From: Nitrospina sp.
Lineage (GTDB): Bacteria > Nitrospinota > Nitrospinia > Nitrospinales > VA-1
Reading direction: 5' to 3'
Assembly: GCA_002721515.1 (NCBI GenBank)
Contig: PBKP01000026.1
Location: forward strand, 4,944 to 39,140
Length of the DNA stretch: 34,197 nt
In this document: in pieces, positions 1 to 34,197 of the stretch
Position numbering within the stretch: the first letter of the stretch is position 1
Layout of the letters: each line of letters starts with the position of its first letter
Notes under the pieces: model-generated
Told to the model about the DNA's origin: nothing
Database searches by the model: none
What the model saw: only the letters and a program-made list of their open reading frames with translations
Translations under genes and position numbers: made by a program

Positions 1-261
1 AAAGATTTTTGGATGCTTTATGAAAATCTCTCAGAGGACACTAAAAAATTAGCGGATGAGAACTTTTCCCTATTAAAGGAAGACCCGAAAAATCCATCAT
101 TACATCTTGTAAAGGTTGGTCGATATTGGTCTATGAGAATTGGAGAAAAAAATCGTGCTTTAGGAGTAGAGGTTGGTGATGAAGGGTTATTGTGGTGCTG
201 GATTGGTTGTTATGCAGATTACGAAAAATTTTGTTCTAAAATTTGTTCATCAAAAAATTAA
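1..261 (+). CDS. RelE/ParE-superfamily toxin-like protein, 5' end outside window
   Basis: The reading frame is open to the first base of the window. The residues before the first ATG at 13 (KDFW) match the usual start of this family, where an FW-x-LY segment precedes the helix, so the gene is probably cut by the window edge and ATG 13 is not its start. Visible family features are a helical N-terminal half, the segment HLVKVGRYWSMRIGEKNRAL, which fits the strand-rich core of small RelE/ParE-like toxins, and a terminal W-x-W-IG-x-Y-x-D-Y motif. Toxins of this fold are mRNA interferases or gyrase poisons; which applies here cannot be told. No antitoxin-like gene follows within 160 bases, so a partner would have to lie upstream, or the protein is an orphan. 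Confidence 0.7.
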   Translation, partial: KDFWMLYENLSEDTKKLADENFSLLKEDPKNPSLHLVKVGRYWSMRIGEKNRALGVEVGDEGLLWCWIGCYADYEKFCSKICSSKN

Positions 262-378
262 AACTAATAGATTGATTCACGTTTCACATCCATCCTATAA
301 AGAAGAAAAGATTTGCTGATTGCTTTAAAGGTATTCCTTCAGGCGACATATTTATCCAGTTCACAATTATAATAACTA

Positions 379-420
379 AAAGCTCGAAAGGTTCTACTGA
401 GCTTTATATTTAATTTTTTA
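379..420 (+). terminator. Possible intrinsic terminator after the toxin-like gene
   Basis: Arms AAAGCTC (379-385) and GAGCTTT (399-405) form a perfect 7-bp stem with a 13-base loop, followed by a T-rich stretch ending in six Ts. It lies about 120 bases after the toxin stop and just before the next gene. The stem is short and AT-rich, so strength is uncertain. Confidence 0.4.
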
Positions 421-426
421 TAGCTA

Positions 427-741
427 ATGGTAAACTTTTGGATAATAAGTTTATGCTACAGATATATTCAAAAAGCTAAAGTGAATTATTTTATCTCTGT
501 ATTGGTTTCTCTTTATTTTTTTGGTTGTTCTTCATATAACAATATAGAAAATTTTAAAGAGCGAAAGAATGCGAATCGAGTTGTTTTTGAAAAAAATAAA
601 CTGGATTGCCAGGAGCATTCCGAGTTATTGGCGTCAAAGGCAGAGGGAAGTAAGCGTGCAGGTGAAATCATGATAGATAAAAGGCGCTATTTTCTTAGTT
701 GTATGAAGAGAAAGGGTTGGATCTCCAAAATTGATAGTTAG
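427..741 (+). CDS. Small putative lipoprotein of unknown function
   Basis: This 104-residue protein has a hydrophobic stretch at about residues 20-35 that ends in FFGCSS, which looks like a signal peptide with a loose lipobox; Phe at -3 and -2 is not canonical. The rest is charged and helical, with three further cysteines, two of them spaced widely, and no recognised domain. The ATG at 427 puts about 18 residues before the hydrophobic core. An in-frame GTG at 481 would give a more typical signal peptide, but neither start has a clear ribosome-binding site. It stands alone between the toxin-like gene and a membrane-protein gene. Exported lipoprotein is an inference from the N-terminus only. 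Confidence 0.5.
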   Translation: MVNFWIISLCYRYIQKAKVNYFISVLVSLYFFGCSSYNNIENFKERKNANRVVFEKNKLDCQEHSELLASKAEGSKRAGEIMIDKRRYFLSCMKRKGWISKIDS

Positions 742-887
742 ATTTCCTTTGGTAATATCTTTTCGGATAATAAAGATAAACTGATAAAAGGTTATTTTGA
801 TTTTCTATTGCTCACTTATACCAATAGGCATAAAATAACTTTTGTTTTTTGGAAAAAGAAGTAGTTCATAATAATTCAAAATTATTT

Positions 888-1640
888 ATGAAATATTTTA
901 ATCCATTCTTTTTATATAGAATTTTAATTCTGCCGCCTTTAGCAAGTATTTTAACCTTCTTGTGCTTAAAAAATAATTTTACTTTAGCTCTGAAGGGTGT
1001 TGATGCGATATTTTTTGGTGGTCTGTTTTTTGTATTTGCAATTATTATAAGTACGGCTAATTCCAGACGTTTTAAGGCGATTGATGAGCTTGCAAACTTG
1101 TGGGCGCTGGCAATGAGTTTTTGGCAGATAGGGAAAAGACATTTGAGTCCAAATGAAAGAGGGGTATTGCAGGAGCAGTTAAGAGGATTTTTTGAAAAAT
1201 TAAGATTTCTTTTTCATGTTGATGTTGTAGGTGAGGAGGCTCAAGAAAAACTAGCAGATATAGATAATTTTTTTAATGAAATGAGTTTGATCATTGAGAA
1301 ATTTAGATCAACGAAAAATATAACCCCGCCAGAACTTGCTTGTCTATTAGGATGGTTTGAAAAAATGTATTCCAGTTTTGAAAACCTGTTGGCTATCAAG
1401 GACAATAGAACACCTAAAACATTAAGAATATTTATTGATTGGGCATTAGTAGCAGGTGTCCTTATATTAAGTCCGCAATTTGCAACACTGGGTTATTTTG
1501 GAGTTTTCTGTTCTTTTGTAATTATGGCTTCTCTCCTTATTTTAATAAAGGTTCAGAAAGTTCTTGAGTATCCTTTTGGAAAAAATATGGATCATATAGA
1601 CTTAAGAATGAGGGATAAGACATTTAAAAGAATAATATAG
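888..1640 (+). CDS. Four-helix membrane protein, weakly bestrophin/DUF4239-like
   Basis: The protein has two hydrophobic segments near the N-terminus, a charged helical middle of about 120 residues, and two more hydrophobic segments near the C-terminus. This 2+2 layout, together with a late segment LEYPFG after the last helix, recalls the bestrophin-like DUF4239 group, where a PFG/PFS motif follows the last helix. The match is too weak to assign channel function. The start is unclear: ATG at 888 is preferred over an in-frame TTG at 849 because neither has a recognisable ribosome-binding site and ATG is the commoner start. It is followed after 135 bases by a pentapeptide-repeat gene on the same strand. 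Confidence 0.5.
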   Translation: MKYFNPFFLYRILILPPLASILTFLCLKNNFTLALKGVDAIFFGGLFFVFAIIISTANSRRFKAIDELANLWALAMSFWQIGKRHLSPNERGVLQEQLRGFFEKLRFLFHVDVVGEEAQEKLADIDNFFNEMSLIIEKFRSTKNITPPELACLLGWFEKMYSSFENLLAIKDNRTPKTLRIFIDWALVAGVLILSPQFATLGYFGVFCSFVIMASLLILIKVQKVLEYPFGKNMDHIDLRMRDKTFKRII

Positions 1641-1679
1641 CTTAACTATGTTAAAAACATTCAATTTGTTTTATATGGA

Positions 1680-1708
1680 TTGACTTCAGCTATTGATCTG
1701 ATTAGATT
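1680..1708 (+). promoter_or_regulatory. Possible sigma-70-type promoter for the pentapeptide gene
   Basis: TTGACT (1680-1685) and TAGATT (1703-1708) are separated by 17 bases, in the gap before the pentapeptide-repeat gene at 1776. A perfect TATAAT also occurs at 1728-1733 but has no good upstream hexamer at the usual distance. Such matches are common by chance in AT-rich DNA. Confidence 0.35.
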
Positions 1709-1775
1709 ATTACCCTTTATTATAGGATATAATTTCTAGAAACGTTTTAAAAATTAGGTATTAAATATAGGTATT

Positions 1776-2609
1776 ATGTGGAATCGTGAAAAAGTTTTTG
1801 AATCTAAAAGTAACCTTGAAGGAGCCGAACTTAAGGGTATGGATCTTTCTGGGTTGGAGTTAAATAAGGCCAATCTTATTTCTGCTAATTTGGTAAGTAC
1901 AAATTTGCAAAATATTTCTTTGATTGGAGCCAATTTGTTTTCGGTGAAAGCGATGCGTGCTGATTTTTCCGAATCTAATCTTTCCAGTACAAATTTTTTG
2001 AAGGCTAATCTTGCAAAAGCTAATTTTAAAAAATCCAACCTGAATGATGCCGATTTAACAGGTGCTAACCTTAATAATGCTTATTTAGAAGATACAGACT
2101 TGATAAGGGCTAAGCTGATTGAAGCAAACCTTTTAGGCGCCAATCTTTCGGGTGCAGATTTTAGTGAGGCAAAACTTACGGGGAGATATCAGCGAGAAGG
2201 TTATTTCAGTCGTGGTGCAAATCTTTCTAAAGGAAAGCTGATTGGAACGAATATGCGTGGTGCAGATGTTTCAGGAACGGAAATGATGGAGACAGACTGC
2301 ACTAATGCTAATTTTACTAATGCCAATATGAGTGAGGCTAATTTCAAGCATGCTTTGCTTGATTCTGTATGCTTTGTAAATACAAAATTAGGAGATGCTG
2401 ATTTTCGAGGTGCACGTTTTATTGATTGTGACTTTTTTGGTGCCGAGCTTATTGAAGCAAAATTTCAAGGAGTAGACTTAAGCTCTGTCATAAATATTTC
2501 TGCTAAAGAACTCCAATCCGCTTATATTGACAGTAAAACGGTGGTTCCTGATTATATTAATGTTAAATGGACTTCTGAAGACACTTATGAGTGTAACCTT
2601 GTAGGATAA
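1776..2609 (+). CDS. Pentapeptide-repeat protein (277 aa)
   Basis: Most of the protein is tandem A(N/D)Lxx-type pentapeptides, from about residue 10 to 235, with one non-repeat insertion near residues 128-140 rich in Gly, Arg and aromatic residues. Pentapeptide repeats fold as a right-handed quadrilateral beta-helix. Some members (Qnr, MfpA) mimic DNA and bind gyrase, but most have no known role and nothing here points to gyrase. After the repeats comes a non-repeat tail with the pattern ELQSAYIDSKTVVPDY followed by a V-x-W-x-SE-x-x-YEC segment. The same tail occurs in the second pentapeptide protein of this window (4895-5635), so the two are paralogues. There is no signal peptide, suggesting a cytoplasmic location. 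Confidence 0.9.
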   Translation: MWNREKVFESKSNLEGAELKGMDLSGLELNKANLISANLVSTNLQNISLIGANLFSVKAMRADFSESNLSSTNFLKANLAKANFKKSNLNDADLTGANLNNAYLEDTDLIRAKLIEANLLGANLSGADFSEAKLTGRYQREGYFSRGANLSKGKLIGTNMRGADVSGTEMMETDCTNANFTNANMSEANFKHALLDSVCFVNTKLGDADFRGARFIDCDFFGAELIEAKFQGVDLSSVINISAKELQSAYIDSKTVVPDYINVKWTSEDTYECNLVG

Positions 2610-2641
2610 TTCCTATTGGACAAATTTTTAGCTTTATAAAT

Positions 2642-2887
2642 ATGGGTAAAGCTCGCAAAGCAAAATATTGTATTGGTCAATTGATACAACATAAACTATT
2701 TGATTATCGTGGTATTATAATTAGTGTTGACCTTGAATTTCAATCAACTGATGAATGGTACGATGCGGTTGCTAAAACTCGACCCCCAAAAGATGAACCT
2801 TGGTATCATGTGTTGGTGCACCAAAAAGGTCATCAAACCTATGTTGCAGAACAGAATCTAAAGCCTGATCCAGCTATCCATAATTAA
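2642..2887 (+). CDS. hspQ: HspQ / YccV-like hemimethylated-DNA-binding domain protein
   Basis: The 81 residues match the HspQ family end to end: an N-terminal IGQLIQHKLFDYRGII segment, then EWYDAVAKTRPPKDEPWYHVLV, and a closing YVAEQNLKPD. In enterobacteria HspQ binds hemimethylated DNA and acts as a specificity factor and substrate of Lon protease. The length is slightly shorter than the E. coli protein (about 105 residues). It starts 32 bases after the pentapeptide gene and ends 7 bases before an unknown gene, so the three may be co-transcribed. The assignment to the family is firm; the role in this organism is inferred. Confidence 0.92.
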   Translation: MGKARKAKYCIGQLIQHKLFDYRGIIISVDLEFQSTDEWYDAVAKTRPPKDEPWYHVLVHQKGHQTYVAEQNLKPDPAIHN

Positions 2888-2894
2888 GAGATTT

Positions 2895-3410
2895 ATGATT
2901 AAGACAGTAAGGGAGTTTAGAGTATGGCGGGCGCAGTTTTGTTTTTCTCCTAAAGGAAAGATAGCAATGGATCAAATGAAAAAACTTCAACAAGGTAAGA
3001 ATGAATTTCCTTATGGCAATTTGGAGAGTTCTGTTCTTCAAGCTTGTTTTCAGGCTTTTAAGTTTGAGATCGATAAAAATGAATTAGATTCGCGAAGAAG
3101 AATAGCGGGAATGCAATTTTCAAAACTCAGTGCTAAAAAATTTGGAAGACGAAAACTACCTAATATTGCTAGAAACAGCATGATTTTGTATTTAACTACC
3201 TTTTTTAGATTTTATACTGCCAATAAGTCTACTTATGAATTTGTTGGTAAAAAAGTGCCTAATTTTGGTGAAGACAAACCTGATGTTGTTGCAAGATTTG
3301 TAAATGCTATTTTTAGAAAAGAAAACCTTAATGGGGCTTCTATAAGAAGGATTACTAGACGTTTAAATAACGAGGGCGTACGCCTTGCTCATTGGAAGTT
3401 TTCTCAATAG
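2895..3410 (+). CDS. Conserved-looking basic protein of unknown function
   Basis: I do not recognise this 171-residue protein. It is strongly basic, with clusters such as DSRRRIAGMQFSKLSAKKFGRRK around residues 65-88 split by hydrophobic positions, and a C-terminal half that looks helical. It has no signal peptide or membrane segment. A good AAGAG ribosome-binding site precedes the ATG by a few bases. The short 7-base gap to hspQ suggests co-transcription. The basic clusters could reflect nucleic-acid binding, but that is only a suggestion from composition. Confidence 0.6.
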   Translation: MIKTVREFRVWRAQFCFSPKGKIAMDQMKKLQQGKNEFPYGNLESSVLQACFQAFKFEIDKNELDSRRRIAGMQFSKLSAKKFGRRKLPNIARNSMILYLTTFFRFYTANKSTYEFVGKKVPNFGEDKPDVVARFVNAIFRKENLNGASIRRITRRLNNEGVRLAHWKFSQ

Positions 3411-3421
3411 TTATTCCTGTT

Positions 3422-3952
3422 ATGGAATTAGAACGTTTTTATCGTATTATCCGATTTTTCGGAATTTGTATGATCTTTTTTTCCTTTTTTTGGGCAATAT
3501 TAAAAAGCTCTAACCACTCAGAAAGACGCCCATCTTTTGCTAAAGCTGTTAGTCTTTATACAGATGAAAAGTATCAGGAGGCCCTTTTATATTATGAAAA
3601 GGCGATCTCGCAGGATCCAGATTTTATCCATGCCAAAAGGGGTCGAGCTAGAACTCTCATGCAGTTGGGAAGAGACACAGAAGCCTTGAAGGCTTTTGAT
3701 GAAGTATTAGGGCTTGATGCTGAGTCTGCAGTTTCCTTTGCTAATCGAGCAATTTTGGAGGATCGAATGGGTCTATATGCTAGAGCAATTGAAGATTATG
3801 GAAAGGCTATTAAAATGAATCCAAAATTAGGGGAGGGCATAGATTGGTTTACACGAATATTGCAGAATCGCAAAGAACCGGGTCAAACACTTTCTAAACG
3901 CATTGAAGTGTTGCGAGATAAAATTAAATTGAACAAGAAGACTCTGCAATAA
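3422..3952 (+). CDS. Membrane-anchored TPR-repeat protein
   Basis: One hydrophobic segment near residues 10-26 is followed by about three tetratricopeptide repeats: YTDEKYQEALLYYEKAISQDP, then LMQLGRDTEALKAFDEVLGLD, then EDRMGLYARAIEDYGKAIKMNP. TPRs mediate protein-protein contacts. The single N-terminal helix would place the repeats either in the periplasm or the cytoplasm; the short basic N-terminus favours export of the C-terminal part. ATG 3422 is chosen because the longer reading frame begins with TTG at 3392 inside the previous gene. The gene follows the unknown basic protein by 11 bases and is probably the last of the hspQ transcription unit. Confidence 0.78.
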   Translation: MELERFYRIIRFFGICMIFFSFFWAILKSSNHSERRPSFAKAVSLYTDEKYQEALLYYEKAISQDPDFIHAKRGRARTLMQLGRDTEALKAFDEVLGLDAESAVSFANRAILEDRMGLYARAIEDYGKAIKMNPKLGEGIDWFTRILQNRKEPGQTLSKRIEVLRDKIKLNKKTLQ

Positions 3953-3960
3953 AAACTTTT

Positions 3961-3988
3961 AACAAGTTAATAAATCAAAACTTGTTTT
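3961..3988 (+). terminator. Weak AT-rich hairpin after the TPR gene
   Basis: AACAAGTT (3961-3968) and AACTTGTT (3979-3986) make an 8-bp stem with a 10-base loop, merging into TTTT. It begins eight bases after the TPR stop codon. The low GC content makes termination uncertain. Confidence 0.35.
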
Positions 3989-4045
3989 AATTCAAGTTAA
4001 AGCTATCCATTAGAAATCGTTCGATGTTTAATATAATTTTAACCC

Positions 4046-4276
4046 TCAAATCCAGTCATCAATATCGAACTGTGCTTTGCATTCTGGGCTTCGCATATCC
4101 ATAAATAAATCAGCTTGATCAAAATTTATATTAAAGCTTGGAATGGTTTCACATTCCAAGCCTGCCTCTTTAATTTTATTTTGGTATTTATTCATTTCTT
4201 CGTTATTTCCAAACTCCAGTACAACTGTAAAACCAGTTGAAGCATTAAACTTTATTATCTTTCGTGAATTATCCAT
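4046..4276 (-). CDS. Small acidic protein of unknown function
   Basis: This 76-residue protein has no family I recognise. It reads as a compact alpha/beta protein: a beta-prone start (KIIKFNASTGFTVVLEF), a charged helix (NNEEMNKYQNKIKEAG) and an acidic C-terminus with a CKAQFDIDDWI ending and two cysteines. It stands alone on the minus strand between two plus-strand genes, with about 135 bases to each side upstream, so it should have its own promoter. No clear ribosome-binding site is visible, which lowers confidence that it is a gene. Confidence 0.45.
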   Translation of the reverse strand: MDNSRKIIKFNASTGFTVVLEFGNNEEMNKYQNKIKEAGLECETIPSFNINFDQADLFMDMRSPECKAQFDIDDWI

Positions 4277-4411
4277 CGTATTTTATTAAAATGATATTTT
4301 ATAAAATTTGAATTTACGATGATAATCATACTCTTTATAATTAGCAGACGATATAAAAATACTTCATTTTTATAATTAAAGGATACCTATTTTGTTTAAA
4401 GAGGATTAAGG

Positions 4412-4891
4412 ATGGAGTTATATAGAGCATATTCGATTATTCAATCTTCGCGACTTTTGTCAGGTCAGAATCAGGAGAATTTTGTCAAGGTTGATTGGAT
4501 ATGTTATTTGAGAGATGAGCCTCTAGCACCCTTTTATAATTTGATTCAGGATTATTCAAAATTACCGGAAAACGGTAAAACCAAATTGTGGGCTGAGCGT
4601 AGAGCTAATTATCTTTTATCTGAATTTGAAGTCAAAGAGCTAAAAGAATATGTGGAACAACAATATTCTTTCTCGGTCGAAGTAGAGGGAGTCAGTTTGC
4701 CAATTATGGCGAAAAATTTGGTTAAATTTAATGAGCAGGATATAACGGGTACAATTATTTTGCGTGATCGAAACGAGCCATTTCCACTAAGTGTTAACAT
4801 CGTAGGAATGGTGGCTGGTCATAGAGATTTTGTAGATATTTCCACGGTAGAGGATCTGCTTACTGAAATAGATCGGAGAAACGCGTTGTAA
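4412..4891 (+). CDS. Protein of unknown function (159 aa)
   Basis: I cannot assign this protein to a family. It is soluble-looking and mixed alpha/beta, with a helical segment RRANYLLSEFEVKELKEYVE near residues 65-85 and a later beta-rich part. A purine-rich AAGAGGATTAAGG stretch directly precedes the ATG and supports translation from there. It faces the second pentapeptide gene convergently, with three bases between their stop codons, so the two transcripts share an end. Confidence 0.6.
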   Translation: MELYRAYSIIQSSRLLSGQNQENFVKVDWICYLRDEPLAPFYNLIQDYSKLPENGKTKLWAERRANYLLSEFEVKELKEYVEQQYSFSVEVEGVSLPIMAKNLVKFNEQDITGTIILRDRNEPFPLSVNIVGMVAGHRDFVDISTVEDLLTEIDRRNAL

Positions 4892-4894
4892 TTA

Positions 4895-5635
4895 TTAGTA
4901 TGTAGAATTTTGCTGAGAAGTATGACATTTAAATTCTGTTTCTGATTTCCATTCAACTTTTAGATAATTCGGTAAAAGAGTATTTTTGTCGATTAGAGCG
5001 GAGTCAATTTGTTCTGCAGTCAAGCCAATCGCATATCTTAAATTAGCCCCTTTTAAGTCAGCTCCTTCTAAGTTAGAGTTTTTTAGAACTGATCTGCTTA
5101 AATTTGCTGCTTGTAGACCTGCTCCTTTCAAGTCAGTTCCTTCCATTCTAGCTCCAGATAGATCCGCCCCTTCCAATTTAGCACTGCAGAATTTTGATTC
5201 CTGCATTTGTGATTGTGCTCCCTTAATATTTTGTAGGTTAGCTCCACTAAAATCAGAATTTTTCATCCATGATTTAAACATGGAGCATTGGCGTAAATTT
5301 GATTTGGTAAGGTTAGCATTACTTAAATTTGCACCCCTTAAATCTGCCGCCCTAGCGTAAAGTTGGTGCATATTAGCACCCTTTAAATTTGCTTTATTCA
5401 AATCTGCGGAATTTAAGTTGGCTTCCTCTAGATTGGCTTCAGTAAGATTAGCCTTTGAAAGTTGAGCATCACCTAAAAAAATTTTATTCATATTTGCACC
5501 ATGCAGGTTAGCTCCTCCTAGAAGGGCACCTTTTAAATCAGCACCAGCAAGGTCTGCACCTTTTAGATCTGCATTTTGGAGATATTTTTTCGATGACTCC
5601 AGTTTTTCTTTTAGAGGTAGTGATTCTTTCGACAT
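4895..5635 (-). CDS. Pentapeptide-repeat protein (246 aa), coupled to a membrane-protein gene
   Basis: After a short charged N-terminus (MSKESLPLKEKLESSKKY) the protein is almost entirely A(D/N)LKGA-type pentapeptides from about residue 20 to 205, a right-handed beta-helix. The tail, with GLTAEQIDSALIDKNTLLPNY and then VEWKSETEFKC, is the same module as in the pentapeptide protein at 1776-2609. The start at 5635 is set by a TAATG overlap, where the stop of the upstream membrane-protein gene shares its last A with this ATG. The longer open frame to 5788 would overlap that gene by 150 bases and is rejected. The overlap implies translational coupling. Function is unknown. Confidence 0.88.
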   Translation of the reverse strand: MSKESLPLKEKLESSKKYLQNADLKGADLAGADLKGALLGGANLHGANMNKIFLGDAQLSKANLTEANLEEANLNSADLNKANLKGANMHQLYARAADLRGANLSNANLTKSNLRQCSMFKSWMKNSDFSGANLQNIKGAQSQMQESKFCSAKLEGADLSGARMEGTDLKGAGLQAANLSRSVLKNSNLEGADLKGANLRYAIGLTAEQIDSALIDKNTLLPNYLKVEWKSETEFKCHTSQQNSTY

Positions 5636-6174
5636 TAAATTTTCTTTAGCTGATAAAATCTTAAAAATAGTGCAATGAAAAAAATAACAGATGCTGAAAA
5701 TGCTATGGATATCCCTGGAACTATTAATGCAAGCGTAATTGGGATAGATTCTAAAAACCAAAGAATTAGTTTTTGCATTCCAAACCATGATTCAGGACTA
5801 ATTATCCACTGTTGTAGTGCTGTGTTTTCAAATAAGAAGTTAAAGATTGCTAGCAAAGGATATTCTATCCAAACCCCTGTTTGCAACCATAATAGCGATT
5901 GATAACTTAAAAGACCCATTCCAGTTATCATAAATATAATGCCCAATAGACCGGCAATGATATTTATTCCAGCAAAAAAGAAATCCATTACTGAAAGTTT
6001 TGAGGCAAAGGGTCCGATTTCATTCCATATTTCAAAAAATCCTCTCTTAATCTGTATTTTTATTGCCTGAGTAAATCCTATAAAAATATGTTGAGCTGTT
6101 TTAATATATTGAAAAAGTCGACTTATCCACTCTTCATAATTAAATTGGGATTTTTGATTGCTTTTGATATTCAT
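5635..6174 (-). CDS. Membrane protein of unknown function
   Basis: This 179-residue protein has three to four hydrophobic stretches: about residues 65-95 (probably one to two helices), a shorter one near 100-115, and a long one at about 140-172 ending in LKKI. An excellent GGAGG ribosome-binding site lies six bases before the ATG. Its stop overlaps the start of the pentapeptide-repeat gene (TAATG), so the two products are made in fixed proportion and may act together at the membrane. I do not recognise the family. Confidence 0.72.
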   Translation of the reverse strand: MNIKSNQKSQFNYEEWISRLFQYIKTAQHIFIGFTQAIKIQIKRGFFEIWNEIGPFASKLSVMDFFFAGINIIAGLLGIIFMITGMGLLSYQSLLWLQTGVWIEYPLLAIFNFLFENTALQQWIISPESWFGMQKLILWFLESIPITLALIVPGISIAFSASVIFFIALFLRFYQLKKI

Positions 6175-6384
6175 AAATCCTCCTGCGCTCGTTTTAAAAG
6201 AGTTTAAAAAAATAGATAAAAATTAATATAAAATCTAGTTTATCTTTCTTTTTAAAATTAATCAAACCATCCAACTAGAAATTTAAAATAGTGATGCGGA
6301 AATTAAAATTTTCTAAAAGATTCATTTATTTAAAGGATGATTGATATTTGAATTTGTAAAAGGATTAAAACAGGAATATTTAAT

Positions 6385-7341
6385 ATGATAAAAATTTTGG
6401 TTTTGGGTGCTGGAGCGGTCGGTTTGGGGTTGTCTAGCTTTCTTCTTCAATCTGGTTGTTCAGTAACAATTGTTGGTAAGAAGGAAGTAGTAGACTTACT
6501 TAGAGGCAAAGGTTTAAGTCGAATTGGAATTTTTGGTGAGCTGTATTATTCCCCAGGAACTTTTTGTGCAATTTCAAATCTAAATGATATTTCTCCTGAA
6601 GAATATGATTTTATTTTGGTTTGTGTGAAATCTTTTGATTCCGAGGCTTTGAGTCGCCAATTAGAAAAACTAGTAAAATTTGACTCTCCAAATATTGTTC
6701 TTTGTCAAAATGGTTGGGGTAATGCTGAAAAATTCTTAAAATATTTTTCGAAAATGAATGTATTTAATGCTCGGGTTATAACAGGTTTTATTCGGCCTGA
6801 ACCAAATATTGTAGAAGTAACAGTTCATGCACAACCAGTTCATTTAGGTTCACTTTTTATTAGCGATTTAAAAAGGCTTTCCTTGCTTTCCGAAGCAATT
6901 TCCGGAGGTGGACTTCCGTGTGAAGTTACACAGGAAATTGCAAAAGACCTTTGGGCAAAAATGCTATATAACTGCCCTCTAAATGCACTGGGGGCTATTT
7001 TAGAGGTTCCTTATGGTTCTCTTGGCGAGGAAAAAAGTTCCAGAATAATTATGGATGGAATCATTGAAGAAGTATTTATTGTAATGGAGGCAATGGGTTA
7101 TCAAACTCATTGGCAAAACACGCAAGAATATTTGGAGGAATTTTACGGAAAGTTATTGCCCAGCACTTATGAGCATGAATCTTCCATGTTACAAGACATG
7201 CGCAATGGGAAAAAAACCGAAATTGAATCCATTAATGGCATTATTATAGAGGAAGGGATCAAAAGAAATATCGAAGTTCCTTTTAATCATTTAATATGCA
7301 ATTTAATTCATTTTTTACAGGAGAAGCAAAATCCACCATGA
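6385..7341 (+). CDS. panE: 2-dehydropantoate 2-reductase family (PanE/ApbA)
   Basis: PanE reduces 2-dehydropantoate to pantoate with NADPH, a step toward coenzyme A in the cytoplasm. The N-terminus carries the Rossmann signature ILVLGAGAVGLGLSSFLL. The C-terminal domain has the catalytic-Lys segment DLWAKMLYNCPLNALGA (Lys near residue 192) and the late SSMLQDMRNGKKTEIESING motif that binds substrate in this family. At 318 residues it is the normal length. The family also includes ketopantoate-reductase-like enzymes of other specificity, so the pathway is likely but not certain. It is a single gene, convergent with mltG. Confidence 0.82.
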   Translation: MIKILVLGAGAVGLGLSSFLLQSGCSVTIVGKKEVVDLLRGKGLSRIGIFGELYYSPGTFCAISNLNDISPEEYDFILVCVKSFDSEALSRQLEKLVKFDSPNIVLCQNGWGNAEKFLKYFSKMNVFNARVITGFIRPEPNIVEVTVHAQPVHLGSLFISDLKRLSLLSEAISGGGLPCEVTQEIAKDLWAKMLYNCPLNALGAILEVPYGSLGEEKSSRIIMDGIIEEVFIVMEAMGYQTHWQNTQEYLEEFYGKLLPSTYEHESSMLQDMRNGKKTEIESINGIIIEEGIKRNIEVPFNHLICNLIHFLQEKQNPP

Positions 7342-7362
7342 TATTAAATTTGTTTTAAATGG

Positions 7363-7391
7363 TAGGCAAGGAGGCAGCCTATAACTTTTTT
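7363..7391 (+). terminator. Possible terminator between panE and mltG
   Basis: TAGGC (7363-7367) and GCCTA (7377-7381) form a 5-bp stem with a 9-base loop. It is followed four bases later by a run of six Ts (7386-7391) that runs into the stop codon of the convergent mltG. The T-run serves only the plus-strand transcript. Confidence 0.35.
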
Positions 7392-8400
7392 AAGGATTTC
7401 GACTTATTTTGCGAAGTTGATATTTTCTTACAGCCCGGTTATGTTCATTGAGGTTTGATGAGAACTGATGGCTTCCATCCTGACGCGAAACAAAATATAA
7501 GTTTGAAGTATTAGCAGGGTATAGTGCTGCAATAATTGATTTGAGACCCGGGCTTGAGATAGGTCCTGGAGGTAAACCTTTATATCGATAGGTATTATAG
7601 GGTGAGTCAATTTTTAAATCCCGTTTTTTTATATTCCCATCAAAATTTTCTAGCGCATAGATTACAGTCGGATCAGTTTGTAGCAGCATATTTCTTTTTA
7701 ATCGATTATGGAAAACAGATGATATTTGCTTGCGCTCAGAATCTTTTCCTGTTTCCTTTTCTATTAAAGAAGCAAGAGTTATGATTTCGTGAAAAGAAAA
7801 CCCAATCTCTCTAGACCGATTTAGAAACTTCTGATTTAAGACCCGCTGTTTGAAGGTGTCTACCATTTTTTTTACGATTGTTTTTTCATCAGTATATTTC
7901 CCGAAATGATATGTTTCCGGAAACAAGTAACCTTCTAGAGAGTCTTTTGTAATATCTTTTAATAACCCCGTATCTTTTGTCTCTTTTAAAAACTTTTCTT
8001 TGTTGGCAAGACCGTTACTTTCAAGCATATTTGCTATTTCTATAATCCGGTATCCTTCGGGGATGGTGACAGGATGTAGAACTGTTTTACCGGAAGTAAT
8101 TTGCTGTAAAATTTCTGTTGGAAGCATAGAAGGGGAGACATTATATTCACCAACCATAATTAATTTTTGTTTTTTTTGTATCAGAGCGATAGCTTGAAAG
8201 GCAGTTTGGTTGCGTATAAGACCTTGTCGAGAAAGTTCACTGGAAACCTTTTTTAATGACATCCCAGGTTTAATTTCAAATACTTGTTGGCGGGTGTCGT
8301 TGCTTATAGGGTGAGTAGCTTGAAAATAAAGAAAGCCTACCACAATCCATATGAGACTTAATAATACCCAAAAACCTACAATAAGGGATTTGCTACGCAT
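7390..8400 (-). CDS. mltG: Endolytic peptidoglycan transglycosylase MltG (YceG-like)
   Basis: MltG cleaves nascent glycan strands at the inner membrane and sets their length. The protein has an N-terminal membrane anchor (about residues 7-27), a LysM-like small domain (VFEIKPGMSLKKVSSELS onward), and the YceG catalytic region with ASLIEKETG near residue 212, where the first or second Glu is the catalytic acid in the family. A later QTDPTVIYAL and a YNTYRYKGLPPGPISSPG motif complete it. The length of 336 residues is typical. It is the last gene of the minus-strand run, 20 bases after hisC. Confidence 0.93.
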   Translation of the reverse strand: MRSKSLIVGFWVLLSLIWIVVGFLYFQATHPISNDTRQQVFEIKPGMSLKKVSSELSRQGLIRNQTAFQAIALIQKKQKLIMVGEYNVSPSMLPTEILQQITSGKTVLHPVTIPEGYRIIEIANMLESNGLANKEKFLKETKDTGLLKDITKDSLEGYLFPETYHFGKYTDEKTIVKKMVDTFKQRVLNQKFLNRSREIGFSFHEIITLASLIEKETGKDSERKQISSVFHNRLKRNMLLQTDPTVIYALENFDGNIKKRDLKIDSPYNTYRYKGLPPGPISSPGLKSIIAALYPANTSNLYFVSRQDGSHQFSSNLNEHNRAVRKYQLRKISRNP

Positions 8401-8420
8401 ATAATTTTATTTGGTGTTTG

Positions 8421-9491
8421 CTATTGTGACGCTTGAGTTAATAATTCTAAAAATTGGTCATTTTCATATTTTGTTCCAATTGTAACACGTAAGCAGTTGT
8501 TCAACATTGGGTGCGATCCTAAGTTTCTTATCAAAACTCCATTTTCCATTAAGTCATAAAAAAGTTTTTCCCCGTTATTCGCAACCTTAAATAAAATAAA
8601 GTTTGAATCAGAAGGAAAAGCAGTGATAGATTTCATTTTAGATAATTCTTTTAGTAGTCGGTCTCTTTCGTTTTTAATTGAATCAATCTGATTTTGCACC
8701 AAAGAAAAATTTTTTAATAATTCTGCTGCAGCAATTTGAGAAATCGAATTTGAATTATAAGGCATTCTAACTTTGTTTATTTCATCCACTAATTCACGGG
8801 GAAAGATGCCGTAACCCACTCTAAGACCTGCCAGACCAATTTTTGACAAACTTCTCAATATAACTAAATTATTATGATCTTGCATTTGATCTAAAAAAGT
8901 TAGACCTGAAAAATCATAATATGCTTCATCAAGAACTACAATTCCTTGATAACTTTCGATAAGTTCTTGAATTTCTTTTCTTGAAAAACAATTTCCGGTT
9001 GGGTTATTAGGGTAACTTATAAATACAAGGCGGGCTTTATTTGAATGAAGGTGTTTCAATAGTTGTTTTGCATTAAAATCCCATTCATTATTTAAAGGAT
9101 ATGTTTCGACTTTAAGTCCCATTCCCTTTGCAATGATATAGTACATGGCAAAGGTAGGGTCTGGAAATGCAACGGTATCTCCTTCGTCGCAAAATACTTG
9201 CATTAGATTTTGAATCAATTCATCCGATCCGTTTCCAATAATAAGCTGGTTCGTAGGCGATTTAATTATATTAGAGATAGCTTTTTTTAGATTTTTGCAA
9301 TCTGGATCGGGATATCGATTTAGGTCAAGGTTTTTCAAGTAATCTAAAATTATTTTAGTAAACTCTGGCGATGTTGGGTATGGGTTTTCATTTGCATGAA
9401 GTTTAATCCCTTCTTTTACATCTTCAACCTGATAGGCTTTAAGGTTTTTAACTTTTTCGCTGATTAAATCCGTGAGGTTGATTCGGGACAT
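8421..9491 (-). CDS. hisC: Histidinol-phosphate aminotransferase
   Basis: HisC is a PLP enzyme that transfers an amino group between glutamate and imidazole acetol phosphate in histidine synthesis. Visible family features are KLHANENPY near the N-terminus, the phosphate-cradle LIIGNGSDELI, YPNNPTGN, LDEAYYDF, and the PLP-lysine segment LRSLSKIGLAGLRVGYGI (Lys near 214). The length of 356 residues is normal. It starts 3 bases after the gmk stop codon, so it is in the same operon, away from other histidine genes, which is common outside enterobacteria. Related aminotransferases with wider specificity (e.g. aromatic) cannot be fully excluded. Confidence 0.9.
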   Translation of the reverse strand: MSRINLTDLISEKVKNLKAYQVEDVKEGIKLHANENPYPTSPEFTKIILDYLKNLDLNRYPDPDCKNLKKAISNIIKSPTNQLIIGNGSDELIQNLMQVFCDEGDTVAFPDPTFAMYYIIAKGMGLKVETYPLNNEWDFNAKQLLKHLHSNKARLVFISYPNNPTGNCFSRKEIQELIESYQGIVVLDEAYYDFSGLTFLDQMQDHNNLVILRSLSKIGLAGLRVGYGIFPRELVDEINKVRMPYNSNSISQIAAAELLKNFSLVQNQIDSIKNERDRLLKELSKMKSITAFPSDSNFILFKVANNGEKLFYDLMENGVLIRNLGSHPMLNNCLRVTIGTKYENDQFLELLTQASQ

Positions 9492-9494
9492 TTT

Positions 9495-10139
9495 TTAACC
9501 CATTATTTCTTTAATATCTTCCGAAGTAGGGATATATCGGTTAAGCTTTAACTTTTCGGCTCGAATAATGGAAATGATGGATTCTGTTGTTTGTTCCACT
9601 TCATAATTTGTTATTATATAATCAAATTTTTTATAATTTTTTATTTCTTCTTTTCCATTTTTTATTCGCATTTCGATACTTTCTTCAGTTTCAGTGCCTC
9701 TATTTTTTAGGCGCTTGGTCATTTCATTCATGGAAGGAGGAAGGATCAGGATGAAAATACCTTTGAAATTAATTTTCCGAAGTGTTTCAATCCCCTGGAT
9801 ATCCAGTTCTAGTAAAATGTCAAATTCCTTATCCTCTTTTATTTCAATGGATTCAAGGGAAATTCCATAATAATTTGTATGGACTTTAGCCCATTCCAAA
9901 AATTTATTTTCCTTAATTTTAACTTCAAATTCTTCCTTTGAGATAAAGTGGTAATCTACGCCCTCTAATTCTCCGGGTCGGGGTTTTCTAGTTGTATGTG
10001 AAATAATTATATTAAGGTTTGGAAGCTTTTTTATTAAAAGTTTGCAGGATTCTGTTTTACCTGTTCCAGCAGGACCGGAAATTATAATGGGCAAGCCTTT
10101 GCGAAAGAAAGGAATTGAAAGATATCGTTCTTGTGCCAT
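9495..10139 (-). CDS. gmk: Guanylate kinase
   Basis: Gmk makes GDP from GMP and ATP. The P-loop is GPAGTGKT near residue 21, a variant of the usual GPSGxGKS. It is followed by the GMP-binding region SHTTRKPRPGELEGVDYHF, the EWAKVHTNYYG segment, LELDIQG and a lid containing RLKNRGTE. ATG 10139 is chosen because a GGGTG ribosome-binding site sits 8 bases before it and it gives the usual size (214 residues); an in-frame TTG at 10169 would add ten residues. The gene follows yicC by about 50 bases, a gene pair seen in many bacteria. Confidence 0.95.
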   Translation of the reverse strand: MAQERYLSIPFFRKGLPIIISGPAGTGKTESCKLLIKKLPNLNIIISHTTRKPRPGELEGVDYHFISKEEFEVKIKENKFLEWAKVHTNYYGISLESIEIKEDKEFDILLELDIQGIETLRKINFKGIFILILPPSMNEMTKRLKNRGTETEESIEMRIKNGKEEIKNYKKFDYIITNYEVEQTTESIISIIRAEKLKLNRYIPTSEDIKEIMG

Positions 10140-10188
10140 TTTCCAAACACCCTTTATATATTGTTGCAAATAGTTATTTAGATAAAGT

Positions 10189-11070
10189 TTATTCTATGTT
10201 TTGCACCTGTTCTCGGATTTTTTCAAGTTCACTTTTTATTTCAATGACCTGTTTAGAGATCATGGTGTCATTGGATTTTGAACCTGTAGTATTGATTTCC
10301 CTATTAATTTCTTGAGTGATAAATTCTAGTTTTCGACCTATCGGTCCATTTGTTTTTAAAAAACTTTTAAATTGATTCAAATGGCTTTTTAAGCGAGTTA
10401 TCTCTTCAGTTATATCACATCGATCTGCTAAAAGAGCAACTTCTTGGGCTAAGCGTGTTTCTTCTATCTCAAGACCATCTGTAATTATTCTTACTCTTTC
10501 TTTCAGTTTTTCTTGATACTCTTCTAATACTTGAGGGTGTCGTGATTCAATTTCAGTTGCGTGTTTTTCTATTGAGTTAATTCGATTACTTAAATCAGTT
10601 TGTAAGTTTTTTCCTTCTTCTTCTTTCATTTTTTGTAGGGATATTAATGCTTCTTCAGCTATCTTAAGAATAAGATCTTTTTTCGCCGGATCTAATGTTG
10701 CGGGTTCGATTTTGATTATTTCTTTTAATCCCACTACAGCTTTTAAATCTACTTCTCCAGTCAAACCTAGTGAATTTTGAATATGTTTTAACGCGTCTAA
10801 ATATTGCTTGGCAAGTAAAAGATTAGGTTTTATTTCTAATTCATCGGGGCTATCGTTCGAATATCCAATGTTAATGGAGAGGTTAATAGAGCCTCTTGAA
10901 CAATAAGATTTGATTAGACTTTTTAATGGCTGTTCTAGATCTGAGTAGGCTTTTGGGAGTCTTGTGGTGACTTCAATAAAACGATTATTGACTGACCTGA
11001 TTTCTGCTTGATAGGTATATTCATTTTCCTGGCATTCGGACCGGCCAAAACCAGTCATGCTAATAAGCAT
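10189..11070 (-). CDS. yicC: YicC-family endoribonuclease
   Basis: The N-terminal SMTGFGRSE and the segment EIRSVNNRF are hallmarks of the YicC family. The C-terminal half holds LAQEVALLADRCDITEEITRLKSHL and LEFITQEINREINTTGSKSND, which match the conserved DUF1732 end. E. coli YicC is an endoribonuclease that acts on some small RNAs, and the family is usually next to gmk, as here. The length of 293 residues is normal. It starts 3 bases after the reductase stop codon. Confidence 0.93.
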   Translation of the reverse strand: MLISMTGFGRSECQENEYTYQAEIRSVNNRFIEVTTRLPKAYSDLEQPLKSLIKSYCSRGSINLSINIGYSNDSPDELEIKPNLLLAKQYLDALKHIQNSLGLTGEVDLKAVVGLKEIIKIEPATLDPAKKDLILKIAEEALISLQKMKEEEGKNLQTDLSNRINSIEKHATEIESRHPQVLEEYQEKLKERVRIITDGLEIEETRLAQEVALLADRCDITEEITRLKSHLNQFKSFLKTNGPIGRKLEFITQEINREINTTGSKSNDTMISKQVIEIKSELEKIREQVQNIE

Positions 11071-11073
11071 TAG

Positions 11074-13452
11074 TTAACAGACCTTTTCGATGGTCAGTTT
11101 GTAATGACCCTGTTCTTCAACAAGAGAAATAACTTTATGTCCATCGTTTTTAATGCTCTTTGGTACATTTTCAGAGGGTTCCCCATCATCTAATAAGACT
11201 TCTAGTATGCTACCTGGAGGCATTGTTTCAAGTTTGATTTTTGTTTTGACGTAATTGAATGGGCATTTTACTCCTAAAAGATCAATGGATGCCTGGGTAG
11301 CTTTTTCATTTATTTTTTCTTTTGGATTGTCGCCACCTACTCGAATTCTAAGAGATTTATCGGACTGCATCTTTTCCTGCACTGTTTTGCATTCATCTAC
11401 CAGTAAGCCAGCATCATTCACCCAACTTTCTGCCATTTTTTCATCGGAAACTTCTTCAACCTTTTCGAACTGGTCTATAAGTTTGGCAAATTTTGAAGAA
11501 ACAATTTCCATATCAATAACTAAAGATTGGAATTTTTTTAAGCACTCCCAATCATCATTAAAATCCATCCCTTCGGTCACCAGCAACGCGCGTGCTGATG
11601 CAATTACACTCCTTTGTGCATGCTGACCCGCATCTTTAGTTAATTTTTTTTCTATAGCTAGTTTACCTTGGAAGTGAGCTCGCTCTGCCTCTGTAATTCT
11701 ATCTGTAATCATATCTGTTACGGCTCCGGCACACTCTCCTTGCCCGCGATCTTCAAGACTAAATTTTTCGGTAGTGCCATAATCAATATAGGATTCTGGA
11801 GATTGTTCAATATTTGGCAGGGTTTTTAGTGGATCGAGTAATTCTCGGAAGTGACGTTTACCCATTCTGTCAAAATACTCTCCAAAAGTTTCATTGTCCT
11901 TCTTATTATTTTTATAATCGTTGATGGAACTTTTCATCGCTTTCGGTGCATTTTTGGCAGGTATTTTTATCACTGATGTTCCAAACACAACTTTATCTTC
12001 GGAAATTCTTCCTCCCAGCAAAACTTCATAATGAGGGGTTAGTATGCCATTTAACTTTTTTGCACCTCCATGAAAACCAATAGATGCAATATGATGCTGA
12101 CCACAGGAATTAGGACATCCGCTTGCCTTAATCGTAATATGATCCATATCCTTGGATGTTTCAAAACCATTTTCCATTTCGTTATGCAGGGTATCAACTA
12201 ATCCACGCGATGCGGTAATACCAAGATTGCAAGTTTCAGAACCTGGGCAGCAAGTGATGTCACGGATCTCTTCTGTGCCAGCTTTATGGAGACCTATTTT
12301 TTTAAGTTCATTAAAAATATTACCAAAAGCATCTTCTTTAACCCATGGGATCATTAAATTTTGGTTAACTGTGGCAACAAGTTTTGCTCCTGCAAAATTT
12401 TTGGATATATCCGCTAAAGCTCTCGCCTGCGGAATACTAAAGTCACCTAATATTAGTTTGACCTGTATGTTATGAAAGCCAGCTTGTTTTTGGGATTCAA
12501 CATTCCTGCTTTTCCATAATTGGAATTCTGGATCAGCATTGCAATCTGCTGATTTGTATTCCGGCATATTTGGAACCTTTTCTTGTTCTATCTGAATTGG
12601 CGCATAAGCTTTATTCTCTAGGGCGGAAAACTCTTCGTCGTAAAGCTCTTTTATTTTTTTTAGACCTAATTTGTCTAGCACAAATTTGAAACGGGCTTTA
12701 TTGCGATTTTTTTTATCGCCATATTTGTCGAAAACTGCTACCAAGGCTTCGCACATCCTAAGCAGTTGGCTTTCTGGAATAAAGTCAGTTAAAGGCAAAG
12801 CTCCATGTGGAAAAGAACCTAGTCCGCCACCAACCAGAACTCGGAAACCACGAACCTCTTTTTCATTTTCGTTTTTGATTACGGCTTTTAATCCAATATC
12901 ATGAATAGGAGCCAAGCCACAGCCATTACAGCCACCAAAACTTATTTTAAATTTTCTTGGTAAGTTTTGTGTTAGATCCTGTCGAAGCAGGTATTTAGAA
13001 ACAGCCAAAGCATAGGGGCTAACATCAAATGCTTCTGTAGTACAGGTTCCTGCCTTGTGACAAGCAGTTACATTTCTAACCGTATTACCGCAAGCTTCAC
13101 GTGTAGTGATCCCTGCTTGCGCAAGATCCTCAAGTCCCTGAGGGACATCATTGATTTTTACGTAATGTAATTGAATGTCCTGACGGGTGGTGATGTGTAA
13201 AATTCCGTGCGAATATTTTTCGGCAAAGTCTGCCAGACACTGCAGTTGACTACTGGTTATTTTTCCAGCAGGCAACTTTGTCCGAACCATTTGTTCCCCT
13301 TCCTGCCTTTGACCATAAATTCCTTGCTGGAGCCTGAATCTTTTAAAATCTTCATCCCCAACTTCGCCGCGATTAAGTCGTTCTACTTCTGCAGCAAAAG
13401 TATCTATTTCGCGTTTGACTTCTTCTGGAATATTTAATGATTTTGCATCCAT
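11074..13452 (-). CDS. Siroheme nitrite/sulfite reductase fused to a C-terminal TusA-like domain
   Basis: The first ~540 residues are a two-repeat nitrite/sulfite reductase: ferrodoxin-like halves (KLPAGKITSSQLQCLADF), CGNTVRNVTACHKAG, and the siroheme-4Fe4S cysteines in CCPGSETC near residue 400 and SGCPNSCG near 444. These enzymes reduce sulfite to sulfide or nitrite to ammonia by six electrons; which one is not settled. Residues about 555-690 are a helical linker starting with QGECAG, seen in some long relatives. Residues about 718-792 are a TusA-like domain with LLGVKCPFNYVKTKIKLE; its Cys (near 730) can carry a persulfide in TusA proteins. The persulfide domain favours a role in sulfur assimilation. 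It heads the run yicC-gmk-hisC-mltG with minimal spacing. Confidence 0.9.
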   Translation of the reverse strand: MDAKSLNIPEEVKREIDTFAAEVERLNRGEVGDEDFKRFRLQQGIYGQRQEGEQMVRTKLPAGKITSSQLQCLADFAEKYSHGILHITTRQDIQLHYVKINDVPQGLEDLAQAGITTREACGNTVRNVTACHKAGTCTTEAFDVSPYALAVSKYLLRQDLTQNLPRKFKISFGGCNGCGLAPIHDIGLKAVIKNENEKEVRGFRVLVGGGLGSFPHGALPLTDFIPESQLLRMCEALVAVFDKYGDKKNRNKARFKFVLDKLGLKKIKELYDEEFSALENKAYAPIQIEQEKVPNMPEYKSADCNADPEFQLWKSRNVESQKQAGFHNIQVKLILGDFSIPQARALADISKNFAGAKLVATVNQNLMIPWVKEDAFGNIFNELKKIGLHKAGTEEIRDITCCPGSETCNLGITASRGLVDTLHNEMENGFETSKDMDHITIKASGCPNSCGQHHIASIGFHGGAKKLNGILTPHYEVLLGGRISEDKVVFGTSVIKIPAKNAPKAMKSSINDYKNNKKDNETFGEYFDRMGKRHFRELLDPLKTLPNIEQSPESYIDYGTTEKFSLEDRGQGECAGAVTDMITDRITEAERAHFQGKLAIEKKLTKDAGQHAQRSVIASARALLVTEGMDFNDDWECLKKFQSLVIDMEIVSSKFAKLIDQFEKVEEVSDEKMAESWVNDAGLLVDECKTVQEKMQSDKSLRIRVGGDNPKEKINEKATQASIDLLGVKCPFNYVKTKIKLETMPPGSILEVLLDDGEPSENVPKSIKNDGHKVISLVEEQGHYKLTIEKVC

Positions 13453-13607
13453 TGTTACTTTATTTCCGTTTATAAATATTAGGACATTTTATAGGCCAAC
13501 TATTTATTAATAAAGGTATTTCTTTGTTGGAATTGCCCTGATTTTAAGTATGTGTTTTTATCTATTGGATCATTTTGCGAGTTGAAATACTAAAATGTAT
13601 GTAAAAA

Positions 13608-13633
13608 GGCTGTTATTTTATAATAAAACTGCC
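13608..13633. promoter_or_regulatory. Imperfect inverted repeat in the divergent gap
   Basis: A 26-base segment beginning GGCTGTT and ending AAAACTGCC is largely self-complementary (10 of 13 pairs). It lies in the 285-base gap between the reductase on minus and the methyltransferase-like gene on plus, and contains a TATAAT on the plus strand (13619-13624). It could be an operator for a dimeric regulator. No regulator family can be named. Confidence 0.3.
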
Positions 13634-13737
13634 CTAAAAAACAGTAGAATACCCGATTATTGGTGATTATTCTTTGTAATTTATCGATAGTCCCATTTCG
13701 ATAATTATTTGTTTTTAAATGACTGTTAGAGGTTTTT

Positions 13738-14466
13738 GTGTCAGCTATTCTACTTATTCAAATTAATTTTGGCTGTTTTGTCTCGATTTTTCTCCTTTGC
13801 CTAATCAGAAATTTTAACTTTAATATCATCCTTGTTGGATTGACTTATTTGCTTCCACTAGTTCCCTGGTGGTTAGGTAGTGCGCATGCAGAACGCATGC
13901 TAATTGTTTCTTATTGTAATCTTATATTTGGAATTATTGAAATTGTGGTATTCACACTGACAGAAAAACCAGAGGATATAAAATTAAATAAAGCTTATTT
14001 GCAGCAACTTTTCGGTCATGTTTTTCCAATTGTTGGCTCTCTTATTGGCATGTCTTTCGTTTCACGAACTACATTAATTCCTGTTGAGACGATAGAGTTA
14101 TCTATCATTGTTATACTATTTATTTTGGGTTCTACTTTGCGGGTTTTATCCATTGCACAACTTGGGGTTTTGCGTTTTAAATTCAATATTGCTTTTCGAG
14201 AAAAACAGACCTTAAAGACTGATCAGTTGCATGGATATATGCGCCACCCAACCTACACATCCATGATGTTGGTTGTCATATCTTATGCTGTTACAACGCA
14301 TTCCTTATATATAGGAATGGCCGGGACTTTATTGGCATGGTTCGGTTTTCAGTATCGTATACACTTCGAAGAAATGGCACTTAAGGAACAATTTGGAGAT
14401 GCCTACGTTAACTATCAAAAAAAGACCGCGATGTGGTTACCATTTTTAAAATGGAAAGGTAGCTAA
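13738..14466 (+). CDS. Isoprenylcysteine carboxyl methyltransferase-like membrane protein
   Basis: This is an integral membrane protein with six or so hydrophobic segments. The C-terminal third has the ICMT/PEMT-family pattern: GYMRHPTYTSMMLVV (RHP-x-Y motif near residue 168) and, after two helices, HFEEMALKEQFGDAYVNYQKK (the EE pair near 212). In eukaryotic and characterised bacterial relatives this region binds S-adenosylmethionine. Bacterial members have varied or unknown substrates, so only a methyltransferase of the membrane ICMT type is claimed. The start is GTG, preceded by AGAGG six bases upstream. It is a single gene, convergent with the next. Confidence 0.78.
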   Translation: MSAILLIQINFGCFVSIFLLCLIRNFNFNIILVGLTYLLPLVPWWLGSAHAERMLIVSYCNLIFGIIEIVVFTLTEKPEDIKLNKAYLQQLFGHVFPIVGSLIGMSFVSRTTLIPVETIELSIIVILFILGSTLRVLSIAQLGVLRFKFNIAFREKQTLKTDQLHGYMRHPTYTSMMLVVISYAVTTHSLYIGMAGTLLAWFGFQYRIHFEEMALKEQFGDAYVNYQKKTAMWLPFLKWKGS

Positions 14467-14504
14467 TAATTTTTACGATTTCATCAAGATAGATTTATTG
14501 GTAT

Positions 14505-14903
14505 TTATTGATTAAACTCGAGGGAAGGGAGGTAGAATGCCAATATTGTTAGTAACACAATATAGCTATAACTACATAAGTAAAAAACAGTAGGATTGGC
14601 TTTAAAACCTCTCCATTTCGGATTAGGGTTTTGAATTATATTCTTCACTCGAAAATAATTTGCAAAGAGGATAAGAATTGAAAAAATGTAAGGTTTATAG
14701 CTAAATACAGCCATAAGACCTGCTGAAGGAATAGTCGCAAGCATTAAAGCAGGAAGTTTTAACCAACTGTTTCTCGTGACGTCATCAAGAACATTTAAAG
14801 TTGCTAGATAGCAGACCAGATAGTACAGACCGGTCAAGATAACCCAGATCAGGAATGAAAAAAAAGTTTCCCCGCCTAGAATGTCATCTAACCCTAATAT
14901 CAT
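14505..14903 (-). CDS. Small membrane protein of unknown function
   Basis: The 132 residues contain four hydrophobic segments at about 15-37, 48-68, 70-85 and 108-127, separated by short charged loops (VTRNSWLK, NPNPKWRGFK). I do not recognise the family. It is convergent with the methyltransferase-like gene and lies about 65 bases upstream of nothing on its own strand that suggests an operon; the zinc importer genes begin further up. Real coding is supported by the even membrane topology and the length. Confidence 0.6.
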   Translation of the reverse strand: MILGLDDILGGETFFSFLIWVILTGLYYLVCYLATLNVLDDVTRNSWLKLPALMLATIPSAGLMAVFSYKPYIFSILILFANYFRVKNIIQNPNPKWRGFKANPTVFYLCSYSYIVLLTILAFYLPSLEFNQ

Positions 14904-14968
14904 AAGTATTATAAATTTAGTATACTAATAATAAAAACTGATTAGTGGAGTAGGATGGAAGTAAAACT

Positions 14969-16417
14969 TTAAATAGCTTGATGATTAGCTATTTCAATTT
15001 TTGCATCTTTCATAACTTCGATGGCAGATTTTAATATTAAACCAGAAATACTTATTCCAACAACCAGATCAGGCCAGGGTGAATTTGTCCATGCCACTCC
15101 CACAGCAGCCAGCAACACCCCAAGATTTGCTAATACATCGTTGCGTGAACAGAGCCAAGCTGACCGCATATTAACATCAGTATCTCTGAAACCTAATAAC
15201 ATTAATGCGCAAACCAAGTTGGCAGCGAGTGCCAGGAAACCAACAACACCCATTGTGGTTATCTGTGGAATTATAGGGTTAAAGGCTCGATAAAAGGCAC
15301 TTGTTAAAACTCCTATAGCAAAAATGGCCATGATGATTCCCTTTATATATCCCGCCCGGCTTTGCCAAATCGTGTTGAGTCCAATAACATAAAGTGAAAA
15401 ACCAAAAATAGCGGCATCACCCAACATGTCTAAGGCATCAGCCATCAACGCATTCGATTGTGCGAACCAACCGTATATAGCCTCAATAAAAAACATGCCG
15501 GTATTGATTATTAAAACCCAAACAAGGATATTGCGTTTTTTATCTTGAACCTTGGTCAATTCTTTTTCAAGGCTAGAGCAACAATCATTGATGCTTAAAC
15601 TTTGTTTTTTTATTTGATTCAAAATGAGGGAAATTAAATAAAAACTTCCTGCGAGAAGAATTATGGTTGGACCCGGTGGTAGATCAGGTTGATATGATAT
15701 TGCTAAACCACTTGTAGTAAACACCACTCCAATTATCGATGCTAATATCATCATTAAATTTAAGGATCGAACGTAGAGACCCGCGATCGCAGCCGGGAGT
15801 GTCAATAAGGCAATGACTAAAATTAAACCTACAATTTGAATTAATATGACAACAGTGAGAGCTACTAGAGAAAGAAATAGTAGATAAAAACGCTCTACTG
15901 GAATGCCTCGAAGTCTTGCAAACTCTTCATCAAAAGAGACGGCTATGAACTGTTTGTAAAATAGAAAAACTATTGTTAGGATGAGCAGATCTAGACCTAC
16001 TATCCAATAAAGATCTTCCGCGGCGATCATCAATATATTTCCAAATAAAAAGCTCATCAGTTCAACGTTGTATCCGGGTGTTTTTGAAATGAATAAAATT
16101 CCAACTGCCATGCCGCCTGCCCATAACGCTCCTATTATGGTGTCTTCTTGTTGCTGCATTCGCAAACTAACCCATCCTAGAATAAAAGCAAAAACCAAGG
16201 CTGAAACTAAAGCTCCCTCAATGGGTGAACGACCTAAGTAATAAGCAATTCCCATTCCTCCTAAAACAGCATGTGCAATGCCTCCTGCCAGATAGCCGAT
16301 TCTCTTGACCACAACATAAGAACCAATGGCACCACAAGCTATACTGGCTAATATTCCTCCAGCAATAGCGTTTTGCATAAATGGTTGCGAGGTGGCAGCT
16401 TCAAGAAAGGAGTTCAA
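14969..16417 (-). CDS. Zinc/manganese-type ABC permease fused to a CDF cation-efflux domain
   Basis: Residues 1 to about 265 are an ABC-3 (ZnuB-like) permease: PFMQNAIAGGILASIACG, GGIAHAVLGG, and ILIQIVGLILVIALLTLPAA. A short linker holding a CC pair (near 277) leads to about 200 residues of the cation diffusion facilitator fold. The CDF metal-site residues are visible as D330-x3-D334 in ADALDMLGD and C423-x3-D427 in CSRND; Cys replaces the usual His, a known variant of this subgroup. The CDF part ends without the usual cytoplasmic tail. The frame is uninterrupted. TTG at 16417 is the start because it overlaps the znuC stop (TTGA). ZnuB imports metal; CDF proteins usually export it, so the fusion is unexpected. 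Confidence 0.88.
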   Translation of the reverse strand: MNSFLEAATSQPFMQNAIAGGILASIACGAIGSYVVVKRIGYLAGGIAHAVLGGMGIAYYLGRSPIEGALVSALVFAFILGWVSLRMQQQEDTIIGALWAGGMAVGILFISKTPGYNVELMSFLFGNILMIAAEDLYWIVGLDLLILTIVFLFYKQFIAVSFDEEFARLRGIPVERFYLLFLSLVALTVVILIQIVGLILVIALLTLPAAIAGLYVRSLNLMMILASIIGVVFTTSGLAISYQPDLPPGPTIILLAGSFYLISLILNQIKKQSLSINDCCSSLEKELTKVQDKKRNILVWVLIINTGMFFIEAIYGWFAQSNALMADALDMLGDAAIFGFSLYVIGLNTIWQSRAGYIKGIIMAIFAIGVLTSAFYRAFNPIIPQITTMGVVGFLALAANLVCALMLLGFRDTDVNMRSAWLCSRNDVLANLGVLLAAVGVAWTNSPWPDLVVGISISGLILKSAIEVMKDAKIEIANHQAI

Positions 16418-17163
16418 TGTCGATTTTCTCCTTCATGGTGGTGATGTACCATATGCACGTGCGTGCCATAAAGCTCTTCTATGGTTTCTCCAGTAAGTTC
16501 TGAAGTGGGATGACATATAAGGTTTCGATTGAGGCAAGCTACCTTAGTTATGTATTTTGAAATGAAACCGATATCGTGAGTCACAACAATGATAGTAATT
16601 TTTTCGTTTAATTTTTTTAGTAGATCAAAAATGTCTTTTTCAACTTTCATGTCGACATTTGCAGTGGGCTCATCAAGAATCATGATCTCAGGATTGCAGG
16701 TTAAAGCGCGGGCAATCAACACGCGTTGTAATTGTCCTCCCGAAAGTGAACCGATAGAACGTTTTTTTAAATCGAGAATTTCCACTGCTTCCATCGATTT
16801 TGCTGCAAGCCCTTTATCTTCTTTACTAAAGAGTCCGATCCTAGATGTTTTTCCAAGTCGTCCCATAAGCACCGTTTCTTCAACACTTATAGGAAAATCT
16901 CTAGAGAAAGGCGTGAGTTGTGGCATATAGCCAATATTCTTTACTGCTTGATTCGCAGGTTTACTTAATACTTCCACCGAGCCTTTATCAGGATCTAAAA
17001 GTCCAAGGATAATTTTTAGTAGTGTTGTTTTGCCACTACCATTTGGCCCAACCATGCCTACGAATTCTTTAGCTTCAATATCTAGTTGAATGTCTTCGAG
17101 AATAGGAGGTCCACCATAACTGAAATGGAGATCGCGGATTTTAATGATGGGATTTTCGGTCAA
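16414..17163 (-). CDS. znuC: Zinc/manganese-type ABC transporter ATPase (ZnuC-like)
   Basis: The ATPase powers metal import through the adjacent permease at the cytoplasmic face of the membrane. Walker A is GPNGSGKTT (near 39-47), the ABC signature is LSGGQLQRV, and Walker B with the D-loop is IMILDEPTANVD. The switch His is in VVTHDIG. The C-terminus carries a His-rich tail (HVHMVHHHHEG), typical of ZnuC-type ATPases and suggestive of zinc sensing. The start overlaps the znuA stop by ATGA, and its own stop overlaps the next start, so all three are translationally coupled. Confidence 0.93.
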   Translation of the reverse strand: MTENPIIKIRDLHFSYGGPPILEDIQLDIEAKEFVGMVGPNGSGKTTLLKIILGLLDPDKGSVEVLSKPANQAVKNIGYMPQLTPFSRDFPISVEETVLMGRLGKTSRIGLFSKEDKGLAAKSMEAVEILDLKKRSIGSLSGGQLQRVLIARALTCNPEIMILDEPTANVDMKVEKDIFDLLKKLNEKITIIVVTHDIGFISKYITKVACLNRNLICHPTSELTGETIEELYGTHVHMVHHHHEGENRH

Positions 17164-18032
17164 TGATTTGCTCCTGAAATTGCTTTTGCCGTTTGGCGCA
17201 TATTTTCGAAGTAATTCTCTGAAAGTGGGTCTATTTCTTGTACGGTGGCACCAATCATTTTAGCGATTTTTTGCGCTATCAAAAGACCAAATTGTTTTTG
17301 AACGAAAATAACCCTTATTTTCAGTTTTTTTGCCTGGGTGACTATTTTCTGTAGTGCTCTGGGTCCTGGTTCTTTGCCCTGATGTTCAATAGCAATTTGT
17401 TCTAGACCATAAGTGTCCGCGAAATAAGACCAGGCCGGATGAAATACCATAAAGCTACGAGTATTTTTTGCAGCTATAATATCTCGGATTTCGCTATGCA
17501 AAGCCTCCAAGTCTTTGGCAAGAGCCGTATAATTCTTTTTAAAAAACTCTGCTTTTTGAGGACTCTCCCTTGATAAAGCATCTTTGATTTTTATAGCCAT
17601 AATTTTTGCAAGGGGTGGGCTGGTCCAAATATGCGGATCGCTTTTTTCATGGAAAGATTTCTTTGAGCCTTGGTGCCCCGATGGCATGATCAATGGCAAA
17701 TTATTATTTAATGGAACTAATTTTAGGCTAGGCTGAATGGCTTTAATCCTAGAAAGCCAGATTTTTTCAAACGGAACGCCAATACTGAAATACAAACTTG
17801 TATTGGTCAGTCTACTCATTTTTTTAGGATTTGGATTAAATGTTGCTGGACTTTCACCTGCCTTGACCATTACATGAACATTAACTTCATCGCCTCCTAT
17901 ACGTTCTACGAAATATTTTTGCGGAATAATGCTAACAAAAACTGAGATCGGTTTAGCCCATCCATTATCGGGGCAATAAAATATTTGTATCAGAGCAATT
18001 AAAATTATGTTCTTATTTAAAAAATTTTTCAT
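17160..18032 (-). CDS. znuA: Metal-binding periplasmic protein of the importer (ZnuA-like)
   Basis: A signal peptide (about residues 1-26, ending NGWA) precedes a cluster A-I solute-binding protein. Metal ligands expected in this family are seen at DPHIW (His near 132), the MVFHPAWSYFADTYGL segment (His near 197) and the Asp in EIDPLSENYFENM. The first His, usually in a PHxFEP motif, is replaced: here the motif is ESPATFNPNP. A variant with SPAT at this site exists in the family, so the protein need not be dead, but metal choice may differ from classical ZnuA. A His-rich loop, MPSGHQGSKKSFHEKS, precedes the second ligand. It is the first gene of the three-gene operon. A TATAAT on the minus strand at 18101-18106 could be its -10. 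Confidence 0.9.
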   Translation of the reverse strand: MKNFLNKNIILIALIQIFYCPDNGWAKPISVFVSIIPQKYFVERIGGDEVNVHVMVKAGESPATFNPNPKKMSRLTNTSLYFSIGVPFEKIWLSRIKAIQPSLKLVPLNNNLPLIMPSGHQGSKKSFHEKSDPHIWTSPPLAKIMAIKIKDALSRESPQKAEFFKKNYTALAKDLEALHSEIRDIIAAKNTRSFMVFHPAWSYFADTYGLEQIAIEHQGKEPGPRALQKIVTQAKKLKIRVIFVQKQFGLLIAQKIAKMIGATVQEIDPLSENYFENMRQTAKAISGANH

Positions 18033-18188
18033 TTGTTTTTAAAGGTGAAACATCAAAATAGGGGTTAAATTGTTAATCCCACTTAAATTTCGTGGCCAGC
18101 ATTATAAGGCATTTCTGATGAGATAACCTATTATTTTGGCAAAGATATTTTTGGATGGTTCTTATTTAAAAAGATCATTTAAGCAAGG

Positions 18189-18884
18189 TTATATTATCCA
18201 AAGAAGAGCAAATGGCATTCCAAAAAATAATATTCCCAATGCTATATTTACAGCATGAACCAAAAATAAATTATCTGTGATTGGAGAGATCATGACTTCC
18301 GTACCGACCCGTCGAACAGCATGTTCGATATCAGTAGAAGTGATTTGACTTGATTCTTTTTTTTGCAACTCTTCGACTATTTGATCGAGAAATAAAAACT
18401 TCAAAACCTTTAAAATCACACCAAATAAAACTCCTGAAAAAAAACTTGTAAATCCACTTTTTTGTTTCAACTTGGTCTTTAATTCGTTACCCACTTGGTC
18501 ATATTTTTTTTCAAGCTCTGAGCGTGGGATATTTTTTTGGAGTTTTGGGATACGCCCTATAACTTCACGGGTCAACCAGTCTAATAATTGTTGCAAGCCT
18601 TCTAAGCCTTCTTTTAGTTTTTGAATCATCACATTAAGTACACAGGCAATCAAACTATGTAAAATGCCGATACCCAAGTACCATAGTGAAGCGAGAATGA
18701 AAATAGAGGACTCAAGCCAACTATTCCATTCTGAAATATCAAGAACTTTGGCGTCAAAAGTTAGTATAGATAAAACGCTGACACCTAAACCGACAAAACA
18801 AAAAATAAAAAGTTTTTTCAATGTTCCGAGGAAAAGATCTTGAAAAAATTTAAGCCAGTAATCAAGTATTTGGGGTTTGCTCAT
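18189..18884 (-). CDS. Membrane protein downstream of a DnaJ-like gene
   Basis: The 231-residue protein has hydrophobic segments near residues 23-43, 63-85, 147-167 and 208-231, with a charged amphipathic middle (KEGLEGLQQLLDWLTREV, then ELEKKYDQVGNELKTKLKQK). I do not recognise the family. Three bases separate it from the DnaJ-like gene upstream, so they are co-transcribed and likely related in function. Confidence 0.65.
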   Translation of the reverse strand: MSKPQILDYWLKFFQDLFLGTLKKLFIFCFVGLGVSVLSILTFDAKVLDISEWNSWLESSIFILASLWYLGIGILHSLIACVLNVMIQKLKEGLEGLQQLLDWLTREVIGRIPKLQKNIPRSELEKKYDQVGNELKTKLKQKSGFTSFFSGVLFGVILKVLKFLFLDQIVEELQKKESSQITSTDIEHAVRRVGTEVMISPITDNLFLVHAVNIALGILFFGMPFALLWII

Positions 18885-18887
18885 ATT

Positions 18888-19754
18888 TTAAGGAAAGGAA
18901 TTGGTGCTAGGATCAATATTGACGGTGATGAACAAATCTCCTCGATCTTCATTAAGGGTACGGCCTTTTTGGCGGATACGTAATTTTCCTCCTGATGGAA
19001 ATTTAGGGGGAATGCGGATAATTAATTGCTCGGTTTTGCCATCAACTTGGTAAGAAATTTTTTTTCGTGTCCCATTTAATACTTCCGATGGAGATGCTGA
19101 TATAGCAAAATCCATATCTAAAGATGATTTCTTTTCGATCGGATTTTGTGTGAATATTCCTTTTATGTTATTTGCCAAAGGATTTTCTTTTTCCTTTGCT
19201 TTATTTGGTTTAGCTCCATCCTTTGCTTTTCTCATTTTGTTTAAGGTGTAAAGTGAGGTGCCTACCACTTGTGCTAACTTGAGACCCATTCCTATCCTGC
19301 CTATAGGACCTGGTACCATGCGAAGAATCCTCCCTAGACCACCAACGGCTCCACCAAAAAATATTGATTCGAAAAAACCATTGCCCGAGCGAACACCGGA
19401 ACGGCTGAATTCCCTATTAAGTTCTTCAAAAATATCGCGAGCATTTTGACCTTGAAACATACTTGAGAAAATATCCTCTTGAGAGTAATTAAATGGCGAG
19501 GAGTTAGTTGTGCGACCTGAAAGGAAATCGGATCGAAATTTATCGTATTCATTTTTTTTATTTATGTCACTTAAAACCCCATAGGCTTCTGTTATTTCCT
19601 TAAATTTGTTTTCGCTGGCTGGATCGTTGGGATTATGGTCTGGATGTAATTCTAGCGCCAATTTTCTGTAAGATTTTTTTATATCTTCCTGGTTGGCAGT
19701 GTCAGGTACGTTCAGGATTTTGTAATAATCTTTAAATTTTTTTGTTCGTGCCAT
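18888..19754 (-). CDS. DnaJ-family co-chaperone with an unusual central segment
   Basis: Residues about 8-75 form a J-domain with the ELHPDHNPNDP motif (HPD), which stimulates DnaK ATPase. The C-terminal ~75 residues are a single DnaJ substrate-binding beta domain (ASPSEVLNGTRKKISY, then RIPPKFPSGGKLRIRQKG). Between them, instead of a Gly/Phe-rich stretch with a CXXCXGXG zinc finger, lies a hydrophobic, Gly-rich region (GGAVGGLGRILRMVPGPIGR, near 135-160) that could sit at a membrane. It lacks the zinc finger and the second beta domain of full DnaJ or CbpA. The gene sits between a secreted protein (9 bases upstream) and a membrane protein (3 bases downstream). Confidence 0.85.
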   Translation of the reverse strand: MARTKKFKDYYKILNVPDTANQEDIKKSYRKLALELHPDHNPNDPASENKFKEITEAYGVLSDINKKNEYDKFRSDFLSGRTTNSSPFNYSQEDIFSSMFQGQNARDIFEELNREFSRSGVRSGNGFFESIFFGGAVGGLGRILRMVPGPIGRIGMGLKLAQVVGTSLYTLNKMRKAKDGAKPNKAKEKENPLANNIKGIFTQNPIEKKSSLDMDFAISASPSEVLNGTRKKISYQVDGKTEQLIIRIPPKFPSGGKLRIRQKGRTLNEDRGDLFITVNIDPSTNSFP

Positions 19755-19763
19755 TTTGTTCGG

Positions 19764-20291
19764 TTACATGCCTAATTTTTGTGGATAGATAGCTTCAGCT
19801 TTTTCTGGTCCTTCAATTTTGGTATTTTTGTGTTGAGTAGAAATCATAAAAGATTCATCTGCATGTAATCGTTGTTTTAAATTTTCAAAGTGTACTTTCA
19901 TTTCCATCGAAGGAATTTCTTTTTCAATAGGGGAAAGAATAAAATTTGTTTCGGCCAAAACATCTCTATATTTACGTTTCATGTTCATTTTATATGCATG
20001 GTAACCTGGAATGGCTTCCACCCCAATATAGGGTTTGTGATTTAAAACCGTGTATTTATCAGGTATATAAACATTGGCGAAATAGTCTGCTCCTAAAGAG
20101 TGATGAACCGTTGTTTTAATTTTTAAAACTCGAAGGCTTTCGTCTGTAGAGGTCATTTTCATTTCGACCCAATAGGTTCGATCATGAAAGTTAAGATTTT
20201 CAAGGAAAACGATTCCGTATAAAGCATTAAACTTGAATTGAATAAATATCCCGAGGAATACCCATCCAAATACTCTCCAAAACTTTCTCAC
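19764..20291 (-). CDS. Putative exported protein of unknown function
   Basis: The 175-residue protein starts with a short basic end and a hydrophobic stretch (about residues 6-27) that could be a signal peptide or anchor. The rest is beta-prone and ends near residue 150. No known family is recognised. It is the first gene of the transcription unit with the DnaJ-like and membrane-protein genes, 9 bases upstream of the former. The association suggests a small membrane-stress or quality-control set, which is inference from neighbours only. Confidence 0.6.
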   Translation of the reverse strand: MRKFWRVFGWVFLGIFIQFKFNALYGIVFLENLNFHDRTYWVEMKMTSTDESLRVLKIKTTVHHSLGADYFANVYIPDKYTVLNHKPYIGVEAIPGYHAYKMNMKRKYRDVLAETNFILSPIEKEIPSMEMKVHFENLKQRLHADESFMISTQHKNTKIEGPEKAEAIYPQKLGM

Positions 20292-20394
20292 AAAAACTCC
20301 TTAACGTTAAATGTAGAATTTAATAACTATATAAAGAATAAATATTATCAAATTAATTAAAAATAAATGCAATTTGTTCTGTTGACAGTAATTG

Positions 20395-20424
20395 CTGACT
20401 GATTTGTTTTTCTAAGGTTATAAT
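20395..20424 (+). promoter_or_regulatory. Possible promoter of the tmk operon
   Basis: CTGACT (20395-20400) and a perfect TATAAT (20419-20424) are separated by 18 bases, about 150 bases before tmk in the gap shared with the divergent exported-protein gene. A TTGACA at 20382-20387 is too far from TATAAT to pair with it. Confidence 0.4.
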
Positions 20425-20572
20425 AAAGCAAGATTTTTATTAAATTGGTTAATTTATATATTGATAATTGAGGCAAGTTGTTCAATTATAAAAGGTTGTT
20501 AAACTGAAAATATTAACTATACAAACCATAAATATAAGAAAATTTATTTTTAAAACTTTGGAGCAATTAATT

Positions 20573-21181
20573 TTGAATTCAGGGGTATTAATAGCTTTTG
20601 AGGGTATTGATGGCACAGGTAAAAGCACTCAATGTAGAATATTTTCTGAGCTTTTAAATAAGAAAAAAATAACAAATCAAATATTTGCGGAACCAACTAA
20701 AGGCAAATGGGGGATGAAAATACGTCAACTTTTGACGGAAGGTCGGAAGGAGATTAGTCCTGAGGAAGAATTAGAATGGTTTGTAAATGACAGAAGGGAA
20801 GATGTGGAGAATAATATCCAGCCAGCATTAAATGCTGGTAAAGTGGTATTGATGGATCGTTATTATTTTTCTACTGCAGCCTACCAGGGTGCCTTGGGAT
20901 TTAACCCAGAACAGATTAAAATAGACAACGAAAAGTTTGCGCCAAAACCTGATCGGGTTCTTATATTCCATAATCCACCTGAAAAAAGTCTTGAAAGAAT
21001 TGAATCTTCAAGAGATGGCAAAAGCGCTTTTGAAAAAACTGATTATCTTATTGATGTGCAAAACATTTTTAAAAGTTTCACTGGATCTAAAATTAGATTT
21101 ATTTCAAGCGAAGGATCTTTAAAGGAGGTTCATAAACAGGTTTTAATTGAAGTTCAAGATCTGTTTGATCAAAAACTATGA
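20573..21181 (+). CDS. tmk: Thymidylate kinase
   Basis: Tmk phosphorylates dTMP to dTDP. The P-loop GIDGTGKST begins near residue 12, followed by the dTMP-binding DRRED and DRYYFSTAAYQGA segments; the lid region near residue 135-145 has RDGKSAFE. TTG at 20573 is taken as the start because GGAG lies about 9 bases before it; an in-frame TTG at 20558 precedes that site and is less likely. This start gives 202 residues, the usual length. The stop overlaps the ubiX start by ATGA, so the operon is translationally coupled. Confidence 0.93.
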   Translation: MNSGVLIAFEGIDGTGKSTQCRIFSELLNKKKITNQIFAEPTKGKWGMKIRQLLTEGRKEISPEEELEWFVNDRREDVENNIQPALNAGKVVLMDRYYFSTAAYQGALGFNPEQIKIDNEKFAPKPDRVLIFHNPPEKSLERIESSRDGKSAFEKTDYLIDVQNIFKSFTGSKIRFISSEGSLKEVHKQVLIEVQDLFDQKL

Positions 21182-21732
21182 AACGTTTTGTTTTGGCTAT
21201 AACTGGTGCTAGCGGAGTAGTCTATGGAAAAAGGCTCTTTGATTGTTTGAAATCTCAAGCTGAAATTCATGTGGTTATTTCAGAGCGAGGCGCTGAACTA
21301 TTAAAGATTGAATTAGGATTAAAAACTTCCTATTTCAAGGGGAATAATGTTGTTTTACATAAAACATCAAAAATTAATACATCTATTGCCAGTGGTTCAT
21401 TCAGGTTGGATGGAATGGTAATAGTTCCTGCTAGTATGGGTACGATTGGCAGGATATCCGCTGGTGTCTCAGGTAATTTGATTGAAAGAGTAGCGGATGT
21501 CATGTTGAAGGAAAAAAGAAAATTAATTGTGGTTCCAAGAGAAGCTCCGTTTAGCACAATACATCTAAAGAACCTTCTTTCATTAGATCAAGCAGGTGCT
21601 TTGATTCTTCCCGCTTCGCCAGGTTTCTATCAGGGGCAAAATTCTGTGGAAAGCCTGGTTGATTTTGTTGTTGCAAGGATAATGGATCAGTTGGGTGTCG
21701 ATCAAGATTTAATGCCCCCCTATGAAGCTTGA
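21178..21732 (+). CDS. ubiX: Flavin prenyltransferase UbiX
   Basis: UbiX adds a dimethylallyl group to FMN, making the prenyl-FMN cofactor of UbiD-type decarboxylases. The protein starts with the signature LAITGASGVVYGKRL, has MVIVPASMGTIGRISAGVSGNLIER, and ends with the conserved LIVVPREAPFSTIHLKNL and ILPASPGFYQ segments. At 184 residues it is a full-length member. No ubiD gene is in this window. It lies between tmk (overlap) and a cysteine desulfurase (9 bases later). Confidence 0.95.
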   Translation: MKRFVLAITGASGVVYGKRLFDCLKSQAEIHVVISERGAELLKIELGLKTSYFKGNNVVLHKTSKINTSIASGSFRLDGMVIVPASMGTIGRISAGVSGNLIERVADVMLKEKRKLIVVPREAPFSTIHLKNLLSLDQAGALILPASPGFYQGQNSVESLVDFVVARIMDQLGVDQDLMPPYEA

Positions 21733-21741
21733 GGGGCGAGA

Positions 21742-22908
21742 ATGATTTATCTAGACAATGCTGCAACTACATTTTTGGATCCAGAAATAAATTCCTCTCT
21801 TCAAGGTTATATGCAGGACAATTTTGCAAACAGTGGTGCTGTTTATGAAATTGGACTGGATGCTAAAAAGAAAATTGACGATGCCACAGAATCGATAAGA
21901 GACTCCTTAGGAATTCCCAATTCTCATAGTTTTGTTTATACAAGTGGCGGAACGGAGGCCAATAATCTTTTTATTAAAGGTTTTTGTTTTCCTGATAAAA
22001 AAGTTGCTTGCCTAGGATTAGAACATCCCAGCATTACAGAGACTCTCCGTTCTTTTAAAGAATTTAATAATGAACCCTTATTCCTATTAAATTATTTTAA
22101 AGAAGGCAAATTAGATTATTCTTGTAGTTCAATTCTCAAAGAAAGAAAAATAAAACTTCTTTGCCTATCGTATGTAAATAATGAATTAGGTACCATAATT
22201 GATCCGGTTTCCTTGATGAAGCATTTAGAACAGGAAGCTCCACAAACCCGTCTTTTTTTAGACGGTGTTCAGGTCATAGGAAAAATTAAAGTTGATAAAA
22301 AGATGTGGTCTAGTTTGGCGGGTTTGTCCTTGTCTGCGCACAAGTTTCATGGTCCGAAAGGTATTGGATTATTGATCTATGATTCCAGATTAGTGCTAAA
22401 CCCTCAAATGCATGGTGGAAAGCAACAGTCTGGATTGAGAGCGGGAACCTTACCTGTTCCCTTAATTCTTGCTTTGGCTGATTCTATTAAGCTTGCTGTA
22501 ACTACGCAAAAAGAAACTCAAATACGTTTTCAAGAATTACAAAATTATTTGCTAAAAGGTTTAAATAAGTTAACAAAGCCTATTTTAATAAATTCAGCTT
22601 TAGATGACTCTCAATCGGCCGGGATAGTGAACTTTAGTTTTCCTCCGATTGAGGGTGAGGTCATGCTTCACCATCTTGAAAAAGAGAAAATTTATGTGGG
22701 TATGGGTAGTGCTTGTAGTGCACATTCAAAAGAACCGTCAAAGATATTAACGGGAATTGGTTTGACGGATGAACAAGCACGCTGCAGTTTAAGAGTATCT
22801 TTTTCACGAACTAATACCGTTGCTGAGCTTGAAAAATTTCTTCATGCTTTTTCAAATACATATGAAAAGCTTTTGCCTACCTTTTCAAAGAAAACTGTCT
22901 ACAGATGA
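21742..22908 (+). CDS. Cysteine desulfurase (NifS/IscS family)
   Basis: This PLP enzyme releases sulfur from cysteine as a persulfide. Seen are MIYLDNAATTFLDPE at the start, YTSGGTEANN, EHPSI (stacking His), the PLP lysine in SAHKFHGPKG (Lys202), and the persulfide cysteine in GMGSACSAHS (Cys325). The active-site loop is of the short NifS/IscS (group I) type in position. The stop overlaps the thiI start by ATGA. In Bacillus subtilis a dedicated desulfurase (NifZ) next to thiI feeds ThiI directly; the same arrangement here suggests that role rather than general Fe-S assembly. Confidence 0.92.
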   Translation: MIYLDNAATTFLDPEINSSLQGYMQDNFANSGAVYEIGLDAKKKIDDATESIRDSLGIPNSHSFVYTSGGTEANNLFIKGFCFPDKKVACLGLEHPSITETLRSFKEFNNEPLFLLNYFKEGKLDYSCSSILKERKIKLLCLSYVNNELGTIIDPVSLMKHLEQEAPQTRLFLDGVQVIGKIKVDKKMWSSLAGLSLSAHKFHGPKGIGLLIYDSRLVLNPQMHGGKQQSGLRAGTLPVPLILALADSIKLAVTTQKETQIRFQELQNYLLKGLNKLTKPILINSALDDSQSAGIVNFSFPPIEGEVMLHHLEKEKIYVGMGSACSAHSKEPSKILTGIGLTDEQARCSLRVSFSRTNTVAELEKFLHAFSNTYEKLLPTFSKKTVYR

Positions 22909-24095
22909 ATGATGATAAAAGAACTATTTTGGTTCGATACGATGAAATTGGATTGAAAGGCCGAAATAGGAAGTATTTTGAAAAAGCTTTACTTAAAAAT
23001 ATAAAACGCGCTCTACCTTCTGATAGTGCAATTGAATATAGGATTCCAAGAGGAAGGATTTTAATTGATCTTAGTAGCGAGATTGCAGAGAAATACGGGG
23101 ATTGCTTGCAAAATATTCCAGGTATCGCTTCTTACAGTATCGGAGTTTCTATAGATCCTGATTTTGATCAGATGGCTGAACTGGGAATTCAATGGATTGA
23201 ACCCTTACTAATAGGGAAAGACCAGTTAAACTTTTGCGTAAGAACACGGCGGTCCGAAAAAACATTTCCTAAAACATCCACTGAAATAAATTTTGAAGTG
23301 GGTTCAAGAATAATGTCAAAGCTTGGACCAAAAGGTCTTAATGTAGATATTAAGAATTCAGATTTCACTCTTGAAATAGAAATCGGGGAAAATGAAATCC
23401 TTATATTTCATAATCGAGAGCCCGGGCTTTGTGGCTTGCCTGTTGGAAGCTCAGGAAATATTTTATGCATGCTTTCGGGTGGTATTGATAGCCCTGTTGC
23501 TGCCTATTTGATGGCTTGCCGAGGTTGCAGGGTTCATTTTGTTTTTTTTGATAATCAACCTTTTTTAGGTCGCGGTGGATACGAGAAGGTCAAAAAGTTG
23601 GCAAAGATAATTAATGGTTATCAAGGTCGAGCTAAATTATTTGTTGTTCCATTTCAGGATATTCAAATGTCAATTCGAGACCATTGTAAAGAGGAAAATC
23701 GCATTGTTTTATATCGGAGAATGATGTATCGCATTGCTGATAAAATTGCCAAAGACCAAGAGATGCCGGGGTTGGTCACAGGAGAATCCTTAGGGCAGGT
23801 CGCATCGCAAACTCTTGAAAATCTAGCGGCTGTTACTTGTGTCACAACGATGAATATTTTACGACCTTTGATTGGTATGAATAAGGAATCAATTATCAAG
23901 CTTGCAAGAAAAATTGGAACCTATGATGTTAGCGTAGAACCTCAACCTGATTGCTGTTCAGTCTTTATGCCTGCCAACCCATCGACTCGAGGAAAAATAC
24001 ACCTTTTGGAGTACGATGAAAAAAAGATTCCCTTAGAACAATTAGAAGAAGAAGCTTTGAAAAATATGGAAACTATGAAAGTAGATTTTTTATGA
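22905..24095 (+). CDS. thiI: tRNA 4-thiouridine synthetase ThiI, short form without rhodanese
   Basis: ThiI adenylates and thiolates U8 of tRNA and in some bacteria takes part in thiamin thiazole synthesis. The N-terminal ferredoxin-like and THUMP regions (about residues 10-165) lead to the PP-loop CMLSGGIDSPVAAYLMACRG (near 187-206) and ESLGQVASQTLENL. The C-terminus ends soon after a QPDCCSVFMP motif at residue 396. The rhodanese domain of E. coli ThiI, with its catalytic Cys456, is absent. Short forms take sulfur directly from a partner cysteine desulfurase, which fits the overlapping gene upstream. It ends tail to tail with folK, with 6 bases in common. Confidence 0.94.
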   Translation: MNDDKRTILVRYDEIGLKGRNRKYFEKALLKNIKRALPSDSAIEYRIPRGRILIDLSSEIAEKYGDCLQNIPGIASYSIGVSIDPDFDQMAELGIQWIEPLLIGKDQLNFCVRTRRSEKTFPKTSTEINFEVGSRIMSKLGPKGLNVDIKNSDFTLEIEIGENEILIFHNREPGLCGLPVGSSGNILCMLSGGIDSPVAAYLMACRGCRVHFVFFDNQPFLGRGGYEKVKKLAKIINGYQGRAKLFVVPFQDIQMSIRDHCKEENRIVLYRRMMYRIADKIAKDQEMPGLVTGESLGQVASQTLENLAAVTCVTTMNILRPLIGMNKESIIKLARKIGTYDVSVEPQPDCCSVFMPANPSTRGKIHLLEYDEKKIPLEQLEEEALKNMETMKVDFL

Positions 24096-24584
24096 TATTG
24101 AAATTTTTTTTACTACAGGGTTTTTAGGAAGTTCGTTTAATAAGCTCTGAATAGATTTATTTTGCACAGGATGTATTGTAGAACCAGAAATTTCACTGAG
24201 TGGTTCGAGAACAAAACGACGATTTAGCATTTCGGGATGGGGAAGGGTGAGGGATTCTGAATTGATGATTCTTCCGTCGTAATCGAGTATATCGAGATCT
24301 ATTATTCTTGGACCCCACTTTTCATTTCGTGTCCTTCCAAACTGTTGTTCAATATTTAAAAGTTTTTTTAAAAGGCGTTCAGGGCTAAGGGAAGTTTGTA
24401 TTTCGATGACTGCATTTACAAACCATGGCTGGTTTTTTTTTCCAATGGGTTCGGATTCGTACAGAGAGGATTGTTTAATTACATTTATCTCTTCAGATTC
24501 GCATAAACTTGCAACAGCTTTCCTGCAATTCTCCACAGGAGATCCGAGGTTGGATCCGATTCCTATTAAAGCTTTTTGGTCCAT
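24090..24584 (-). CDS. folK: HPPK, 6-hydroxymethyl-7,8-dihydropterin pyrophosphokinase
   Basis: FolK transfers pyrophosphate from ATP to hydroxymethyldihydropterin in folate synthesis. Family motifs are IGIGSNLGSP at the start, SSLYESEPIG, QPWFVNAVIEI, the ATP/Mg segment EQQFGRTRNEKWGPRIIDLDIL, and LPHPEMLNRRFVLEPL. The length of 164 residues is typical. Its last codons overlap the last codons of thiI on the opposite strand. It lies about 50 bases downstream of the dapL start side, so it is probably transcribed after dapL or alone. Confidence 0.95.
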   Translation of the reverse strand: MDQKALIGIGSNLGSPVENCRKAVASLCESEEINVIKQSSLYESEPIGKKNQPWFVNAVIEIQTSLSPERLLKKLLNIEQQFGRTRNEKWGPRIIDLDILDYDGRIINSESLTLPHPEMLNRRFVLEPLSEISGSTIHPVQNKSIQSLLNELPKNPVVKKISIS

Positions 24585-24635
24585 TGAACCATTTTAGAAA
24601 TAGCCCCTCGATTTTATAGTAGCAACTAAATTAGA

Positions 24636-25874
24636 TTAAAACTCAAACTCGACTTTTGAGAGACGATTTTTAATTTCATTTATAATTCGCCTCTCTTCTT
24701 CTTCTCCTTTGGCGGCAAAGGTAGCAGAAAATCGAATATAATGACCAACATCATCCCAAGGAACCGTAGAGATTAACATTTCAGTGATCAAGAACTGAGA
24801 AAAATCTTCACCATTTTTAAATTTTCTTCCCCCCTTAATTCCTTTGGGAGCTCCAACATATAAAAAGAATGATCCTCCTGGCATTTTAGCACTGAAGCCA
24901 ACAGAATTAAGGGCATCAACTAACATGCTTAGCCGGCGTTTGTATTTAGCAACAGTTCTTTCTGTAATATCAGGGTGTTCGAGAGCGTAAATGCCTGCCT
25001 TTTGAATAGGAGCGAATTGACCGGAATCGATATTGTCTTTAACATATGAGATGCCCTTAACAATGAGTTCATTACCTACCACAAAAGCAATTCGCCATCC
25101 GGTCATATTGTAGGCCTTGGATAGTGAATGAAATTCTACTCCGACGTCCATCGCACCGGGAACGGTAAGAAAACTTTCAGAATTTCCATCGTAAGTTAGG
25201 GCAGCATAGGCCGCATCCTGCATTACTATGAATTCATATTGTTTGGCTAATTTAACAACTTCTTCATAAAATTTTCGGGTTGCTTTTGCACCTGTAGGAT
25301 TATTTGGGTAATTTAAATATAAAATTTTTGTGCGTTGGAGTATGTCTGGATCAATGGTTTTCAGATCGGGTAAAAACCCATTTTCCTCTGTAAGGGGTAA
25401 ATTTATTACCTCTCCTCCCAGATATTGCGCATGGGTTCCCATAACCGGATAACCGGGTACCGTCATTAGGATGACATCCCCCGGATTGACAAAGACAGCC
25501 GGCGCCATTGCCAAACCTGGTTTAGATCCTATTAGGTGATTTACATGCTTATTGGGATCCAGGTTTTGAACGCCAAATATATTTTTCATATATTGACAGG
25601 CGGCAATTTTAAATTCGTCTATTCCGTTATCCGTATAACCACGGTTTTCCGGTTTCTCTGCTTCCAGTTGCAAGGCTTTAACGACGCCAGAATCGGCCAT
25701 TTCATCCGGTTCACCTACGCCTAAATCGAATAATTCTTTGTCGGGATTAGCATCAAGAGCGGCTCTTTTTGCTCTCTTTATTTTTTCAAATTTATAAATT
25801 TTAGTGTCTTTGCCGAACTGGCTTCCACCGACACGATCTGAAAATAAGGATTGTATATAGCTTTCATCTGACAT
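24636..25874 (-). CDS. dapL: LL-diaminopimelate aminotransferase-type enzyme
   Basis: DapL converts tetrahydrodipicolinate directly to LL-diaminopimelate, bypassing the succinylase or acetylase route to lysine and murein. The fold-I aminotransferase motifs are LFDLGVGEPDEM, YTDNGIDEFK, LNYPNNPTGA, QDAAYAALTYDG, and the PLP lysine in HSLSKAYNMTGWRIAF (near 251). Glycine-rich KGIKGGRKFKNGEDF and RFSATFA follow. At 412 residues it has the DapL length. Close relatives with other specificity exist, so the exact substrate is inferred. A GGAG site precedes the ATG by eight bases. Confidence 0.85.
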   Translation of the reverse strand: MSDESYIQSLFSDRVGGSQFGKDTKIYKFEKIKRAKRAALDANPDKELFDLGVGEPDEMADSGVVKALQLEAEKPENRGYTDNGIDEFKIAACQYMKNIFGVQNLDPNKHVNHLIGSKPGLAMAPAVFVNPGDVILMTVPGYPVMGTHAQYLGGEVINLPLTEENGFLPDLKTIDPDILQRTKILYLNYPNNPTGAKATRKFYEEVVKLAKQYEFIVMQDAAYAALTYDGNSESFLTVPGAMDVGVEFHSLSKAYNMTGWRIAFVVGNELIVKGISYVKDNIDSGQFAPIQKAGIYALEHPDITERTVAKYKRRLSMLVDALNSVGFSAKMPGGSFFLYVGAPKGIKGGRKFKNGEDFSQFLITEMLISTVPWDDVGHYIRFSATFAAKGEEEERRIINEIKNRLSKVEFEF

Positions 25875-26047
25875 TCTGAAACTCCGAAATTAAATAGAGA
25901 GGATAAAACGTTAGCGATAAGAACGGGTCAATCTAGCCAAAATCATATGCTCTGTCAAGAGGTTCTGCTTTCCTGATAAATTATCTAAAGCTAATTAGAG
26001 TAGAGGGATTCTTGCTTGTTGTTATATTTGCTAAGGCTGGTGAAAGA

Positions 26048-26431
26048 CTAACCTTCGTCTTCTTCCTCTTCCTCTTCTTCTGCTTCTAAACCTGCAGCCT
26101 TTTGTGAGTAACGAAGGTATTTAATGATTTCCGTTATTTCTTTGTCGGTTACTTTCTTTCTTTGTGACGGCATTTTATCGGTGCCGTTTATTACTGTCTC
26201 TCGTATATCTTCATCTTTAAAGTTGGGAGCTAAATATTCCTGATCAATCAATCTGGGTGCTTGGGTGTGCTTACCCATAGCATCAGAACCATGACAGTTC
26301 GAACAAATCTTATGAAATGCATTTTGACCAGCTTTGTAAGCTTCCGGGACCTCCAATTTAGGTTTGGGAGCGCAGGAATATATTCCAAATATTGAAATTG
26401 TGAACAGAAATATAATTATAAAAAATCTCAT
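26048..26431 (-). CDS. Cytochrome c lipoprotein with an acidic tail
   Basis: A short signal sequence ends in a lipobox-like IYSC (Cys near 20), so the protein is probably lipid-anchored. One heme-binding CSNCHG motif (near 42) and a later KMPSQ, giving the likely Met ligand, define a class I mono-heme cytochrome c. The C-terminus ends in a run of glutamates (ten Glu and one Asp in the last dozen residues), which is uncommon and may bind a basic partner or metal. It lies alone between dapL and btuB; its electron partner is unknown. Confidence 0.88.
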   Translation of the reverse strand: MRFFIIIFLFTISIFGIYSCAPKPKLEVPEAYKAGQNAFHKICSNCHGSDAMGKHTQAPRLIDQEYLAPNFKDEDIRETVINGTDKMPSQRKKVTDKEITEIIKYLRYSQKAAGLEAEEEEEEEDEG

Positions 26432-26530
26432 AAATATCGCTTAAATTATTTGAAATATTTGTTAACCGATCAATACTGATATTTATAAAATACAATAATG
26501 AAACCTGCGAGTAAATAGCTACAATATTTA

Positions 26531-28402
26531 TTAGTTAAAATTATAAACAAAACCGGCATATACATTTCTTCCCGCTACGCTAAAACCACCAACCTCTGTA
26601 TAGTCTTGGTCAAGAAGATTCTCTGCCCTTAAAGTAAGTTTAATTTTTTTACTATATTGATAACTAAAAGCAGTCCGAACTGTAACGAAACCTTCGGTGG
26701 AATTGGTGGCGTTAAAACCTCTGGCAAAACCTCTAGCAAAAATACCTGCAATTGATTCAAGTTTATTGTTCCACCTGTGAGTCAGATTGGCAATCAACTT
26801 TTGTTTTGGACGGCGTGTTCCTGGTTGATTGTGGTCAGATTTTGATTTTTCATCTAAGTAGTGATCGTTCCAGGTATGTCGTATGGATAGAGCAAGATTA
26901 TAGGGTAACTCGAGATCAACTTCTGTTTCGATACCCTGAGAGTAAAACTTCCCAAAGTTTGTTGTAACAAAGGTGCTAGGATGAGACTGAATAAAATTGG
27001 TAGTTAATGATTTAAAGTATGTGATTCCAACCGTTATCTTATCATTCATAAGGCCTTGCCTGACTCCTACTTCAAAACTTTGAGTTTCCTCCGATTTTAA
27101 ATTGGGGTTTGAGTTATAGTCATTAAAGGTGGGTGCTCTAAAACCCTTAGAATATGCTGTATGAAGTTGTGTGTTGGTTTTTAAAAAATTACGTCCTGCT
27201 TCAAACTTATAGGTAGTTACTTCACCAAATATTGAATTGATATCATGTCGAAATCCCCCCGTTAACGTCAAAATATTATTATAATCATAGATACCTTGAA
27301 GGAAGTACGCATTATTGTCAGTGAATTTTTGATAAGCTGAGACAAAATCAGAAAACAAACTATCGGCAGTTCCTTCTTGGCGTTCATACTCACCTCCCCA
27401 AAGTACTGAAAAGTAAGGATGCACTTTCATGTTATTCTCTAAATAAAAGGTATATTGGCGATTAATAAAATGATCGTTTTCCGAGGTATCAATTGTAGCT
27501 GCTTCTTGAAAGTTCATGTTTGGATTTATTTTAAAACTCCACCAGTCGCTAAATTTAGTCTTAAACACTGCGGACAAATAAAAATCGTCGATGGTATTAG
27601 AATTTCTATTATCTGTTCCGCTTCCTTGACCATTGACACTATCTAACTCATCATGTGACTTTGTGTAACGCGTGCTCAACTCAATTTGAGAATCATCATT
27701 AATTTCATAACCAATTTTAGAAATAAAAGTTTTATTTGTATACCTATCTTCTTCTATTCCACCACTAGCCTTATTAAGAGCTGAAATTCCAGAGGTTTTG
27801 AGCAAAGATGCAGATAAGGAATAATCAAACTTATTTATAGAACCTGAACTACGAATTGATTGCTTAGTTGTATTATATGAGCCCCCTTCAAAAGATAGAG
27901 AGTGCTTGGGCGCACCTTTTCCTTTTTTTGTTACGATATTAATGGTTCCACCTACGGCATCACCACCCCACTGAATACTCTGCGGGCCTCTAAGAACCTC
28001 TATTTTTTCTATATTGTCCAGAGTTAGATCACCAAAGTCGTATAGACCTGCAGTATTTGAGTTGACGCGGACACCGTCAATGACGACCAATGTCGATTTT
28101 GATCCTTGTCCTCGCATAAAAATACTGGTTTGTTGACCTTGCCCACCACTTTGCACAACATCCAAACCCAACTCTCCTCGAAGTAAATCTTCTACCGTTT
28201 GGTGCTGTTTTGTTTCAATTTCTTGTTCGTTAAATATAGTTAGAGATCCTGGAAAATTTTTAGTAGTTAATGTGTCACGAGAGGATGTTACTTTGATTAC
28301 TTCTAATTCTTCAATTTCAGCGGCGAATAGGTTCTGTGCGAAAGGTAGGATAAAAAAACTAAAAATAAACAACAGGGCTAAAATAAATTTAATCGTTTTC
28401 AC
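26531..28402 (-). CDS. btuB: TonB-dependent outer-membrane receptor, B12 type (BtuB)
   Basis: BtuB takes up cobalamin across the outer membrane using TonB energy. A signal peptide (about residues 1-28) is followed by a TonB-box-like EVIKVTSS near 35, the plug domain with VEDLLRGELGLDVVQSGG and LRGPQSIQWGGDAVGGTINI, and a long barrel. It ends in YAGFVYNFN; the last residue is Asn rather than the usual Phe. The 623-residue length is normal. The start is GTG, 6 bases after a GAGGGAG ribosome-binding site that ends a cobalamin riboswitch. The riboswitch and neighbouring cobO, btuF, btuD and btuC make corrinoid the likely substrate. Confidence 0.92.
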   Translation of the reverse strand: MKTIKFILALLFIFSFFILPFAQNLFAAEIEELEVIKVTSSRDTLTTKNFPGSLTIFNEQEIETKQHQTVEDLLRGELGLDVVQSGGQGQQTSIFMRGQGSKSTLVVIDGVRVNSNTAGLYDFGDLTLDNIEKIEVLRGPQSIQWGGDAVGGTINIVTKKGKGAPKHSLSFEGGSYNTTKQSIRSSGSINKFDYSLSASLLKTSGISALNKASGGIEEDRYTNKTFISKIGYEINDDSQIELSTRYTKSHDELDSVNGQGSGTDNRNSNTIDDFYLSAVFKTKFSDWWSFKINPNMNFQEAATIDTSENDHFINRQYTFYLENNMKVHPYFSVLWGGEYERQEGTADSLFSDFVSAYQKFTDNNAYFLQGIYDYNNILTLTGGFRHDINSIFGEVTTYKFEAGRNFLKTNTQLHTAYSKGFRAPTFNDYNSNPNLKSEETQSFEVGVRQGLMNDKITVGITYFKSLTTNFIQSHPSTFVTTNFGKFYSQGIETEVDLELPYNLALSIRHTWNDHYLDEKSKSDHNQPGTRRPKQKLIANLTHRWNNKLESIAGIFARGFARGFNATNSTEGFVTVRTAFSYQYSKKIKLTLRAENLLDQDYTEVGGFSVAGRNVYAGFVYNFN

Positions 28403-28423
28403 TTGCTTCTCCCTCGAGATAAA

Positions 28424-28562
28424 TATCCGGCAGGTCTCCTGACTCAGGACTATCTACATTCGTGCCTTCCCATCAACTAAGATAGTGGCATTAAACGAAT
28501 TTCGTATCCATTACAGTTGCGGGGCAGTGTTGGAATTAAACCAAGCTTCCCTTAACCGGACT
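28424..28562 (-). ncRNA. Cobalamin riboswitch upstream of btuB
   Basis: On the minus strand the element begins with CCGG TTAAGGGAA, carries the conserved GCCCCGCAACTGTAA core and GATGGGAAGGC, and ends with GTCAGGAGACCTGCC followed by CCGG. These are the signature blocks of the AdoCbl-type B12 box. The first and last CCGG close the P1 stem. TCTCGAGGGAGA follows within 15 bases; it contains the ribosome-binding site of btuB, so control is probably at translation initiation. It is about 85 percent or more similar by eye to the second copy at 29436-29580. Confidence 0.95.
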
Positions 28563-28580
28563 TAGTATAAAAATTAAATA

Positions 28581-28607
28581 ATTATAACTTGCTACCTATA
28601 CTTGAAA
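28581..28607 (-). promoter_or_regulatory. Possible promoter of the btuB transcript
   Basis: On the minus strand TTTCAA (28602-28607) and TATAAT (28581-28586) are 15 bases apart, shorter than ideal, and end about 20 bases before the riboswitch. It lies just after the cobO stop codon, so btuB may have its own transcript rather than depend on cobO. Confidence 0.4.
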
Positions 28608-28620
28608 TAGATTTCTATTT

Positions 28621-29178
28621 CTAAAATTCAATTCCTTTTTGTGCGGGGATACCTTGTTCCGCAAAAGGATGTTTGATCATTTTCATTTCTGTAACTAGAT
28701 CGGCCATCTCAATCAACTTCTCTGACGCGTTTCTTCCGGTACATACAACATGGGTCATTTCTGGTTTATTTTTTATGGTTTCTAACACTTCATCTTCTGG
28801 GAGAAATTTGTAATCAAGAACGTAATTAATTTCCTCAAAAATAACCATTTCAAAATTACCAGAGTTTAATTTTTCTTTTACTACCTCAAAAGCTTTTCGG
28901 GCGGTTGCCTTGTCTTGTTCGATATTTTCGGTGTCCCAGGTAAATCCGTCTCCCATGGGAACAATTTCGACATAAGGAGACAAACTCTCAAATGATTTTC
29001 TTTCTCCTGCTTTCCAGGGTCCTTTCATAAACTGCATGATAAAAACATTCATTTTATTTCCAGCTGCCCGCATGGCAAGGCCAAAAGCTGCAGTTGATTT
29101 TCCTTTCCCATCGCCTGTATGGACGATAATAAGACCTTTTCTTTTTCTAGGATCAACTTTAGCAGGCTGTTTTCTCAT
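28621..29178 (-). CDS. cobO: Cob(I)yrinic acid a,c-diamide adenosyltransferase (CobO/BtuR)
   Basis: The enzyme attaches the adenosyl group to reduced corrinoids, making the coenzyme form. The P-loop IVHTGDGKGKSTAAFGLAMR lies near residues 18-37, followed by FIMQFMKGPWKAGERKSF, FEEINYVLDYKFL and CTGRNASEKLIEMADLVTEM, all typical of the BtuR/CobA/CobO family. At 185 residues it is full length. No other corrin-ring synthesis gene is present, so it probably serves salvage of imported corrinoid. It follows the riboswitch-led small ORF by about 100 bases, with a 10-bp palindrome between. Confidence 0.93.
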   Translation of the reverse strand: MRKQPAKVDPRKRKGLIIVHTGDGKGKSTAAFGLAMRAAGNKMNVFIMQFMKGPWKAGERKSFESLSPYVEIVPMGDGFTWDTENIEQDKATARKAFEVVKEKLNSGNFEMVIFEEINYVLDYKFLPEDEVLETIKNKPEMTHVVCTGRNASEKLIEMADLVTEMKMIKHPFAEQGIPAQKGIEF

Positions 29179-29226
29179 GATTTACCTGGCAAATGACTAT
29201 TTGTTTAAATAAATAATCTCATTAGG

Positions 29227-29250
29227 ATTATTCTTACGCATAAGAATAAT
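29227..29250. repeat. Perfect 10-bp inverted repeat upstream of cobO
   Basis: ATTATTCTTA (29227-29236) and TAAGAATAAT (29241-29250) flank CGCA. On the minus strand no T-run follows, so it is not a standard terminator. It lies between the small-ORF stop (29275) and the cobO start (29178). It may be an operator for a dimeric repressor or an RNA stem that protects or divides the transcript. Confidence 0.5.
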
Positions 29251-29274
29251 TAATTTTACCTCACAATATTTTTG

Positions 29275-29418
29275 TTAACACTTAACTCGTTCAGATTTAT
29301 TGGACTTATTGTCTTTTGGTGAAAAGGGAAAGAAACTTTGGTTTTTGCTGGTGTGATTAGGCAGGCTTTCAACTGGACCTAATTTGAAAGATAGCGCAGT
29401 ATCTACAATAGCACCCAT
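29275..29418 (-). CDS. 47-residue small ORF directly after a cobalamin riboswitch
   Basis: The ORF starts at ATG 29418 and ends at TAA. It has a GAGGGAG ribosome-binding site in the same position relative to the riboswitch as btuB has, and five more bases to the ATG, which is the main reason to believe in it. The peptide begins MGAIVDTALSFKLGPVES, is Ser, Asn and Lys rich in its second half, and ends in KC. It has no signal peptide, membrane segment or family I recognise, including CbtB. Alternatives are a leader peptide, or a remnant of a gene once driven by this riboswitch. cobO starts about 95 bases further on. Confidence 0.55.
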   Translation of the reverse strand: MGAIVDTALSFKLGPVESLPNHTSKNQSFFPFSPKDNKSNKSERVKC

Positions 29419-29435
29419 TTTTTCTCCCTCGAGAT

Positions 29436-29580
29436 AATTTTCCGGTAGGTCTCCTGACTCAGGGCTATCTAATTTTCGCGCCTTCCCATCTAATAAGACA
29501 GTGGCATACAGCGAATTTCGTACCCAATACAGTTGCGGGGCAGTGCTGGAATTAAACCAAGCTTCCCTTAACCGAAAATT
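29436..29580 (-). ncRNA. Cobalamin riboswitch upstream of the small ORF and cobO
   Basis: On the minus strand the B12-box blocks are all present: GTTAAGGGAA, GCCCCGCAACTGTA, GATGGGAAGGC and GTCAGGAGACCTACC. P1 is long here: AATTTTCGGT pairs with ACCGGAAAATT with one bulge. The riboswitch ends with the same TCTCGAGGGAGA module as the btuB copy, placing a ribosome-binding site directly after P1. It follows btuC by about 125 bases and has its own promoter, so it is not the leader of btuFDC. Confidence 0.95.
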
Positions 29581-29592
29581 TTTGAAAATTAG

Positions 29593-29620
29593 ATTATAAT
29601 TACTTTAGAAATCTAATCAA
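29593..29620 (-). promoter_or_regulatory. Likely promoter of the riboswitch/small-ORF/cobO transcript
   Basis: On the minus strand TTGATT (29615-29620) and TATAAT (29593-29598) are 16 bases apart. Transcription would begin about seven bases later, a few bases before P1 of the riboswitch. Hexamers, spacing and distance all fit a sigma-70-type promoter. Confidence 0.6.
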
Positions 29621-29706
29621 CTGTTCTTTTATATATCAAAATCGCTCTTGAGAGAAGAAAAATTTTACTTATAACTGCGAATAAAAGAATAAAGTCCTTT
29701 GATTTT

Positions 29707-30711
29707 CTATAAAGGTCTCTTTCGTTTTAATAGCCAGACAAAAAATGGTCCACCTAACATAGCGGTAATAATGCCTACAGGAATCTCAGTTGGTGCTAAA
29801 AGAGTTCTCGCGAATGTATCGCAAATGACTAGAAAACTAGCACCAAATAAGGTAGATGCTGGAATCAGTATTCTAAGGTCTGGACCAACAAATAATCTCA
29901 CAATATGAGGAACAATCAATCCTACAAAACCTATAGGACCGCAGGTCGCTACCACGGTTCCAGTGATCAGAGATGCCGTGATAAATCCAATTTTTTGTGT
30001 TTTTTCAACATTTACACCGCGACTGGAAGCAGAATGAATTCCTGTGCTAATTAAATTTAAATCCCTGCTCACAAATAACAAGATTAATATTCCAATTGAA
30101 ACAATCGGAAATAAAGTAAGAATTGTGTCGTAATTAGTGATATCCAATCCACCCATTAGCCAGCGTATAATTGTGAATGACTGGCTCAAGCTTGCTAAAT
30201 AATGGATAAACATAACTAGTGAAGCGAAAAAGAAATTAGCTGTTACACCCGCTAAAAGCAATATCCCTGTAGGAAACTCTCCATGTCTGGTACGAACTAG
30301 ATTGAAAACCAGTAAAATAGCACCAAGTGAACCCATGAATGCAAACAAGGAAATAACCGGAAAACCTAGGAGGGTAAAATTTAAATTCAACGCAATTGCA
30401 ATAACAGCTCCCAATGCCGCGCCACTTGAAACACCCAGGGTAAAAGGAGCAGCCAGATCATTTCTCAATAAAGCCTGTAAAACAGCTCCTGCTACTGATA
30501 AAGCAGCACCTGCGATAGCTCCAAGAAGAATTCTGGGTAGTCTTACCTGAAATAAAATACTGGCATCGATATTGTTAGAATTGTTTAGAGTCGTTGAAAA
30601 GGCGCGTGTCAGACTGATATCCGTGGAGCCTATAAGCGGGGCAATTAAAAGGGTTGCCAATAAGACCAAAAAAAATACTGAAAGTGTCTTTATATAGGAC
30701 ATTATTTTCAT
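29707..30711 (-). CDS. btuC: Corrinoid-type ABC transporter permease (BtuC/FecCD family)
   Basis: The 334-residue protein has the ten-helix FecCD layout, with RLPRILLGAIAGAALSVAGAVLQALLRNDLA near residues 55-85 split by helix boundaries, the GVSSGAALGA segment, CGPIGFVGLIVPHIVR near 255-270, and a closing ARTLLAPTEIPVGIITAMLGGPFF. These are hallmark motifs of siderophore/B12 permeases. The gene is 11 bases after btuD. Iron-siderophore systems share this fold, but cobO, btuB and two B12 riboswitches next door make corrinoid the likely cargo. Confidence 0.9.
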   Translation of the reverse strand: MKIMSYIKTLSVFFLVLLATLLIAPLIGSTDISLTRAFSTTLNNSNNIDASILFQVRLPRILLGAIAGAALSVAGAVLQALLRNDLAAPFTLGVSSGAALGAVIAIALNLNFTLLGFPVISLFAFMGSLGAILLVFNLVRTRHGEFPTGILLLAGVTANFFFASLVMFIHYLASLSQSFTIIRWLMGGLDITNYDTILTLFPIVSIGILILLFVSRDLNLISTGIHSASSRGVNVEKTQKIGFITASLITGTVVATCGPIGFVGLIVPHIVRLFVGPDLRILIPASTLFGASFLVICDTFARTLLAPTEIPVGIITAMLGGPFFVWLLKRKRPL

Positions 30712-30722
30712 ATAGAAATATC

Positions 30723-31505
30723 CTATTTGCCGATCGTAGGGTGGATCAGGGTGTGACCATTTTTAGAATAGAGATCCAGTTCTATCCCATAAACCTCCTC
30801 AAGAATGTCTTTTTGAAGCACCTTTAGGGGAGTACCATCGCTAACAATTTTTCCATCGTTTAAAAGAATAATTCGATTGCAAAACCGAGAGGCAAGGTTT
30901 AAATCATGCATGGCCACGACCAGTGTCATTTTATGGTTTGTATTGAGATCTTTGAGAATGCTCATTATTTCAATTTGATATTTTAAATCCAATGCTGAGG
31001 TAGGTTCATCGAGAAGTAATAATTCCGGATTCTGTGCCAGGGCACTGGCAATCATTACACGTTGTTTTTCCCCTTCACTGATTTCATTAAAAAGTCGGTC
31101 GGAAAAATGGGAAGTCATGGTTGTTTGCATGGCACGTTGGCTGATTTTGAAATCCTCGTGACTTTCAAACGATAAAGGAGAAAGATAAGGATGGCGTCCC
31201 ATCAAAACAACTTCAGAAACCTTAAAAGGGAAAACCATCGGATGACCTTGAGGGATCCAGGAAACCGATTGGGCAAAATTCTTTTTGTTGATATTCCTAG
31301 TTTCGGATCCTTTGAACTTTATGCTGCCCGAATCTGGTTTAATAATCGCACTCATTACTTTTAACAGTGTTGATTTTCCTGAGCCATTAGGTCCTATTAG
31401 CCCAATAAAATCATTCTCCTGAATAAAAACTGATAAATCATTTAGAACAGGCTTAATGTTGTAGGTAAAAGAAATATTTTCTAACTCCATTTTTAAAGGT
31501 GTCAT
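30723..31505 (-). CDS. btuD: Corrinoid-type ABC transporter ATPase (BtuD-like)
   Basis: The ATPase drives corrinoid import by BtuC. Walker A is GPNGSGKST (near 37-45), the signature is ISEGEKQRV (a variant of LSGGQ), Walker B is LLLLDEPTSALD, and the switch His is in VVAMHDLNLA. At 260 residues it is normal for the FecE/BtuD group. The start overlaps the btuF stop by ATGA, so btuF and btuD are coupled. Confidence 0.92.
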   Translation of the reverse strand: MTPLKMELENISFTYNIKPVLNDLSVFIQENDFIGLIGPNGSGKSTLLKVMSAIIKPDSGSIKFKGSETRNINKKNFAQSVSWIPQGHPMVFPFKVSEVVLMGRHPYLSPLSFESHEDFKISQRAMQTTMTSHFSDRLFNEISEGEKQRVMIASALAQNPELLLLDEPTSALDLKYQIEIMSILKDLNTNHKMTLVVAMHDLNLASRFCNRIILLNDGKIVSDGTPLKVLQKDILEEVYGIELDLYSKNGHTLIHPTIGK

Positions 31506-32440
31506 GGTTTTGCAGTACCTGGAGGTGGTGTTTGTTTAATTAGTGGAACCGACAAATCTGTATGAATTACTTTTGCAAAACTTTCTAAAATTTTCACCAG
31601 ACGTGGTCCGGGAATTAATATATAATCTGCGCCAATAAAATGGATCCTTTTATTTTTGACTGCTTGGATTGTGGGAAAACGATTCCATTGTTCAACTCTA
31701 TAATCTATTTTTTTTTGAGATAAATTGGACTTTGGTCCTGCCTCTATAATGATCTCGGGTGATTGTTCAATAATATATTCTTTCGATAGCTTGGGATATT
31801 GGGCTTTTGAGTTTGTTAAAATATTCTTTCCGCCGGAAAGCACAAGTAATTCATTTAAAAATGTTCCAGGGCCTACCGCATATAAATCGCGACCAGGATT
31901 ACTGCTGTCGCCAAGAAGCAACAAAACTTTTTTTTTTGGTCGTCCCATAAGCCCTAGTTTGTAGTTATTGATTTTATTTTTTAAAAACGATAGAAGATTT
32001 TTGGCGGTCTTCTGACAATTGAGCTCTTTACCCAGGCGATTAATCGATTCAAAAATATCTGATATTGTTCGGACATTAATTGATAATGTTGGAATACCAA
32101 GGCTTTTAAAATTATTTTTCATCTTTTCACTATCTGTTTGCTGAATTATCAGATCAGGAGTAAGAGATATTATTGTTTCTATATCAGGGTTTAACACTCC
32201 CCCAATACTAGGCAAAAGACAAGCTTCTTCTGGGTAAGAACAAAAGTCTGTTACGGCTACAATGCGCTCTTTTAGTCCTAGCTCGAAAAGTATTTCCGTA
32301 ATAGAAGGCGAAGTTGAAATTATTCTTTGAGGCTGATGCTTAAATCTACTGCTTGCCTCCAAGGAATTTAAAAAGCCTGAATATAAGGAAACTAGGAAAA
32401 CAAATGAAGTGAAAAAATATTTAATAAAAATTTTATTCAT
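31502..32440 (-). CDS. btuF: Periplasmic corrinoid-binding protein (BtuF-like)
   Basis: A signal peptide (about residues 1-30, with LEASS at its end) precedes a two-lobe cluster A-II binding protein. Family features are RIISTSPSITEILFELGL, VTDFCSYPEEA, ETIISLTPDLII, SLGIPTLSI, and EQSPEIIIEAG. BtuF delivers corrinoid to BtuCD. The length of 312 residues is normal. No riboswitch precedes it; its start is 12 bases after the esterase gene, so the importer may depend on an upstream promoter beyond the window. Confidence 0.9.
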   Translation of the reverse strand: MNKIFIKYFFTSFVFLVSLYSGFLNSLEASSRFKHQPQRIISTSPSITEILFELGLKERIVAVTDFCSYPEEACLLPSIGGVLNPDIETIISLTPDLIIQQTDSEKMKNNFKSLGIPTLSINVRTISDIFESINRLGKELNCQKTAKNLLSFLKNKINNYKLGLMGRPKKKVLLLLGDSSNPGRDLYAVGPGTFLNELLVLSGGKNILTNSKAQYPKLSKEYIIEQSPEIIIEAGPKSNLSQKKIDYRVEQWNRFPTIQAVKNKRIHFIGADYILIPGPRLVKILESFAKVIHTDLSVPLIKQTPPPGTAKP

Positions 32441-32452
32441 CAGAATAATTCT

Positions 32453-33100
32453 TTATGAATTTAAAAAAATACCGATATCATTCAGGTTTTCTGAATTTAA
32501 CTCATGTGTTTGTGAGGTTTCTTTTCTTTCTACCAGATGCCCTCTGTTTTTCATTTCTTCGAGAGCATAATCTGCAAGAAAAGAGGGAACTATCTCATCA
32601 TTTGATCCAAATATCCCAAGTATCTTTGTGGTTAAAGGACTCTCTACTTTACTAGTTGGTATTTCTGGAAGAAATCCGCATACCGATGCCACCTTATAGA
32701 TAGTTTGTGACCCTAAAAGTGCATACACAAGTGATGCTGCACCACCCTGGGAAAATCCCCAAAGCGAAATCCGATTTGACGATGATAATTTAAAATGGTC
32801 ATGAGTTGATTCGATTAATTGATTAGTAAAACCTAAAAACTCTTCAACAGACTTTTGTTGTCCAGGACCGTCTTTCCACCAGCTCCAACGACCTTCGTTG
32901 GCATCTACTGGTCCTTCTGGGAAAATTAAGATGGTATTGTTGAGTTTTAAGCGATTACTTTGCACCAGCATATTTTCTGCCGTAGATTCGGCCCCATGGA
33001 AACCTATCAGTATGTTTGCTGAATTATCATTGTCGATATCAGGTTCTCCTACGATCACCTTTTTATTGTTCAAAATTATATTTTTGTATTTAATCGTCAT
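32453..33100 (-). CDS. Carboxylesterase/phospholipase-family alpha/beta hydrolase
   Basis: The catalytic triad is visible: Ser in GFSQGG (near 117), Asp in GSNDEIVP (near 165) and His in SQTHEL (near 198). An oxyanion-loop-like FHGAESTAENM segment lies near residue 33. The family hydrolyses short ester or thioester bonds; the natural substrate is unknown. There is no signal peptide. It sits between the nucleotidyltransferase (4 bases) and btuF (12 bases), so it is co-transcribed with the B12 importer genes, though a shared role is not implied. Confidence 0.82.
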   Translation of the reverse strand: MTIKYKNIILNNKKVIVGEPDIDNDNSANILIGFHGAESTAENMLVQSNRLKLNNTILIFPEGPVDANEGRWSWWKDGPGQQKSVEEFLGFTNQLIESTHDHFKLSSSNRISLWGFSQGGAASLVYALLGSQTIYKVASVCGFLPEIPTSKVESPLTTKILGIFGSNDEIVPSFLADYALEEMKNRGHLVERKETSQTHELNSENLNDIGIFLNS

Positions 33101-33104
33101 GATT

Positions 33105-34197
33105 TCAATTTTGTATTTTGAAATTAAGAATTTTCGCGACCAACGCTTCTGCTTCGATTTTTGTTTTTATTTTACCAAGTACCTGAGCTCTTTGAATTAT
33201 CTCGAGGATTGATCCTACATCAGGTGAAGGAGTAATATTGAATTTTCTAATTATTTCATTCCCGTTTAATAAAGCTTTCTCGCATATTATTGGTAGGTAC
33301 CGGGTAAAATAAAATTCCATAAGTTTCGAGTAAAATATTAATTTCTCAGTATCTATATTTTTTGATTCGTCTTGCATAGAAAGGGTGCAAGCATGTATGA
33401 GTATGCCTTCTACTAATTGGTCGCCACCTTCTATGCATATATCATATAAAGACGAATCGTTTGTGTTGCATGATAATGTTTTAAAAAGAAAATGCAAAAA
33501 TTGTATTGATTTGCTTATATAAGCTATTTCTCTATTACTTGCCTTCAAATTTTTTAGGGTTTTAAACGTTTTAGATGTTTCTATGTCTTTTAATAGTAAT
33601 GAAAGCTTTAATAATTCTGGATTCTTTATTTTTGGAGCGTATTTTGGGAAATAATAAATTGGATTTAAAATTAGACTTTCTAAATTTCGAAACTGGATAG
33701 AAGCTTTATTCCAATCCTTTTGATTTAAAGGGAATAAGCAAGACAATAACCCTGTTTCACTCATTAAGTTTGTTAATCCATAAATATTTTTGATTTTAAA
33801 AAAAGAAATTAATTCAGCCCAAATTCTTTCCCCAGCTGTTAGGTTGATATTATTTTTGTTAAGTGAAATGTCATTTATAACTTCTTTTGATATTGAAAAC
33901 TGCATTGTTGCTGCTAACCGAAATGCGCGAAGCATTCTCAGAGGATCTTCCTTAAAAACCGATTTTGAAGTTGTTCTAATAATTTTATTCTTTAAGTCTT
34001 GTTTGCCTTTACATAAATCAATTATTGTTTCCCTGTTTTCTAGGAAATCAGAAAGATCTTGGCCCATAGCATTGATTGTAAAATCTCTCTTTAATAGGTC
34101 AGTTTTAATGTCATTACCCTGCATATCTGTAAAATCAAAATAAATTTTGCTTGGTAATATAACTCGTGTGGTAGCTCGCCCTGGTGTTTTATCCAAG
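33105..34197 (-). CDS. CCA-adding/poly(A) polymerase-family nucleotidyltransferase, 5' end outside window
   Basis: The visible part has the class II nucleotidyltransferase core: DLLKRDFTINAMGQDL, IDLCKGKQDLKNKIIR, and KEDPLRMLRAFRLAATMQFSIS, which bind nucleotide and the tRNA 3' end. A long helical C-terminal part follows. The catalytic GSxAR and DxD residues would lie upstream of the window. The frame is open to the last base. Whether it adds CCA or poly(A) cannot be told from this part. Four bases separate it from the esterase gene. Confidence 0.9.
   Translation of the reverse strand, partial: LDKTPGRATTRVILPSKIYFDFTDMQGNDIKTDLLKRDFTINAMGQDLSDFLENRETIIDLCKGKQDLKNKIIRTTSKSVFKEDPLRMLRAFRLAATMQFSISKEVINDISLNKNNINLTAGERIWAELISFFKIKNIYGLTNLMSETGLLSCLFPLNQKDWNKASIQFRNLESLILNPIYYFPKYAPKIKNPELLKLSLLLKDIETSKTFKTLKNLKASNREIAYISKSIQFLHFLFKTLSCNTNDSSLYDICIEGGDQLVEGILIHACTLSMQDESKNIDTEKLIFYSKLMEFYFTRYLPIICEKALLNGNEIIRKFNITPSPDVGSILEIIQRAQVLGKIKTKIEAEALVAKILNFKIQN

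Follow-up and report, generated by a model that had tools for sequence, protein, structure and literature searches.

A ZnuB-type importer permease and a cation diffusion facilitator domain joined in one gene of a Nitrospinaceae genus

The third gene of a znuA-znuC-znuB operon in the window (the whole 34,197-nt stretch of Nitrospina sp. DNA that was analysed) encodes an ABC-3 importer permease followed, in the same frame, by a transmembrane domain of the cation diffusion facilitator (CDF) family. We regard it as close to certain that this fusion is real and that it is made as one chain. It arose once and fairly recently, when operon neighbours were joined in frame in the ancestor of one genus of Nitrospinaceae, a genus of uncultured marine nitrite-oxidising bacteria. 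Both domains are of known kinds, and their combination is new within a limited search: as the earlier note had supposed, no protein with this domain pair was found in the papers searched, the PDB or 72,556 plasmid records, and none of the plasmid records had both halves in one place. With respect to function we favour, at a probability of about 0.4, a role in which the CDF half would trim excess or wrong metal that the importer lets in during zinc starvation. The features are collected in Table 1. The open reading frame had been placed correctly in the earlier note, which omitted its strand; this is the minus strand, the plus strand at 14969-16417 being full of stops. The TTG start of the fused gene overlaps the stop of the ATPase gene by 4 nt, and its own genome (a 70% complete assembly of 51 contigs) has one copy.

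Table 1. Coordinates of the fused gene, its parts and operon partners in the window, and of candidate Zur boxes in the single-contig genome G037
Feature	Sequence	Position	Strand	Remarks
Fused znuB-CDF gene	window	14969..16417	minus	482 aa, TTG start; same frame in six assemblies
ABC-3 permease domain, residues 12-266	window	15620..16384	minus	PF00950 E 2.5e-79
Junction/linker, residues 267-290, K/R-rich	window	15548..15619	minus	where the sister genus has the znuB stop and CDF start, now lost
CDF (Cation_efflux) transmembrane domain, residues 301-472, six helices	window	15002..15517	minus	PF01545 E 2.1e-16
A-site half 1, TM2, D330 and D334	window	15416..15430	minus	aligns with HD/DD pair of other CDFs
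A-site half 2, TM5, C423 and D427, CxRND motif	window	15137..15151	minus	Cys replaces usual His
znuC, importer ATPase	window	16414..17163	minus	PF00005 E 5.8e-32
znuA, periplasmic metal-binding protein	window	17160..18032	minus	PF01297 E 2.5e-62
Candidate Zur box	G037	157513		upstream of znuA
Candidate Zur box	G037	2579273/2579325		~3 kb before zinc cluster starting near 2582 kb
Candidate Zur box	G037	3153419		between divergent ZIP and CDF genes
Candidate Zur box	G037	3156878		adjoins TonB-receptor cluster
Candidate Zur box	G037	3593951		

The permease half spans positions 3-257 of the 258 in PF00950 (266.9 bits, cut-off 20.1), matches PsaC of S. pneumoniae in sequence (E 6.9e-40) and matches the PsaC 7kyp fold with a TM-score to the target of 0.83-0.86, about 0.84. 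It thus has the whole domain of ZnuB, PsaC and AztB permeases by both sequence and fold, with a cognate ATPase and a ZnuA-type protein encoded next to it, and is a member of the ABC-3 (ZnuB-type) family. Unlike these permeases, the fused protein has a second transporter domain of ~200 aa at its C-terminus. The scores of the permease half lie under the AztB, ZnuB and SloB cut-offs (best equivalog AztB, 191 vs 280), so that the family does not settle which metal is transported; the neighbouring ATPase is AztA-like (170 bits, under the equivalog cut-off) and the binding protein AztC-like (117 bits, also under the cut-off). The second half covers positions 4-193 of the 198 in PF01545 (60.7 bits, cut-off 26.6), scores 82.0 against TIGR01297, narrowly under the cut-off of 82.35, and matches the transmembrane domains of the CDFs YiiP and ZnT in fold (TM-score to the YiiP 8f6h target 0.59). 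With the whole PF01545 domain and a six-helix CDF fold (helices 282-319, 322-344, 349-379, 386-408, 415-444 and 448-481 in the AlphaFold model), it belongs to the CDF family. The two domains in one frame, and the positions of the CC pair (279/280), DxxxD (330/334) and CxxxD (423/427), were thus read correctly in the earlier note; the CC pair, at positions 15578-15583, lies inside the linker.

Like the canonical CDFs YiiP, ZitB and ZnT (PF01545), the CDF half has the six-helix transmembrane fold and the quartet positions in TM2 and TM5; unlike them it has no C-terminal domain, the protein stopping ~10 residues after the CDF domain. A cytoplasmic C-terminal domain is common in CDFs and not universal, and its absence is not decisive; it is likewise missing in the stand-alone relatives and in CdfX of Cupriavidus metallidurans. 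The AlphaFold model of the fused protein, built on a 57-sequence alignment, had a pLDDT of 85 and a pTM of 0.56, with two confident helical domains and low confidence only around residues 276-283. It is consistent with two normal folds joined by a short flexible linker. The pTM is moderate, and the model therefore does not predict how the two are placed relative to each other. A fold search of the PDB gave no good match covering both halves, and one of a viral fold library gave no useful match. Since the loop between the domains carries seven K/R, the positive-inside rule makes it probable that the linker is cytoplasmic; the N-terminus of CDFs sits on the cytoplasmic side.

The same fused frame was found in five further genomes of the genus at 81-85% identity (Nitrospinaceae/Nitrospinota MAG records JAJDAV010000045, CALJGH010000008, JAJDBA010000337, CAJWOD010000051 and WAIB01000018), which brings the total to six independent assemblies. 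The six proteins align over 482 columns, one having 481 aa and the others 482, with no frame shift. An artefact of assembly or sequencing at the A-rich junction could draw on the run of 10-11 A present there in four of the six genomes. Two of the six, the window among them, are without a long run (7 A in the window, an interrupted run in the other), and the frame is common to all; because it is shared despite differing A runs, homopolymer error cannot explain the fusion. In addition, both alternative frames stop close to the junction in the window. We therefore rejected the sequencing-error reading and consider an artefact extremely improbable; the earlier note had thought a frameshift that fuses two genes unlikely and had asked that an error at 15560-15620 be excluded. 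In four relatives (L052, L053, L032 and L033; compare 7 A in the window, 15560-15622), slippage at the run of 10-11 A could give some unfused permease. A split of the fusion in three other genomes of the genus was also considered and rejected: znuA is missing there too, so that the region is absent from those assemblies, not split. A contig of G006 begins inside the neighbour gene of the window.

A contig search with the fused protein returned close relatives only, and when the same domain order was looked for among 77 Nitrospinota genomes it was present in six genomes of one genus and in none elsewhere; nor was any other ABC-3 gene fused to a CDF seen among them. A long ABC-3 frame in G045 (578 codons) was considered as a second fusion and dropped, its best local BLAST match being ZnuB only, with no CDF. 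In the sister genus (13 genomes) znuA-znuC-znuB is followed by a separate CDF gene of ~205 codons in another frame, which starts 1 nt past the znuB stop or overlaps it by 4 nt; the CDF gene is absent from one sister-genus genome, G021. The earlier note would have counted relatives that always encode the domains apart, with a stop between them, against the fusion. Sister-genus relatives do encode them apart, and they show the arrangement from which the fusion arose; they are no sign of an error. The fused genes have lost the znuB stop, and the spacing at the junction has become a multiple of three. The N-terminus M-S-D-C-C of the separate CDF corresponds to I-N-D-C-C, V-T-D-C-C, L-S-D-C-C, I-G-S-C-C, M-G-S-C-C and T-T-D-C-C in the fused proteins, and the former start codon now reads ATC, GTC, CTG, ATT, ATG or ACC, a decay that makes separate initiation unlikely in most of the six genomes. 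Most separate CDF starts are preceded by a purine-rich GGAAAAGGG-like stretch, a putative ribosome site; the fused genes have A-rich sequence in its place. In trees of each half the fused proteins group together as a single clade, and the closest branch to the fused CDFs is that of the sister genus (100/99, 94/89).

Both halves are under strong purifying selection: median dN/dS (Nei-Gojobori) was ~0.03 for the permease, ~0.06 for the CDF and ~0.25 for the linker, values that give the sense of constraint only, dS being near saturation (most pairwise dS >1). Some relatives have a further znuA-znuB pair immediately before the znuA-znuC-znuB operon, with no ATPase gene of its own beside it (L052:6120-7866 and L040:8323-10065).

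The metal site sets this CDF and its relatives apart. All 16 small Nitrospinota CDFs in alignment A1 carry the quartet D-D-C-D (D330/D334/C423/D427 in the fused protein), as does one of three plasmid relatives, the other two having D-D-F-D; H-D-H-D is the quartet of two full-length CDFs from the same phylum. Zinc carriers such as YiiP, ZitB and ZnT have DD-HD or HD-HD quartets; in the clade the positions are conserved and the quartet is DD-CD. In YiiP the proton moves through a His (PMC5703985), and this residue is Cys throughout the clade. With that His replaced, the standard proton-coupled export, which the earlier note gave as usual for CDFs, cannot be assumed here. Small CDFs of this kind are common on plasmids as 'cation transporter' genes, with cadR, RND efflux and other genes as neighbours. 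The same CDF clade also occurs fused to MerC in a single genome, G044 (L044:6047-7138; PF03203 E 1.9e-20 and PF01545 E 3e-18); here too it stands behind a metal-uptake membrane protein, the partner being MerC and not an ABC permease.

In related genera the clade CDF lies among genes for ZIP, a TonB receptor, COG0523/CobW, a Fur-family regulator, FolE2, PRA-CH, ALAD, an amidohydrolase and MerC. ZIP, TonB receptor, COG0523, FolE2 and similar genes are typical of Zur regulons. The palindrome TTTGCAAnnnnTTTGCAAA, a TTTGCAA-type box derived from the zinc clusters, recurs in them, is found at the CDF and znuA promoters of relatives, and may well bind Zur. When the single-contig genome G037 was scanned for the box with at most one mismatch, three of the five places were at zinc genes (Table 1). 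The genome of the window itself has a zinc-starvation-type cluster (L126:1-5000, G000:C11) with a Fur-family gene, a NifU_N scaffold, MerC and a TonB receptor, and with two such boxes. The candidate Zur box is paired there and elsewhere, with starts 51-53 bp apart (L126:1071/1123, L051:3353/3406, L130:55/108, L133:1501/1553 and L152:1501/1552). Upstream of the window operon no Zur-like box beyond chance was found, and a general palindrome scan upstream of znuA yielded nothing shared. The position of the relatives in zinc-starvation clusters suggests that the clade CDF belongs to conditions of zinc acquisition, not of metal resistance. Zur can also activate exporters, as with zitB in Streptomyces (PMC5472717) and through czcR in Pseudomonas (PMC9827704), and the starvation context alone therefore cannot tell whether the CDF serves export or uptake. 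An HNHD...DC..C motif marks small proteins, apparently secreted, that adjoin zinc-uptake genes at L052:4206-4900, L051:4627-4932, L054:7994-8302 and other places; the one scanned had no Pfam match.

In the role that we favour, the fused product would dimerise as ZnuB usually does, associate with two ZnuC and receive zinc from ZnuA. The permease dimer would pair two CDF domains, so that each importer would carry a dimeric CDF at 1:1, with the tether on the cytoplasmic side. During zinc starvation the importer would run at full rate; the CDF domain would return excess zinc to the outside, as when zinc is suddenly resupplied, and would also expel wrong metals (Co, Ni, Cd, Mn) admitted by starvation-induced importers, and this import-linked trimming would keep a flow equilibrium. 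Such a role would fit the retention of all A-site ligands, the constraint on both halves, the two folds that are intact in the model and the place of clade members in zinc-starvation clusters. It would also fit by analogy with the nearest characterised type of protein, CdfX, a CDF without cytoplasmic domain that is a zinc exporter and influences the zinc flow equilibrium (PMC11580412). Against it, the proton His of YiiP is Cys, and the domain may export weakly, with another coupling or not at all; to make an exporter together with an importer when zinc is short would be a waste if the exporter were neither gated nor metal-selective; and the window operon is without an upstream Zur-like box.

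The two halves could instead do independent jobs, the link being a covalent tether only, which arose as a near-neutral fusion of operon neighbours by stop loss and a small indel, with harmless 1:1 translation. This is possible, and on balance we think it rather unlikely. It would suit the ancestral arrangement, in which the genes were adjacent (1-nt gap or 4-nt overlap) and their proteins were probably already made together, as well as the low constraint on the linker, the least constrained part, and the restriction to one genus among the 77 Nitrospinota genomes. Yet the fusion persists in every one of the six divergent genomes with this locus, and the decayed CDF start indicates that the fused form is stable. 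A CDF domain that assists zinc uptake, for example by facilitating inward flow or by taking over metal from the permease, would agree with the starvation clusters and their Zur-like boxes, with the second fusion to an uptake-type protein, MerC, and with the missing proton-coupling His. We consider it doubtful, however, as we know of no CDF established as a cellular zinc importer. Moreover, CdfX exports zinc, and a Zur box is no proof of uptake when Zur also activates exporters such as zitB and czcR.

A wider proposal of the same kind, which we hold to be quite doubtful, is that the whole DD-CD clade serves zinc acquisition, perhaps by running inward or by receiving metal directly from an importer; having been fused at least twice to uptake proteins (ZnuB and MerC), it would then give a coupled ABC/secondary transporter in one chain. 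Very unlikely, in our estimate, is a CDF half that no longer transports and acts as a regulator or sensor, a metal-binding brake on ZnuB; the earlier note had suggested a sensor, besides a safety valve and a movement of metal between membrane faces. The tether that joins it to the permease, which is probably cytoplasmic, would allow this, and the unusual A-site and lost coupling His could mean lost transport. However, the four A-site positions and the full six-helix domain are kept, as in stand-alone relatives, which cannot regulate intramolecularly, and the metal-sensing cytoplasmic domain of many CDFs is absent.

Among known systems CdfX is the closest in its described properties, the fused CDF half likewise being without a dimerisation or cytoplasmic domain; CdfX is, however, a separate protein under ZntR control at metal excess, whereas the CDF half described here is joined to an importer. 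If the halves cooperate, ATP-driven import and a domain of an export family would be present in one polypeptide, and the flow equilibrium of uptake and efflux would become testable in a single protein. If they are merely tethered, the gene is still a clean case of operon neighbours turned into one gene. The clade also calls into question the habit of assigning CDFs to metal excess, given its relatives in zinc-starvation clusters. Marine bacteria of these lineages live in zinc-poor water. Elsewhere in the window, the translations point to a vitamin B12-like uptake group at 26531-32440 (a TonB receptor, a corrinoid adenosyltransferase-like protein, a FecCD permease, an ATPase and a binding protein) and to two pentapeptide-repeat-like proteins at 1776-2609 and 4895-5788.

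Follow-up and report, generated by a model that had tools for sequence, protein, structure and literature searches.

We propose that the 47-codon open reading frame (ORF) found under a cobalamin riboswitch in this 34,197-nucleotide stretch of DNA (hereafter the window) arose by chance behind an inherited start site. The riboswitch itself would be what is left of the control of a collapsed operon, with the corrinoid adenosyltransferase gene cobO as its probable target and a peptide that has no function. For this reading as a whole we estimate a probability of about 0.55. The riboswitch is real and well placed and the frame behind it is an orphan; together they are possibly a regulatory relay and quite possibly a scar. 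The sequence-only reading that drew attention to the locus was right about its basic layout, a 47-residue ORF ending in KC under a cobalamin riboswitch (Table 1).

The genome holding the window (G000) is a draft of 51 contigs that is 70.5% complete. On its minus strand btuF, btuD and btuC are followed by riboswitch A, the ORF, a 96-nt spacer, cobO, riboswitch B and btuB. Gene names at this locus stand for Pfam matches read in their operon context.

Table 1. Features of the riboswitch A–cobO locus, in order of transcription (nucleotide positions of the window)
Feature	Position	Strand	Basis or remark
btuF-like periplasmic binding protein	31502-32440	-	PF01497
btuD-like ABC ATPase	30723-31505	-	PF00005
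btuC-like FecCD permease	29707-30711	-	PF01032, E 6e-90; upstream neighbour fixing the ancestral position
Promoter-like TTGATT-16-TATAAT, just upstream of riboswitch A	29593-29620	-	consensus match only
Possible cobQ 3′ relic	29589-29612	-	in-frame ISKVIII-stop, compared with VSKIIKI-stop of G002 cobQ
Riboswitch A, complete cobalamin aptamer of the translational btuB type, located behind btuC, its ancestral place	29427-29591	-	RF00174
SD-sequestering hairpin TCTC-gagg-GAGA	29423-29434	-	loop and 3′ arm form the ORF ribosome-binding site
47-codon ORF, ATG start, TAA stop, peptide ending in KC	29275-29418	-	ORF list; G000 only
ORF–cobO spacer, 96 nt, with an AT-rich palindrome at 29227-29250	29179-29274	-	sequence
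cobO/btuR, corrinoid adenosyltransferase	28621-29178	-	PF02572, E 1.1e-67
Riboswitch B, second btuB-type cobalamin riboswitch	28412-28607	-	RF00174, 92.4 bits
btuB-like TonB-dependent receptor	26531-28402	-	PF00593, PF07715

Riboswitch A is a full match to the RF00174 covariance model (model positions 1-189, 100.2 bits, E 3.8e-24, with a threshold of 31.5) and it outscores riboswitch B. Both riboswitches carry the module TCTCGAGGGAGA at their 3′ end, and the start codon begins at +5 for the ORF and at +6 for btuB, counted from the last base of the hairpin. The shared GAGGGAG module and the similar spacing, which had been noticed from the letters of the window, are therefore confirmed. The module is predicted to fold as a TCTC-gagg-GAGA hairpin that encloses the Shine–Dalgarno (SD) sequence.

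We compared 56 cobalamin riboswitches from 40 of the 46 genomes of the family, all of them oriented beforehand. The module CTCGAGGGAG is found in eight of these and in two genera only: twice in G000 and once each in G002, G008, G025, G028, G031 and G039. All six copies outside G000 directly precede a btuB-like gene (in G028 the BtuB similarity is weak, E 1e-11), whereas riboswitch A is followed by the orphan ORF and cobO. In its aptamer family, its TCTCGAGGGAGA hairpin and its start-codon spacing, riboswitch A is like the other btuB-type RF00174 riboswitches of the Nitrospinaceae. From the 56 we hand-picked 21 riboswitches of this type, namely those that closely precede a btuB match, plus riboswitch A; those before other or more distant TonB-receptor-like genes were left out (G033:16996, G037, G015:100508, G008:C349:1864, G032 and G027:392). 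An SD hairpin of one form or another is present in 21/21, with the start codon at +5 to +9 from the hairpin end. The TCTC/GAGA form occurs in eight, and the other 13 have CCTT-loop-AAGG at the same place, which implies that both arms changed together. These figures come from a pattern count that covers all 21; a hairpin search settled on a different helix for four of them (G031, G039, G025 and G018:96450) and returned no helix for G022:17103. RNA folding of the riboswitch 3′ ends gave z-scores of -0.16 and +0.69. Modelled in this way, riboswitch A appears to have a translational expression platform with a sequestered SD sequence.

The ribosome-binding site belongs to the riboswitch, and so its retention says little about the peptide. 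It had been argued that a retained site speaks against simple decay, but this argument is weak, as btuB-type riboswitches across the family have the site as part of their 3′ hairpin. The case cautions against reading an intact ribosome-binding site under a translational riboswitch as a sign that the peptide is functional; the site is a component of the RNA device.

Chance could hardly produce the riboswitch together with its ribosome-binding hairpin; a coding sequence like the ORF, by contrast, does not stand far above chance. Among 100 genomes, only G000 itself gave a convincing match to the peptide, and 24 others gave matches at chance level, with best E values per genome of 0.06-1.5. A comparison of the ORF DNA with the 45 other genomes of the family returned short chance stretches only (best E 0.0016 over 25 bases). 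A scan of a genome collection of 84,980 species produced 191 pattern stretches and no relative of the ORF; viral contigs gave 0/21, and a search of plasmids gave no homologue. Pfam, NCBIfam and PHROGs hold no family for the peptide up to an E value of 10.

Codon usage points the same way. With the codon usage of 33 genes of the window as reference, the ORF is neutral (-0.013 per codon). Real 46-codon windows have a mean of 0.149 (n=197), with 5% of them below the ORF, and off-frame windows have a mean of -0.154 (n=985), with 15% reaching its score or more; its rank among window ORFs of 40-60 codons is 21st of 81. The open length is only mildly unusual: when the ORF was dinucleotide-shuffled together with the spacer, 47 codons remained open in 1.9% of cases, and when its body was shuffled without the spacer, in 5.2%. 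RNA folding found no structure in the ORF (z +1.82). A functional small protein for corrinoid handling, new to the lineage, had been put forward as one explanation. The intact ribosome-binding site and riboswitch would suit such a protein, but it is left with no homologue in the 99 other genomes (best E 0.06), the genome collection or plasmids, with no protein family, and with a codon score below that of 95% of the 197 real gene windows. We consider this explanation very unlikely. These comparisons give no support to a conserved small corrinoid protein, and the 47-residue peptide most likely has no function.

The operons of related genomes suggest how the frame came to be where it is. The gene order shared by G002 and G008 is btuC-cobQ-riboswitch-btuB-cobN-...-cobB-...-cobO, with a similar one in G031 (gene names in the relatives are based on sequence resemblance read by eye and on similarity searches). 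The riboswitch and cobO are 8.3-9.1 kb apart in these three genomes, compared with 249 nt, on the same strand, in G000. Across the family we found 24 cobO loci. Besides G000, 15 have a same-strand upstream riboswitch on the contig, at a distance of 1,975-15,655 nt, and eight have no upstream riboswitch on the contig, three of these eight having less than 2 kb of contig upstream. G000 alone has a close riboswitch, and none of the relatives examined has one directly before cobO. From the gene order of the relatives we infer that the B12 operon collapsed in G000 and lost the genes that had separated the riboswitch from cobO. In the 70.5% of the genome that is assembled, CobN was not found, and neither was a full CobQ or CobB, with weak partial GATase_3 matches only. 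This result, obtained on an incomplete genome, would fit the B12 auxotrophy that passages of PMC8026999 report for Nitrospinae. Our literature search found no paper on a cobalamin riboswitch together with 'Nitrospin'.

A possible 8-codon tail of cobQ lies upstream of riboswitch A. Its in-frame ISKVIII-stop and the VSKIIKI-stop that ends G002 cobQ align and are at a nearly equal distance from the riboswitch. The match is short, eight codons with the stop included, and by score alone it is modest: 95 of 20,000 shuffles reach the same score, as do 14 of 6,210 stretches of the window. Because of this cobQ-like tail, and because it lies downstream of btuC as in the relatives, riboswitch A is most likely the original copy, with riboswitch B and btuB as a copy or a move. 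In sequence, riboswitch A is about equally close to the G002 riboswitch (135/149 positions identical) and to riboswitch B (133/148). The proposal that the ORF is the remnant of a lost gene thus holds in part: a B12 operon has collapsed here and may have left a cobQ tail, but no alignment of the ORF was obtained with btuB or with the region upstream of cobO in relatives. We tried a btuB pseudogene and rejected it, the alignment of the ORF to four btuB genes being no better than shuffles (34-98% of shuffles scored as high), and comparisons with the sequence upstream of cobO and with the whole operons of relatives showed no similarity.

The resemblance between the two riboswitches raises the question of an assembly artefact, in which similar riboswitches caused a wrong join and the arrangement is not real. 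A fragmented, incomplete draft and two repeats with 133/148 identical positions would make such an error conceivable, but 15/148 aligned positions differ, and the ORF, spacer and cobO are without a further copy of the repeat. We find this explanation highly improbable.

Two minor observations concern the neighbouring genes. The BtuB of G000 is 39-41% identical to that of G002, G004 and G008, while cobO is ~90% identical, so that the btuB under the same kind of riboswitch appears to have been either replaced or very fast changing. In addition, a record titled Dehalococcoidia (L125, PAUC01000027.1) contains a cobO 77% identical to that of G000, and its neighbours resemble those of a Nitrospina record (L126); it is probably a mislabelled bin.

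Riboswitch A looks maintained when this one genome is compared with relatives in which btuB is the gene under the riboswitch. Its identity to the G002 riboswitch, which precedes btuB, is 90.6%, compared with ~80% for the cobO DNA of the same two genomes, and blastn, tblastx and shuffled local alignment found no alignable counterpart of the ORF and spacer in relatives. This suggests that selection is acting on riboswitch A, and the nearest gene that remains to be selected for would be cobO. The alternative is that riboswitch and ORF are both leftovers, that expression of cobO begins at its own start and is not controlled by B12, and that changes in the ORF would cost nothing. An ORF that is neither conserved nor other than neutral in codon usage, a 96-nt gap to cobO and an arrangement seen in G000 alone of the 24 family cobO loci are what such leftovers would look like. 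Set against this is a riboswitch that scores above riboswitch B (100.2 and 92.4 bits) and is better conserved than the cobO DNA, with unalignable sequence behind it, and we hold the alternative to be somewhat unlikely. The good promoter that had been noted upstream of the riboswitch is present as a TTGATT-16-TATAAT match, but its significance did not survive a regional count, which gave four promoter-like matches compared with 4.8 in shuffles (sd 2.1), i.e. not above chance.

Returning to the collapsed operon, we hypothesize that riboswitch A was formerly the translational OFF switch of a larger operon, riboswitch-btuB-cobN-...-cobO. As the gene order of the relatives suggests, the genes between riboswitch A and cobO would have been lost in the G000 lineage, while the btuB-type hairpin and the position of the start codon stayed, and the sequence left behind them may have become the 47-codon frame. 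The conserved hairpin implies that B12 binding would close it and block translation of the ORF. The real target is probably cobO, since it lies 249 nt downstream on the same strand and no terminator-like site was found in between. With 96 nt between the ORF stop and cobO, stop–start coupling is unlikely, and B12 would then act through the level of cobO mRNA: an untranslated ORF could leave the RNA accessible to Rho or to nucleases, on the model of E. coli btuB, and cobO mRNA would fall. Since it looks maintained, riboswitch A probably still acts on cobO, perhaps with translation of the ORF as a relay like that described for the ppe2 uORF of M. tuberculosis, and a leader controlling cobO is a possible role for the ORF.

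A stretch with an excess of C over G is a hallmark of Rho sites. The ORF contains such a C-rich, G-poor stretch at 29366-29289 (C minus G of 16), which lies in the top 0.6% of 78-nt windows. An equal C-over-G value is found in 5-10% of 249-nt window segments and in 17/55 riboswitch leaders of the family (55 of the 56 riboswitches were counted, one being too near a contig end), and as evidence for a Rho site the signal is weak. The rho gene was not found in G000, at 70.5% completeness, and is present at full score in 8/8 other genomes of the genus; it is probably missing from the incomplete assembly.

We offer only tentatively the idea that the chance frame was recruited as a relay after the operon collapsed, so that its B12-switched translation decides whether cobO mRNA survives. 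If the relay is true, a translational riboswitch would have been re-targeted after gene loss via an otherwise meaningless frame, in B12-dependent marine nitrite oxidisers, and a new device of upstream ORF (uORF) and riboswitch would have been born from gene loss.

There are useful parallels in known systems. In M. tuberculosis, according to passages of PMC11260477, a B12 riboswitch controls a uORF (uPPE2) whose translation is needed for ppe2; the two overlap at AUGA and are linked mainly by termination-reinitiation, and translation of uPPE2 was shown by experiment. As described there, the ppe2 (and metE) riboswitch is, like the predicted device in G000, a translational B12 OFF switch with an SD hairpin and a short ORF before a cobalamin-related operon. 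In G000, too, a short ORF with an SD sequence lies under the riboswitch and upstream of a putative regulated gene. Unlike ppe2, there is no AUGA overlap, as the ORF ends at 29275 and cobO starts at 29178, with 96 nt between them, and translation is predicted from sequence. The second parallel is the AdoCbl riboswitch of E. coli btuB, for which sections of PMC11162775 describe an SD sequence sequestered by a stem-loop and the triggering of Rho-dependent termination. The SD-sequestering stem-loop is common to both; in G000, unlike E. coli, the translated frame would be an orphan ORF before cobO, and the action of Rho is inferred.

Short ORFs under btuB-type riboswitches also appear, as predicted frames, elsewhere in the family. 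Two genomes of genus g3, G018 (L198, G018:C37:96450-96869, minus) and G022 (L202, G022:C71:16831-17267), have tandem btuB-type riboswitches before btuB. In each, the first riboswitch carries an SD hairpin, and the ATG behind it opens a mini-ORF (MTHKAVTAS) of 11 codons in G018 and 9 codons in G022. Between the two genomes the first 27 nt of the mini-ORF are 27/27 identical, as are 165/186 positions of the aptamer, 18/39 of the spacer after the mini-ORF and 58/94 aligned columns of the 5′ part of btuB. The mini-ORF sequence was found in 2/64 genomes of the order. Unlike this tandem case, the window ORF has no second riboswitch and btuB directly behind it, and the sequences are unrelated. If the relay reading is correct, the 9-codon ORF under the tandem riboswitches of genus g3 would count as an independent second example in the family. 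Other tandem riboswitches were considered as parallels: L233 and L234 were dropped for a stem and T run that by eye resemble an intrinsic terminator, and L235 and L236 have gaps of 271 and 2250 nt and no countable SD-hairpin ORF.

These systems bear on a stronger form of the relay that overlaps with our main reading, namely that the length or sequence of the ORF is kept by selection so that B12 control reaches cobO, by way of Rho access, mRNA stability or reinitiation. Such selection would account for the intact SD hairpin and start codon and for the C-rich stretch at 29366-29289, and it can draw on the M. tuberculosis precedent (passages of PMC11260477) and on the identical initial 27 nt under the first tandem riboswitch of G018 and G022. 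But the arrangement is seen in a single genome, the C-rich signal is not unusual at the level of segments, and the stop–start overlap of ppe2 is absent at cobO. We regard this stronger form as possible but doubtful.

The spacer between the ORF and cobO has some features of its own. The AT-rich palindrome, ATTATTCTTA-TGCG-TAAGAATAAT, is present in a single copy in G000, and a search at up to 3 mismatches found it in none of the 8 other genomes of the genus. A second tiny frame (MRKNNPNEIIYLNK, 29197-29241, minus) starts inside the palindrome and shares its frame with the ORF as well as with cobO. Read by eye, three in-frame stops separate the ORF from cobO, the ORF's own stop included.
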